From positions 1-50,089 of the forward strand of contig JAVEDP010000027.1 in NCBI GenBank assembly GCA_030841085.1: DNA of 50,089 nt, written 5' to 3'. How positions within the stretch are numbered: position 1 is the first letter of the stretch; every line of letters starts with the position of its first letter. The notes under the pieces were generated by a model, which was not told where the DNA came from, made no database searches, and saw only the letters and a program-made list of their open reading frames with translations. This DNA is from Pyrinomonadaceae bacterium. GTDB taxonomy: Bacteria; Acidobacteriota; Blastocatellia; Pyrinomonadales; Pyrinomonadaceae. The position numbers and the translations under genes were made by a program. Shown here piece after piece: positions 1 through 50,089 of this stretch.

Positions 1-10
1 TGTTAACCAC

Positions 11-46
11 TATGAGCGGGGGCAAGCCCGCCTTTCCGACCTCGAG
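11..46. repeat. REP-like half element (GCGGGGGCAAGCC family), partial
   Basis: This short stretch contains GCGGGGGCAAGCC followed by CGCCTTTCCGACC. It matches closely the right arm of the inverted-repeat element at 5006-5083. Only one arm lies in the window, so the partner may be upstream of base 1. It sits directly in front of the PfkB gene. Confidence 0.6.
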
Positions 47-66
47 CTTTCGACCTGGATGACTCT

Positions 67-1041
67 ATGCGGTTTCCGTTTCATTTGCCTGACAACAAAC
101 AGTTCGATGCGGTGGGCTTTGGACTGAACGCGGTCGATCACTTGATCGTCGTTCCTGAATATCCTGCGTTCGATACCAAGACTCGTTTTCTTGAACACAA
201 ACAGACCGCGGGTGGGCAGACAGCTACGGCAATGGTCGCGCTGCAACGGCTGGGTTTGAAGACTGCCTACGCGGGCCGCTTTGGTTCCGATGCGGAGGGC
301 CAATTCGGTTTCCGCGCCTTGCAGGATGAAGGCGTCGATTGTGAATTCGCAGAAGTGATCGAAGGCGCGCGCAATCAACTTGCATTCATCATCGTCGATG
401 CCCGCAACGGCGAGCGCACCATCATTTGGGATCGCGATGAGCGCGTTTCTTATCAAGCGGAAGAGGCGCCACTGGCTTTGGCAACGCGTGGGCGCGTCCT
501 GCATCTCGATGCTCACGATCCGCTGGCATGTGTGCGCATGGCCCAGGCGGCGCGCGCTGCGGGCACCATCGTTTCTGCTGACATCGACAACATTTATGAC
601 GGACTGCCGGAGCTGCTGCCGCTGATTGATATTCTGATCACGTCCGCAGAGTTTCCCCATCGCTTAACCGGCATCGCGGATGAACGCGCGTCGCTCGTCG
701 AACTGAAAGCCCGTTATGGCTGCGCGATTGTAGGTCTGACCAAAGGCGTGCGGGGCGCCGTGGTTTTTTGCGCAGGACAGTTTCTCGAATCGCCGGCCTG
801 TAAGGTTCCGCAACGTTGCCGCGATACGACTGGCGCGGGCGACGCGTTTCACGGCGGCTTTCTTTTTGGTTTGCTGACCGGCGAAGATATGGAAACGAGT
901 TTGCAGTTGGGCAACGCCGTAGCTGCGCTCAAGTGCCGCGATTTAGGCGCGCGCACTGCGCTGCCAAGCGGGAATGAATTATCGAATTTCTTGAGAGCAA
1001 CCATATTCTCAAAAACTATTAGACAGGATTTTACAGAATGA
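67..1041 (+). CDS. PfkB-family carbohydrate/nucleoside kinase
   Basis: The 324-residue product is a ribokinase-fold (PfkB) sugar or nucleoside kinase, a cytosolic enzyme that transfers the ATP gamma-phosphate to a sugar hydroxyl. The N-terminal substrate lid begins with DAVGFGLNAVDHL, and the GGQTATAMVALQRLG stretch matches PfkB signature 1. The C-terminal signature DTTGAGDAFHGG spans residues 253-264, with D259 as the expected catalytic base and GAG as the anion hole. Length is normal for the family. Substrate cannot be read from sequence. The last few codons (RQDFTE and the stop) lie inside an inverted repeat that starts near 1021, so the C-terminus seems to have been supplied by a repeat element. 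ATG 67 was chosen because it begins the fold directly; no strong ribosome-binding site is visible. Confidence 0.88.
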   Translation: MRFPFHLPDNKQFDAVGFGLNAVDHLIVVPEYPAFDTKTRFLEHKQTAGGQTATAMVALQRLGLKTAYAGRFGSDAEGQFGFRALQDEGVDCEFAEVIEGARNQLAFIIVDARNGERTIIWDRDERVSYQAEEAPLALATRGRVLHLDAHDPLACVRMAQAARAAGTIVSADIDNIYDGLPELLPLIDILITSAEFPHRLTGIADERASLVELKARYGCAIVGLTKGVRGAVVFCAGQFLESPACKVPQRCRDTTGAGDAFHGGFLFGLLTGEDMETSLQLGNAVAALKCRDLGARTALPSGNELSNFLRATIFSKTIRQDFTE

Positions 1042-1132
1042 ACAAGATGGCAGGAACAAGCTCAAGTCAGTCATTAACTACTTGACTGTCTAACGGCTTT
1101 CATTCTGTTAATCTTGTGAATTCTGTCCTAAA
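1021..1132. repeat. Inverted repeat of the GACAGGATT type
   Basis: The left arm (about 1021-1050, AGACAGGATTTTACAGAATG followed by AACAAGATGG) is an imperfect reverse complement of the right arm (about 1099-1132, containing CTGTTAATCTTGTGAATTCT). About 50 bases separate the arms. The left arm overlaps the end of the PfkB gene and the right arm ends about 20 bases before the FMN reductase start. The transcript could fold into a long hairpin and might act as a weak terminator or mRNA stabiliser, which is inference. Confidence 0.65.
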
Positions 1133-1152
1133 AAATCAATTGAGGTATCCTA

Positions 1153-1758
1153 GTGGAAAAGCTATTTCTGCCGGTTCTTTTGGGCACCTATCGCAAACAA
1201 CGAAACAGCGTACATCCCGCCAGGTGGCTAGTCGGCGAGATGGAGAAGAGGCCCGAGATTGAAACAAAATTATTCGATGTCGGCGATTTCGTAATGCCTC
1301 GCGACGATTACGGCCAGGCGATCAAGGATCTCTTTCCCGAATGGAGAGACGCAATAATTCGCGCAGACGGATTAGTAATCGTTACACCAGAATATAACCA
1401 TGGTTATCCTGGTCCATTGAAAGCCGTCTTGGATTTGTTACTCAGAGAGTATGTACACAAAGCCGTTGCCTTCGTCGGCGTTTCTGCGACTCTCTGGGGT
1501 GGTACACGAGTCATCGAAGCCCTGGTGACTACGGTGCGCGAGCTGGGTCTGGCGGTTACATTTTCAGACCTAAACTTTCCGAAGGTGCAGAAGACTTTCG
1601 ACGCCGAAGGAAAACTTTTAGATCCGGCTTTTGAGAAACGCGCCAGTGAGTTTTTGGATGAATTGATTTGGATGAGCCGCACCTTGAAGTGGGGGCGGGA
1701 GAATGTGCCGTCGAAATTTCACCCGGGCAAAACAACATTAGAGGATAATGACAGTTAG
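1153..1758 (+). CDS. NADPH-dependent FMN reductase family protein
   Basis: The 201-residue product has the flavodoxin-like fold of NAD(P)H-dependent FMN/quinone reductases. The phosphate-binding loop near the N-terminus reads LLGTYRKQRNS, and the flavin-contacting signature TPEYNHGYPGPLK begins at residue 78. A later VGVSATLWGGTR segment matches the second flavin loop. It is expected to be a cytosolic, FMN-dependent reductase of quinones, azo compounds or metals; the physiological substrate is not evident. The start is GTG 1153, preceded by TGAGGTATCCTA, a weak ribosome-binding site. It is separated from PfkB by an inverted repeat and is probably a separate transcription unit. Confidence 0.87.
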   Translation: MEKLFLPVLLGTYRKQRNSVHPARWLVGEMEKRPEIETKLFDVGDFVMPRDDYGQAIKDLFPEWRDAIIRADGLVIVTPEYNHGYPGPLKAVLDLLLREYVHKAVAFVGVSATLWGGTRVIEALVTTVRELGLAVTFSDLNFPKVQKTFDAEGKLLDPAFEKRASEFLDELIWMSRTLKWGRENVPSKFHPGKTTLEDNDS

Positions 1759-1765
1759 CTTCGAA

Positions 1766-1927
1766 GCGGCTTGGCCGTCTGATGTGCGGAAGGTCTCTGA
1801 CCTTCCGTCAGCTTGACCGTTTATCAGGGGTGCGCCCTAAATCGACTGCACAAGGGGCCTAGCCCCGAATTTATTTTTTATCGAACGGAAGGTCAGAGAC
1901 CTTCCGCACATCAGACGGCAAAGCCGC
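1766..1927. repeat. REPIN-like element, family I, copy A
   Basis: Two inverted arms bound this 160-base element. The left arm reads GCGGCTTGGCCGTCTGATG then TGCGGAAGGTC and its own small hairpin; the right arm is the near-perfect reverse complement ending in CAGACGGCAAAGCCGC. The middle holds a further short hairpin (GGGGCCTAGCCCC). Related copies lie at 27037-27193, 46105-46274 and 48445-48601, and the same arms flank a transposase gene at 43487-44178. Confidence 0.85.
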
Positions 1928-1978
1928 GGACCTAACCGTACTTTGTAAGCGGCGTCGAGCCGCCGCAGTCCAAATCTT

Positions 1979-2668
1979 TCAGGCTGCAGTCGGCGCGGCA
2001 ATCGCCAGATGTTTTTTGAATAGATCCAACACACGTCGCCAGGCATCGGCTGCTGCTTCGGCGTCGTAAACCTCGGGCCGCGTGTCGTTAAAGAAGGCGT
2101 GATCGGCGTCGTAGCTCACCACCTCAATCGGCAGATTGTATTTACGCGCGGCTTCTTTCAATCCATTTACCTTTTCCGGATTTATCCAGCTGTCGCGTTC
2201 GCCGGCGATGAAGAGCGTCGGTACGGCTAAATTTTTCAATACTGACTCTTCAGGAATGTCGCCATAAAAAGGCGCGGCCGCACTCAACTCGTTGATCTCA
2301 CAAGCGGCGCGCAAAGCAAACGTGCCGCCCATGCAGTAGCCCGTGATGCCAAACTTCTGCAAATTATATTTCGCTTCAGCCATCGCGATCGTTTGGCGAA
2401 TTGTTTCCACGCCGTCTTCAATCGCCAACGCCTGCATCATCTGCCCAGCTTCTTCCGAATTCTTCGCCAGTTTGCCGCGATAAAGATCGGGAGCCAAACA
2501 AAGATAGCCTTCGTTTGCGTAGCGTCCGGCGATGTCGCGTATGTGATCGTTAATGCCCCACCATTCCTGAATCAGTATGACGGCTGCCGCGGAATCTTCC
2601 TCGGGGCGCGCAACGTACGCAGTGGTCGCACCGTACGAAGTGTTCAGATCGAGTGTTTCAGTTTTCAT
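1979..2668 (-). CDS. Dienelactone hydrolase family protein
   Basis: The 229-residue product is an alpha/beta hydrolase of the dienelactone hydrolase family. The nucleophile elbow GYCMGG places the catalytic cysteine at C112; D159 (GERDSW) and H190 (DADHAFFND) complete the triad, and E35 in QEWWG corresponds to the glutamate that activates the cysteine in the family. Length is typical and there is no signal peptide, so it should be cytosolic. Classical members open dienelactones in chlorocatechol breakdown, but no other gene of that pathway is nearby, so the substrate is open. Transcribed opposite to its left neighbour, with a repeat-filled gap of nearly 600 bases upstream. Confidence 0.9.
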   Translation of the reverse strand: MKTETLDLNTSYGATTAYVARPEEDSAAAVILIQEWWGINDHIRDIAGRYANEGYLCLAPDLYRGKLAKNSEEAGQMMQALAIEDGVETIRQTIAMAEAKYNLQKFGITGYCMGGTFALRAACEINELSAAAPFYGDIPEESVLKNLAVPTLFIAGERDSWINPEKVNGLKEAARKYNLPIEVVSYDADHAFFNDTRPEVYDAEAAADAWRRVLDLFKKHLAIAAPTAA

Positions 2669-2780
2669 GACAAGTATCCTTGATCAATTTAGGTTAAGAA
2701 TTGTGAGAAGCATTATAGTTTAAAGGTAAGGCGCGTTGTAGGAAGCCACGCTCGATTCGCTACTGGATCAAGCTGAACTC

Positions 2781-2944
2781 CAGGTCCGAAGGACCGGAAG
2801 TTAGTAGCCCCCGTCCGTTAGGGCGGGGGTCGAGATGTGAGGTTGCGTCACGGTTCGTGCCGGCCCTTCGGGCCTCTACGTTTTCGACGCGTGATTTTCC
2901 ACGCCCTCACGGACGTGGCTATTAACTCCCGGTCCTTCGGACCT
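2781..2944. repeat. REPIN-like element, family III, copy 1
   Basis: The left arm starts CAGGTCCGAAGGACCGGAAG and continues TTAGTAGCCCCCGTCC; the right arm runs from about 2908 (CCCTCACGGACGTGGCTATT) to 2944 and ends GGTCCTTCGGACCT. A second full copy is at 19561-19740, and an extra right-arm end occurs at 3126-3142. The rest of the 2669-3259 gap holds the hairpin listed separately and no convincing gene. Confidence 0.8.
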
Positions 2945-3039
2945 ACAGCGGGTGCCAGATCTAAACTGAACCGCGCGCGAAGTTCACCACTCGAATTGGA
3001 CGGCCCGTAATCGACGGGTGTTCGCGCTCCGCGCTCATT

Positions 3040-3100
3040 GCGGGCGGGTCGAGCACCCCAACAGATTGAACAACATCTGTTGGGGACCCCGCCCGCCCGC
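3040..3100. repeat. Long GC-rich hairpin
   Basis: GCGGGCGGGTC (3040-3050) can pair with the C-rich block ending at 3100, and inside it CCCCAACAGAT (3056-3066) pairs perfectly with ATCTGTTGGGG (3075-3085) around a short loop. It lies between family III repeat ends and upstream of the amidohydrolase gene. It may be a terminator-like structure or the core of another palindromic element. Confidence 0.6.
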
Positions 3101-3259
3101 GGTCCCAGTAAGATTACTCCTTATTCCCGGTCCTTCGGACCTGCAGCATGCGGTCGTTTTAAAACTCAACTATCACCTTCGGCCTTACAATTTCTTTGGA
3201 GCAAGTGATATAAATCTCACGCTCTGTAACCACATCTTTCGCCATTCGAGCCAAAGCAA

Positions 3260-4948
3260 ATGAAACCTGGTTTTCTGCTGGTCCTAATCATTTCTGTGTT
3301 TGTGTTTTCGCCCGCGACGGCGCGAGTTCAACCCGCCGATTTGGTTTTGCGAAACGGGAATTTCTACACCGTCAACGACCGTCAACCTAACGCACAGGCC
3401 GTCGCCGTGAAAGGCGACCGCATCATCTTCGTTGGTTCGAATCGCGACGTGCAAAAGTACATTGGCAAGAACACGCGCGTCGTTGATCTGAAAGACGAGA
3501 CAGTTGTGCCGGGCATGACTGACGCGCATCACCATCTCGAAGGCGTCGGCTTTCGAGAAATGACGCTCAACCTCGAAGGCGTCAACAGCCTTGAAGAATT
3601 TTTGGCGAAAGTCAAAGCGCGCGTGGACCAGGCGCGCCCCGGCGAGTGGGTAACCGGCCGCGGTTGGATTGAAACGTTTTGGCAGCCGCCAGTGTTTCCG
3701 ACGCGCTGGGACCTCGACAAAGTCGCGCCCAACAATCCGGTCGTGCTCACGCGCGCGGACGGACACGGGATAGTCGTTAACAGCGCAGCGTTGAAGGCAG
3801 CCCGCATCGATAAAAACACTGCGAACCCTTTCGGCGGTGAAATATCGAAAGACAAACAGAACGGAGAGCCGAACGGCATGTTACTCGATGCCGCTCAAGG
3901 GCTGGTGCGGAATTACATTCCGGCAACCACACCTGCTGACGATGAGCGCGCGATCCTGCTGGGTGTGAACCGCGATGTGAGTTTGGGTTGGACGCAGGTT
4001 CAGAATCCCGGGGGCAGTTATGGGGACATTGAGCTGTACAAAAAACTTTACGCCGCCGGTCAGATCAAGTTACGCATTTACAAAGCTGTCTCGGCGCCGG
4101 GGCTCGAAGCGCAACGGCTTTTCCATGATGGTCCAATAGTGGGCGCCTACGACAATCGCTTGACGGTCCGCTCGATCAAACTCTACGCCGACGGTTCTCT
4201 CGGCTCGCGCAGCGCGGCGTTGCTGGCCCCGTATTCTGACAAGCCGGACACTTCCGGTTTCCTGACGATTAAAGAAGAAACGCTGCAGCCAATTTTGCAG
4301 CAGGCTTTGCGCGCTGGCATTCAAGTGTTGACGCATGCGATTGGCGACCGCGGCAACCGCTTCATCATCGACGAATACGAAAAGGCGATGAAGGCGGTGC
4401 CAAAGGCTGAATGGAAAATCAAGGAACCACGCTGGCGGGTCGAGCATTCGCAGATCGTCAATCCAGCGGATATTCCGCGCTTTGCGAAACTCGGCATTAT
4501 TCCTTCCATGCAAGCGTCGCATGCGATCGGCGATTTGCATTTCGCTCCAGCGCGCTTGGGAATTGAACGACTTGCGGGCGCCTACGCCTGGCAGAGTTTT
4601 GTTAAATCCGGGTCGATTATTCCCGGCGGCTCCGACGCTCCGGTCGAACGCGGCGAGCCGATGATCGAGTTTTATGCGGCCGTGACGCGCAAAGATTTGA
4701 AAGGATTTTCAGGTGCAGGTTGGCATCCGGAAGAGGTATTGACGCGCGAGCAGGCGATTAAGATGTTTACCATCTGGGCTGCTTATGCGGCGTTTGAAGA
4801 GGAGCTGCGCGGTTCGATAGAGGTTGGCAAGTTGGCAGACTTTACGGTGCTGTCCGCCGACATTATGAAGATTCCGGAGGCCGACATTCTGAAGACGCGC
4901 TGCTTGATGACGATCATCGGCGGCGAGATTGTTTACGAAGCGAAATAG
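3260..4948 (+). CDS. Secreted amidohydrolase family protein (YtcJ-like)
   Basis: The 562-residue product is a metal-dependent amidohydrolase of the YtcJ/N-substituted formamide deformylase-like group. Residues 1-22 form a signal peptide (hydrophobic LLVLIISVFVF, then SPATA). The composite beta-sandwich starts with DLVLRNGNFYTVN, and the first metal motif is TDAHHHLEG near residues 88-95. Later metal-site features are HAIGDRGN, EHSQIVNP and GGSDAPVERGEP. Length fits the family, in which many members act on amides or formamides; substrate is unknown. Because of the signal peptide it probably acts in the periplasm. It stands alone, between repeat-filled gaps. Confidence 0.88.
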   Translation: MKPGFLLVLIISVFVFSPATARVQPADLVLRNGNFYTVNDRQPNAQAVAVKGDRIIFVGSNRDVQKYIGKNTRVVDLKDETVVPGMTDAHHHLEGVGFREMTLNLEGVNSLEEFLAKVKARVDQARPGEWVTGRGWIETFWQPPVFPTRWDLDKVAPNNPVVLTRADGHGIVVNSAALKAARIDKNTANPFGGEISKDKQNGEPNGMLLDAAQGLVRNYIPATTPADDERAILLGVNRDVSLGWTQVQNPGGSYGDIELYKKLYAAGQIKLRIYKAVSAPGLEAQRLFHDGPIVGAYDNRLTVRSIKLYADGSLGSRSAALLAPYSDKPDTSGFLTIKEETLQPILQQALRAGIQVLTHAIGDRGNRFIIDEYEKAMKAVPKAEWKIKEPRWRVEHSQIVNPADIPRFAKLGIIPSMQASHAIGDLHFAPARLGIERLAGAYAWQSFVKSGSIIPGGSDAPVERGEPMIEFYAAVTRKDLKGFSGAGWHPEEVLTREQAIKMFTIWAAYAAFEEELRGSIEVGKLADFTVLSADIMKIPEADILKTRCLMTIIGGEIVYEAK

Positions 4949-5005
4949 AAAGAGTCGCAGAGCGGCAAGTTCTCTCGAGTTAAAGGGCTAGTGAGGAAGT
5001 CCTCG

Positions 5006-5083
5006 AGGTCGGGAAGGGTGGTTTACCCCCGCCGCGTCGAATGCTACTCAATCTCAAGCGGGGGCAAGCCACCCTTCCCGACC
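5006..5083. repeat. Inverted repeat, GCGGGGGCAAGCC family
   Basis: The left arm AGGTCGGGAAGGGTGGTTTA (continuing CCCCCGC) and the right arm GCGGGGGCAAGCCACCCTTC (continuing CCGACC) are nearly perfect reverse complements around a 25-base loop. A further arm occurs at 11-46. It fills most of the gap between the amidohydrolase and the aminotransferase genes. Confidence 0.75.
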
Positions 5084-5130
5084 ATGAGAATGTTTGAGTC
5101 AAATTGAATCTTCAAACTGGAAAGGTCGCA

Positions 5131-6471
5131 ATGGTAAATACTCCGGCGAACAAATCAATGCATGCAATCACGCCCAATCGCCGCAAGTTTCTGTCCCTTG
5201 CCGGGAAGAGTCTCGGCCTTGCGGCGCTTTCTTCCGCAACCGTCGCTTCGCTTCTAAAAGAAGTTGTTGCCGCGTCTAAGAGCATCGCGCATCTCACGCC
5301 GGAACAAGCGGCGATGGATGAAGACTACTGGTCCATCATTCAAAATTCCTTTTCGGTAACGCGTGGCATCATCAATCTAAACAACGGCGGCGTTTCACCC
5401 AGCCCGCGCCTCGTCACCGAAGCGCTGGTGCGTTACATCTGGCAACAGGAAGACGCCACTGCTTACACGATGTGGCAGATACTCGAGCCGCAGTCGGAAA
5501 CGATTCGCACCGGGCTCGCTGAAATGTTTGGCTGCGACCGCGAAGAGATCGCGATCACGCGCAACGCTTCCGAGTCGCTGGAAGTTTTGCTGATGGGCAT
5601 GGATTTCAAATCCGGCGATGAAATCCTTACGACGACGCAGGACTATCCGCGCATGCTCACGACTTTGCGCCAGCGGGAAAAACGCGAAGGCCTGGTGCTG
5701 AAGCTGGTCCAGATACCCATTCCGCCGAAAAATTTAGCCGAGATAACGGCGGCGTTTGCCAGGGGAATTACCAGCCGCACGCGCCTGATCCTGATGGCCC
5801 ACCAGGTAAATATCACCGGCCAGATCACGCCGGTTAAGGCCGTGTGCGAGATGGCCCGCGCGAAAGGAATCGAAACCGTCGTCGATGGCGCGCATTCATT
5901 TGCGCAGTTTAATTTCCAACAGAAAGATCTTGGCTGCGATTACTTTGGCACAAGCCTGCACAAGTGGCTCTATGCACCCAAGGGCACCGGTTTGCTTTTC
6001 GTTAAGCGCGACAAGATTGCGAAAATTTGGCCGTTGATGGCCGCCGAATCAAAACAAGCGAATGACATACGCAAGTTTGAAGAGATTGGCACGCACTCGG
6101 CCGCGCCGAAACTCGCCATCGGCGAAGCGTTACTCTTTCACAACGGTATTGGCGGTAAGCGGAAGGAAGCACGGCTCAGATACTTGTCGCGCTACTGGAT
6201 GAACCGTTTGAAAGATTTGCCTAAGGTTCGCTTCAACACCTCATTCGATCCGCAGCAGTCCTGCGCCATTGCCAACGTAGACATTGCGGGTGTGAATCCG
6301 AGCGCAATCGGAAGTTACCTGTTCGACAAGCATCGCATATTTACCACGCCAATTATTCATGAAGAGTTTCAGGGCCTGCGGATTACTCCAAACGTTTACA
6401 CGACCTTGGCCGAGCTGGATCGTTTTAGCAATGTGATGGAATCGATCGCGCGTAAGGGCTTGCCTGCATGA
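5131..6471 (+). CDS. Tat-exported class V aminotransferase (isopenicillin N epimerase-like)
   Basis: The product is a PLP-dependent fold-type I enzyme of the class V aminotransferase/cysteine desulfurase superfamily, 446 residues from ATG 5131. That start is preferred because GGAAAGG lies 6-12 bases upstream; an in-frame TTG at 5104 would lengthen it by nine residues. The N-terminus carries a twin-arginine motif, NRRKFLSLAGKS, followed by a hydrophobic stretch, so export by Tat is likely. The PLP-binding lysine is K278 in TSLHKWLYAPKG, and VDGAHSF supplies the aspartate that contacts the pyridine nitrogen. Its stop overlaps the next start (ATGA), so the two genes are translationally coupled. 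Reaction unknown; epimerase or lyase activity is as likely as transamination. Confidence 0.87.
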   Translation: MVNTPANKSMHAITPNRRKFLSLAGKSLGLAALSSATVASLLKEVVAASKSIAHLTPEQAAMDEDYWSIIQNSFSVTRGIINLNNGGVSPSPRLVTEALVRYIWQQEDATAYTMWQILEPQSETIRTGLAEMFGCDREEIAITRNASESLEVLLMGMDFKSGDEILTTTQDYPRMLTTLRQREKREGLVLKLVQIPIPPKNLAEITAAFARGITSRTRLILMAHQVNITGQITPVKAVCEMARAKGIETVVDGAHSFAQFNFQQKDLGCDYFGTSLHKWLYAPKGTGLLFVKRDKIAKIWPLMAAESKQANDIRKFEEIGTHSAAPKLAIGEALLFHNGIGGKRKEARLRYLSRYWMNRLKDLPKVRFNTSFDPQQSCAIANVDIAGVNPSAIGSYLFDKHRIFTTPIIHEEFQGLRITPNVYTTLAELDRFSNVMESIARKGLPA

Positions 6472-8210
6472 CGACGAGCATCACGAGACGTCAATTAATT
6501 GCGGGAGGCCTCAAGGCTGGCGTCGGCTTGGCGGTGCTTCACCAATTTTCGGCGGGCGGGCGCACCCTAATCGCAGCTTCAGTAAGTTATCAAAAGGCGT
6601 TGTCCCCCGCCTTGCAAGCGGCCTATAAACGTCTCGATGAGTTCATTGCGCGACACATGGACGAGACGGGCGCGCCCGGAATGACGCTGGCGCTGACAAA
6701 TCGCGAACGTCTGTTGCGCACTTCGCAATACGGATTTGCGGACGTCAAAGCAAGGATCAAAGTCCAGCCGGAAACTCTTTTCGAAATTGGCTCCATTTCG
6801 AAATCTTTTGTTGCCATTGCGATTCTGCAAGTCGTAGACGAAGGCAAACTCGACCTCAACAAGCCAGTCAAAGATTATTTGCCGTGGCTGAAACTGGAAT
6901 CGAGCTATGCGCCGTTCACGACCCATCATTTGTTGAGCCACACGGCGGGCCTGTCAGGCGTTCCCTTGTTGATGCGCGTGGCGACCACTACATTGCGCGT
7001 TGGTTTCGAGCCGGGAACGAAATGGCTATATTCGAATATTGGGTACGTGCTGCTGGGATTTCTGTTGGAATCGATTGAGAAACGGCCATTCGCCGAAGTC
7101 ATGCGCCGCCGCGTTTTGGATCCGCTGGGCATGAACACAAGCGTGCCGGTCATCAGTGCGGCAATTCGAGATCGGACCGCGGTCGGTTATGGACCATTGA
7201 AGTTAGATCGGCCATTTCCGCCGCACGGAAAACTGGCCGAAGCACCGTGGGTTGACGTCGCCGAAGCCGCGGGCAGCATTGCTGCGACGGCAAACGACAT
7301 GAGCAATTACTTGCGTCTGTTATTGAATCGCGGCGTTGGGCCAAAAGGCCGCGTGCTATCTGATAAAGGTTTTGAGTTGCTAATTAAGCCCGTGATTAAA
7401 TCTCCCTTTCGCGGTGAGGACGCCAGCTACGCTTATGGCTTATGGGTGAGCGAAAAAGATGGCCACACCTTGCTGCGTCATACAGGCGGCATGGTGGCTT
7501 TTAGTTCGGCGATGCACGCCGACTTGAACGATGACCTGGCGGCGTTCGCATCAGTAAACGCTTCGCTCCAGGGCGGCTATCGGCCGGTTGTAGTTGCGCG
7601 ATATGCGGTTGAGTTGTTGAGCGCCGCGGCAAGAAACAAAGAATTGCCGGCGCCGCCACCTTCGCCACTTGCAGCTGATAAAATTGCAAACGCTGCGGAG
7701 TATGCGGGAACGTTCAACGCTTCGGATGGCGACGAACTTATGCTTGTGAGCCAGGGCGACAAGCTAAGTTTGCAACATGCCGGCGCTGTTACCATTCTCG
7801 AACGCGCCGCGCCAGATCTCTTTTATGTAAAGCATCCTGACTGGGATCTGTTTCTGCTTGGCTTCAGCCGGGAGCAAGGCAAAGTTGCGGAAGCATTTCA
7901 TGGCGGGCGCTGGTGGACCAACGAACGTTACACTGGTCCGAAAACTTTTCAGTATCCGGCGGAGTGGAATGCCTATGCCGGCCATTATCATTCTGATAGT
8001 CCGTGGTACGAAAGCACGCGGCTGGTCGTACGCAAAGGCCAACTGCTCGTTGAAGGCTTGCAACCACTGGAGCCAATTGAGCCGCGCGTGTTCCGGGTGC
8101 CGGGTCAGGGCGTTGACGTTGATCGAGTCGTTTTTGATACGATAGTGGACAGTCGCGCCATGCGAGTGAACTATTCAGGCATCGAGTTTTTCCGCGCGTG
8201 GACAGCTTAA
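6468..8210 (+). CDS. Serine hydrolase, beta-lactamase class C/penicillin-binding family
   Basis: The 580-residue product has a class C beta-lactamase-like (DD-peptidase/esterase) domain at residues about 40-390. The active-site motifs are visible: S109-x-x-K112 in GSISKSF, the tyrosine motif Y188-S-N190 in YSNIGY, and HTGG at 338-341 in place of KTG. About 190 further residues resemble the C-terminal lipocalin-like or DUF3471-type extension found in this family. The N-terminus, TRRQLIAGGLKAGVGLAVL, looks like a Tat or Sec signal. It overlaps the aminotransferase gene by four bases, so both exported enzymes are probably made together, perhaps acting on D-amino acid or peptide substrates (inference). 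Confidence 0.88.
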   Translation: MTTSITRRQLIAGGLKAGVGLAVLHQFSAGGRTLIAASVSYQKALSPALQAAYKRLDEFIARHMDETGAPGMTLALTNRERLLRTSQYGFADVKARIKVQPETLFEIGSISKSFVAIAILQVVDEGKLDLNKPVKDYLPWLKLESSYAPFTTHHLLSHTAGLSGVPLLMRVATTTLRVGFEPGTKWLYSNIGYVLLGFLLESIEKRPFAEVMRRRVLDPLGMNTSVPVISAAIRDRTAVGYGPLKLDRPFPPHGKLAEAPWVDVAEAAGSIAATANDMSNYLRLLLNRGVGPKGRVLSDKGFELLIKPVIKSPFRGEDASYAYGLWVSEKDGHTLLRHTGGMVAFSSAMHADLNDDLAAFASVNASLQGGYRPVVVARYAVELLSAAARNKELPAPPPSPLAADKIANAAEYAGTFNASDGDELMLVSQGDKLSLQHAGAVTILERAAPDLFYVKHPDWDLFLLGFSREQGKVAEAFHGGRWWTNERYTGPKTFQYPAEWNAYAGHYHSDSPWYESTRLVVRKGQLLVEGLQPLEPIEPRVFRVPGQGVDVDRVVFDTIVDSRAMRVNYSGIEFFRAWTA

Positions 8211-8216
8211 GAAGAG

Positions 8217-8324
8217 TATCCGCAGATTTCGCAGATTACACACATTCAGCAAAAAACCTACATGGGCGCTCAGCAGGTTTTATCTTCTTACGAAATCTGT
8301 GGAATCTGCGTAATCTGCGGATTA
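8217..8324. repeat. Inverted repeat, ATCCGCAGATT family
   Basis: Left arm 8217-8241 (TATCCGCAGATTTCGCAGAT) and right arm 8292-8324 (ending GTAATCTGCGGATTA) are imperfect reverse complements with a loop of about 50 bases. It begins just seven bases after the serine hydrolase stop codon and ends some 27 bases before the ribosome-binding site of the methyltransferase gene. Confidence 0.7.
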
Positions 8325-8364
8325 AAAGTAGTTTCATAAACCCATACAACAGGAGAGTTTCATC

Positions 8365-9384
8365 ATGTCGAGTCCCGCAACCCAACAACCATCACCGCAA
8401 TTATTTTTTCAAACGATCAATGCCTACCAGCGCACTGAGGCGTTGAAAGCCGCCATCGAGCTTGAAGTCTTTACTGCTATTGGTGAAGGCAACGGCACTG
8501 CCGCCGAGATCGCGAAACGGTGTGACGCCTCCGAAAAAGGCACGCGCGTACTCTGCGACTTTTTGTGCATCATGAGTTTTTTGACCAAGGAAGAGAACCG
8601 TTACAGCTTGACGCAGGACTCGGCAATTTTTCTAGACAAGCGTTCGCCGGCTTATATGGGCGGCGTGACCGGGTTCATTTCGACACCGGAGCTAACCGAC
8701 GCCTTCAGGAATTTTGCGGCGATTGTTCGCAAGGGCGGCACGATTACTAGCGACGGTGGGACCGTCTCGGCCGAGAATCCGATCTGGGTAAAGTTTGCGC
8801 GCGCGATGGCGCCGATGATGGCAATGCCGGCGCAGTCGTTAGCGAAAATGATCGATCCCAAAGCCGACGGGAAATTGAAAGTGCTGGACATTGCGGCCGG
8901 ACATGGTCTTTACGGAATTGAATTTGCAAAAAATAATCTGCAAGCCGAAGTAGTGGCGCTTGATTGGGCGCCGGTGCTGGACGTTGCCGTCGAGAATGCA
9001 AAACTCGCCGGAGTCAGCGATAGGTATTCAACTTTAGCCGGCAGCGCTTTTGAGGTGGATTATGGGACCGGCTATGACCTGGTGTTGTTAACAAACTTTC
9101 TTCATCATTTTGATATTCCAACTAACGAGACGCTGTTGCGAAAAGTCTATGCTGCGCTGAATGACGGAGGACGCGTGGCCACAGTCGAGTTTGTGCCGAA
9201 TGACGATCGCATCACGCCTCCCGACGCCGCGGCGTTTAGTGTGACGATGCTCGGCGGCACGGAGGGCGGCGATGCGTACACCTTCGCGGAATTCGAAAAG
9301 ATGTTTGCGAATGCCGGATTTGCGCGCAGCGAAATTCAACCGTTGCCGGCGTCGATCGAACAGGTTGTGATTTCACAGAAGTAA
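8365..9384 (+). CDS. SAM-dependent methyltransferase, O-methyltransferase-like with dimerisation domain
   Basis: The 339-residue product has an N-terminal winged-helix dimerisation domain (residues about 15-95, with TAAEIAKRCDASEKGTRVLC) and a C-terminal Rossmann methyltransferase domain. The SAM-binding loop is VLDIAAGHGLYGIEFA, and VALDWAP supplies the acidic residue of motif II. This layout is that of the acetylserotonin/caffeate O-methyltransferase type (Methyltransf_2 and relatives). The start ATG 8365 follows AGGAGAG at 8351-8357. The acceptor molecule is unknown; such enzymes often modify small phenolic or polyketide-type molecules, but no biosynthetic cluster surrounds it. Confidence 0.86.
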   Translation: MSSPATQQPSPQLFFQTINAYQRTEALKAAIELEVFTAIGEGNGTAAEIAKRCDASEKGTRVLCDFLCIMSFLTKEENRYSLTQDSAIFLDKRSPAYMGGVTGFISTPELTDAFRNFAAIVRKGGTITSDGGTVSAENPIWVKFARAMAPMMAMPAQSLAKMIDPKADGKLKVLDIAAGHGLYGIEFAKNNLQAEVVALDWAPVLDVAVENAKLAGVSDRYSTLAGSAFEVDYGTGYDLVLLTNFLHHFDIPTNETLLRKVYAALNDGGRVATVEFVPNDDRITPPDAAAFSVTMLGGTEGGDAYTFAEFEKMFANAGFARSEIQPLPASIEQVVISQK

Positions 9385-9410
9385 GGACAAAAGCGGGCAA
9401 CGTTACGCAG

Positions 9411-9603
9411 TTCAGTCCGCGTTAGCGGACGACCGATAATAGCCCAGCGATTTATCGCTGGGAGTCGCGAACCAGATCTAAGTCCGTGAAGCGAACGGTG
9501 CTGATCATTCAACCGTCCGCTTCACGGACTATTTTCTTTCACCGGTTATCCCAGCAGTGAACTGCTGCGCTATTGTCATTCGTCCGCTATCGCGGACTGA
9601 AAG
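9411..9603. repeat. Composite palindromic element, family IV
   Basis: The left arm has two stacked hairpins (GTCCGCGTTAGCGGAC at 9415-9430 and CAGCGATTTATCGCTG), the right arm has two matching ones (CAGCAGTGAACTGCTG at 9552-9567 and GTCCGCTATCGCGGAC at 9582-9597), and the centre is a long stem pairing 9481-9498 with 9513-9530. The order of arms is symmetrical, as in a REPIN. It fills the gap between the convergent methyltransferase and response-regulator genes. Confidence 0.7.
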
Positions 9604-9690
9604 AAACTATTTTTTGTGGAAAGCTCTTGGAAGCAACAACCTAAAGGCTGGACTCTGAACTGCCGCCCTCAGGCGCATGAGGCTTTTCGT

Positions 9691-10065
9691 TTACTTGGTT
9701 ATGGTTGCGATCAGGCTGGCCACAGTTTCCAAAAGATCTTCGCTGCTAAACGGCTTCGAAACGTAGGCGCTAAAGCCGGTCTTCAGTGCTTGGCCTCGAT
9801 CCAGATCTGCGTGAGCGGTGACGGCCATGCAGGGAATCTCCAGCGTGAGCTGATCGGCTTTGAGTTCGCGTAGGACTGCCCACCCGTCCAGGCCCGGCAT
9901 GGACAAATCCATCACAATCAAATCCGGCAGATGTTCGCGCGCCAGGACCAGACACTCGCTGCCATTTCGCGCTTCGTGCACGGCGTAGCCCGCGGCCGTA
10001 AGCAGGATCTGCATCAGCTCGCGATTGTCGTCGTGATCGTCGGCAATGAGGATGGTACTGGGCAT
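9691..10065 (-). CDS. Single-domain response regulator (CheY-like receiver)
   Basis: The 124-residue product is a stand-alone receiver domain with no output domain. The acidic pair DDHDD lies at residues 9-13, the phosphoacceptor is D53 in LIVMDLSMPGLDG, the conserved threonine is in VTAHAD, and the lysine is in VSKPFSS. Such proteins act as phosphate shuttles or by binding a partner. It has no adjacent kinase, but the window encodes three hybrid kinases, any of which could be its partner (inference). The start ATG 10065 places the first beta strand correctly. Confidence 0.92.
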   Translation of the reverse strand: MPSTILIADDHDDNRELMQILLTAAGYAVHEARNGSECLVLAREHLPDLIVMDLSMPGLDGWAVLRELKADQLTLEIPCMAVTAHADLDRGQALKTGFSAYVSKPFSSEDLLETVASLIATITK

Positions 10066-10180
10066 AAAACGCGCTAGTTTTGCTGCTGCGACTTATAACG
10101 TAGGGCCAAAAATGTGTCAATCTGCTTTCCGGAAAGGATGCTAATAGTTCAAGTTTGTGACGAAGATGCGCGTTAGGTCA

Positions 10181-10302
10181 GCGGAATACGGAGCCGCGAG
10201 CGGTAGCGACCGGGTCCTACGCGCAACGCCGAAAGGTTGGGATTCGAATTCTCAGTTTGGTTTGTGATGCATCCGGTCGCTACCGCTCGCGGTTCCGCAT
10301 TT
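10181..10302. repeat. Inverted repeat, GAGCGGTAGCGACCGG family, copy 1
   Basis: The left arm (10181-10215) contains CCGCGAGCGGTAGCGACCGG and the right arm (10271-10302) contains CCGGTCGCTACCGCTCGCGG, its exact reverse complement. The loop is about 55 bases. A second copy is at 41804-41944. The remainder of the 10066-10504 gap shows no gene; it holds the upstream regions of two diverging genes. Confidence 0.85.
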
Positions 10303-10504
10303 ACTGCTCATTTAGTCAGTTTACGCACTGCTGACAAGGCGGGGCCGGATGCCGAAAAACCATATCTTGACTCCCCGAAGACCGCGCGTCCATAATCGCT
10401 CAAGAGACGAATAGCCCCCGCAAGTCTCAGTGATAAGCGTTCTGTCCGCTTAGGATGCTCACCATGAACGCCTCAAAATATTCCGGCAAACGGAGGAATA
10501 ACCT

Positions 10505-11872
10505 GTGGTCAGCGCACAATTGGAAGATAGCCTGCGCCGCGATATTGAAAGTTATATCGAAGGGCGCCTCGGCGGTATCAAGCAGGAGATCGCTGCGCTT
10601 CAGAGCCAACTGAACGAATCGCTCAGCCAGCTTTTGGATCGACAAGGCGAGGTACAACTGGACGGAGCCGTCGGCGCTTCTATCGTTGAACATCTGCGCG
10701 CAGCACATGAAGAAGGCATAGACCTTGCTGCTGCGGAATCGTCGCGCGCCAAAGCGTCAAGCGACGTGGCGATAATCAAAGCCGCCATTTCTGAAATCGA
10801 CGAACAACAATCGCAGGCAGAGATTCTAAAAGTTCTGGTGAATCGCGCTGCTGCCTTTGCGCCGCGCGTAGCGTTCTTTGTAATCAAAGGCGATCAAGGG
10901 ATTGGCTGGCGCGCTCGGGGCTTGCAGGGAACGGTCGGCGATCAGGCCGTGCAGCAAATTAAGTTTGCGTTGGGTGCCGACACGACCGTGGGCGGCGCAT
11001 CGCGCTCGGGAGAAACCTGGAGCGGCGGACCTGGCTCGCACGCCGACGATCATTTGATCGTGAATCACCTTGGCGATGAACCACCGACGCGCATCGTGGC
11101 AGTGCCGCTGGTAGTGCGCGCTCGCAGCGTGGCCGTTTTGTATGCCGACTCAGGCGATCTCGATTCTGAAGCGATCAATCTTGAAGCTATTGAAACGCTC
11201 GTTCGTGTTTCCGGCATGGCCGTTGAACTGTTAGTGGCGCGCTCGGGAGCGGCGACACAACCTGCTCCGGCACGCGCCGAGGAACCCACAACCGAAGCTC
11301 GCGGTTACACGCCGACAGTCGAGTATGACGAACTAACACCAGTCGTCGAAGAGAGCGCGCCCACTTTTACGGAAACCGCTCCAATCGCGGTTGAGCCGGA
11401 ACCGATCGCCGCCGGGCCTGAGCCGGCGCCGCCGGTTCAAGTTGAGCCAACACCAGCGCTGGCGCCGCTGTCTGATCCGTTTGCGCAAACGTCGCCACCT
11501 GTCGTCGCGGAAACCGCGCCGCCGACAGAAGCGCCGCGCCGGCGTTATGGCGCTGATGTCGAGTTGCCGGTCGAAGTTTCCAACGACGAAGAGCGGCGCT
11601 TTCATACAGACGCACGACGCTTTGCGCGTTTGTTGGTTTCGGAAATCAAACTCTATAAAGAGAGCCAGGTTAATGAAGGACGCTCGCGCAACGATTTGTA
11701 CGATCGGCTGCGCGATGACATCGAGCGCTCGCGCGAAATGTACGACAAACGCGTCAAGCCGGAAGTGGCCCAGCGTTACGATTATTTTCACCACGAGCTG
11801 GTGAATACACTGGCTGAGGGCGATGCGGCCAAGCTGGGCAACTCATATCCGGGAACAACGGTTTCAGCGTAG
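10505..11872 (+). CDS. GAF-like/coiled-coil protein of unknown function
   Basis: The start is GTG 10505, chosen because GGAGGAATAACCT lies just upstream. The 455-residue product has an N-terminal coiled coil (residues about 1-90, rich in Glu, Gln and Ala), a probable GAF-type domain (about 100-245, ending in VAVPLVVRARSVAVLYAD), a Pro/Glu/Ala-rich linker (about 250-350) and a charged helical C-terminal domain beginning NDEERRFHTDARRFARLLVS. The C-terminal domain resembles one I associate with acidobacterial proteins, from memory only. No signal peptide. The lytic transglycosylase gene follows on the same strand, so they may be an operon. A scaffold or sensing role is possible but not demonstrated. 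Confidence 0.75.
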   Translation: MVSAQLEDSLRRDIESYIEGRLGGIKQEIAALQSQLNESLSQLLDRQGEVQLDGAVGASIVEHLRAAHEEGIDLAAAESSRAKASSDVAIIKAAISEIDEQQSQAEILKVLVNRAAAFAPRVAFFVIKGDQGIGWRARGLQGTVGDQAVQQIKFALGADTTVGGASRSGETWSGGPGSHADDHLIVNHLGDEPPTRIVAVPLVVRARSVAVLYADSGDLDSEAINLEAIETLVRVSGMAVELLVARSGAATQPAPARAEEPTTEARGYTPTVEYDELTPVVEESAPTFTETAPIAVEPEPIAAGPEPAPPVQVEPTPALAPLSDPFAQTSPPVVAETAPPTEAPRRRYGADVELPVEVSNDEERRFHTDARRFARLLVSEIKLYKESQVNEGRSRNDLYDRLRDDIERSREMYDKRVKPEVAQRYDYFHHELVNTLAEGDAAKLGNSYPGTTVSA

Positions 11873-11880
11873 CTAGGGTT

Positions 11881-11953
11881 TAGGGTGATGGGTGTTGGGT
11901 GTTGGATGTAGGTTCGGACAACCCTACACCCCAGACCCAACACCCTATACCCA
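11881..11953. repeat. Low-complexity inverted repeat, GGGTGTTGGG family
   Basis: The left arm is built of GGGTGTTGGGTGTTGGATGT and the right arm of CCCTACACCCCAGACCCAAC, so the transcript can fold back on itself. It occupies the gap between the GAF-like gene and the lytic transglycosylase start. It is read as open frame from GTG 11899, but the peptide is not protein-like. Confidence 0.65.
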
Positions 11954-11967
11954 TTCATGGGGGCATT

Positions 11968-14322
11968 GTGTTTTCAAAGTTAAGCAAGCATCGCTTTTTT
12001 CTCATCATCGTTGGCCTCGCCATTGTCATTGGTGCGTCGCTGCCGTCATTCATGACTGCCAGTTGCCTGACGCGCCTGCAAACCCCTGCTGAAACAACCG
12101 CTCTCGCAAATCTGCGCGCGATGACTCGCGGCGGCGCCTTGCCCTCGGAAGACGTCGTGGCGCGAATTGAATCACAGTCTCCGCGCAGCAAGGCGGCGGC
12201 GCTTGCTCGCCTCGTGCGCGCGCGCATCAGAAGCGGCAGAAAAGATTTTGCGGGCGCTGCTGAGTTACTTAATACCAACGTCGTGCGTGATTACAGTTCG
12301 CTTGGCGACTATGCCCTCTTCATGCGCGCCGATGCCCTGGAACAGGCGGGTAACAAGGCTGAGGCACGCGCAACCTATGAGCAATTGCTGCGTGATTACC
12401 CGGGTTCGTTTCGCGCGCGAGAAGCCGCATTGCGAGCTGCGACCATCGCGTCACAATCGGGAGACAGTTCCGCAGTTCCGATACTATTAAAGGATCCGAT
12501 TGCGAAGGACGATGCTGCCGCGCTTTTGTTGACAGCAAAAGCACGCGCGCAAGCCGGCGATACGACCCAGGCGGTGGCGGCTTACCGGCGCATTTATTTC
12601 TTTGCGCCGGCGTCGAGCGAAAGCGCGGAAGCTGCAGCCTCGATTCAGCGATACGCTTCATCGCTTTCGCCCGCAACGCAGGAAGAAGCAATTACGCGGG
12701 CCGACAAGCTTTACGCGGCGAAGCGATTCGCTGACGCCGCACAGGCCTACGCAGACGCGTTTGCAAAGTTTCCCGCCGCCGGTAATTCAGAAGCGCAATT
12801 GCGTCGGGGAATTGCCGCGGCGAATGCCAGGAAAACTGCGGACGCGATCAGCGCCTTGAGTTCGGTGCCAATCTCGGCTGGTGAGACGCGCGCAGAAGCG
12901 CTTTACTATCTGGCGCAAACATACGCGCGCGCCCGTCAATGGGACCAGGCCCGCGCGACAACTCAAGAGCTGCAACGGAGTTTTCAGACAAGCGCATTCA
13001 CGCCGCGCGCGCTGGTTGCAGTTGGCCAAATTGCTGAAGACGCAAAGAACGACGCGGATGCTTCGTATTTTCTGCGCACGGCGGTTAATTCTTATCAAGG
13101 TTCCGCTGATGTTGCGCAGGCGCAGTTCAACCTTGCCTGGATGGCCCACGACGCCAAAAACTTTTCTGAGTCTGCAAAGCAGCTAACCGAGCATCTCGCT
13201 TACTACGCCGATAAGAACACGGACAACCGCGGCCGCGCCGGCTACTGGGCGGCACGCGATTCTGAACGTGCGGGCAAGCTGGCCGAAGCGCGCGCGCTTT
13301 ACCAGGCCATGCAGGGACGCTATGACGCCAACTGGTATGGCTATCTTGCGAAACAGCGTCTGGACGCGATGCTTCGCAGCGGTGACGGAACGATTCCAGT
13401 GAAAACGTTTCCTGCGGATTCCGTGGTGGGCCGTGCGGTTGCCAATTTGCAAACCGTCACCGTCGCCGAAGAGTCCGCCGGCGCCAATGAAGACAAAACG
13501 ATCGCGAAGGCTAACGAGCTGACTACGGCCGGGCTTGATGACTGGGCACTCGAGGAGTTGAGCGGCATTTCAACCACAATGCCAAACAGTCCGAAAATTA
13601 ATCTTGCCATCGCGCAGGTCTATCGTTCGCAGGAAGACAACGTACGCGCATTGAACGTGCTGAAGAAAAGTTTTCCTGACTATTCGCAAATGAAACCTGA
13701 GGAGCTGACGCGAGAGCAATGGGATGTTTTTTATCCGCTCGCTTACTGGGACATCATTGTGCAGGAGTCGCGCGCGCGCAATCTTGATCCGTTTCAAGTG
13801 GCGGGCCTGATTCGCCAGGAAACGGTTTTCAATCCGCGGGCACGCTCTGCGGCACGAGCTTACGGCCTGATGCAGGTCTTGATTCCAACTGCGGTGTTGA
13901 CCGCGAAGAAGTATGGCGTTGAACGTTCGATCACCGAAGAATCGCTTTACGAGCCGCGTTTGAATATTCAACTCGGCACCGCATACCTTCGCGATCAGAT
14001 CGACAAGTTTGGGCGCATCGAATACGTGGCCGCGGCTTATAACGCCGGGCCTCAGCGTGTGGTCCAATGGAAGACTTCCTTGCCCGCCGACATGGATGAA
14101 TGGGACGAGGCCGTGCCTTTCAAAGAGACGCGCGGTTATGTGCAGGGTGTGGTGCGCAACCGTTTGCAGTACGAGCGACTTTACGACGCCAACGGAAAAT
14201 TTCGTCCGGAAGTTGGGAAGCGCGCGGTAACGGAACGAGCACAGACGGGCAATGCGCCTGCAGAACCCGGAGATGGAAATGTGCATAAGAGCCGCGATAC
14301 GGGCGAAGCGCACGAAGAGTGA
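11968..14322 (+). CDS. slt: Soluble lytic murein transglycosylase with TPR-like repeats
   Basis: The product, 784 residues from GTG 11968, cleaves peptidoglycan between MurNAc and GlcNAc. That start is preferred over the in-frame GTG 11899 because the upstream codons lie in a low-complexity repeat and the shorter form starts with a clean signal anchor (FFLIIVGLAIVIGASLPSF). A superhelix of TPR-like helices covers about 50-590. The SLT domain follows: catalytic glutamate E618 in GLIRQETVFNPRARS, then AYGLMQVLIPTA and AAYNAGPQRVVQW, all diagnostic of family 1 transglycosylases. Expected to act in the periplasm. The C-terminal tail is low in complexity and of no known function. Confidence 0.92.
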   Translation: MFSKLSKHRFFLIIVGLAIVIGASLPSFMTASCLTRLQTPAETTALANLRAMTRGGALPSEDVVARIESQSPRSKAAALARLVRARIRSGRKDFAGAAELLNTNVVRDYSSLGDYALFMRADALEQAGNKAEARATYEQLLRDYPGSFRAREAALRAATIASQSGDSSAVPILLKDPIAKDDAAALLLTAKARAQAGDTTQAVAAYRRIYFFAPASSESAEAAASIQRYASSLSPATQEEAITRADKLYAAKRFADAAQAYADAFAKFPAAGNSEAQLRRGIAAANARKTADAISALSSVPISAGETRAEALYYLAQTYARARQWDQARATTQELQRSFQTSAFTPRALVAVGQIAEDAKNDADASYFLRTAVNSYQGSADVAQAQFNLAWMAHDAKNFSESAKQLTEHLAYYADKNTDNRGRAGYWAARDSERAGKLAEARALYQAMQGRYDANWYGYLAKQRLDAMLRSGDGTIPVKTFPADSVVGRAVANLQTVTVAEESAGANEDKTIAKANELTTAGLDDWALEELSGISTTMPNSPKINLAIAQVYRSQEDNVRALNVLKKSFPDYSQMKPEELTREQWDVFYPLAYWDIIVQESRARNLDPFQVAGLIRQETVFNPRARSAARAYGLMQVLIPTAVLTAKKYGVERSITEESLYEPRLNIQLGTAYLRDQIDKFGRIEYVAAAYNAGPQRVVQWKTSLPADMDEWDEAVPFKETRGYVQGVVRNRLQYERLYDANGKFRPEVGKRAVTERAQTGNAPAEPGDGNVHKSRDTGEAHEE

Positions 14323-14388
14323 GTCTGTTTTTTGCGCCAATATTCTTGAGGCTTTGCTCATAAGTATGACGAATGGTATTACTCAGGC

Positions 14389-14631
14389 ATGAGTACGGCA
14401 AAGATTACGATTTCGATAGACCAAAGCTTATTGAAGCGAGTTGACCGCCTGGTCAAATCCCGTCATTTTCCTAATCGCAGCCAGGCAATACAAGCTGCAC
14501 TTCATGAAAAGGTCAATCGAATAGATAAGACACGACTCGGACACGAGTGTGCCAAGCTCGACGTCACCATCGAGCAGTCGCTGGCTGAGGAAGGCTTAGA
14601 ACTCGAGGTAAGTCAGTGGCCCGAATACTGA
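14389..14631 (+). CDS. Ribbon-helix-helix antitoxin (MazE/CopG-like), orphan
   Basis: The 80-residue product starts with TAKITISIDQSLLKRVDRLV and continues with SRSQAIQAAL-like sequence (NRSQAIQAALHEKV), the ribbon-helix-helix DNA-binding fold. Its C-terminus, LAEEGLELEVSQWPEY, is the type of tail that binds a MazF/PemK toxin. Its last codons overlap by 16 bases the next open frame, whose first 19 residues look like the beginning of a MazF toxin but then turn into a lipoprotein. The antitoxin therefore appears to have lost its toxin. It probably still binds operator DNA and could control the downstream lipoprotein gene (inference). Confidence 0.85.
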   Translation: MSTAKITISIDQSLLKRVDRLVKSRHFPNRSQAIQAALHEKVNRIDKTRLGHECAKLDVTIEQSLAEEGLELEVSQWPEY

Positions 14632-15608
14632 GAGGAGTTATCTATTCGGCGGACCTTGATCTTAGGCAAGGCAGAGTTTTCCTCCGGACTTTCGTCCTTC
14701 TTCTTCTTGCTGCCGCGCTCATCGAACTTGCGGGATGCGTAACTGGTTCCGCGCAAAAACATTCTGCAACTTCACCGTCCCTTCTTTTCAAATCTGTAAA
14801 CGTCACCACCGAACCAAATGCAATTGTTTGGATTGATGAAATTCGTCGTGGACAAACGGATGCGTCGGGCAAACTTGAAATAAAAAAGCTCTCCGCCGGG
14901 ACGCACACCTTGCGAGTGAGAGCGATGGGTTTCAAGGAGAGCACCACGCGGCTGCTTCCCGGAAAAAGAAATGTATCGCTCCGGTTGCTGCCCACGAGCG
15001 ATCAAGCCGAGTTGCTTTTCCAGCAGGCGGAAGCGGCGCGCGAGCAAGCCAAAGACGATCAGTCGCGTCGCAAGGCCGAAGATCTTTATAACGAAGCGCT
15101 AAAAATTCGAACTTCATTCCCTGCCGCGCACGTCGGCCTCGCGCGTGTCCTGCTCGAGCTGAATGAGTATCGGAAAGGGTTAAGCGAAATCGATGCAGCC
15201 CGCCGCAGCCGTCCGGTTTACGCTGAAGCCTCGGCAGTGGAAGGGCGCATCAATCGCGAAGCCGCCTTCATCGAAGAAGCTATCAACTCTTTTCGCCGCT
15301 CGATCAGGGAAGCGAAAGGTTTTCAGCCCGAGGCCCATGTAGGATTGGCTCGCGTGTTTGAAGACAGAGGCCAGTATGGCGAAGCGATTGCCGAGTATCG
15401 CAAAGCAATCGATCAGCTTTCAGACTCGGAACCGGTGATTTATCAACTGCTGGGCGCGGCGTATGAGAAGCAGCAGAAATACAAAGATGCAGTCGCCGCT
15501 TATGAAAAGTATTTGGAGTTAGCGCCTAACGGCAGCCTTGCACCTGCGATTCGTTCAATCATCGATCAACTTCGGCGCGACGCCGCCGGGCAGGAAATCG
15601 TTCCCTGA
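14616..15608 (+). CDS. PEGA-TPR lipoprotein fused to a MazF-like N-terminal remnant
   Basis: The frame runs 330 residues from GTG 14616. Residues 1-19 (MARILRGVIYSADLDLRQG) resemble the first beta strand and loop of MazF/PemK toxins. Then a hydrophobic stretch and the lipobox LAGC (C41) form a lipoprotein signal peptide, followed by a PEGA domain (about 60-128) and TPR repeats (about 130-325). No other ATG, GTG or TTG occurs in frame before the lipobox, so translation seems to use the toxin's own start. The protein is probably anchored in a membrane with its TPRs outside the cytoplasm. Function unknown; PEGA-TPR proteins are often cell-envelope scaffolds. Confidence 0.8.
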   Translation: MARILRGVIYSADLDLRQGRVFLRTFVLLLLAAALIELAGCVTGSAQKHSATSPSLLFKSVNVTTEPNAIVWIDEIRRGQTDASGKLEIKKLSAGTHTLRVRAMGFKESTTRLLPGKRNVSLRLLPTSDQAELLFQQAEAAREQAKDDQSRRKAEDLYNEALKIRTSFPAAHVGLARVLLELNEYRKGLSEIDAARRSRPVYAEASAVEGRINREAAFIEEAINSFRRSIREAKGFQPEAHVGLARVFEDRGQYGEAIAEYRKAIDQLSDSEPVIYQLLGAAYEKQQKYKDAVAAYEKYLELAPNGSLAPAIRSIIDQLRRDAAGQEIVP

Positions 15609-15621
15609 TGTCCGACAAAAA

Positions 15622-15677
15622 TGTCCGATAAACTTTGGTTTGTCGCGGCGTTACGACAAGCTAAAGCTCATCGGACA
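15622..15677. repeat. Palindromic element, TGTCCGATAAAC family, copy 1
   Basis: TGTCCGATAAACTTTGGTTT (left) is mirrored by AAGCTAAAGCTCATCGGACA (right), giving a 56-base hairpin. A copy of the same length and nearly the same sequence lies at 47410-47465. It lies 14 bases after the stop of the lipoprotein gene and six bases before the convergent pilin-like gene, where it could serve as a two-way terminator. Confidence 0.85.
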
Positions 15678-15682
15678 ACTGG

Positions 15683-16108
15683 CTAAGGCTGCATCAACGG
15701 ATCTGTGGCGGTTGCCGGCTGCGTTGCGTTGACCCGAATTAACGGTGAAGTCGAGTCCATGTAGAGATGCCGGCCGGCTTGTTCGCCGGCGCGAGCGGGG
15801 TCCGCGTTAAGACGATAGGAATCCGCAGTTACATCCATAGACAAAACGTAATCCTTGATTTCCGGTGTCGCCGAGTTGAAACGCTCATCGAGAAAACCAG
15901 CCTGGCAAAGTTGTTGAAAGCTCCCGTAAGAGCTGCTGTTGCTTAGAGCGTAAGCTTGTTGCGCGGTGGCGATTGTCTTCAATGCAGCAACGGCGGACAT
16001 CTCGTCGGCGCGTGCCACGCTCTGCTGCAAACCTGTCGAGTAGCTCTGGCATGAAAGCAGAAAGGCGACCGCGATCAAGACGCTGACAGTACCCACAAGT
16101 CGAATCAT
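15683..16108 (-). CDS. Pilin-like lipoprotein of unknown function
   Basis: The 141-residue product has a lipoprotein signal peptide ending in LLSC (C20). The mature part, AAVAALKTIATAQQAYALSN-like (MSAVAALKTIATAQQAYAL), resembles the helix and following segment of type II/IV pseudopilins, including the aromatic YGSFQQLCQAGFLDERF and a beta-rich end. The hydrophobic pilin N-terminus and prepilin peptidase site are absent, replaced by the lipobox. It is therefore a membrane-anchored relative and not a pilus subunit. Downstream of, and on the same strand as, the tag gene, with 12 bases between them, so probably co-transcribed. Confidence 0.72.
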   Translation of the reverse strand: MIRLVGTVSVLIAVAFLLSCQSYSTGLQQSVARADEMSAVAALKTIATAQQAYALSNSSSYGSFQQLCQAGFLDERFNSATPEIKDYVLSMDVTADSYRLNADPARAGEQAGRHLYMDSTSPLIRVNATQPATATDPLMQP

Positions 16109-16120
16109 GCTTTGCTCCTT

Positions 16121-16684
16121 TTAGCCAACTTCGTGATAACGAAAGCAGGTTGGGTCGTGATCGTTGACCATTCCCACCGCCTGCATAAAGGCGTAGCAGA
16201 TAGTTGATCCCACAAACTTGAAACCGCGCCGGGAAAGATCTTTGCTCATCGCATCCGACTCCAGAGTAGTTGCCACTATAGCTTGCCCGCGCTTTCTTTT
16301 TTTCGGTTTTCCGCCGACAAATTGCCAGATGTAAGCGTTGAAGCTGCCGAACTCTTTTTGCGCCTCAAGAAAAAGGCGTGCGTTTTGGATCGCGGCGGCG
16401 ATCTTCAAACGGTTGCGAATGATACCCGCGTTTTCAAGAAGTTGAGCAACTTTTTTGTCGCTGTATTTCGCGATCTTCGCCGCGTCAAACCGATCGAAGG
16501 CGATCCGGTAGTTCTCACGCTTGCGCAAAATGATTTCCCAGCTGAGCCCGGCTTGCGCGCCTTCGAGAATAAGAAACTCAAAAAGAGTTCGGTCGTCATG
16601 GACCGGCACACCCCACTCTTTGTCATGATAGGCAATCGAGAGATCCGTGGTGGCCCAGGCACAACGCGTCGTCATGTGGACCAT
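16121..16684 (-). CDS. tag: DNA-3-methyladenine glycosylase I
   Basis: The 187-residue product removes 3-methyladenine from alkylated DNA. It has the Tag fold and its zinc ligands C8, H20, H176 and C180, with the family pattern AYHDKEWGVP at the N-terminus and NDHDPTCFRY at the C-terminus. The active-site glutamate is E41 in LILEGAQAGLSW. The start at 16684 is favoured over a second ATG three codons on because AAGGAG sits 11 bases upstream. It probably forms a transcription unit with the pilin-like lipoprotein gene, although the two have no obvious joint function. Confidence 0.94.
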   Translation of the reverse strand: MVHMTTRCAWATTDLSIAYHDKEWGVPVHDDRTLFEFLILEGAQAGLSWEIILRKRENYRIAFDRFDAAKIAKYSDKKVAQLLENAGIIRNRLKIAAAIQNARLFLEAQKEFGSFNAYIWQFVGGKPKKRKRGQAIVATTLESDAMSKDLSRRGFKFVGSTICYAFMQAVGMVNDHDPTCFRYHEVG

Positions 16685-16736
16685 ATTAACAGGAACTCCT
16701 TATGTGAGTGGGGAGTTTTAGCGGCGCAAGGACAAG

Positions 16737-16902
16737 CAGATTTGCCATTTATCATTTTCCATTTTTCATCTTCTATTGCAGAAAAGAGGAGTGACGAGTT
16801 TGGCATTCAAATTCTTTGAAATCCGCAATAAGGAAAAATGAAAACGAAGAAGTGACAATTGAATGGAAAATGACGAATGGTAAATGGCAAATGGGAAATC
16901 TG
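16737..16902. repeat. AT-rich inverted repeat, ATTTGCCATTTATCATT family
   Basis: The left arm (16737-16770: CAGATTTGCCATTTATCATT) and right arm (16861-16902: ATGGTAAATGGCAAATGGGA) are imperfect reverse complements about 90 bases apart. The element fills the gap between tag and the hybrid kinase and contains no gene. Confidence 0.65.
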
Positions 16903-16938
16903 GCCTTCATCGACTGTTCCAATACTCTGCTGCCACAG

Positions 16939-19419
16939 CTAGCTCTTCCCCAGCCGGCCCGCAAGACTTGCGACCACGGTCAATAGTTCAGTTGCTTCGA
17001 CCGGTTTCGCGACATGAGTACTGTAGCCGGCAAGAATTGCGCGCATGCGATCCTGTACGCGGGCATAAGCCGTAAGCGCTATTGCCGGAATTGGCTTTTG
17101 CGTGCCGACTTCCTGCTTGCGAATCTGGCGTATCAGGTCGTATCCGTCCATCTGCGGCATTCCGATATCGCTGATCATGACGTCGAACGCTTCCCGCGAG
17201 AGGGATTGCAAAGCCTCTGCGGCGCTGGAAGCGGGAGTCACCTTGGCGCCGTGTTGGGCCAACTCCATGCTGATTAGATCGAGCGCATCAGTTTCGTCGT
17301 CGACGATCAATATCCGCAACCCTTGCAGACCCAGCGGCTCGGGCTGAAGTTCTTTAAAACCGGAAGCAGCGGTTGTCAGCGACTCTGCGCGCAACTCGCC
17401 GCTGGGCAGCGGCAAACGAATTGTGAAGACCGCGCCTGGGCCATCAATTCGATTTTCCACGGCTATCGTTCCGCCATGCAGCTCAACCAGGTGACGCACA
17501 ATTGCCAAACCCAGACCCAGACCGCCGTGCGTGCGTGTGGTTGTGCCATCGGCCTGGCGAAAGCGCTCAAACACGTGCGGCAGGAAGGTTGGATCAATTC
17601 CAGGGCCGGTATCCTTGACCTCGATTTCGACGTGCGCGTTATTCTGGCCCACCGCGATCTGGACCTTGCCGCCGGCCGGCGTAAATTTTGCTGCGTTTGA
17701 AAGAACGTTCCAAACTACCTGTTGCAACCGATCGGGATCGCCGGAAACCAGGCGCAGGCTCGAGTCAAGTATCGTTTCAACTTTTATTTCCTTAGCTTCC
17801 ATCGCCGGACGGACCGCGTCCAGCGCCGCATCCACAGTCGCTACCAAATCAACGGCTGTAAGATTCATTTGCAGTTTGCCCGTAATTACGCGCGACACAT
17901 CGAGTATGTCTTCAATGATCTGTTTCTGTGCCCAGGCATTTCGTTCAACAACCTCGAGCGCATGGGTGGCGCTCTCCTGGTCCAATCGGCCGGACTGCAA
18001 CATGCGCGACCAGCCAATCACAGCATTCAAAGGAGTGCGTAGCTCGTGCGAAAGCGTCGCCAGAAATTCATCCTTCAAGCGATTGGCTCTTTCAGCCTCG
18101 CCGCGCGCGGCCCGTTCGCTATCGAGCAGTTCGGCTAGCTTTTCTTCAGCACGTTTTCGTTCGGTGAACTGACCTATCTGGCCGCCGATGCTTGCTACTA
18201 ATTTGAGCAGTTCGTCATCGGGCTTTCGAATTTCCGGGCTAAAGAAATCAACTATGCCCAACACTTCCTCGCCGAGCATAATCGGGAAACCAAAAGCGCA
18301 GCGCAATCCTTCGCGCACCGCTACCGGGGCGCGCGGCAAATTTTTGTCGTCTACGACCTGGTCAACCCAAATGGGCTCGGCGCTGGCCCATATTCGTCCC
18401 GGCAGGCCAATGCCTTTCTTGAAAGTAGAATCTCGCGTCAGCTTATCGAACTCCGGTGTCTTCAATTCCGAAGCGTGACACAGCTCTACAAAGCGCAGCA
18501 CATTAGCCGCCCGGTCAACTCGCCAAAGCTCTCCGACTTCCCAGTCGAGGCTTTCACAGGCAGCGTTCAGGATGCGGCCTGCGCTTTCAATGAAGTCGTG
18601 CGACTCAGAAAGGATCTGCGTTATTGCGTACTGCAGGGCCAGCCTGGTCTCAGTCCGCTTGCGATCGGTAATATCCCGCGTAAAGCAGCGCGTATGGATA
18701 AACTTGCCGTCTTCGCGATAGACGCTGGAGTTGATGCGAACGTACTTGATCGCGCGATCCTTGCAACGCATACGCGCGTCGTAATCACGTACGACTTCAC
18801 CGGCGTTTAGCCGCGCGAGAATGTCATCAATAACGTCCTTGTCAATGTGAAACTCGGCGATGTTTCGGCCGACATATTCCTCGCGGGTATAGCCGAGCAT
18901 GTCCAGCTCGGCCTGATTGACGCGCAGGATGATGCCGTCTGGTCCAACCCAATGCAGTCCGATGGCGGCGTTTTCAAAAAAATCAGTTAACTCTGCTTCG
19001 CTGCGCTGCAGCGCTTCTTCGGCGTGCTTGCGCTCGGTAATGTCTCGCTTGATGCCGACAAAGCAAAGCGGCTCGCCGGCTTCGTTTCGCATGGCGAATG
19101 CTGACAACTCGAGGTGCCGGGTTTCACCGCTCTTCGTCTTACTTACTACTTCACCGCGATACTCACCAACTTGTGCGAGCGCGCGAGCTACTTCGTCAAA
19201 GACTTCTGCGCCAAGGTGAATTGCCGGAGTTTGATTGCGCAGTTCTGCGTCGGTGTAACCCAGCAGTTGGGCATGGGCGCTATTCTGTTCCAGGTAGACG
19301 CCCTCAAGATCGATGATGGCTACGGGTTCGCGGGAATTACGAAAGATGGCCTGGTACAAATCGGCCCCCAACGGTTTCGAGCTTTGAGCCACGTCGTTGT
19401 TTGACACTTTGCTAGACAT
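16939..19419 (-). CDS. Hybrid sensor histidine kinase (PAS-PAS-GAF-HisKA-HATPase-REC)
   Basis: The start is placed at ATG 19419 (826 residues); an in-frame TTG at 19440 would add seven. The order is: PAS (about 20-130), PAS (about 135-255), GAF (about 280-415), short coiled coil, HisKA with phospho-acceptor in [18 protein letters not shown], HATPase_c with N-box VVWNVLSNAAKFTPAGG and G-box GGLGLGLAIVRHLVELHGG, and a C-terminal receiver with DIGMPQMDG. No membrane segment, so it senses cytoplasmic cues through PAS and GAF. It is a hybrid kinase, so it needs a phosphotransfer partner not seen here. Single gene, no cognate regulator adjacent. Confidence 0.93.
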   Translation of the reverse strand: MSSKVSNNDVAQSSKPLGADLYQAIFRNSREPVAIIDLEGVYLEQNSAHAQLLGYTDAELRNQTPAIHLGAEVFDEVARALAQVGEYRGEVVSKTKSGETRHLELSAFAMRNEAGEPLCFVGIKRDITERKHAEEALQRSEAELTDFFENAAIGLHWVGPDGIILRVNQAELDMLGYTREEYVGRNIAEFHIDKDVIDDILARLNAGEVVRDYDARMRCKDRAIKYVRINSSVYREDGKFIHTRCFTRDITDRKRTETRLALQYAITQILSESHDFIESAGRILNAACESLDWEVGELWRVDRAANVLRFVELCHASELKTPEFDKLTRDSTFKKGIGLPGRIWASAEPIWVDQVVDDKNLPRAPVAVREGLRCAFGFPIMLGEEVLGIVDFFSPEIRKPDDELLKLVASIGGQIGQFTERKRAEEKLAELLDSERAARGEAERANRLKDEFLATLSHELRTPLNAVIGWSRMLQSGRLDQESATHALEVVERNAWAQKQIIEDILDVSRVITGKLQMNLTAVDLVATVDAALDAVRPAMEAKEIKVETILDSSLRLVSGDPDRLQQVVWNVLSNAAKFTPAGGKVQIAVGQNNAHVEIEVKDTGPGIDPTFLPHVFERFRQADGTTTRTHGGLGLGLAIVRHLVELHGGTIAVENRIDGPGAVFTIRLPLPSGELRAESLTTAASGFKELQPEPLGLQGLRILIVDDETDALDLISMELAQHGAKVTPASSAAEALQSLSREAFDVMISDIGMPQMDGYDLIRQIRKQEVGTQKPIPAIALTAYARVQDRMRAILAGYSTHVAKPVEATELLTVVASLAGRLGKS

Positions 19420-19560
19420 AGGTTCGTCTGCGAGAAGCAAAGGGGAATGTAGGGGAAGGTTAATAATACCACTAAGTCTGACGAACGTTGAAAGCTGCGC
19501 GTCACCTATGTGTGCTAAGTAAATGCCGGTACTGGTTCAGTTTCAACCCGGCCGATGCTT

Positions 19561-19740
19561 CAGGTCCGAAGGACCGAAAGTTAGTAGCCCCGTCCGTGAG
19601 GGCGGGGAAGCTATCTTCTGAGATCTCCGAGGCCCAAAGGGCCGGCACCGATCTGTCGCACCTTCGGCGCTCCGGCAACTAATCATGCTTCTAACCCGCC
19701 CTCACGGACGGGGCTATTGACTAGCGGTCCTTCGGACCTG
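19561..19740. repeat. REPIN-like element, family III, copy 2
   Basis: The arms are CAGGTCCGAAGGACCGAAAG plus TTAGTAGCCCCGTCC on the left and GGACGGGGCTATTGACTAGC plus GGTCCTTCGGACCTG on the right, nearly perfect inverted repeats. It matches copy 1 at 2781-2944. It lies between the hybrid kinase and peroxiredoxin promoters. Confidence 0.85.
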
Positions 19741-19891
19741 GGAATCCAAATTGAACCAGTACCTAAATGCCGGCTAGATTGACTTGCCGCCGCTTTGGTT
19801 GTAAAAGCGTGGTGGACTCCACACACTACTGACCGCCAACCTATCCTGTCAAATCAGGAACTTTGATCTATGTTACGGAAGGAGATTTGAA

Positions 19892-20563
19892 ATGGCTTTA
19901 CGTTTAGGAGATATTGCCCCCGATTTCACTGCTGATACCACCGACGGTCCAATTCGTTTTCATGAATGGATTGGCGACAGTTGGGCCGTGCTGTTTTCCC
20001 ACCCAAAGGATTTTACGCCGGTCTGCACCACGGAGCTTGGTGAGTGCGCGCGTCTCAAACCGGAATTCGATCGCCGCCGCGTGAAAGTGGTCGGCCTCAG
20101 CGTCGACCCCACCGACTCGCACAAGCGATGGGCCGAAGACATCAAAGAAACGCAAGGCTCGTCTTTGAACTTCCCCATCATTGCCGATCCGGATCATAAG
20201 ATTTCGGAACTGTATGACATGATTCACCCGGAAATCAGCGACATCTTTACGGTGCGTTCCGTCTATATCATTGGTCCCGACAAGAAGATCAAATTGATGC
20301 TGACTTACCCTGCAAGTACCGGTCGCAACTTTCAAGAGATCCTGCGCGTCATCGATTCGTTGCAACTGACTGCCAAGTACAGCGTGGCCACGCCGGTTAA
20401 TTGGAAAGACGGCGATGATGTGATCATCGTGCCTTCGATGTCGGATGAAGATGCGAAGACGAAATTCCCCGCCGGCTGGAAAGCGCCAAAGCCGTATCTG
20501 CGCATTACGCCGCAACCGAACAAGACTGCAACCACGGACACGGCAGCGAAGAGCGCGTCGTGA
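19892..20563 (+). CDS. 1-Cys peroxiredoxin (Prx6 type)
   Basis: The 223-residue product reduces hydrogen peroxide and alkyl hydroperoxides. The peroxidatic cysteine is C45 in HPKDFTPVCTTELG. The extended C-terminal domain (PVNWKDGDDVIIVPSMSDED, then KPYLRITPQP) is typical of Prx6-type 1-Cys enzymes, and no resolving cysteine is apparent. A strong ribosome-binding site, GGAAGGAG, lies seven bases before ATG 19892, suggesting high expression. It is a single gene downstream of a repeat-filled gap. The reductant is not known. Confidence 0.95.
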   Translation: MALRLGDIAPDFTADTTDGPIRFHEWIGDSWAVLFSHPKDFTPVCTTELGECARLKPEFDRRRVKVVGLSVDPTDSHKRWAEDIKETQGSSLNFPIIADPDHKISELYDMIHPEISDIFTVRSVYIIGPDKKIKLMLTYPASTGRNFQEILRVIDSLQLTAKYSVATPVNWKDGDDVIIVPSMSDEDAKTKFPAGWKAPKPYLRITPQPNKTATTDTAAKSAS

Positions 20564-20659
20564 GTTGTACAAACTTTTAGTTTCTGACTTCAACAGCTTG
20601 GGCGCAGGGTGATTCACTCTGCGCCTATGCTTTAACGGAACCCTCGATCGCAAATAAAC

Positions 20660-21139
20660 GTGAAAACCTTGAAACCGATCGTAATCGTTGTGATGGTCCT
20701 GGGAGTCGTTTGCTTTTCCGCCGCCGGCCAACGGCGCTCCAACCCAATTGTGAAACTGACGCCCGAGCAGGTCGTGGCCGACCTTTATCGCCAGCACAAG
20801 ACACAAAGCCCATTCTTTCAAACTAAGAGCAGGGCGCTGGTTGGTCGTTATTTTGACAAAGAGCTCGCCGACCTGATTTGGAATATGCCCAACGCTCCTG
20901 ACGAAGTTGGACCACTGGATGGTGATCCGTTGTACAACGCGCAAGATATGGAAATTCGCAGCTTCGTCATTCATAAAGCAGAGGTGACGGAGGGCCTGGC
21001 GACAGTGCTTGTGACCTTCATAAATATCGGCAAGAAACAGGAGGTGAAGTTCCTGCTGACTTCACGCCAATCTGCCTGGAAGATAACAAACATCAAATAT
21101 GATGATGGCACCGACCTGGTAGGGATTCTGAAGCAATGA
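20660..21139 (+). CDS. DUF3828-like secreted protein
   Basis: The start is GTG 20660. The 159-residue product has a Sec signal peptide (residues 1-23, PIVIVVMVLGVVCFSAAGQ) and a mature alpha/beta domain with VADLYRQHKTQSPFFQ, FDKELADLIW and AWKITNIKYDDG. This is the pattern of the DUF3828 family (secreted NTF2-like cystatin-type fold), of unknown function. Expected to be periplasmic. The stop codon lies a single base before the left repeat of the RAYT unit, so that unit is inserted immediately after this gene. Confidence 0.78.
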   Translation: MKTLKPIVIVVMVLGVVCFSAAGQRRSNPIVKLTPEQVVADLYRQHKTQSPFFQTKSRALVGRYFDKELADLIWNMPNAPDEVGPLDGDPLYNAQDMEIRSFVIHKAEVTEGLATVLVTFINIGKKQEVKFLLTSRQSAWKITNIKYDDGTDLVGILKQ

Positions 21140-21140
21140 A

Positions 21141-22013
21141 GTGGCATAGACTTTAGTCTGTGTCTGCGACGGTAGCGTCGAGTCTCGCGTTTGAACTATG
21201 TCAAACAGCGAACTTCAGTCCAACCTCGACGTTTCCTTTCGGCAGCCGACGAATATTTCCAATCTTCTGGCCGCTTAACTAGCCCGGCTTTAACGGGATT
21301 ATTCTCGATGTATGCAACTATCCGCATAAACTCATCATAATCGCGTGACCAGTGGTCGAAGGATTCGTCCTGCCAAAATCGTTCTCCAGTTCGACCCATT
21401 ATCTTGTTAGCTTCGTACGCGGTGTAGCCTTTGACCTTCTGCAAAATTTGTTGGACCGGGACATCCGAATCCATCGAGGACTTTGGAGTAATCAGGAAAT
21501 GCATATGATTCGCCATCACTACATAAGCCCAGAGCTTATAGAGCGCTGCATATTTGGATAGCAGGGTGTTTTCGACCATCAAGGCAATTTCAGTTTTCGC
21601 TAACCACAACGGTCCGCTACTCGCTTTGTCCAGTGTCACGTCGATTCTCGCGAAGATCTTCTTAAAGTTGTGGACGCGACGGACTTGTTGTTCGACTTCT
21701 GATAGGGTTGAGATCTCTCTAGCAAGTAACCTTTGCATAGATTTCAACTCCTGCATCACCTTTGCGGGCAAAGAGCCCGACAAGCGACATGTAAAAAAGA
21801 TAGGTACTTCAGGCGGGTGCCAGTGAGGAAGGTTGCGGTGGTAGTATGCGGTTGGCGGCGCTGACATGTCATACGAATTATCTTTCTTTGCGGGCGCTGT
21901 AAAGGCGGGGCACGGATCACCCGTATTAGCAATGTTGCAAAATCTCTTGCTTGCGATACAGTCAACCGCTGAAGTTGTGCCAATGTAACAGCACTGACTA
22001 AAGTCTATGGCAC
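21141..22013. mobile_element. RAYT-carrying element with terminal inverted repeats
   Basis: The left terminus GTGGCATAGACTTTAGTCTG (starting at 21141) is matched in inverse by the right terminus CACTGACTAAAGTCTATGGC (starting at 21992, ending 22013). A second small hairpin, CGACGGTAGCGTCG, sits just inside the left end. Between them lies one transposase gene. Related termini without a transposase occur near 49549-49574 and 49927-49974. The element fits exactly between the DUF3828-like stop codon (ends 21139) and the quinone reductase start (22015). Confidence 0.72.
21196..21867 (-). CDS. REP-associated tyrosine transposase (RAYT, Y1 HUH family)
   Basis: From ATG 21867 the product has 223 residues; the open frame extends a further 53 codons upstream, but they are unlike the family and the shorter start fits. 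The HUH motif is HMHFLI in VVMANHMHFLITPK, and the C-terminal FWQDESFDHWSRDYDEFMRI plus YIENNPVKAGLV patterns are characteristic of the IS200-like REP-associated transposases. RAYTs recognise REP hairpins and cut and rejoin one DNA strand. The gene is bounded by short inverted repeats forming a unit (see element), and seems intact. Confidence 0.85.
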   Translation of the reverse strand: MSAPPTAYYHRNLPHWHPPEVPIFFTCRLSGSLPAKVMQELKSMQRLLAREISTLSEVEQQVRRVHNFKKIFARIDVTLDKASSGPLWLAKTEIALMVENTLLSKYAALYKLWAYVVMANHMHFLITPKSSMDSDVPVQQILQKVKGYTAYEANKIMGRTGERFWQDESFDHWSRDYDEFMRIVAYIENNPVKAGLVKRPEDWKYSSAAERKRRGWTEVRCLT

Positions 22014-22014
22014 T

Positions 22015-23034
22015 ATGATGCGGCAAATCGTAACTACAAAAAACGGCGGCACTGAAGTTCTCGAGGTGCAGGAGTCACCTGACCCGCAGGCGAAACCCGG
22101 CGACGTTGTCGTGAACGTGCGCGCGGCAGGCTTGAATTTCGCCGACATAATGGCGCGTCAGGGACTTTACCCGGATGGACCAGCAAAGCCTTGCGTGATG
22201 GGTTATGAAATTGCAGGAGTCGTCGAGTCGGTCGGAGAAACTGTCGATCGCTCGTTGATTGGCAAACCGGTCGTGGCGATGACGCATTTCGGCGGTCAAT
22301 CGGAAAAAGTAGTCGTCGAAGAGCGGCAACTTTTTCCCAAACCCGAGTCGCTCAGCTTTGAAGAGGCGGCAGCTGTTCCGGTGAATTACCTGACAGCCTG
22401 GGCGTTGTTGGTGGTGATGGGCGGGCTGCGCAAAGGCGAGTCCGTTTTGATTCATAACGCGGGCGGTGGAGTCGGCTTGGCCGCGCTCGATATCGCGAAA
22501 CACATCGGCGCCACAACTTACGGCACGGCTAGCCCGGGCAAGCATGATTTTCTGCGAGAACGCGGCTTGGACCACCCGATCGACTATCGCAATCAGGATT
22601 GGTTGCCGGCGCTGAAACAGATGACCGACGGACGCGGCGTCGAATTGGTTATCGATCCGATTGGCGGCGGCCATTGGAAAAAGAGTTATAAGGCGTTGAG
22701 AACAACCGGACGGCTCGGCATGTTTGGAGTTTCCACCGCATCGGCGAATGGTTTGAAGGGCAAGCTGAAAATGGTAAAAGCGGCGGCGCAAATGCCGCGG
22801 TTTCATCCGCTCGGTTTGCTAGGCAAGAACCGCGGCGTGTTTGGTTTAAATCTCGGTCACATGTGGCATGAGCCGGAGAAGGTTGCTGAATGGGTGCAGG
22901 AGATCATGCAGGGAATTAATGACGGTTGGATTCGACCTCACGTCGACAAAGTCTTTCCGTTCGATCAGGCAGGAGCGGCGCACGCTTACATGGAAGCGCG
23001 CAAGAACATCGGCAAGGTCGTGCTGGTGCCGTAA
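22015..23034 (+). CDS. Quinone oxidoreductase, zinc-independent MDR family
   Basis: The 339-residue product belongs to the medium-chain dehydrogenase/reductase superfamily, in the quinone reductase/VAT-1-like branch. The GroES-like half begins with VVVNVRAAGLNFADIMARQG, and the nucleotide-binding Rossmann half has HNAGGGVGLAALDIA. The zinc ligands of alcohol dehydrogenases are absent, as in quinone reductases; NADPH-dependent reduction of quinones or enals is likely. The start is immediately next to the right end of a RAYT element; no good ribosome-binding site is visible before ATG 22015 or the second ATG at 22018. A mutation or lowered translation is possible. Confidence 0.88.
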   Translation: MMRQIVTTKNGGTEVLEVQESPDPQAKPGDVVVNVRAAGLNFADIMARQGLYPDGPAKPCVMGYEIAGVVESVGETVDRSLIGKPVVAMTHFGGQSEKVVVEERQLFPKPESLSFEEAAAVPVNYLTAWALLVVMGGLRKGESVLIHNAGGGVGLAALDIAKHIGATTYGTASPGKHDFLRERGLDHPIDYRNQDWLPALKQMTDGRGVELVIDPIGGGHWKKSYKALRTTGRLGMFGVSTASANGLKGKLKMVKAAAQMPRFHPLGLLGKNRGVFGLNLGHMWHEPEKVAEWVQEIMQGINDGWIRPHVDKVFPFDQAGAAHAYMEARKNIGKVVLVP

Positions 23035-23039
23035 CGCTT

Positions 23040-23510
23040 CTAAATAATTTCTGTCGAGTCGCGTCCCAACCGCCTCGCCAGGAAAAAAGCGATCAGCGTT
23101 GAATAGATCAAACCGAATATTAGCGAGCCAAAAAACAATCCAGCGTAAGCCACGACTACTACCTGCCACAGCGCCGTTTTTTGCGGCCCGGCCTCGCTCA
23201 ATATGAGTCGTGGTCCGGCAATCAGATACTCGATCATAAAGAAAAGGCAGGCAGAGATCGCGTAGACCAGCGAAATCGCCATGCCTGTTTTCACGCCTTC
23301 TTTAAAGCCAAGTGCGCCGCCTAGTGCTTTCTTTCGCTCCTTCATTCCCAAAAAAATTGCAACGATTGCCGTCGCGTTAAAAAGAACTCCGGAAATGATC
23401 TGGCCTTGCGGAGCGGCACCCATTCCCAGCCACAGGCGAACACTCACTATCCAAAGCACGACCACGAGAGTGATCAGCAGTCCATACTTCAATGCAATCT
23501 TCATCTGCAT
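23040..23510 (-). CDS. DUF4199-like membrane protein
   Basis: The 156-residue product has four hydrophobic helices: LLITLVVVLWIVSVRLWL, GVLFNATAIVAIFLGM, an amphipathic stretch then TGMAISLVYAISACLFFMI, and VVVVAYAGLFFGSLIFGLIY. The pattern of a KERKKALGG-like basic loop between the second and third helices and the sequence GFKEGVKTGM resemble DUF4199 proteins. Inner-membrane protein of unknown function. It ends six bases from the convergent quinone reductase gene and is 18 bases from amtB on the same strand, so it is probably read from the amtB promoter. Confidence 0.7.
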   Translation of the reverse strand: MQMKIALKYGLLITLVVVLWIVSVRLWLGMGAAPQGQIISGVLFNATAIVAIFLGMKERKKALGGALGFKEGVKTGMAISLVYAISACLFFMIEYLIAGPRLILSEAGPQKTALWQVVVVAYAGLFFGSLIFGLIYSTLIAFFLARRLGRDSTEII

Positions 23511-23528
23511 TCCACCTCAATAATTTTG

Positions 23529-24767
23529 TCAAATGCTTTCCACGTAGGCCGCCTCTCCATGAATGGCCATATCTAGTCCCTCAAGCTCCCCGGCTTCATC
23601 GACTTTCACTGTAGTGATCCGATCGATGATCCAAAGCATGCCGTAAGTGAAAAGAAACGCCCAAATTGACGAAAGCAAAACCGCGCCGAGTTGGACCAGG
23701 AAGAAATGCGTATTGCCGCGCAGCAGACCATCGACACCTGCGGGATTAAATAAGGTGGTAGCGAAGATGCCGCAAAGAACGATGCCGAGAAAACCGCCAA
23801 CACCGTGCACACCCCAAACATCAAGCGCGTCGTCCCAACGGAGTTTATTCTTCAACGCCACGGCATAAAAGCAAACTACGCCCGCAACGATTCCAATCAA
23901 GCAGGCCGTTGCCGGTGAAACATAACCCGCAGCCGGCGTGATCGTAGCCAAACCCGCCACGGCGCCGGTTAACAAACCAAGAAACTTCGGCCTCTTCGTC
24001 GTCATCCAGTCTATGCAAAGCCAGGCGATCGCCGCGAAACTAGCGGCAAGGTCGGTATTCAGAAACGCAACAGCGGTTACTGAGTCAACGCGAAACTCGC
24101 TGCCCGCGTTGAAGCCGTACCAGCCAAACCAAAGCATGCCCGTGCCCAGCGCCACCAACGGAATGGAGTGTGGCCCACTGTCCGGAACTTTACGCCGGCC
24201 AACGTAGAGCACCGACGCCAGTGCGGCGATACCGGCGATGTTATGGACCACGATGCCGCCCGCAAAATCCAGCACGCCCCAACTCGCCATGATGCCGCCA
24301 CCCCAAACCATGTGCACAAATGGGAAGTAGACGAGCGTGAGCCAGCCGGTGAGAAACAGCATGTACGCTTTGAACGTGACGCGATTCGCAAACGCGCCGG
24401 TAATCAGCGCCGGTGTGATGATGGCAAACATCATCTGATAAGCGCAGAAAACAATCATCGGGATCGACGGGTTAATCAAAGACGGTGTGTCCAGAGTAAT
24501 CCCGCGAAGAAAGACCCAGTTGAAGTTACCAAGGATGCCGAAGAAGTCTGTGCCGCTTTTTAGATCGCCGCTGAAGCAAAGTGAGAAACCAAACGCCCAC
24601 CACAGCACCGTGGTCCAACCCATGGAAACGAAACTCTGAATCATTATCGCCAGCACATTCTTGCGTCCAACCAGACCGCCGTAGAAAAACGCCAGCCCCG
24701 GCGTCATCAGCATTACCAGGCTGGAGCAGAGCAGCATGAAAGCCGTGTTTCCGGTATCGATGATCAT
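23529..24767 (-). CDS. amtB: Ammonium transporter
   Basis: The 412-residue product is an Amt/MEP/Rh channel for ammonium, with about eleven membrane helices. The first helix begins NTAFMLLCSSLVMLMTPGLA and the pore region shows FAGGIVVHNIAGIAAL and VWGVHGVGGFLGIV, which hold the two conserved pore histidines. Normal length. AAGGAG-type ribosome binding sequence lies just upstream of ATG 24767 (24770-24781, complement). Usually paired with glnK, which is absent here. The downstream DUF4199-like gene may share its message. Expected to be regulated by nitrogen, though no site is recognised. Confidence 0.95.
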   Translation of the reverse strand: MIIDTGNTAFMLLCSSLVMLMTPGLAFFYGGLVGRKNVLAIMIQSFVSMGWTTVLWWAFGFSLCFSGDLKSGTDFFGILGNFNWVFLRGITLDTPSLINPSIPMIVFCAYQMMFAIITPALITGAFANRVTFKAYMLFLTGWLTLVYFPFVHMVWGGGIMASWGVLDFAGGIVVHNIAGIAALASVLYVGRRKVPDSGPHSIPLVALGTGMLWFGWYGFNAGSEFRVDSVTAVAFLNTDLAASFAAIAWLCIDWMTTKRPKFLGLLTGAVAGLATITPAAGYVSPATACLIGIVAGVVCFYAVALKNKLRWDDALDVWGVHGVGGFLGIVLCGIFATTLFNPAGVDGLLRGNTHFFLVQLGAVLLSSIWAFLFTYGMLWIIDRITTVKVDEAGELEGLDMAIHGEAAYVESI

Positions 24768-24822
24768 TGAAGTTTCTCCTTCATTGGATTCTTATGCGGT
24801 TGCAACAGCTCCCGGCAGAAAT

Positions 24823-25290
24823 CTAACCTTCGATCTCTTTCAGTAGATCGATGGGCTCAATGACTTTAAGTGTTCTGAAGCGTTGGCGAAATTCTTTGCA
24901 GTTGTCTGTGTAGCATTTCATCAAATCCAGCAGGTCCCTATCGCGACTTACGATAAAATCGGCGCCGACCTCGACCGCCAGGTTTATGTAAGATTCATCA
25001 TCTTCATCACGGGCGTATCTGAATGTCATTGGAACGTTGGATACAAAATCGCTGAAGTTTTGTAAGCGCTTGAGGAACGCACCTGCGATCTCATCGCTCA
25101 GGTTGGGAAAACACGCGCGCACTTCGGGGCGGTTGAGCACGTCCTCGATCTCCAAAAGAATTTCCTTGCTGACAAAAAGCTGGATCAGACCCTTTTCAGC
25201 TAGAGCCAAACAACTAGCGGCAACGCTTTTCTGTCGCGCTGCCGCTTGTAATAGCACATTGCAGTCAAGGACGACTCGCTGCTTCGCCAC
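24823..25290 (-). CDS. PIN-domain toxin (VapC/COG1569 type)
   Basis: The 155-residue product is a PIN-domain ribonuclease. The acidic active site is visible as VLDCNVLLQA (D9), a central glutamate (EIEDVL), DEDDESYINLA near residue 95 and VSRDRDLLDL near 115. The start is GTG 25290, directly abutting the TGA of the antitoxin gene, so the pair is translationally coupled. It belongs to the PIN_3-like group annotated as a toxin component. Together with the upstream antitoxin it should form a type II module; the RNA target is unknown. Confidence 0.85.
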   Translation of the reverse strand: MAKQRVVLDCNVLLQAAARQKSVAASCLALAEKGLIQLFVSKEILLEIEDVLNRPEVRACFPNLSDEIAGAFLKRLQNFSDFVSNVPMTFRYARDEDDESYINLAVEVGADFIVSRDRDLLDLMKCYTDNCKEFRQRFRTLKVIEPIDLLKEIEG

Positions 25291-25572
25291 TCAGCTGCCC
25301 TTTTCCTTCCTTGCGCGAGAAGCTTCCTTTCGCGCTTCAGTGAATAGGGCGTCAAGTGCTTCATCGCTCATGCCGCTGTCCTCGACACTTTGGCGGAACG
25401 GCGCCAGGATTTCATCAAAAGATTTCTCTGCCAGCAGATCGATACGGTCCCGCCTCCTGGAACCCTCCTCAACGAGCGACTCGACGTAATCCTCCAGCGG
25501 CTTTCCTTCTTTGTTCGCTTGTGATTTCACCGATTCTTCAACTTCCGGTGGCAGGGTAATTGTTATTGTCAT
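25291..25572 (-). CDS. Antitoxin of PIN-type toxin-antitoxin module
   Basis: The start is placed at ATG 25572 (93 residues); a longer frame from 25599 adds nine codons of poor quality. The N-terminus, MTITITLPPEVEESVKSQAN, is a ribbon-helix-helix DNA-binding domain, and the highly charged C-terminal half (DALFTEARKEASRARKEKG) is the likely toxin-binding, disordered tail. It ends immediately before the toxin gene. Together they probably repress their own promoter. Confidence 0.8.
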   Translation of the reverse strand: MTITITLPPEVEESVKSQANKEGKPLEDYVESLVEEGSRRRDRIDLLAEKSFDEILAPFRQSVEDSGMSDEALDALFTEARKEASRARKEKGS

Positions 25573-25636
25573 ATTTCTGAGTTCTCTGAGCGGGCGCATT
25601 TTATCGAGTTCCTAATATTGCGCTTTCTCAATTGGT

Positions 25637-25892
25637 TCACCTTAGGCGTGGGGATAATAGATCAGTCGCATTCGAGCACGTGCGCGCCGCTTGCATGACT
25701 TTTTCATGTGTGCGACCAGCTACGTCGCCTGACGAAAGTTCCTTGTCGCGACGAATAGCCTCCGCAACGGCAGTTGCGTTCATTCGCGTCTGGCAGGCCA
25801 GCATCAATGCTCTCCCAAAGGGCCTGAGCGAGTGAGACTCGTTCTGAAAGCGGAAGCGCCATCGCGTCTGCAATAAGTTTTTCGGTGCTCAT
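25637..25892 (-). pseudogene. Frameshifted addiction-module antitoxin (TIGR02574-like)
   Basis: One frame (from 25892) encodes MSTEKLIADAMALPLSERVS, then LAQALWESIDAGLPDANE, the start of the RelB-like addiction-module family. Near 25770-25783 the homology jumps to a second frame that continues AVAEAIRRDKELSSGDVAGR, THEKVMQAAR, the end of the same family. A single indel would restore one protein of about 75 residues. There is no ParE/RelE-like toxin next to it. The gene is therefore a remnant, unless ribosomes shift frame. Confidence 0.8.
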
Positions 25893-26005
25893 AACAAAAC
25901 AGTAGCGACTGCGAAAGGCTTCGTCAAGACTTCGACAAGTTCTTCTGCGAGGGGTGATGGGCTGCAGTTAATTGATGGAAGTGCACCGGGTTGCTACAAG
26001 GCACG

Positions 26006-26950
26006 CTAGCTAGCTTTATCAAGCAACCATCCTACAAGCCCGTTACGTGCCGCATATGACGCAAGTTCCTGAGGCCCCCAAAACACAAAACTCTGATCGT
26101 CGGCTGCCAGGGCCATTGTCTCAAGCCTGGCTGTCGGAGAGTGGGTGACGAAGTAGAAGCGCGTGTAACCTCGCATGTCTGCGTACTTATTGCGATAATC
26201 AAGATACTCTCGTTCCGATGCGCGGGATTTTACTTGGACTGCGATGCGCTCACCAGTGACGGGGGACAGCAAGTCAAGATCAATGTCTCTCTCTATTCCT
26301 CCAGCAACGCCCGTACGGTTCCAGCCTGTTTGCCGAAAAATAAGATCTGTCAGGACTTCCAAATCTTTCGGATGAAGCCTCTTGATTATTGGCACCATGG
26401 CCGTGACGAGTGCCTGCAAAGCGTCCTGCGCTGCCGAAACATGAGGTTCAACAGTGCCGTTGATCTTATGTAGCAAGTAGCTATGCTCGTTAACCGAGCA
26501 AATCGTGCCTTGGAATCCTTGAGTAGCAAGCAATTTTCCGCTCAGGAATGCCTTATAAAGAGGCTTTCCTTTGACATCGCAATCGTGCCACCCGTCTGTT
26601 GTCTGACGCCGCTTTGTTCCGTCCTCCAGTAGCTCAATCCCAGGCGCGCCGAAGCACCACCATAATCGATCAGCTTGAAATGTGATCCAAAGCGTCGTTG
26701 ATGGCGCTTCGTAAAAAAGGCGTACTTGGTTGATATGGCGAGTTGCGGCACCTTGGTCTTTGCTGAAAGCGACGGCGTATTTCTCCGTCTCAGACCAACG
26801 TGCGCCATTACAAAGATCGTGTGGTAGCTCTCGATAGCCGAGCCGAAGAGTACCATTGCTGATGCACTCAGCCTCCCAAGAACCTGATTCACCCAGCTTG
26901 ATGTACAGAGAGGTAGGCGACTGGATGGGCGTGATGGGCAGGCTGTTCAT
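26006..26950 (-). CDS. Probable Mrr-type restriction endonuclease-like protein
   Basis: From ATG 26950 the product has 314 residues (an in-frame start at 26992 is possible). The C-terminal half carries a PD-(D/E)XK/Mrr-like nuclease core: acidic D222-I-D-L-D226 followed by Q239-V-K241 in IAVQVKSRA, the D...QxK pattern used in Mrr-type catalytic domains. The N-terminal half (about 10-150) is a tryptophan- and aromatic-rich domain (LWITFQADRLWWCFGAPG) with a fold I cannot name; by analogy it may read modified bases. No methyltransferase is adjacent, so it would act alone, for instance against modified DNA (inference). Single gene flanked by repeats. Confidence 0.6.
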   Translation of the reverse strand: MNSLPITPIQSPTSLYIKLGESGSWEAECISNGTLRLGYRELPHDLCNGARWSETEKYAVAFSKDQGAATRHINQVRLFYEAPSTTLWITFQADRLWWCFGAPGIELLEDGTKRRQTTDGWHDCDVKGKPLYKAFLSGKLLATQGFQGTICSVNEHSYLLHKINGTVEPHVSAAQDALQALVTAMVPIIKRLHPKDLEVLTDLIFRQTGWNRTGVAGGIERDIDLDLLSPVTGERIAVQVKSRASEREYLDYRNKYADMRGYTRFYFVTHSPTARLETMALAADDQSFVFWGPQELASYAARNGLVGWLLDKAS

Positions 26951-27036
26951 AGATATTCTTTTGCATGATACGCGTTTCGAGGATGTGATCAAGATTCGCG
27001 ACGGGGCAGTCGCCCGGCATCAGCCGTAGATCAGGC

Positions 27037-27193
27037 GCGGCTCTGCCGTCTGATGTGCGGTGGCGGCTATGCCCCACCGTTCAACTCTTTGGAAATCCCA
27101 GGGGCTGCGCCCCCACAATCAGGGGCATAGCCCCAAAATCATAGAAGAATTTCCGGAAGGGCAGAGCCCTTCCTCACATCAGACGGCATAGCC
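27037..27193. repeat. REPIN-like element, family I, copy B
   Basis: Left arm GCGGCTCTGCCGTCTGATGT and right arm CATCAGACGGCATAGCC are inverted, with an inner arm pair GGAAGGGCAGAGCCC near 27154-27170 and central small hairpins CAGGGGCTGCGCCCCC and AGGGGCATAGCCCC. Size and core resemble copies A and D, which suggests a common origin. Confidence 0.85.
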
Positions 27194-27281
27194 AGTTGCG
27201 AGTTGAGTAAGGGGTCGCCAGTTTGATTTCGAGGACGATGAGCGATAACTCAAAACTACTTACATGCTCGCCTAGTCAATC

Positions 27282-27544
27282 GTGGATTCAAGTTGGAAGT
27301 GCACCGAAATTGTTTGCACTTCGCCCCAGCGGGGCGAGATGTTTATAGCCTGGTGCTCCTTTCCTTTGCCACCTAGCTCCGGAGGAGCGCAACCGCTTTG
27401 ACCGGCCCGGCCGGGCTATCGGTCTGCTGCCGCGTTTCGCTCCTACCGGAGCGAGATTCTTTTGGGGTGCGTTCATAGCTATAAACATCTCGCTCTGCTG
27501 GAGCGAAAGCGAATTTCACTGTTGCACTTAAAAGTTGAATCCAC
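27282..27544. mobile_element. MITE-like element with nested inverted repeats
   Basis: Outer arms GTGGATTCAAGTTGGAAGTG (27282-) and AAAAGTTGAATCCAC (-27544) are imperfect inverted repeats. Inside, TTCGCCCCAGCGGGGCGAGA and its partner CTCGCTCTGCTGGAGCGAAA, each followed or preceded by TGTTTATAG / CTATAAACA, form a second pair (27319-27348 and 27479-27509). It has no coding capacity and ends 12 bases from the stop codon of the BNR protein gene. Its boundaries are as for a non-autonomous transposon. Confidence 0.7.
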
Positions 27545-27556
27545 CAATCACCGATC

Positions 27557-30500
27557 TTATTTCTGTTCTTCCAAATTGATCGGCGCCAAGCCCGCTGCTC
27601 GCAGTTGTTGATTTAACGTGACGATGTCCTGCGTCGTCAGTGCTTGCCAGCGAGTCCGCAGCGACTGCGCATCTGTTTGTAACTGAGTAACGGCGACGAC
27701 GACTTGCGGCGTTGGCGCTGCGTCTACCTCTTGAAGAATTCCGAAGAGCGCTTTCAGTCTGGCGAGCGCGCTTAGAGCCGTCAACTTATTAGCCAGATCT
27801 GCCCGAGCGACTTCGGCGCCAACTACCGCATTAACCTTTTGCACAAAAGCATCAATCTGAGCTTTGACCTCGTCAGTCTTTGCAGTCGAGCGCAGGTCGG
27901 CGAGCTGTTTGCTTATTGGGTTGGACTGATTCGTTATCACGTTGAAGGCGACCCACGTATCGTACAGTTGTTTCGACAACCTGAATTGCTCAGCGAGATC
28001 CCGAGCCGGCGTCTTAACGCGCGGGTCCATCTTCACGACAAGAGCTTGGGTATAACTTTTCCCGTTTACGTTTAGCACGACGGTGTACCTGCCCGGCATC
28101 ACCCATGGTGAGGTGAAGTCAGGCGCCGTGTTGCGATAAACGGCGGCAATTGGATACGAAGGTTTTTCGCCGGGAACTGCCGGATAGTGCATGTCCCATA
28201 AAAACCGATGCATACCCTTAGCGCTGGAAAGCCCTTGCGGCGGACGCACCCAGTAAGTGGGGACCGCCAGCATCGGATCGATTGCAGGAATTGGATCAGC
28301 GCTGGAATAGCGCCGCACAATTTGGCCGGCAGCGTCACGAATTTCCAAAGTCACTGGACCTGAAGGCGTAGTTCCAAGATAGTAATCAATCACTGCGCCA
28401 TCCGGCGGATTTTCACCCGCGGGTTCGTCCGGCGGCAGCGGCGTATCGGTGTTCATGTTCCAGCGCACGCGTGTCGCGGTTTGCGGTCGGAAAAGATAGG
28501 CGCCGGCAGTGGTCACTTTGGTTTCCAACTGCCGCAGCGGCGTGATGTCGTCGAGAATCCAGAAGCCGCGCCCGTGCGTTGCCACACAAAGATCGTCACC
28601 TTTAATAATCAAATCGCGAACAGAACTGGCAGGCATATTCAGCCGCAGCGACTGCCAGTGATCGCCGTCGTCAAACGAAACGTAAACAGCGCGTTCCGTG
28701 CCGGCAAAAAGCAATCCCTCGCGTTCGGGGTCCTCGCGCACCACATCTACATTCTCGTTGTTCGGAATACCGTTGGTGATTTCGGTCCAGGTTGCGCCTG
28801 AGTCACGCGTGCGATAGATGTGCGGTCGCAGGTCATCGAGCCTCAGCGTGTTTACCGCAGCGTAGGCTGTGCCGGGTTTGAAATGACTGGCGTCGATGAT
28901 CGAGATCTTCTGCCAGGCTTTAAGCTGCGTCGGTGTGACATTGGACCAGTGGGCGCCACCGTCCGCAGTCAGATGGACCAGGCCGTCGTCTGTCCCTGCC
29001 CAGATGCGTTTGATGTCCAGCGGCGAAGGCGCGACGGAATAGATAACACCACGCTGGGTCGGTTGCGCAGTTGGTTGCGAGCGATACTTACCAATCGTCG
29101 CGGGAAGTTCAAAAGTCCTGCGCGTCAGGTCGGGACTAATCTGCTGCCAGTTTCGCCCACCGTCTCTCGTCTTCCATAACGTATTGGCGGCGAAGTACAG
29201 AACGTGCGGATCGAGAGGCGAAAAAATCACCGGCTGAGTCCGCAACATGCGAAAGTCGGGCCCGCGAAATACCTTGGGTAAAATGTTTTGTGCCTGCGCC
29301 GTGCGCCGGTCATAACGGGTTAGTTTGCCGCCATACACGATGTCCGCGTCGAGTGGATCCGGAGTAACGAAACCGTATTCCTCCGCGCTGACCGGATGCC
29401 ATTCGCGGAAAGTTATCTCGCCGTCGTTGCCGCGACTCGCGATGCAAACTGAACCGCTCTCCTGCTGGCCACTGCAAAGCCGATAGGGAAAAGCGTTATC
29501 GGCTCCGACGTGATAAAGCTGCGCTGTCGATTGGTTGTACCAACTACTCCATGACTTGCCGCCATTCACGGTAATGATCGCGCCCTGATCATAGCCAAGC
29601 AAAATAATTTCCGTGTTGTTTGGATTGATCCAAATGTTTTGTGTGTCGTCACCGCCGGGCGCACCACGAAAGCCGATCCAGGTCTTGCCGCCATCGCTGG
29701 ATTTCCAACAGACAGTGCTGGCGACGTAGATGACATCGGGGTCCTTAGGATCGATGCGCGGGACGGGAAGGTCGCCGCCGCCGATACGCCCGGCGGGACG
29801 CGTGTCATTCGTTGCAACCTTCCAGTTGTCGCCACCGTCATCCGACGCGTAGAGTTTGACTGCGTCCGGTGAAGCGACCGAGGCGAACAAATGTTTGGAT
29901 GAGCTCGCTGAAATGCTCAAGTTTGCTTGGATTATTCCAGCGGGCAACCCCTTGCTCAGCTGCTTCCAATTCTTGCCGCCGTCAGTCGATTTGAATATTC
30001 CACCACCCGTTCCATTCCAAGCAGCGTTCTCCCACGGGCCTTGACGCGCTTCCCAAAGCGAGGCATAGGCAACGTCCGGATGCGACGGATCGATCAGCAC
30101 GTCGGCGGCGCCCGTGTTCTCGTCTTTGTAGAGGACCTTTTCGAAAGTCTTTCCCCCATCGGTCGAACGGAAAATGCCGCGTTCTTCATTTGGCCCATAC
30201 GGGTGACCGGCAACGGCGACTAAAAGACGATCGGGATTCTTCGGATCGACGGCTATTTGCGGAATCTGTTGTCCATCGCGCAATCCCAAATGTGTCCAGG
30301 TTTCTCCTGCGTCGGTGGATTTGTAGATACCATCGCCGACGGAAAGGTCGGGTCGCTGTAAACCTTCGCCACTGCCGACATAAATAATATTTGGGTTTGA
30401 CGCCGCTACGGCAATGCAACCGACGGAGCCGGTGGGTTGATCGTCGAAGATTGGAAACCAGGTGCGGCCATAATCAGTCGTCTTGAAAACACCGCCATTC

Positions 30501-30745
30501 ACCTGCGCGACATAAAAAACGTTTGGTTGCGAGGGCACGCCGGCCACTGCGCGGGTGCGGCCGCCTCGAAATGGCCCGATGTTGCGCCAATGAAGCGACT
30601 GCAAAAGATCCCAGTTGACCTGGCCCGTTGCCGTCGAGCCGGCGTTCAGACAAGCCAGCGCCAGCAGCGGCGCCAAAATCAGGCGCAGAAAGATGGATGC
30701 GGATTTAAGGCGCGCGAGATGCGAGAAGTAATCAATTATGGTCAT
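27557..30745 (-). CDS. Secreted BNR/sortilin-type beta-propeller protein (glycosyl hydrolase-like)
   Basis: The 1062-residue product starts with a signal peptide (hydrophobic RLILAPLLALACL, cleaved near TATG) and then carries a long array of BNR (Asp-box) repeats: STDGGKTF, STDGGKNW, SSDGGKTW, TRDGGRNW, TRDSGATW and similar, spaced about 50-70 residues. This is the VPS10/sortilin-like or glycosyl hydrolase BNR superfamily that is frequent in Acidobacteriota and relatives. The C-terminal third (from about 800) holds an immunoglobulin-like section and a helical region. Expected to be periplasmic or extracellular; enzymatic activity is not shown. No neighbours on this strand form an operon with it. 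Confidence 0.85.
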   Translation of the reverse strand: MTIIDYFSHLARLKSASIFLRLILAPLLALACLNAGSTATGQVNWDLLQSLHWRNIGPFRGGRTRAVAGVPSQPNVFYVAQVNGGVFKTTDYGRTWFPIFDDQPTGSVGCIAVAASNPNIIYVGSGEGLQRPDLSVGDGIYKSTDAGETWTHLGLRDGQQIPQIAVDPKNPDRLLVAVAGHPYGPNEERGIFRSTDGGKTFEKVLYKDENTGAADVLIDPSHPDVAYASLWEARQGPWENAAWNGTGGGIFKSTDGGKNWKQLSKGLPAGIIQANLSISASSSKHLFASVASPDAVKLYASDDGGDNWKVATNDTRPAGRIGGGDLPVPRIDPKDPDVIYVASTVCWKSSDGGKTWIGFRGAPGGDDTQNIWINPNNTEIILLGYDQGAIITVNGGKSWSSWYNQSTAQLYHVGADNAFPYRLCSGQQESGSVCIASRGNDGEITFREWHPVSAEEYGFVTPDPLDADIVYGGKLTRYDRRTAQAQNILPKVFRGPDFRMLRTQPVIFSPLDPHVLYFAANTLWKTRDGGRNWQQISPDLTRRTFELPATIGKYRSQPTAQPTQRGVIYSVAPSPLDIKRIWAGTDDGLVHLTADGGAHWSNVTPTQLKAWQKISIIDASHFKPGTAYAAVNTLRLDDLRPHIYRTRDSGATWTEITNGIPNNENVDVVREDPEREGLLFAGTERAVYVSFDDGDHWQSLRLNMPASSVRDLIIKGDDLCVATHGRGFWILDDITPLRQLETKVTTAGAYLFRPQTATRVRWNMNTDTPLPPDEPAGENPPDGAVIDYYLGTTPSGPVTLEIRDAAGQIVRRYSSADPIPAIDPMLAVPTYWVRPPQGLSSAKGMHRFLWDMHYPAVPGEKPSYPIAAVYRNTAPDFTSPWVMPGRYTVVLNVNGKSYTQALVVKMDPRVKTPARDLAEQFRLSKQLYDTWVAFNVITNQSNPISKQLADLRSTAKTDEVKAQIDAFVQKVNAVVGAEVARADLANKLTALSALARLKALFGILQEVDAAPTPQVVVAVTQLQTDAQSLRTRWQALTTQDIVTLNQQLRAAGLAPINLEEQK

Positions 30746-30978
30746 GGGTTTGGTGATTGCCCTTCCTGTATTTGAGAGATTGAAAGCGGAAACTAATCAT
30801 GCGCGGGGAAACACCTGAAGTTCACGGTCGCTCCGAACATAAAAAGGGAAGTCCGCTGCGGCAGCAAAAAAACCCAAGGCTGACGGAAGCGCACGAAAAA
30901 CCCTCGTACTTCAATTGGTGGGAAAACCAAGGGCCACTAGCGGGTTGAGGGATACTTAAATTCCGCCGAGTTGATAAC

Positions 30979-31212
30979 CTAAGAAGCTTTTAACAAAGCT
31001 TCTTCCAAATCACGAAGCAGTTCGACTTGAGCAAAATAATGCTCAGGATAGATATAATCATCACCTGATTCATCTACTACTCTCAGATATCCATGCTTCG
31101 CAGCTTTATCATCTTGGATTACTTTATAATACTTACGTAATTGCAACGACGCCTCATAATCCTTATTGCTTATACAACCGACGACTTGTGAGTCGATATT
31201 CCAATGATTCAT
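30979..31212 (-). CDS. Small conserved hypothetical protein (77 aa)
   Basis: The 77-residue product contains KYYKVIQDDKAAKHGYLRVV followed by DESGDDYIYPEHYFAQVEL, a pattern I recall from widespread small bacterial hypothetical proteins. Acidic, no signal peptide, no known activity. The end of the gene forms a perfect palindrome (AAGAAGCTTT / AAAGCTTCTT around TAAC). It is the last of three small, AT-rich genes on the minus strand, only five bases after the preceding gene, so they are probably one operon. Confidence 0.65.
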   Translation of the reverse strand: MNHWNIDSQVVGCISNKDYEASLQLRKYYKVIQDDKAAKHGYLRVVDESGDDYIYPEHYFAQVELLRDLEEALLKAS

Positions 31213-31217
31213 AGTTC

Positions 31218-31451
31218 TTAATCCAGCAATCTCTTAATTTTGACATCCTTCTTGCCGATGCTGTGCGCTTCATACCAGTGTACTTCAGCTTCATGTATCG
31301 TGTCATCAAAGAGCCGAACTCTTGCGACGGCTTTGCGCTTCATCCAACGCCTACCGCCATACAGGGTACGCAAACGCTTAAGTTCACGAATAGAAGACTT
31401 GAAAGCAATGGTTTCGATATTGGTAATTGCCCAGATCTCTTTAAATTGCAT
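31218..31451 (-). CDS. Small conserved hypothetical protein (77 aa)
   Basis: The 77-residue product is basic and ends HEAEVHWYEAHSIGKKDVKI followed by KRLLD, a block I recall from conserved hypothetical proteins of cyanobacteria and others. Its start overlaps the preceding gene by 11 bases and its stop is five bases from the next gene. It is predicted to be cytosolic. I cannot name a function; a small nucleic-acid-binding or toxin-antitoxin role is only one possibility. Confidence 0.65.
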   Translation of the reverse strand: MQFKEIWAITNIETIAFKSSIRELKRLRTLYGGRRWMKRKAVARVRLFDDTIHEAEVHWYEAHSIGKKDVKIKRLLD

Positions 31452-31809
31452 CTGAGTTCATTCCCGGTTTCTCGCCAATTGCCTTTTTAATATATTCCTC
31501 AATTATTGGTTGCTTATAAAAGAACACCATGGTTGGGTGTTCATGAACTGAATCAAAATCGACGATGCCAATTATTTTTTGCTTTATTTGAACAGACTGC
31601 GGATAACCGGTGAGATCTTCAAACTTAAATCCCTCTTCAACCCCACAAAACTGCTGGACCTTCTTCAACAGATATTCTAAAAGAGTAACCTCCTTGGTTT
31701 CCCAGTCGACTTGAGTCCTTTTGACAGCCTCAGACAGCTCCTCAAGCGAGTTATTGCAGATCTCGGTGAAAACCGCCTCATCAAATTCTTTGTGCTTTTT
31801 ATGCGCCAT
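31441..31809 (-). CDS. Hypothetical protein (122 aa), first gene of a small AT-rich operon
   Basis: From ATG 31809 the product has 122 residues (an in-frame TTG at 31842 adds 11 unlikely residues). It is acidic, mostly helical at the N-terminus (DEAVFTEICNNSLEELSEAV) and alpha/beta later (IKQKIIGIVDFDSVHEHPTM). No motif is recognised. The base composition of 30979-31809 is clearly more AT-rich than the kinase and BNR genes on either side, which suggests recent acquisition. It overlaps the next gene by 11 bases. Confidence 0.6.
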   Translation of the reverse strand: MAHKKHKEFDEAVFTEICNNSLEELSEAVKRTQVDWETKEVTLLEYLLKKVQQFCGVEEGFKFEDLTGYPQSVQIKQKIIGIVDFDSVHEHPTMVFFYKQPIIEEYIKKAIGEKPGMNSDAI

Positions 31810-31927
31810 AATTAATGGGCCCCAGCGTATTTGATCGCTCAAATAATAGTTTGGCCGCTAACAGGAACAATCTGACAGCGCGCATTCCGCAGCGGGAGCC
31901 ACTCTCAATCTATTGGACCAATAAGTC

Positions 31928-34138
31928 TCAAACTTTGCTGCCCATCGCCCTGGCGATGGATGTTATCAGTTTCTCAGGATCAATGGGTTTGGCAACGTGC
32001 ATTTGAAATCCTGATGAAAGCGTGCGCTCCTGGTCCTCTTTGGTTGCATAAGCAGTGAGGGCAACCGCAGGCATTTCCTTTGCGCGCTTAGTTTTCAGTT
32101 TGCGCAGTTTTGTGATTAGACTGTAACCATCCTCGACCGGCATTCCGATGTCGCTCACCAGCAAATCCGGTTTCCAGGTCTTAAAGGCCTTCATTCCCTC
32201 GGCCGCCGATTCACAGCAATTCACGTCGCTGCCACAGCGCGTCAGGATTGCGCTGACCAAATCGCGCGAGTCCGCTTCATCATCAACGACCAGGATGCGC
32301 AGTCCTTTCAAAATTTTTAAGAAGCCGGGCGCGACACCGTTGCCATTCGCTTCAACCGCAGCCGTTTCGTCCGGAGCCAGCGACGCACTGCTTGAGACTA
32401 GCGGCAGCATCACGGTAAATGTTGAGCCTTTATCTTTGCCGTCGCTCTTCACGTCGACGTTGCCGCCGTGAAGCTGCACCAGATGTTTCACGATCGAAAG
32501 CCCAAGTCCCAATCCGCCGTGCATTCTGGTGGTGGAACCGTCAGCCTGCCTGAACCGGTCAAAAATGTAAGGCAGAAACTCCGCAGTAATGCCTGAACCG
32601 GAATCGGTGACTGCAACCCAAACGTGCTGTTTCTTTTCTTTAACCTCAACCCGCACGGACCCGCCTTCGGGAGTAAACTTGATCGCGTTGCTGAAAAGAT
32701 TCCAGAAGATCTGTTGCAGACGATTCGCGTCTCCCGCAACCACGCATCCTTTAGTGGCCAGCGACGTTTTGAAGCGAAGGTTCTTTGCTTCGAACGATGG
32801 CCGCACGGCATCGATGGCGGATTCGACTACGGTGCAGACGTCAATCTTAATCGGCTCGATTTGCAGCTTGCCGGTGATGATGCGCGAAACGTCCAGCAGG
32901 TCGTCGATCAACTGAGACTGTGACCGCGCGTTGCGTTCGATTGTTTCCACGGCCCGATTTAATTGTGACTTATCCAGACTTCCGGTGCGCACCAAATGAC
33001 TCCAACCCAGAATCGCTGTCAACGGTGTTCGCAGTTCGTGGGAAAGTGTCGCCAGAAATTCATCCTTGGTGCGATTCGCCTGCTCGGCTTCCTCGCGCGC
33101 GGCTTGTTCGCGCACCAAAAGTTGCGCGCGTTCTTCTTCAGCCTGTTTGCGCTCTGCAATCTCGATTTGCAACTCAGTCGCATGACGTTGCGCCTCGCTG
33201 TAGAGCACGGCGTTTTCGTAAGCGATGCCAACCTGCGTTGCGAGTGTCGCAGCGAGGCGCTCATCGGCTTCTGAAAAATCTTCAGCGTTCGGCTTATTCA
33301 GCAGGTAAACCCAGCCGCATATCGTATTTGCCGAAACGATTGGGGCTCCCAGAAAGGAATGCACCAGTTCAGATGTTTTGCCTCTGTCGCGCAGCAAATC
33401 ATCGGAATCATTCAACCGCAGCGGACGACCTTCTTTGAGCAGATGCTTCAAAGCCCGCGTGAGGACTTTGGGAGCGCCACTGCCCGAGGCGTTATCGCCA
33501 TCGGCGCCGCAGCGAAAAAAGTATTGCAAGGCCTTGCCATCGCAGTCGATTAGACCAACTGCGGCTTCCTGTGCTTCAACAATCTGCCGCGCCGAGCGGC
33601 AGAAATTTTCCAGCACGTGCCAGGGATCGCGTTCGGAAGTAAGTTCCTGTCCCAGGTCGATAAGCATCTTCAAACGCGCCAGGTTTGCGTTCTCGAGCTC
33701 GAGGTTTTTTTCTTTTAGTAGCTGCGCCTGTCGTTTTATCTCCTCAGTTTTCTTGAACAATTCAACAAAGACGGCAACCTTGGATCGTAGAATGTCAGGC
33801 TCAATTGGCTTAACAATGTAATCAACGGCGCCCAGCGAGTAACCGCGGCTTAGGTGACGACCGCCGGTGCTGTCGGCTGTTAGAAAGATGATTGGTATGT
33901 CACGCGATCGATCACGCCCGCGAATTAATTCCGCAGTTTCCAAACCGTCGAGGCCCGGCATGTAAACGTCCATCAGGATGACCGCCACTTCGTTGTCGAG
34001 AAGATAACGCAGCGCGTCATCGCCGGAAGCGGCACTGACAAGATTTCTATCTGGAGAACCAAGGATCGATTGCAGCGCCAACAAATTTGTCGGGCTGTCA
34101 TCAACCATCAATATGTTGATCCGTTCTTCAGCTTCCAT
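31928..34138 (-). CDS. Hybrid histidine kinase (REC-GAF-HisKA-HATPase-REC)
   Basis: The 736-residue product begins with a receiver domain (RINILMVDDSPTNLLALQ, phosphoacceptor in ILMDVYMPGLDG), followed by a coiled coil, a GAF domain (about 165-315), HisKA with [18 protein letters not shown], HATPase_c (FWNLFSNAIKFTPEGG, GGLGLGLSIVKHL) and a C-terminal receiver (LRILVVDDEADSRDL, DIGMPVEDG). Fully cytosolic. It overlaps the CheB gene by 11 bases and is the last gene of the signalling operon. It can both receive phosphate on its N-terminal receiver, possibly from the upstream kinase, and relay it through its own. Confidence 0.93.
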   Translation of the reverse strand: MEAEERINILMVDDSPTNLLALQSILGSPDRNLVSAASGDDALRYLLDNEVAVILMDVYMPGLDGLETAELIRGRDRSRDIPIIFLTADSTGGRHLSRGYSLGAVDYIVKPIEPDILRSKVAVFVELFKKTEEIKRQAQLLKEKNLELENANLARLKMLIDLGQELTSERDPWHVLENFCRSARQIVEAQEAAVGLIDCDGKALQYFFRCGADGDNASGSGAPKVLTRALKHLLKEGRPLRLNDSDDLLRDRGKTSELVHSFLGAPIVSANTICGWVYLLNKPNAEDFSEADERLAATLATQVGIAYENAVLYSEAQRHATELQIEIAERKQAEEERAQLLVREQAAREEAEQANRTKDEFLATLSHELRTPLTAILGWSHLVRTGSLDKSQLNRAVETIERNARSQSQLIDDLLDVSRIITGKLQIEPIKIDVCTVVESAIDAVRPSFEAKNLRFKTSLATKGCVVAGDANRLQQIFWNLFSNAIKFTPEGGSVRVEVKEKKQHVWVAVTDSGSGITAEFLPYIFDRFRQADGSTTRMHGGLGLGLSIVKHLVQLHGGNVDVKSDGKDKGSTFTVMLPLVSSSASLAPDETAAVEANGNGVAPGFLKILKGLRILVVDDEADSRDLVSAILTRCGSDVNCCESAAEGMKAFKTWKPDLLVSDIGMPVEDGYSLITKLRKLKTKRAKEMPAVALTAYATKEDQERTLSSGFQMHVAKPIDPEKLITSIARAMGSKV

Positions 34139-34712
34139 AATGGACCGCCACGGCGCTAACCAGTTTGTTCAGACAGGGAGCTATCTCTTCAAGCGGCAAA
34201 ACCCAGTCCGCTCTTGTTTGGGCCAACGCCGCGCGCGGCATCTCGTGACTGGCGGCGGTTTCCGGATTCTCGACCAACGTCACGCCGCCCTGCGAACTTA
34301 TTTTTGCCAGACCGCGCGCTCCGTCATTGTTTGCGCCCGTCAAAATTACGCCAATCGCTTTCTCGCCATATTCATCGGCAACACACTCAAACAGCACATC
34401 GATCGAGGGCCGCGCATAAGCGACTGCGGGGTCAACTGACAAAGCAAAGCTGCCATTCTCAATCAGCAAATGATAGTCACGCGGCGCCAGGTACGCGCGG
34501 CCGGACATCACCGGCTCTTTGTCTTCGGGTTCCGTAACCGGCAAACGACTCGACTGTGCCAGGAATTCACACAATCCGTTTTCCGAGGTGCTGCCGCGAT
34601 GCTGAACGATAACCACAGGCAAGCGAAAGTCTGCGGTCAAACCGGAAAGCAAAGTCTGCAATGCTTTCAGTCCGCCGGTTGAAGTTCCTACGACTACGAT
34701 TTCAGATGCCAT
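34128..34712 (-). CDS. cheB: CheB-type protein-glutamate methylesterase, stand-alone catalytic domain
   Basis: From ATG 34712 the product has 194 residues (a TTG seven codons upstream starts inside a repeat and is unlikely). It has the CheB methylesterase fold with the triad S11 (VGTSTGGLKAL), H38 (VQHRG) and D130 (ILTGANNDGARG). The N-terminal receiver domain of classical CheB is missing. It follows cheR on the same strand and precedes a hybrid kinase with an 11-base overlap. In such clusters CheR and CheB probably adjust a signalling protein by methylating and demethylating glutamates; the substrate may be the tandem-HAMP kinase (inference). Confidence 0.92.
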   Translation of the reverse strand: MASEIVVVGTSTGGLKALQTLLSGLTADFRLPVVIVQHRGSTSENGLCEFLAQSSRLPVTEPEDKEPVMSGRAYLAPRDYHLLIENGSFALSVDPAVAYARPSIDVLFECVADEYGEKAIGVILTGANNDGARGLAKISSQGGVTLVENPETAASHEMPRAALAQTRADWVLPLEEIAPCLNKLVSAVAVHYGS

Positions 34713-34718
34713 CGAGTT

Positions 34719-34823
34719 AGTTTCAAGTTTCAAGGTTCAAGTTTCAGGTTTCAAGTTCAGTTTCAGAGTTTCCCAATTCGAAGTGGCTCAGTTTTTGAAA
34801 CTTGAAACCTGGAACTTGAAACT
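34719..34823. repeat. Low-complexity inverted repeat, GTTTCAAGTTTCAAGG family
   Basis: The left arm is made of TTTCAAGTTTCAAGGTTCAA and similar units and the right arm of GAAACTTGAAACCTGGAACT, so the two can pair. The centre is about 20-25 bases long. It lies between cheR and cheB inside the operon, so it is transcribed and could act as an attenuator or processing site. Confidence 0.75.
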
Positions 34824-34827
34824 CGGC

Positions 34828-35663
34828 TTACGCAACCTTTCGATAGAGTTTGTCCTTCTCGTTCAGGTGTTCATAAAGTGTTTCTCGCGGCGTAAACTTC
34901 AAAGACTCCTTATTGCCCAAACCAAAAACTCCGAACATGCTCAAACTGTCGTACAGCAAATTGTGCACCCGCGCCTGCAGATCTTTATTGAAATAGATCA
35001 TGACGTTGCGACACAGGATCACTTGAAACTCGTTAAAGCTGCCGTCGGTCGCCAGGTTGTGTTCCGAGAACACGACGTTTTTTCGCAGCGCGGAACTAAA
35101 GATCACGTGGTCGTATTGCGCTGTGTAGTAATCAGAAAACTCATGCGCGCCGCCGGCCTGATGATAGTTGCTGGTGTAATCCCTCATGGCCGCGAGCGGA
35201 AAAATTCCATCGCGCGCGCGACGCAATACCGCCTGGCTGATGTCCGTCGCGTAGATGCGACATTTTCCGTAAAGCCGTTCCTCTTCAAGTAGGATTGCCA
35301 GCGAATAAACCTCTTCTCCCGTCGAGCAGCCGGCAATCCAAATCTGCACCGTAGGATAAGTCCTGAGCAGCGGCACCACTCGTTTGCGAAAAGTAAGATA
35401 GAAGCTCGGGTCGCGAAACATTGACGTTGCATGCACCGAAACTCCCAGCAGAAAACGTTCGAGGCAGGCATTGTCATGCAGGATCTTACTTTGAAAAGCG
35501 GAAACGGTGTCGAGCTTTTCCGCGCGCAACAACTCGTAGATGCGCCGCTTGATTGAGGCGCGCGAGTAATCGCGGAAATCAAAACCGTGAACACGGTAAA
35601 GCCCTTCGAGCAACAAACCAATCTCGATGTCTTCCACTTTGTCTACTGCTCGCTGGACTGTAC

Positions 35664-35667
<4 letters not shown>
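34828..35667 (-). CDS. cheR: CheR-type protein-glutamate methyltransferase
   Basis: The start is GTG 35667, overlapping the stop of the large kinase by four bases (GTGA), giving 279 residues. It has the CheR N-terminal helical domain ([20 protein letters not shown]) and the SAM-binding Rossmann domain with [17 protein letters not shown] and [14 protein letters not shown], both typical of the family. It should methylate glutamates on a partner protein using SAM. There are no chemoreceptor, CheA or CheW genes here, so the pair works in a non-chemotaxis context, likely with the HAMP-rich kinase encoded next to it (inference). Confidence 0.93.
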
Positions 35668-41486
<5,819 letters not shown>

Positions 41487-41803
41487 TTTTACCTTCCCGA
41501 GTTGGCTTCAGTAGTTTGAGACAGGCGGACAAAACAGGCCCACAGGCGGCCGGCAGAATTACTCCAGGAGAGTCGTGAACCAGACACAGTTCGAAGCGGT
41601 GTCGGCGTACAGTTGGGGGAATGTTGGGGGAAGCAGGAACTATTAAGTGTTTCTGCTAAAGATATTTTATACCGAGCGGGCGGGGATATGTAAACCAAAT
41701 TTCAGAATTCAACCAGCCGGGCTGCTCTGCAATAAGAACTAACTCGCAAGGCAAAATGCGAGCGGATCGCGTGGTAAAAGTACCTCGTCGTGGGTCAATG
41801 AAG

Positions 41804-41944
41804 ACAGAACCGGGAGCGGTAGCGACCGGGTCGCACGTGCGCTACAAAAACTCTCCAGGTGGGACGCAATCCGGAAAGTACTCGCTTCCAATGGTCTTGA
41901 ACCTAACGCGACGCCGACCCGGTCGCTACCGCTCCCGGTTCTGT
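41804..41944. repeat. Inverted repeat, GAGCGGTAGCGACCGG family, copy 2
   Basis: The left arm (41804-41831, beginning ACAGAACCGGGAGCGGTAGC) and the right arm (41917-41944) are perfect 28-base reverse complements, separated by 85 bases. Related to 10181-10302. It lies between the dehydrogenase stop and the upstream region of the signalling operon, whose promoter should be in the 41487-42003 gap; no other gene is seen there. Confidence 0.88.
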
Positions 41945-42003
41945 ATTAGTTAACCCACAATGCAGCTTTACGACTTTTTGTGCAAAGCCGAGTTGAGTAA
42001 TCT

Positions 42004-43368
42004 TTAATTGATTGACACAGTCTTGATGTTAACGAATTCGCGGATACCAAATTCGCCGAGTTCACGGCCGTAGCCGGAGTTTTTTATTCCGCCAAAAGGT
42101 AAGCGCGGATCCGATGCAACCATGCTGTTAATAAAGACGCAGCCGGCTTCCAGGCTTTCGATGAAGCGGTCGCGCTCGGTTTCATCGTTGGTCCAGGCAG
42201 ACGCACCGAGACCAAAGGTGGTGGCGTTGGCAAGTTGGATTGCTTCGTCGATATCGTTGACGCGAAACAGAAGCGCCACCGGGCCGAATATTTCTTCCGA
42301 GTAAGCAGGCGAGTCCTTGGGAATATTTGTTAGCACGGTTGGCTCGTAGAAATTCCCCGGGCGGTCGAGTTTCTTTCCGCCTGTCAGAACGATTGCGCCG
42401 GCCGCAACCGAAGTCTTGACTTGTTCGTCGACGTCTTTAAGGATTTGTTCCGTCGCGAGCGGTCCAATTTCAGTAGCCTCGTCCATTGGATCGCCAATTT
42501 TCAATGCGTTCATTTCTTCAACGAACCGTTTCTCAAATTCGGCATAGATTTCTTGCTTAACAATAAAGCGCTTGGCAGCGATACACGATTGGCCGTTATT
42601 AATTGTGCGTGCTTTTACCGCGGTCGTCACTGCCAGTTCGAGATTCGCCGAAGGCATAACGATGAAAGGATCGCTGCCGCCCAGTTCCAGCACCGTTTTC
42701 TTTACTTCGCTGCCGGCGATCGCAGCAACACTGCGGCCGGCAGGCTCGCTGCCAGTTAGTGTCGCAGCGGCCACTCGACTGTCCCTTAGAATTGCTTCAA
42801 CTGCGTCCGAACCAACCAGCAATGTTTGAAAACTTCCGTCAGGAAAACCAGCACGTCGAAAAATGTCTTCAATGGCCATTGCACACTGCGGCACATTCGA
42901 AGCGTGTTTGAGCAGCCCCACGTTGCCGGCCATTAGCGCCGGCGCAGCGAAGCGGAAGACTTGCCAGAAGGGAAAGTTCCAGGGCATTACTGCCCACACT
43001 AGTCCAAGCGGCTGAAACTTGACATAGCTTTTAGCGGCGTCGGTTTCAATCACTTCATCAGCGAGATGCTGCTGCGCGGTCTCGGCGTAATAGCGACAGA
43101 CCCAGGCGCATTTTTCAGCTTCACCAACGGCGCCTTTAATTGGCTTGCCCATTTCGAGCGTCATGATGCGCGCGAGATCGTGCTTCTCAGTTTCAAGGAT
43201 TTCCGCGGCTCGCGTCATCATTGCTGCGCGTTCAGCGAATGTAGTTTCGCGGTACACTTGAAACACGTCGCTTGCCCGCTGCAACTTTTCCTCGATTTGA
43301 GCTTTCGTCAGAGGCTCAAACGTTTTCAATGTTTCGCCGGTGGTTGGATTGATTGATGCAATTGGCAT
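42004..43368 (-). CDS. NAD(P)-dependent succinate-semialdehyde dehydrogenase
   Basis: The 454-residue product belongs to the aldehyde dehydrogenase superfamily, nearest the succinate-semialdehyde dehydrogenase group (GabD/YneI-like). The catalytic cysteine is C262 in NNGQSCIAAKRF, the general base glutamate is in TVLELGGSDPF, and the cofactor motifs MPWNFPFWQVFR and TGSEPAGR are visible. Length fits the shorter YneI-type enzymes. It would oxidise succinate semialdehyde from GABA or related compounds to succinate. No other gab gene is adjacent. Single gene next to REP elements. Confidence 0.87.
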   Translation of the reverse strand: MPIASINPTTGETLKTFEPLTKAQIEEKLQRASDVFQVYRETTFAERAAMMTRAAEILETEKHDLARIMTLEMGKPIKGAVGEAEKCAWVCRYYAETAQQHLADEVIETDAAKSYVKFQPLGLVWAVMPWNFPFWQVFRFAAPALMAGNVGLLKHASNVPQCAMAIEDIFRRAGFPDGSFQTLLVGSDAVEAILRDSRVAAATLTGSEPAGRSVAAIAGSEVKKTVLELGGSDPFIVMPSANLELAVTTAVKARTINNGQSCIAAKRFIVKQEIYAEFEKRFVEEMNALKIGDPMDEATEIGPLATEQILKDVDEQVKTSVAAGAIVLTGGKKLDRPGNFYEPTVLTNIPKDSPAYSEEIFGPVALLFRVNDIDEAIQLANATTFGLGASAWTNDETERDRFIESLEAGCVFINSMVASDPRLPFGGIKNSGYGRELGEFGIREFVNIKTVSIN

Positions 43369-43486
43369 TGGCGTTCCCTGATTGGCTTTTTAGTAAGAAA
43401 GTATTATAGGCCTACTCCCACTTTGCTGCCTTCCGTTCGAAAGAATTCAGCGTTTCTAGAGTAGCCGGGAAACGTCAATGGTAGCG

Positions 43487-44178
43487 CGCGGCTCTGCCGC
43501 ATCCTGTGCGGAAAGGCTCTGCCTTTCCGGTCAACCACCCCATTCTTCGCAAGGCTATGCCTTGCGAGAATGCCAGCGAATTTCACTCACATCCATTAAC
43601 AGCGGTTCATTTTCTTCCATGCATTTTAACCAACACCGAATACTCGACCATCGGTAAGTCTTTGCATCCTCAACCAAACCAGCCCTAACGGGGTTCTGAT
43701 GAATGTAATTTGCTTTCTGAATAAACACATCCTCATCGGTTATTGATTTCAGGTTTGGATGATGGTCCCAAAGCGAATAGCGATAGCGGTTTCTTCCTTG
43801 TTGGTGTCGCAGCTTTTCCAAAGAAGAATCGTAGCCGCCCTCTTTAAGAAACTCAATGACGCGATGGCTGCTAATACCGTTTACATACCGTAAGCATTCC
43901 GAAGGCTTGCGCTCCGTTCCCAAAAGAAGATGGAAATGGTCAGGCATTATCACGTATGCGAACAGTAAAAGTCCTGCGGAGGTTCTTGCTTCATTGAGGG
44001 CACTACAAACCAAGTCCTTCATTTTTGCCTTCTGAAAAACCGGCAGACGTTTGTTTGTCACTGATGTGATGTAATACGCAGGTGTGTCTTTGGAAATACT
44101 GAACATGAGGCATAGCCTCCCTCGTGTGTTGGCTTTTCGGAAAGGCAGAGCCTTTCCGCACAGGATGCGGCGAAGCCG
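43487..44178. mobile_element. RAYT-carrying REPIN unit, family I
   Basis: The left arm (from 43487: GCGGCTCTGCCGCATCCTGT and CGGAAAGGCTCTGCC) is mirrored by the right arm (to 44178: GGCAGAGCCTTTCCGCACAG, ATGCGGCGAAGCCGC). Each arm also has an inner hairpin, CGCAAGGCTATGCCTTGCG on the left and GAGGCATAGCCTC on the right. The transposase gene fits between them. The outline is the same as the empty copies at 1766-1927, 27037-27193, 46105-46274 and 48445-48601. Confidence 0.82.
43555..44106 (-). CDS. REP-associated tyrosine transposase (RAYT, Y1 HUH family)
   Basis: The start at ATG 44106 (183 residues) follows the right-arm hairpin; an upstream extension to 44226 runs into the REP. HUH motif FHLLL in VIMPDHFHLLLGTERKPS, helix tyrosine in LRYVNGISSHRV, and NYIHQNPVRAGLVEDAKTYR with WSSI are the typical RAYT patterns. 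It recognises and cuts REP hairpins on one strand. The stop codon falls within the left inner hairpin, so the gene and its repeats are interlocked. It seems intact. Confidence 0.87.
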   Translation of the reverse strand: MFSISKDTPAYYITSVTNKRLPVFQKAKMKDLVCSALNEARTSAGLLLFAYVIMPDHFHLLLGTERKPSECLRYVNGISSHRVIEFLKEGGYDSSLEKLRHQQGRNRYRYSLWDHHPNLKSITDEDVFIQKANYIHQNPVRAGLVEDAKTYRWSSIRCWLKCMEENEPLLMDVSEIRWHSRKA

Positions 44179-44287
44179 CGAGAATACAGTGTCGAATAGG
44201 ATCACGCTCAACGGTGGTAAGGTCAATCGCTTGCGTCAATAGGGTCGTAATCAAATCTTGAAACAAATCTTGTATTAGTCGGTTGAA

Positions 44288-46036
44288 ATGAAACCGAAAC
44301 CCAAGCTGGACAAATTCGCGATCGCCGCGACGCTGCAGGAAATCGCCGCGCTCTTGGAGTTGAAAGGCGGCAAGGATCGCTTCAAAGCTCGCGCTTATCA
44401 AACCGGCGCGCGTGTGATTGCCGGTATGAGTGACGATCTGGCCGCAGTCATTAAAGCTGAACGTTTGACATCATTGCGCGGCATTGGTGATGCGCTGGCG
44501 TCGCAAATCAAACAGCTTTACGAAACCGGTGAATCGTCGGTGCTGCGTGGTCTAAAGAAAGATTTTCCGCCCGGCATCATCGAACTTTCCGGCGTCCCTG
44601 GTCTCTCGATCGCCAAAATCGCTGTGCTGCACGAGGCGCTCGGCATCACTTCCGTTGCTGAATTAAAAGCGGCCGCCGAAGCAGGAAAGATCAAAAGCAT
44701 CAAAGGCTTTGGCGCGAAGACTGAACAGAAATTGCTCGAAACCCTCGCCGAGCACCGGCAGCGCGAAAAGAAGGAACAGCGGCTGCACCTTCACCGGGCG
44801 CTGGCAACGGCCGAGCAAATTCGGAACTATCTGGCGACTGCCGGCGATAAGCTCGAAATCGAATTTGCCGGTTCTCTAAGACGCTGGAAAGAAACGGTCG
44901 GCACGATTCGCGTTGTTGCAAAGACTACCAAGCCGGCGAATCTGGTTGAGTACTTTCTGCGATTTCCGCTAATCGTGCGGATCGAGGAGCAATCGAAAAC
45001 TAGTTGCATCGTTCATCTGGCCGACGGCTCGAGAGTTTCATTGGTTGCGGTGCGTCCGGCGGAATTCGCCCTGGCGTTATTAACTGAAACCGGTTCGCCA
45101 GCGCATCTCGCCAAGTTGCAGGAGATCGCCAATAACGAAAACGCTAAAAGCAAACGCGGCAAATCGACGCCGCGGGCGATCGTTCGAGCGTCCGCCCCAA
45201 AAACCGAAGCAGAACTTTATCGACGTTGGGGCATGCAATTCATTCCGCCCGAATTGCGTGAAGACAAAGGCGAGATCGAAGCGGCGCTTGCGGGAAAGCT
45301 GCCGGAAGATTTGCTTACGGTTGACGACATTCAAGGCATGGTCCATTGCCACACCACTTATTCAGACGGCAAGCATTCGGTGGAAGAGATGGCGCGCGCC
45401 GCCGAGGCAATGGGCATGAAGTACATCACGATTACCGATCATTCGCCGACAGCTTTTTATGCAGGCGGCGTGACAGTTGATCGCTTGAAACAGCAGTGGG
45501 ACGAAATTGCCGCAGTGCAGGAAAAGGTCAAGGTAAAGATCCTGCGCGGCACGGAATCAGACATCGTCGCCGACGGGCATCTGGATTATCCGGACAAGAT
45601 TCTCGAACAGTTTGACGTCATCGTTGCCAGCATTCATTCGCGCTACAAGATGGATTCAGCAAAGATGACCAAGCGAATCGTTACCGCGATGCGCCAGCCG
45701 GTATTCAAAATTTGGGGCCACGCGCTGGGACGTTTGATTGAACGGCGGCCGCCGTTTGAGTGCGACGTCGAAAAAATTCTCGACGTGATCGCCGAGTCGC
45801 GCGCTGCGATCGAAGTCAACGGCGATCCCTGGCGGCTCGACATGGAACCGCGCTGGCTGCGCGAGGCACGCAAACGAAAGATCAAGTTCACAATTTCCGT
45901 TGACGCACATTCAACAGGCGCGCTGAATAATTTGAAGTACGGAGTTGGGATCGCCCGGCGAGGTTGGGTGAGAAAAGCCGAAGTATTAAATACCCTAAGT
46001 ACCAAAGCCTTTCAAAAGGCCGTGAACCCTGCTTGA
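44288..46036 (+). CDS. polX: PolX-like protein: HhH and degenerate polymerase X domain with intact PHP exonuclease domain
   Basis: The 582-residue product has the layout of bacterial DNA polymerase X: N-terminal helix-hairpin-helix segments (about 1-160, LTSLRGIGDALASQIKQLYE), a polymerase domain (about 175-315) and a C-terminal PHP phosphoesterase domain (about 345-575). In the palm, GSLRRWKETVG (195-205) is followed by T206-I-R208 where a GD-x-D pair is expected, and the third aspartate is S251 in SRVSLVAV. So all three catalytic carboxylates appear lost. The PHP domain keeps H353-C-H355, TITDHSPTA, ESDIVADGH and DAHS. A DNA-repair 3'-5' exonuclease or phosphoesterase without polymerase activity is likely. 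Confidence 0.88.
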   Translation: MKPKPKLDKFAIAATLQEIAALLELKGGKDRFKARAYQTGARVIAGMSDDLAAVIKAERLTSLRGIGDALASQIKQLYETGESSVLRGLKKDFPPGIIELSGVPGLSIAKIAVLHEALGITSVAELKAAAEAGKIKSIKGFGAKTEQKLLETLAEHRQREKKEQRLHLHRALATAEQIRNYLATAGDKLEIEFAGSLRRWKETVGTIRVVAKTTKPANLVEYFLRFPLIVRIEEQSKTSCIVHLADGSRVSLVAVRPAEFALALLTETGSPAHLAKLQEIANNENAKSKRGKSTPRAIVRASAPKTEAELYRRWGMQFIPPELREDKGEIEAALAGKLPEDLLTVDDIQGMVHCHTTYSDGKHSVEEMARAAEAMGMKYITITDHSPTAFYAGGVTVDRLKQQWDEIAAVQEKVKVKILRGTESDIVADGHLDYPDKILEQFDVIVASIHSRYKMDSAKMTKRIVTAMRQPVFKIWGHALGRLIERRPPFECDVEKILDVIAESRAAIEVNGDPWRLDMEPRWLREARKRKIKFTISVDAHSTGALNNLKYGVGIARRGWVRKAEVLNTLSTKAFQKAVNPA

Positions 46037-46104
46037 AGCGAGCGCTTCATTCAAATGAAAGTTTCCTAAGATATTTCTTTCGCCTGGAGTACTTCTGGGC
46101 GCAA

Positions 46105-46274
46105 CGGCTGTGCCGTCTGATGTGCGGAAGGGCTGGGCCCTTCCGAAAACGGGAACGAAGATCGGGCCATGCCCAGTTTTAATTCAACGTGCAACACCGG
46201 GGGCGCAGCCCCAGAAACATATAGATGCTTGCGGAAGGGCAAAGCCCTTCCGCACATCGGACGGCACAGCCGCG
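46105..46274. repeat. REPIN-like element, family I, copy D
   Basis: Left arm CGGCTGTGCCGTCTGATGTG with GCGGAAGGGC and right arm CACATCGGACGGCACAGCCG are inverted. The centre has GGGGGCGCAGCCCC. It occupies the gap (46037-46366) between PolX and the HIT gene and carries no gene; short open frames here are repeat-derived. Confidence 0.87.
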
Positions 46275-46366
46275 CCGTATCGAAACTCTCGATACACGCC
46301 TGAAACTGCCGGATGCTCAAGCGAATCCAAATCGATTTCAGCGGCTGAGTCGAACGCGAGGTCTTA

Positions 46367-46795
46367 ATGTCTTGTCTCTTTTGCGGAATCGTTAATGGTG
46401 AGGTCAGCGCAACAGTTGTCTTTGAAGACGATAGTTCAATAGCTTTTCTCGATCATCGCCCACTGTTCCCGGGCCATTGCTTGCTCGTCCCAAAAGATCA
46501 CTTCGAAACGCTCGGCGATCTTCCTTCCGAACTAGTCGGGCCCTTCTTTCAGAACGTGCAATTGCTGGCTCAGGCAGTTGAACTTGCGCTTGAAGCGGAA
46601 GGCTCTTTCGTGGCGATGAACAATCGCATTAGCCAAAGCGTGCCTCATTTGCACGTGCACATTGTCCCGCGCAAGAAAAAAGATGGCCTGAAAGGATTTT
46701 TTTGGCCGCGAAACAAATACAAAACCGAAGATGAAGTGCTTGAGGTGCAAAAATCAATTCAAACGGCGATTGCTGCGATACAAAAACGCCAATGA
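46367..46795 (+). CDS. HIT family nucleotide hydrolase/transferase
   Basis: The 142-residue product is a histidine-triad protein. The triad is H94-L-H96-V-H98 in PHLHVHIVPR, and the N-terminus has the CLFCGIVNGE start with two cysteines seen in zinc-containing members. Family enzymes hydrolyse nucleoside phosphoramidates or dinucleoside polyphosphates. GAGGT lies just before ATG 46367. Normal length, cytosolic. Confidence 0.94.
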   Translation: MSCLFCGIVNGEVSATVVFEDDSSIAFLDHRPLFPGHCLLVPKDHFETLGDLPSELVGPFFQNVQLLAQAVELALEAEGSFVAMNNRISQSVPHLHVHIVPRKKKDGLKGFFWPRNKYKTEDEVLEVQKSIQTAIAAIQKRQ

Positions 46796-46894
46796 AAGCG
46801 GCGCATCTTATTCAAATCCATTAGCGCAAGAGTTTTTTTCAACTCTTCAAAAAATAAAACACATAAAAAATTGATCTTAAAAATGCATTCGCGT

Positions 46895-47225
46895 ATAACT
46901 CTCCACGTCGCGAGGGTCACGGCCTTCGAGACCAACCAAGGGATCGGCAACCGATGTGGTGACACACGGAAGAGGGGAAAGACAGGCGGCTGTTAATCCT
47001 ATTGACGCCCTGGGTTGAAGCCGAAAGGCTTTGCTAGAGAAGGCTGCGAGGCTTTCTCGAGCCATTCGGATAAAAACGAGTGGTACCCTTTAGACAGGAC
47101 CCGCTGAAGGGGGCGAATGGTTCGATGAAAGTTGAACCGACGTTGCTGGGTCGTAACCAGAGGTGGAGGAAAAGCCACCAAAACAAAAACCTAAAGGCAC
47201 CGCATCCGAAAGGATGCGAGAATGG
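46895..47225 (+). ncRNA. Large structured non-coding RNA, possibly HEARO/IscB omega-RNA-like
   Basis: The region folds into a run of short hairpins on the plus strand, many with GAAA tetraloops: ATCGG-CAA-CCGAT (46943-46955), AAGCC-GAAA-GGCTT (47018-47031), 47037-47043 with 47052-47058, CCATTCG (47062-47068) with CGAATGG (47114-47120), TTCGAT-GAAA-GTTGAA (47121-47136), GGTGG/CCACC (47162-47179) and CGCATCC-GAAA-GGATGCG (47201-47218). No protein frame fits it. This density of tetraloop stems is typical of catalytic or guide-type RNAs. From memory it resembles HEARO/IscB-associated RNA, which would lie upstream of a nuclease gene; here only a short frame follows. The type is a hypothesis; the structure is seen directly. 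Confidence 0.6.
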
Positions 47226-47349
47226 TAAAACATTTCGTGTGCTGACCGAAGATGTGACTGACCGCCAGTCCTTCATCGGGATACAAATCGGCAGCAACAG
47301 CGTGTACATGCCAAGCTGCCATCCTTTTAAAAGCTTCGGCGATTATTAG
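47225..47349 (+). pseudogene. Short frame downstream of the ncRNA, possible remnant of an IscB-type nuclease gene
   Basis: The frame reads VLTEDVTDRQSFIGIQ and then SNSVYMPSCHPFKSF before a stop at 47347-47349. IscB-type proteins begin with a block ending in a PCHP motif (from memory), and the string SNSVYM-PSCHP could be such a start with an internal deletion. The match is short and may be chance. The rest of 47226-47596 holds a hairpin repeat and the VOC gene leader. Confidence 0.25.
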
Positions 47350-47409
47350 GAAACGGATTGCGCTATCTTCAGCTTGCTGGAGGTGGCGTTTTCCGTTTTT
47401 GCGTTCAGG

Positions 47410-47465
47410 TGTCCGATAAACTTTAGTTTGTCGCCGGCTTACGACAAGCTAAAGCTTATCGGACA
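47410..47465. repeat. Palindromic element, TGTCCGATAAAC family, copy 2
   Basis: TGTCCGATAAACTTTAGTTT and AAGCTAAAGCTTATCGGACA are inverted arms of a 56-base hairpin with a loop of about eight bases. It differs from copy 1 (15622-15677) at only a few positions. Followed by CCCGACCCGTTTTTT, it might also terminate the preceding RNA. Confidence 0.85.
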
Positions 47466-47596
47466 CCCGACCCGTTTTTTGCAGTCCCGCCAAATTACGT
47501 TATCATCTGCCCACACTTTCAGATCAGATTTTTCAGCCGCGCAAATTGGTCCTCGTCTCCCTACGAGTTTTGCGCCACTTCCTTAGGAGATTGATC

Positions 47597-48403
47597 ATGA
47601 CTGAAGCACGAATGCAGGAAGCCCCTACTTACGCGCCCGGTACTTTTTGCTGGGTGGAACTCGCCACAACTGACGGCGAGTCCGCCAAGAAGTTTTACAC
47701 CGAGTTGTTTGGTTGGACCTTTACGGATTCCCCGATTGGACCAGGCATGGTCTACACCATGCTCAAGCTGGATGGCAAAGATGTCGGCGCGCTCTACACA
47801 ATGCCGGACGAAATGATCACGCAAGGCATTCCTCCGAATTGGCTTTCCTATGCGTCAGTTGCCAATGCGGACGAAAGCGCGGCGAAAGCAAAGGAACTCG
47901 GCGGCACCATGATGAAAGAGCCGTTTGATGTAATGGAGGTGGGACGCATGGCGGTGGTCCAGGATCCAACTGGCGCCGTCTTTGCCATTTGGCAAGCGGG
48001 CACACACACCGGCGCGGGTGTAGTCAATGCGCCGAATTCACTCTGCTGGAATGAGCTGGCAACGCCCGACACAACCAGGGCCGGAGATTTTTATTCGGGA
48101 CTTTTTGGTTGGACTACCAACGTTCAGCAAATGGGACCGATGACTTACACGACTTTCAAGAATAACGATCGGCCGGCCGGCGGAATGTACACGCCGTCGC
48201 CGGAAATCGGAGAAACTCCAGCGCATTGGCTGGTTTACTTTGCCGTCGACGATTGTGATACGAAGGTGAAACGCGCGAACGAACTTGGCGCCAGAACGAT
48301 CGCGCCGCCGATGGACATTCCCAACACCGGACGATTTGCGATGTTGCTGGATCCGCAGGGCGCGGCTTTCGCGATCATCAAACTCACAATGACGCAGGAG
48401 TAA
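47597..48403 (+). CDS. Double VOC (glyoxalase/bleomycin-resistance-fold) protein
   Basis: From ATG 47597 the product has 268 residues (a longer frame from 47546 has no ribosome-binding site); TAGGAGA lies seven bases upstream. Two VOC domains are seen, residues about 8-125 (FCWVELATTDGESAKKFYTE) and 135-262 (LCWNELATPDTTRAGDFYSG), which align with each other and probably arose by duplication. VOC domains bind metal and small molecules; substrate unknown. Cytosolic, single gene. Confidence 0.88.
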   Translation: MTEARMQEAPTYAPGTFCWVELATTDGESAKKFYTELFGWTFTDSPIGPGMVYTMLKLDGKDVGALYTMPDEMITQGIPPNWLSYASVANADESAAKAKELGGTMMKEPFDVMEVGRMAVVQDPTGAVFAIWQAGTHTGAGVVNAPNSLCWNELATPDTTRAGDFYSGLFGWTTNVQQMGPMTYTTFKNNDRPAGGMYTPSPEIGETPAHWLVYFAVDDCDTKVKRANELGARTIAPPMDIPNTGRFAMLLDPQGAAFAIIKLTMTQE

Positions 48404-48444
48404 CCTGAACGATCGAGACGCGAGAAGTGTCCGTAAACTCGGAA

Positions 48445-48601
48445 GCGGCTTTGCCGCCCACCGTGCGGAAAGCCTGTGGCTTTCCGTAACTGCTGATAGA
48501 TTTACGAGGCTATGCCTCCGCTAACGAGGCGTAGCCTCGCTAGTTTTAGATTGTGATTTCGGAAAGGCATAGCCTTTCCGCACGGTGTGCGGCACAGCCG
48601 C
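48445..48601. repeat. REPIN-like element, family I, copy E
   Basis: Left arm GCGGCTTTGCCGCCCACCGT with GCGGAAAGCC and right arm ACGGTGTGCGGCACAGCCG are inverted. Its inner hairpins, GAGGCTATGCCTC and CGAGGCGTAGCCTCG, match those of the RAYT unit at 43487-44178 more than the other copies do, so it may be a deletion derivative of that unit. Confidence 0.87.
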
Positions 48602-48609
48602 TTTTGAAC

Positions 48610-49509
48610 ATGAAATCACGGATTGTCTGGCTTTTGTTGTGCTGCATCTGGGGCTCGACCTGGTTATTCATTAAGGTCGGTTTGAGAGATCTTCCGCCTA
48701 TCAGCTTTGCTGCGATCCGCTTCCTCATCGCGGTTCTGATTCTCGCCGCCATCATAGCCGTCAGAAAACTTACGTTACCCCGCTCGCCAAAAGACTGGTG
48801 GATGCTGGCTGGGACTGGTGTACTTGCTTTTGCTCTAAACTACGGTTTGATTTTCTGGGGCGAGCAATATATCTCTTCCGGACTCGCCGCTTTGCTGCAA
48901 GCAACCATACCCGCGTTTGGGCTGGTCATTGCGCACCTGCATTTGCCGGCCGAACGCATGACTCCGCTGAAACTGGTTGGCGTCATCTTAGGGATTGCCG
49001 GCGTCGGTATTATCTTTTCGAATCAACTGACCTTCGCCGGACCAAAGGCTTTGGCTGGCAGTATAGCTTTGGTGATCAGTTCAATCTGCGTTGCTTACTC
49101 AAATGTATTGGTCAAGGCTTACGCGAAAAACATTGAGCCTACTGTCATAGCCGGCGGCCAAATGTTTTTCGGTTTGATACCGCTGGCGATTATTGGCTTT
49201 GCGATGGAAGGTAATCCCGGAAACTTTCATTGGACTGGAATGGCGATCATTTCATTGTTCTATCTCGCAATTGTCGGTTCCGTGATCGCATTCATCTTGT
49301 ATTACTGGCTGGTGCGCCGAATCGACGTGACCAAGTCGATGCTGATCGCCTTGGTGACGCCAGTGACCGCCGTGATCCTGGGAATGTTAGTCCTGCACGA
49401 AGAAATGAACTGGCGCACGCTGGTTGGCGGTGCTTTAATCATGAGCGGTATCGCTGTGCTGGTGGTTCACCGCAAGAAGAGGGAAGCGGCGTTGGTTCCT
49501 GAAAGTTAA
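48610..49509 (+). CDS. EamA/DMT-family membrane transporter
   Basis: The product has 299 residues from ATG 48610, nine bases after the right end of REPIN copy E; the open frame upstream is repeat-derived. It has ten hydrophobic helices in two EamA repeats, starting IVWLLLCCIWGSTWLFIKVG and AGGQMFFGLIPLAIIGFAME, typical of the drug/metabolite transporter superfamily (inner membrane, export of small molecules). No ribosome-binding site is evident just before the start, apparently because the repeat abuts it. Substrate unknown. Confidence 0.9.
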   Translation: MKSRIVWLLLCCIWGSTWLFIKVGLRDLPPISFAAIRFLIAVLILAAIIAVRKLTLPRSPKDWWMLAGTGVLAFALNYGLIFWGEQYISSGLAALLQATIPAFGLVIAHLHLPAERMTPLKLVGVILGIAGVGIIFSNQLTFAGPKALAGSIALVISSICVAYSNVLVKAYAKNIEPTVIAGGQMFFGLIPLAIIGFAMEGNPGNFHWTGMAIISLFYLAIVGSVIAFILYYWLVRRIDVTKSMLIALVTPVTAVILGMLVLHEEMNWRTLVGGALIMSGIAVLVVHRKKREAALVPES

Positions 49510-49548
49510 CCGTTGCATAGAACCTTACGTCTTTGCCTGCTACGAAAA

Positions 49549-49574
49549 CACAGAAACTGAAGTCTGTGCTACCC
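49549..49574. repeat. REP-like hairpin of the RAYT-1 end family
   Basis: CACAGAAACTGAAGTCTGTG plus CTACCC resembles in reverse the termini of the RAYT element at 21141-22013. It sits just before the small minus-strand gene at 49584-49904. Confidence 0.6.
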
Positions 49575-49583
49575 ATAACAATC

Positions 49584-49904
49584 TCAATGCGATCTGTGCG
49601 GTAGCGTAGGAAATTGCGCGGCCAGGTACGCTTCAATCGCACGTTCGACGAAAGGCGCTTCCAGTTGCGAATAGCATTCGGGAAGTTTTCGCAGCTGCGC
49701 GAGTTGTTCCGGCATTAACCAGAATCCACCGACCTCGATTCCGAAGCGATTGGGAACAGCCAGCTCCAGAGCAGTGCGGTGAACAGCACGCAGATATTTA
49801 GCTGCCTCCTTATCAATCTCAACCACACAATCGCTGAGCGCGAAGCCGAGAAAAATTACTTCCGATTCCGATGAAGCAGTGGCGAGTGCGCGCGCGGGTT
49901 TCAT
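49584..49904 (-). CDS. Hypothetical protein (106 aa)
   Basis: The 106-residue frame from ATG 49904 encodes KPARALATASSESEVIFLGF, then AVPNRFGIEVGGFWLMPEQL and a helical C-terminal part (LEAPFVERAIEAYLAAQF). The composition is that of a real soluble protein, but no family is recognised and no good ribosome-binding site is visible. It is enclosed between two REP-like hairpins. It might be a receptor or antitoxin-like protein, but this is not supported. Confidence 0.45.
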   Translation of the reverse strand: MKPARALATASSESEVIFLGFALSDCVVEIDKEAAKYLRAVHRTALELAVPNRFGIEVGGFWLMPEQLAQLRKLPECYSQLEAPFVERAIEAYLAAQFPTLPHRSH

Positions 49905-49926
49905 TCTTGAAAAACTTTGTCGTTAG

Positions 49927-49974
49927 GTGGCACAGACTTTCAGTCTGTGTATTCATCGAAGCCACAGACTAAAG
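49927..49974. repeat. Hairpin pair of the RAYT-1 end family
   Basis: GTGGCACAGACTTTCAGTCT (from 49927) carries the palindrome CACAGACTTTCAGTCTGTG, and GCCACAGACTAAAG (49961-49974) is the matching inverted arm. The sequence matches the ends of the element at 21141-22013. The remainder to 50089 has no visible gene. Confidence 0.65.
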
Positions 49975-50089
49975 GAAGCTCTGAATAAGTTCGATGAATC
50001 ACCACTCTAGCTATTTTTGCCAGGCGCAGAGCTTCCGGGGTCAGTCGTTTGCGTTTAATGATTCATTTTTGATTTCGTTTCGCTGCCAG

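Follow-up and report, generated by a model that had tools for sequence, protein, structure and literature searches.

Large and strongly structured noncoding RNAs are few in bacteria, and several of them lack a known function. OLE RNA (Ornate, Large, Extremophilic), as described in abstracts, measures ~600 nt, folds into many short stems and has a limited host range among Gram-positive extremophiles. According to a structural study, the homo-oligomers of OLE, ROOL and GOLLD were solved by cryo-EM, ROOL and GOLLD assemble via kissing loops, OLE contains a palindromic kissing loop, and phages and prophages encode ROOL, frequently in the vicinity of tRNA islands (PMC12286853). From Acidobacteria, the structured RNAs Acido-1 and Acido-Lenti-1 (RF01686, RF01687) have been described (PMC2864571).

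Here, we analysed a stretch of 50,089 nt from a Pyrinomonadaceae bacterium (GenBank assembly GCA_030841085.1, contig JAVEDP010000027.1), henceforth called the window, which harbours at 46906-47400 on the plus strand a presumed RNA gene of ~495 nt, whose ends were inferred from a promoter and a terminator. With OLE, as portrayed in the abstracts, this RNA shares a large size, many short stems, conserved unpaired bases and a narrow host range, whereas it differs in lacking an Rfam match and in its hosts, which are Acidobacteriota rather than the Gram-positive extremophiles named there. ROOL and GOLLD are similar in size class and in their ornate multi-stem architecture; in contrast to them, the RNA has no Rfam match, the window is devoid of tRNAs and no phage record matches, the only matching viral contig being a chimera-like one from an RNA phage. 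Acido-Lenti-1 is a different matter, as its model covers 46 positions and its two copies in the window lie outside the RNA; both score above the gathering cut-off and map to the minus strand (9414-9462 and 19562-19607). We consider it likely that the locus is a single-copy gene representing a new family of large structured noncoding RNA, for which a trans-acting scaffold is the best reading. It would add a large structured RNA without Rfam relative, but with dozens of homologues, from a little-studied soil phylum.

The gene is framed by the following elements (window coordinates):
46845-46870, plus strand: A-rich upstream element adjoining the -35 box; conserved within the window's clade and of the AAAAATAAAACACAYAAAAA type in most members
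46871-46899, plus strand: sigma-70-type promoter (TTGATC at 46871-46876, 17-nt spacer, TATAAC at 46894-46899)
46906-47400, plus strand: structured noncoding RNA (fold z -7.0; covariation in alignments A1-A3)
47352-47400, plus strand: intrinsic terminator, a long G+C-rich hairpin followed by UUUUU

In 63 of 64 homologues, a sigma-70-type promoter was detected directly before the RNA by a lenient rule that we set ourselves and applied without a shuffle control. Its -35 box reads TTGAC in 58 and TTGAT in 6 of the 64 homologues, the spacer measures 16 nt in 45 and 17 nt in 18 of 63, and its position before the RNA is fixed, whatever the neighbouring genes. Directly before the -35 box, at the place of the A-rich element, 46 of 63 homologues carry an alternative, strongly conserved form, AAAGTAYTTTCTAC, which may be either an UP-type element or the site of a regulator. 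At the other end, an automatic rule of our own, again without a shuffle control, recorded an intrinsic terminator after stem P13 in 55 of 62 homologues; three of the seven that it missed (L084, L086, L088) possess a hairpin by eye. With this promoter and terminator, a transcript from ~46906 to 47400 is to be expected, and judged from its sequence the gene would be an independent transcription unit equipped with signals at both ends. An earlier reading of the window, made from its letters only and here called the sequence-only reading, had located a structured RNA at 46895-47225. A structured RNA is indeed present there, but ~175 nt of its 3' end had been left out, that is, P12, P13, P14 and the terminator, and the unit rather spans ~46906-47400.

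A possible indirect sign of the transcript comes from a viral sequence collection. Contig L191 (4124 nt) encodes the maturation protein and the replicase of an RNA phage, and its bases 202-390 (189 nt) are 90% identical to the homologue L102. Phage sequence sets in at about base 391, where relatives have their own 5' hairpin, and the nearest relative, L192, starts with a short terminal hairpin at the point where the RNA piece joins the phage sequence of L191; for bases 1-201, no match was found among the phage relatives, in the RNA or in a plasmid record. Both findings argue for a chimera and against a phage whose 5' end carries the RNA. As RNA phages lack a DNA stage, L191 is probably a chimera that arose in RNA-derived data. 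This suggests that the RNA is present, as RNA, in an environmental transcriptome and that the gene may be transcribed in vivo; carry-over of DNA is also possible.

The folding energy of 46895-47225 on the plus strand is -135.8 kcal/mol as compared to -100.5 +/- 5.2 kcal/mol for dinucleotide-preserving shuffles (z -6.8), none of 100 of which matched it. The complete RNA was likewise more stable than each of 100 shuffles, while the minus strand of 46895-47225 reached a z of -3.0. A protein gene finds no support at this place: the overlapping open reading frames are short, the one compared with Pfam (47080-47349) has no match, and the stems of the homologues differ by insertions and deletions, which counts against a coding explanation.

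Covariation was assessed in three overlapping alignment blocks, A1 (63 rows out of 65 RNAs), A2 (all 65 RNAs) and A3 (51 rows out of 64 five-prime segments), each of which was folded and its pairs counted against controls. In A2, 92.9% of the cells are paired, a share that, as in the other blocks, is favoured by structures derived partly from the same alignments, and 20 of 31 pairs changed on both sides, giving 292 such cells in a count that ignores kinship and therefore scores one event many times among related sequences; the controls yielded a mean of 82 cells upon shuffling and at most 84 with slid partners. Counted in the same manner, A1 has 94.4% paired cells, 15 of 31 pairs changed on both sides and 140 such cells (shuffle mean 34; slid partners at most 43), and A3 has 97.3%, 26 of 34 pairs and 276 cells (shuffle mean 75; slid partners at most 36). 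For five measures in each of the three blocks, 0 of 500 shuffles attained the observed value. The types of compensatory change are numerous and scattered across the RNA tree. Being variable in length, P4, P11, P14 and the terminator lie outside the count. The sequence-only reading, which had spoken of a large, GNRA-rich structured RNA of unassigned type, had made this claim dependent on compensatory changes in homologues. With the fold z-scores and with most counted stems far above their controls across 65 RNAs, the claim is firmly upheld.

At the level of the sequences compared, the conserved fold consists of about fifteen short stems linked by strongly conserved unpaired segments (GGAUAAAAAC, CGUAA, AGGAAAAG, an A-rich linker, CCGC and UGUACA). 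In order along the plus strand, these are:
46907-46932, plus strand: P1, the 5' hairpin; two helices, 98.0 and 99.3% paired; 2 of 6 pairs changed on both sides
46933-46936/47014-47017 and 46939-46942/47008-47011, plus strand: P2, enclosing P2a and P2b; 8 of 8 pairs changed on both sides
46956-46965, plus strand: P2a, hairpin with GUGA tetraloop; 100% paired; 2 of 3 pairs covary
46975-47000, plus strand: P2b, stem with a conserved CGG-containing loop; 94.9% paired; 5 of 5 pairs covary
47018-47031, plus strand: P3, hairpin AAGCC-GAAA-GGCUU; 100% paired; 3 of 5 pairs covary; no variation of CCGAAAGG within A3
47037-47058, plus strand: P4, hairpin with GCGA tetraloop; from folds and homologue sequences; length variable
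47061-47084, plus strand: P5, hairpin with the nearly invariant loop GGAUAAAAAC; 93.7% paired; 7 of 8 pairs covary
47086-47111, plus strand: P6, stem; 83.1% paired; 7 of 7 pairs covary
47120-47137, plus strand: P7, hairpin of variable length; 93.3% paired; 5 of 6 pairs covary
47145-47161, plus strand: P8, hairpin whose loop holds the invariant CGUAA; 97.8% paired; 1 of 5 pairs changed on both sides
47162-47179, plus strand: P9, hairpin GGUGG-AGGAAAAG-CCACC; best conserved stretch; 5 of 5 pairs invariant in 65 sequences
47180-47195, plus strand: A-rich single-stranded linker; many columns invariant or nearly so; unpaired in the predicted folds
47196-47200/47239-47243, plus strand: P10; 100% paired; 4 of 5 pairs changed on both sides
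47201-47218 and 47220-47235, plus strand: P11 (GAAA) and P11b, variable hairpins inside P10; from the fold alone
47246-47279, plus strand: P12, stem; CCGC conserved in the apical loop; 94.7% paired; 2 of 6 pairs covary, 3 constant
47290-47320, plus strand: P13, hairpin; two helices, 89.4 and 88.8% paired; 8 of 10 pairs covary
47322-47351, plus strand: P14, hairpin with UUCG apex; from the fold, a comparable stem following P13 in most of 27 loci inspected

In the window, one pair of P2b and the outermost pair of P8 are mismatches; the varying pair of P8 is CG in 60 and UA in 5 sequences. P9 is invariant, so that covariation is silent about it, and it also lies within the pattern by which most sequences were collected. 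Hairpins with GNRA loops, as noticed from the sequence, are indeed present (GUGA at 46959-46962, GAAA at 47023-47026, GCGA at 47046-47049, GAAA at 47208-47211). The stems of the GUGA and of the first GAAA loop are conserved with compensatory changes, and those of the GCGA and of the second GAAA loop differ in length among homologues and stand outside the covariation count. A long-range stem between 47062-47068 and 47114-47120, also proposed at that stage, had to be abandoned: the two strands are complementary in the window, but among the 65 RNAs only 56.7% of the cells are paired as compared to a shuffle mean of 56.8%, and the 5' strand pairs locally with 47077-47083 in P5 instead.

A scan of column pairs and the RNA tree were both based on 62 rows (L088, L056 and L100 were left out). 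The 110 highest-ranking pairs of the scan contain no pseudoknot. By eye, the loops of P1 (UUACG) and P8 (CGUAA) could kiss, and those of P6 and P8 could form a pseudoknot, in some sequences, but both pairings fail in others and are absent from these 110 pairs; as the P8 loop is invariant, covariation cannot address its pairings. Further listed pairs, such as 46928-46990, 46936-46992 and 46998-47119, do not belong to the helices; standard pairs are frequent in some of them, and we tentatively put them down to clade structure. Within the P6 loop, positions 47097 and 47102 covary (UA 34, GC 21, GA 5, CA 1, UG 1; n = 62), with repeated changes on the RNA tree (9 for the five states together, at least 4); they possibly form an intermolecular kiss or, equally, the closing pair of a tetraloop.

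The apex of P13, UGUACA at 47303-47308, reads UGUACA in 55, UGUGCA in 2, UGGCCA in 1 and UGACGA in 5 of 63 sequences, and is self-complementary in 58 of them if G-U pairs are allowed. Self-association via this apex is possible. The five UGACGA sequences form one clade on the RNA tree, which counts against a universal self-pairing role. Compared with the homo-oligomers reported for ROOL and GOLLD, this self-complementary apical loop is the only counterpart seen here.

Blastn against 297 genomes of the phylum returned strong matches (E<1e-9) in the window genome and 16 others, all belonging to one family (f1), which should correspond to the Pyrinomonadaceae of GTDB. An exact pattern from the most conserved stretch retrieved 63 stretches from 84,980 species genomes; 62 are in records titled Acidobacteria or subtaxa thereof (Pyrinomonadaceae, Blastocatellia, two Chloracidobacterium and one Aridibacter famidurans, the latter being the MAG of homologue L051) and one is titled 'bacterium', and nearly all titled records are metagenome assemblies. 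After these had been merged with the whole-genome loci, 65 distinct RNAs remained, counting that of the window. For the middle block, a covariance model was built (R1, 134 positions); its first look scores few candidates per genome, and it matched 82 of 162 genomes of the class and 24 of 396 genomes of the phylum, again all in family f1. This family counts 119 genomes, 66 of which contain the pattern. No model match was obtained in 37 of the 119, and laxer filters applied to 28 of these 37 gave a best E of 0.03; the nearly complete genomes G086, G197 and G332 are among them, indicating that not every member of the family requires the RNA. As many members possess it and others do not, the family lends itself to a natural comparison. 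Eleven genomes from other families of the phylum also gave weak blastn matches (E 5.8e-4 to 5.8e-3; seven at the P1 region), which we ascribe to chance: they lie inside open reading stretches of 211-854 residues, and in their vicinity no more than one of four conserved RNA motifs is seen. The RNA was found only in one family of Acidobacteriota, in which it has presumably been inherited vertically. It is present in one copy in the window genome, and two assemblies, G340 and G395, have two model matches each. In G340, these are two different RNA copies (L056 on contig C236 and L088 on contig C323), both close to the end of their contig. At L151-L154, the model gave weak matches of 20-25 bits.

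Rfam 15 was searched with 4227 models, which we take to include those for HEARO, introns, OLE, ROOL and GOLLD, and the region 46700-47620 was additionally searched permissively at E<=10. No gathering-level match lies within the RNA, and even at E<=10 with permissive filters there was none within 46906-47400 except for 3 nt of overlap. Nearby, models of the microRNA and antisense type match a separate inverted repeat (47398-47475; best E 0.00024, well short of the family cut-off), and other weak matches at E<=10 lie up- and downstream of the RNA. Across 19 homologous loci (57 kb), searched up to E 3, three matches of E 0.7-2.7 emerged, none above its cut-off: two are microRNA models that align to the terminator hairpins of L007 and L008, and the third is distant from the RNA. 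A literature search combining Pyrinomonadaceae or Blastocatellia with noncoding RNA found no paper, and the titles and abstract openings covered for related RNAs, a scope outside which a 2017 survey falls, contain no description of the RNA; that survey reportedly comprises 224 candidate structured RNAs. PMC11109978, searched by term, likewise yielded nothing. Within the range of Rfam 15 and of the literature searched, we class the RNA as a new family within the general kind of large structured bacterial noncoding RNAs, and that it is an independent structured family is almost certain.

The larger clusters of neighbouring genes were named by Pfam and comprise ribosomal proteins L21 and L27, the Obg GTPase, a cytidylyltransferase-like (NadD-like) protein, RsfS and a SPOUT methyltransferase (RlmH-like) as well as, in the window's clade, HIT and glyoxalase proteins. 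That is, the RNA mostly resides in the rplU-rpmA-obgE region, and in the window's clade beside HIT and glyoxalase genes. Among 62 loci, rplU/rpmA and obgE-operon genes were seen on both sides in 21 and on one side in 17, HIT/glyoxalase-EamA surroundings in 12, and others or none in 12; the move between the two main sites amounts to a single change on the RNA tree (50 rows counted). In genomes without an RNA match, we inspected 28 obgE loci (22 from the family, 6 from outside). In 22 of these (16 in f1, 6 in other families of the class), rpmA lies ~2-232 nt upstream of obgE, and for the remaining 6 it was not found in the stretch examined; judged by gene order, this spacing without the RNA is an empty site. 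Thus, on the sequence evidence, the gene is independent of any one neighbour, and the retention of RNA, promoter and terminator next to differing genes argues for a role in trans.

We lean towards a trans-acting scaffold of a ribonucleoprotein or RNA-only particle, since its large size, its single gene copy with a promoter of its own, its numerous small stems and its invariant unpaired stretches are typical of large RNAs working as folded entities, among them OLE, ROOL and GOLLD. According to this model, the sigma-70-type promoter would start the ~495-nt transcript and the intrinsic terminator would end it; the transcript would fold into about fifteen short stems, and the folded body would act in trans, with the conserved unpaired segments serving as contact sites of the particle. 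Neither a protein partner nor an enzymatic motif was identified. A more specific proposal, which we regard as rather doubtful, is that of an ornate RNA of the OLE/ROOL/GOLLD kind with an independent origin, forming a particle via UGUACA of P13 and acting in ribosome assembly or translational stress, the latter because its usual site is the rplU-rpmA-obgE-nadD-rsfS-rlmH cluster. The site beside rpmA and obgE is only a hint at a link to ribosome assembly or translation, as the window's clade keeps the RNA elsewhere.

Alternatively, the RNA could be a cis-regulatory leader (a riboswitch or attenuator) of the downstream gene, often obgE, with the terminator as switch and the loops as sensor. It is indeed frequently found ahead of obgE and in the same orientation, and a terminator closes it; however, the downstream gene varies (Obg, glyoxalase, chloride channel, cupin-domain protein and others), several of these genes are on the opposite strand, as is the downstream frame at many loci according to automatic picks, and a fixed tie to one downstream gene is absent, given two main sites plus the 12 loci with other surroundings. 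Moreover, the promoter precedes the RNA at its fixed place irrespective of the neighbours, and ~495 nt is an unusual size for a leader. Hence, we hold this explanation to be improbable. A ribozyme or other large catalytic RNA unrelated to known classes appears similarly unlikely: the many invariant unpaired nucleotides might form an active site and the GNRA loops could dock in tertiary contacts, but no ribozyme or intron family matches, and the RNA stays in place as a single gene. Of the group I and II intron, OLE, ROOL and GOLLD models, all but the last named for checking in the sequence-only reading, none matches at the locus or at the 19 homologous loci, and a single copy with its own promoter and terminator is unlike an intron remnant or a transposon guide.

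The trans-acting scaffold also has to be weighed against a diverged housekeeping RNA, with which single copy, own promoter and wide occurrence in the clade would agree. This is very unlikely, as the window genome encodes RNase P RNA (234.5 bits) and tmRNA (160.3 bits) at other places, a borderline 6S candidate lies on contig C30 at 31665-31850 (46.3 bits versus a cut-off of 46.4), no SRP model matches the locus (46700-47620, E<=10), and several near-complete relatives have no match for the RNA; RNase P RNA, tmRNA and 6S were rejected as its identity on these grounds. Finally, a HEARO/omega-RNA used in trans by an IscB-type nuclease, the first candidate of the sequence-only reading, shares with the RNA only size class and GNRA hairpins and has next to no chance of being correct, as there is no HEARO match (E<=10 at the locus, up to E 3 at the 19 homologous loci), the IscB-type domain (RRXRR) is absent from the window genome and found in just 2 of 119 family genomes, one of which (G086) gave no match for the RNA, no IscB-like protein is among the named larger neighbour clusters, the proposed 5' guide at 46860-46895 coincides with the conserved promoter region, and the RNA has one copy. 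The RRXRR matches of G086 are located on its contigs C2 and C4.

Further elements of the window deserve mention. Directly after the terminator, at 47405-47470, lies an inverted repeat with 29-nt arms, which are 90% complementary, and an 8-nt gap. It has 47 matches in the window genome, some places being counted on both strands, and no copy follows the terminator in L094, the nearest relative; it therefore looks like a recently inserted small repeat element. A protein with a Y1_Tnp (IS200-like) transposase domain is encoded at 43555-44226 on the minus strand, and the short open reading frames around it repeat similar peptides, which presumably resemble REP-type repeats beside a RAYT gene. Also on the minus strand, 35664-41486 is a sensor-kinase-like open reading frame of 1940 aa, in which many near-identical tandem blocks, HAMP-like by eye, are followed by what by eye resembles kinase and receiver sequence.
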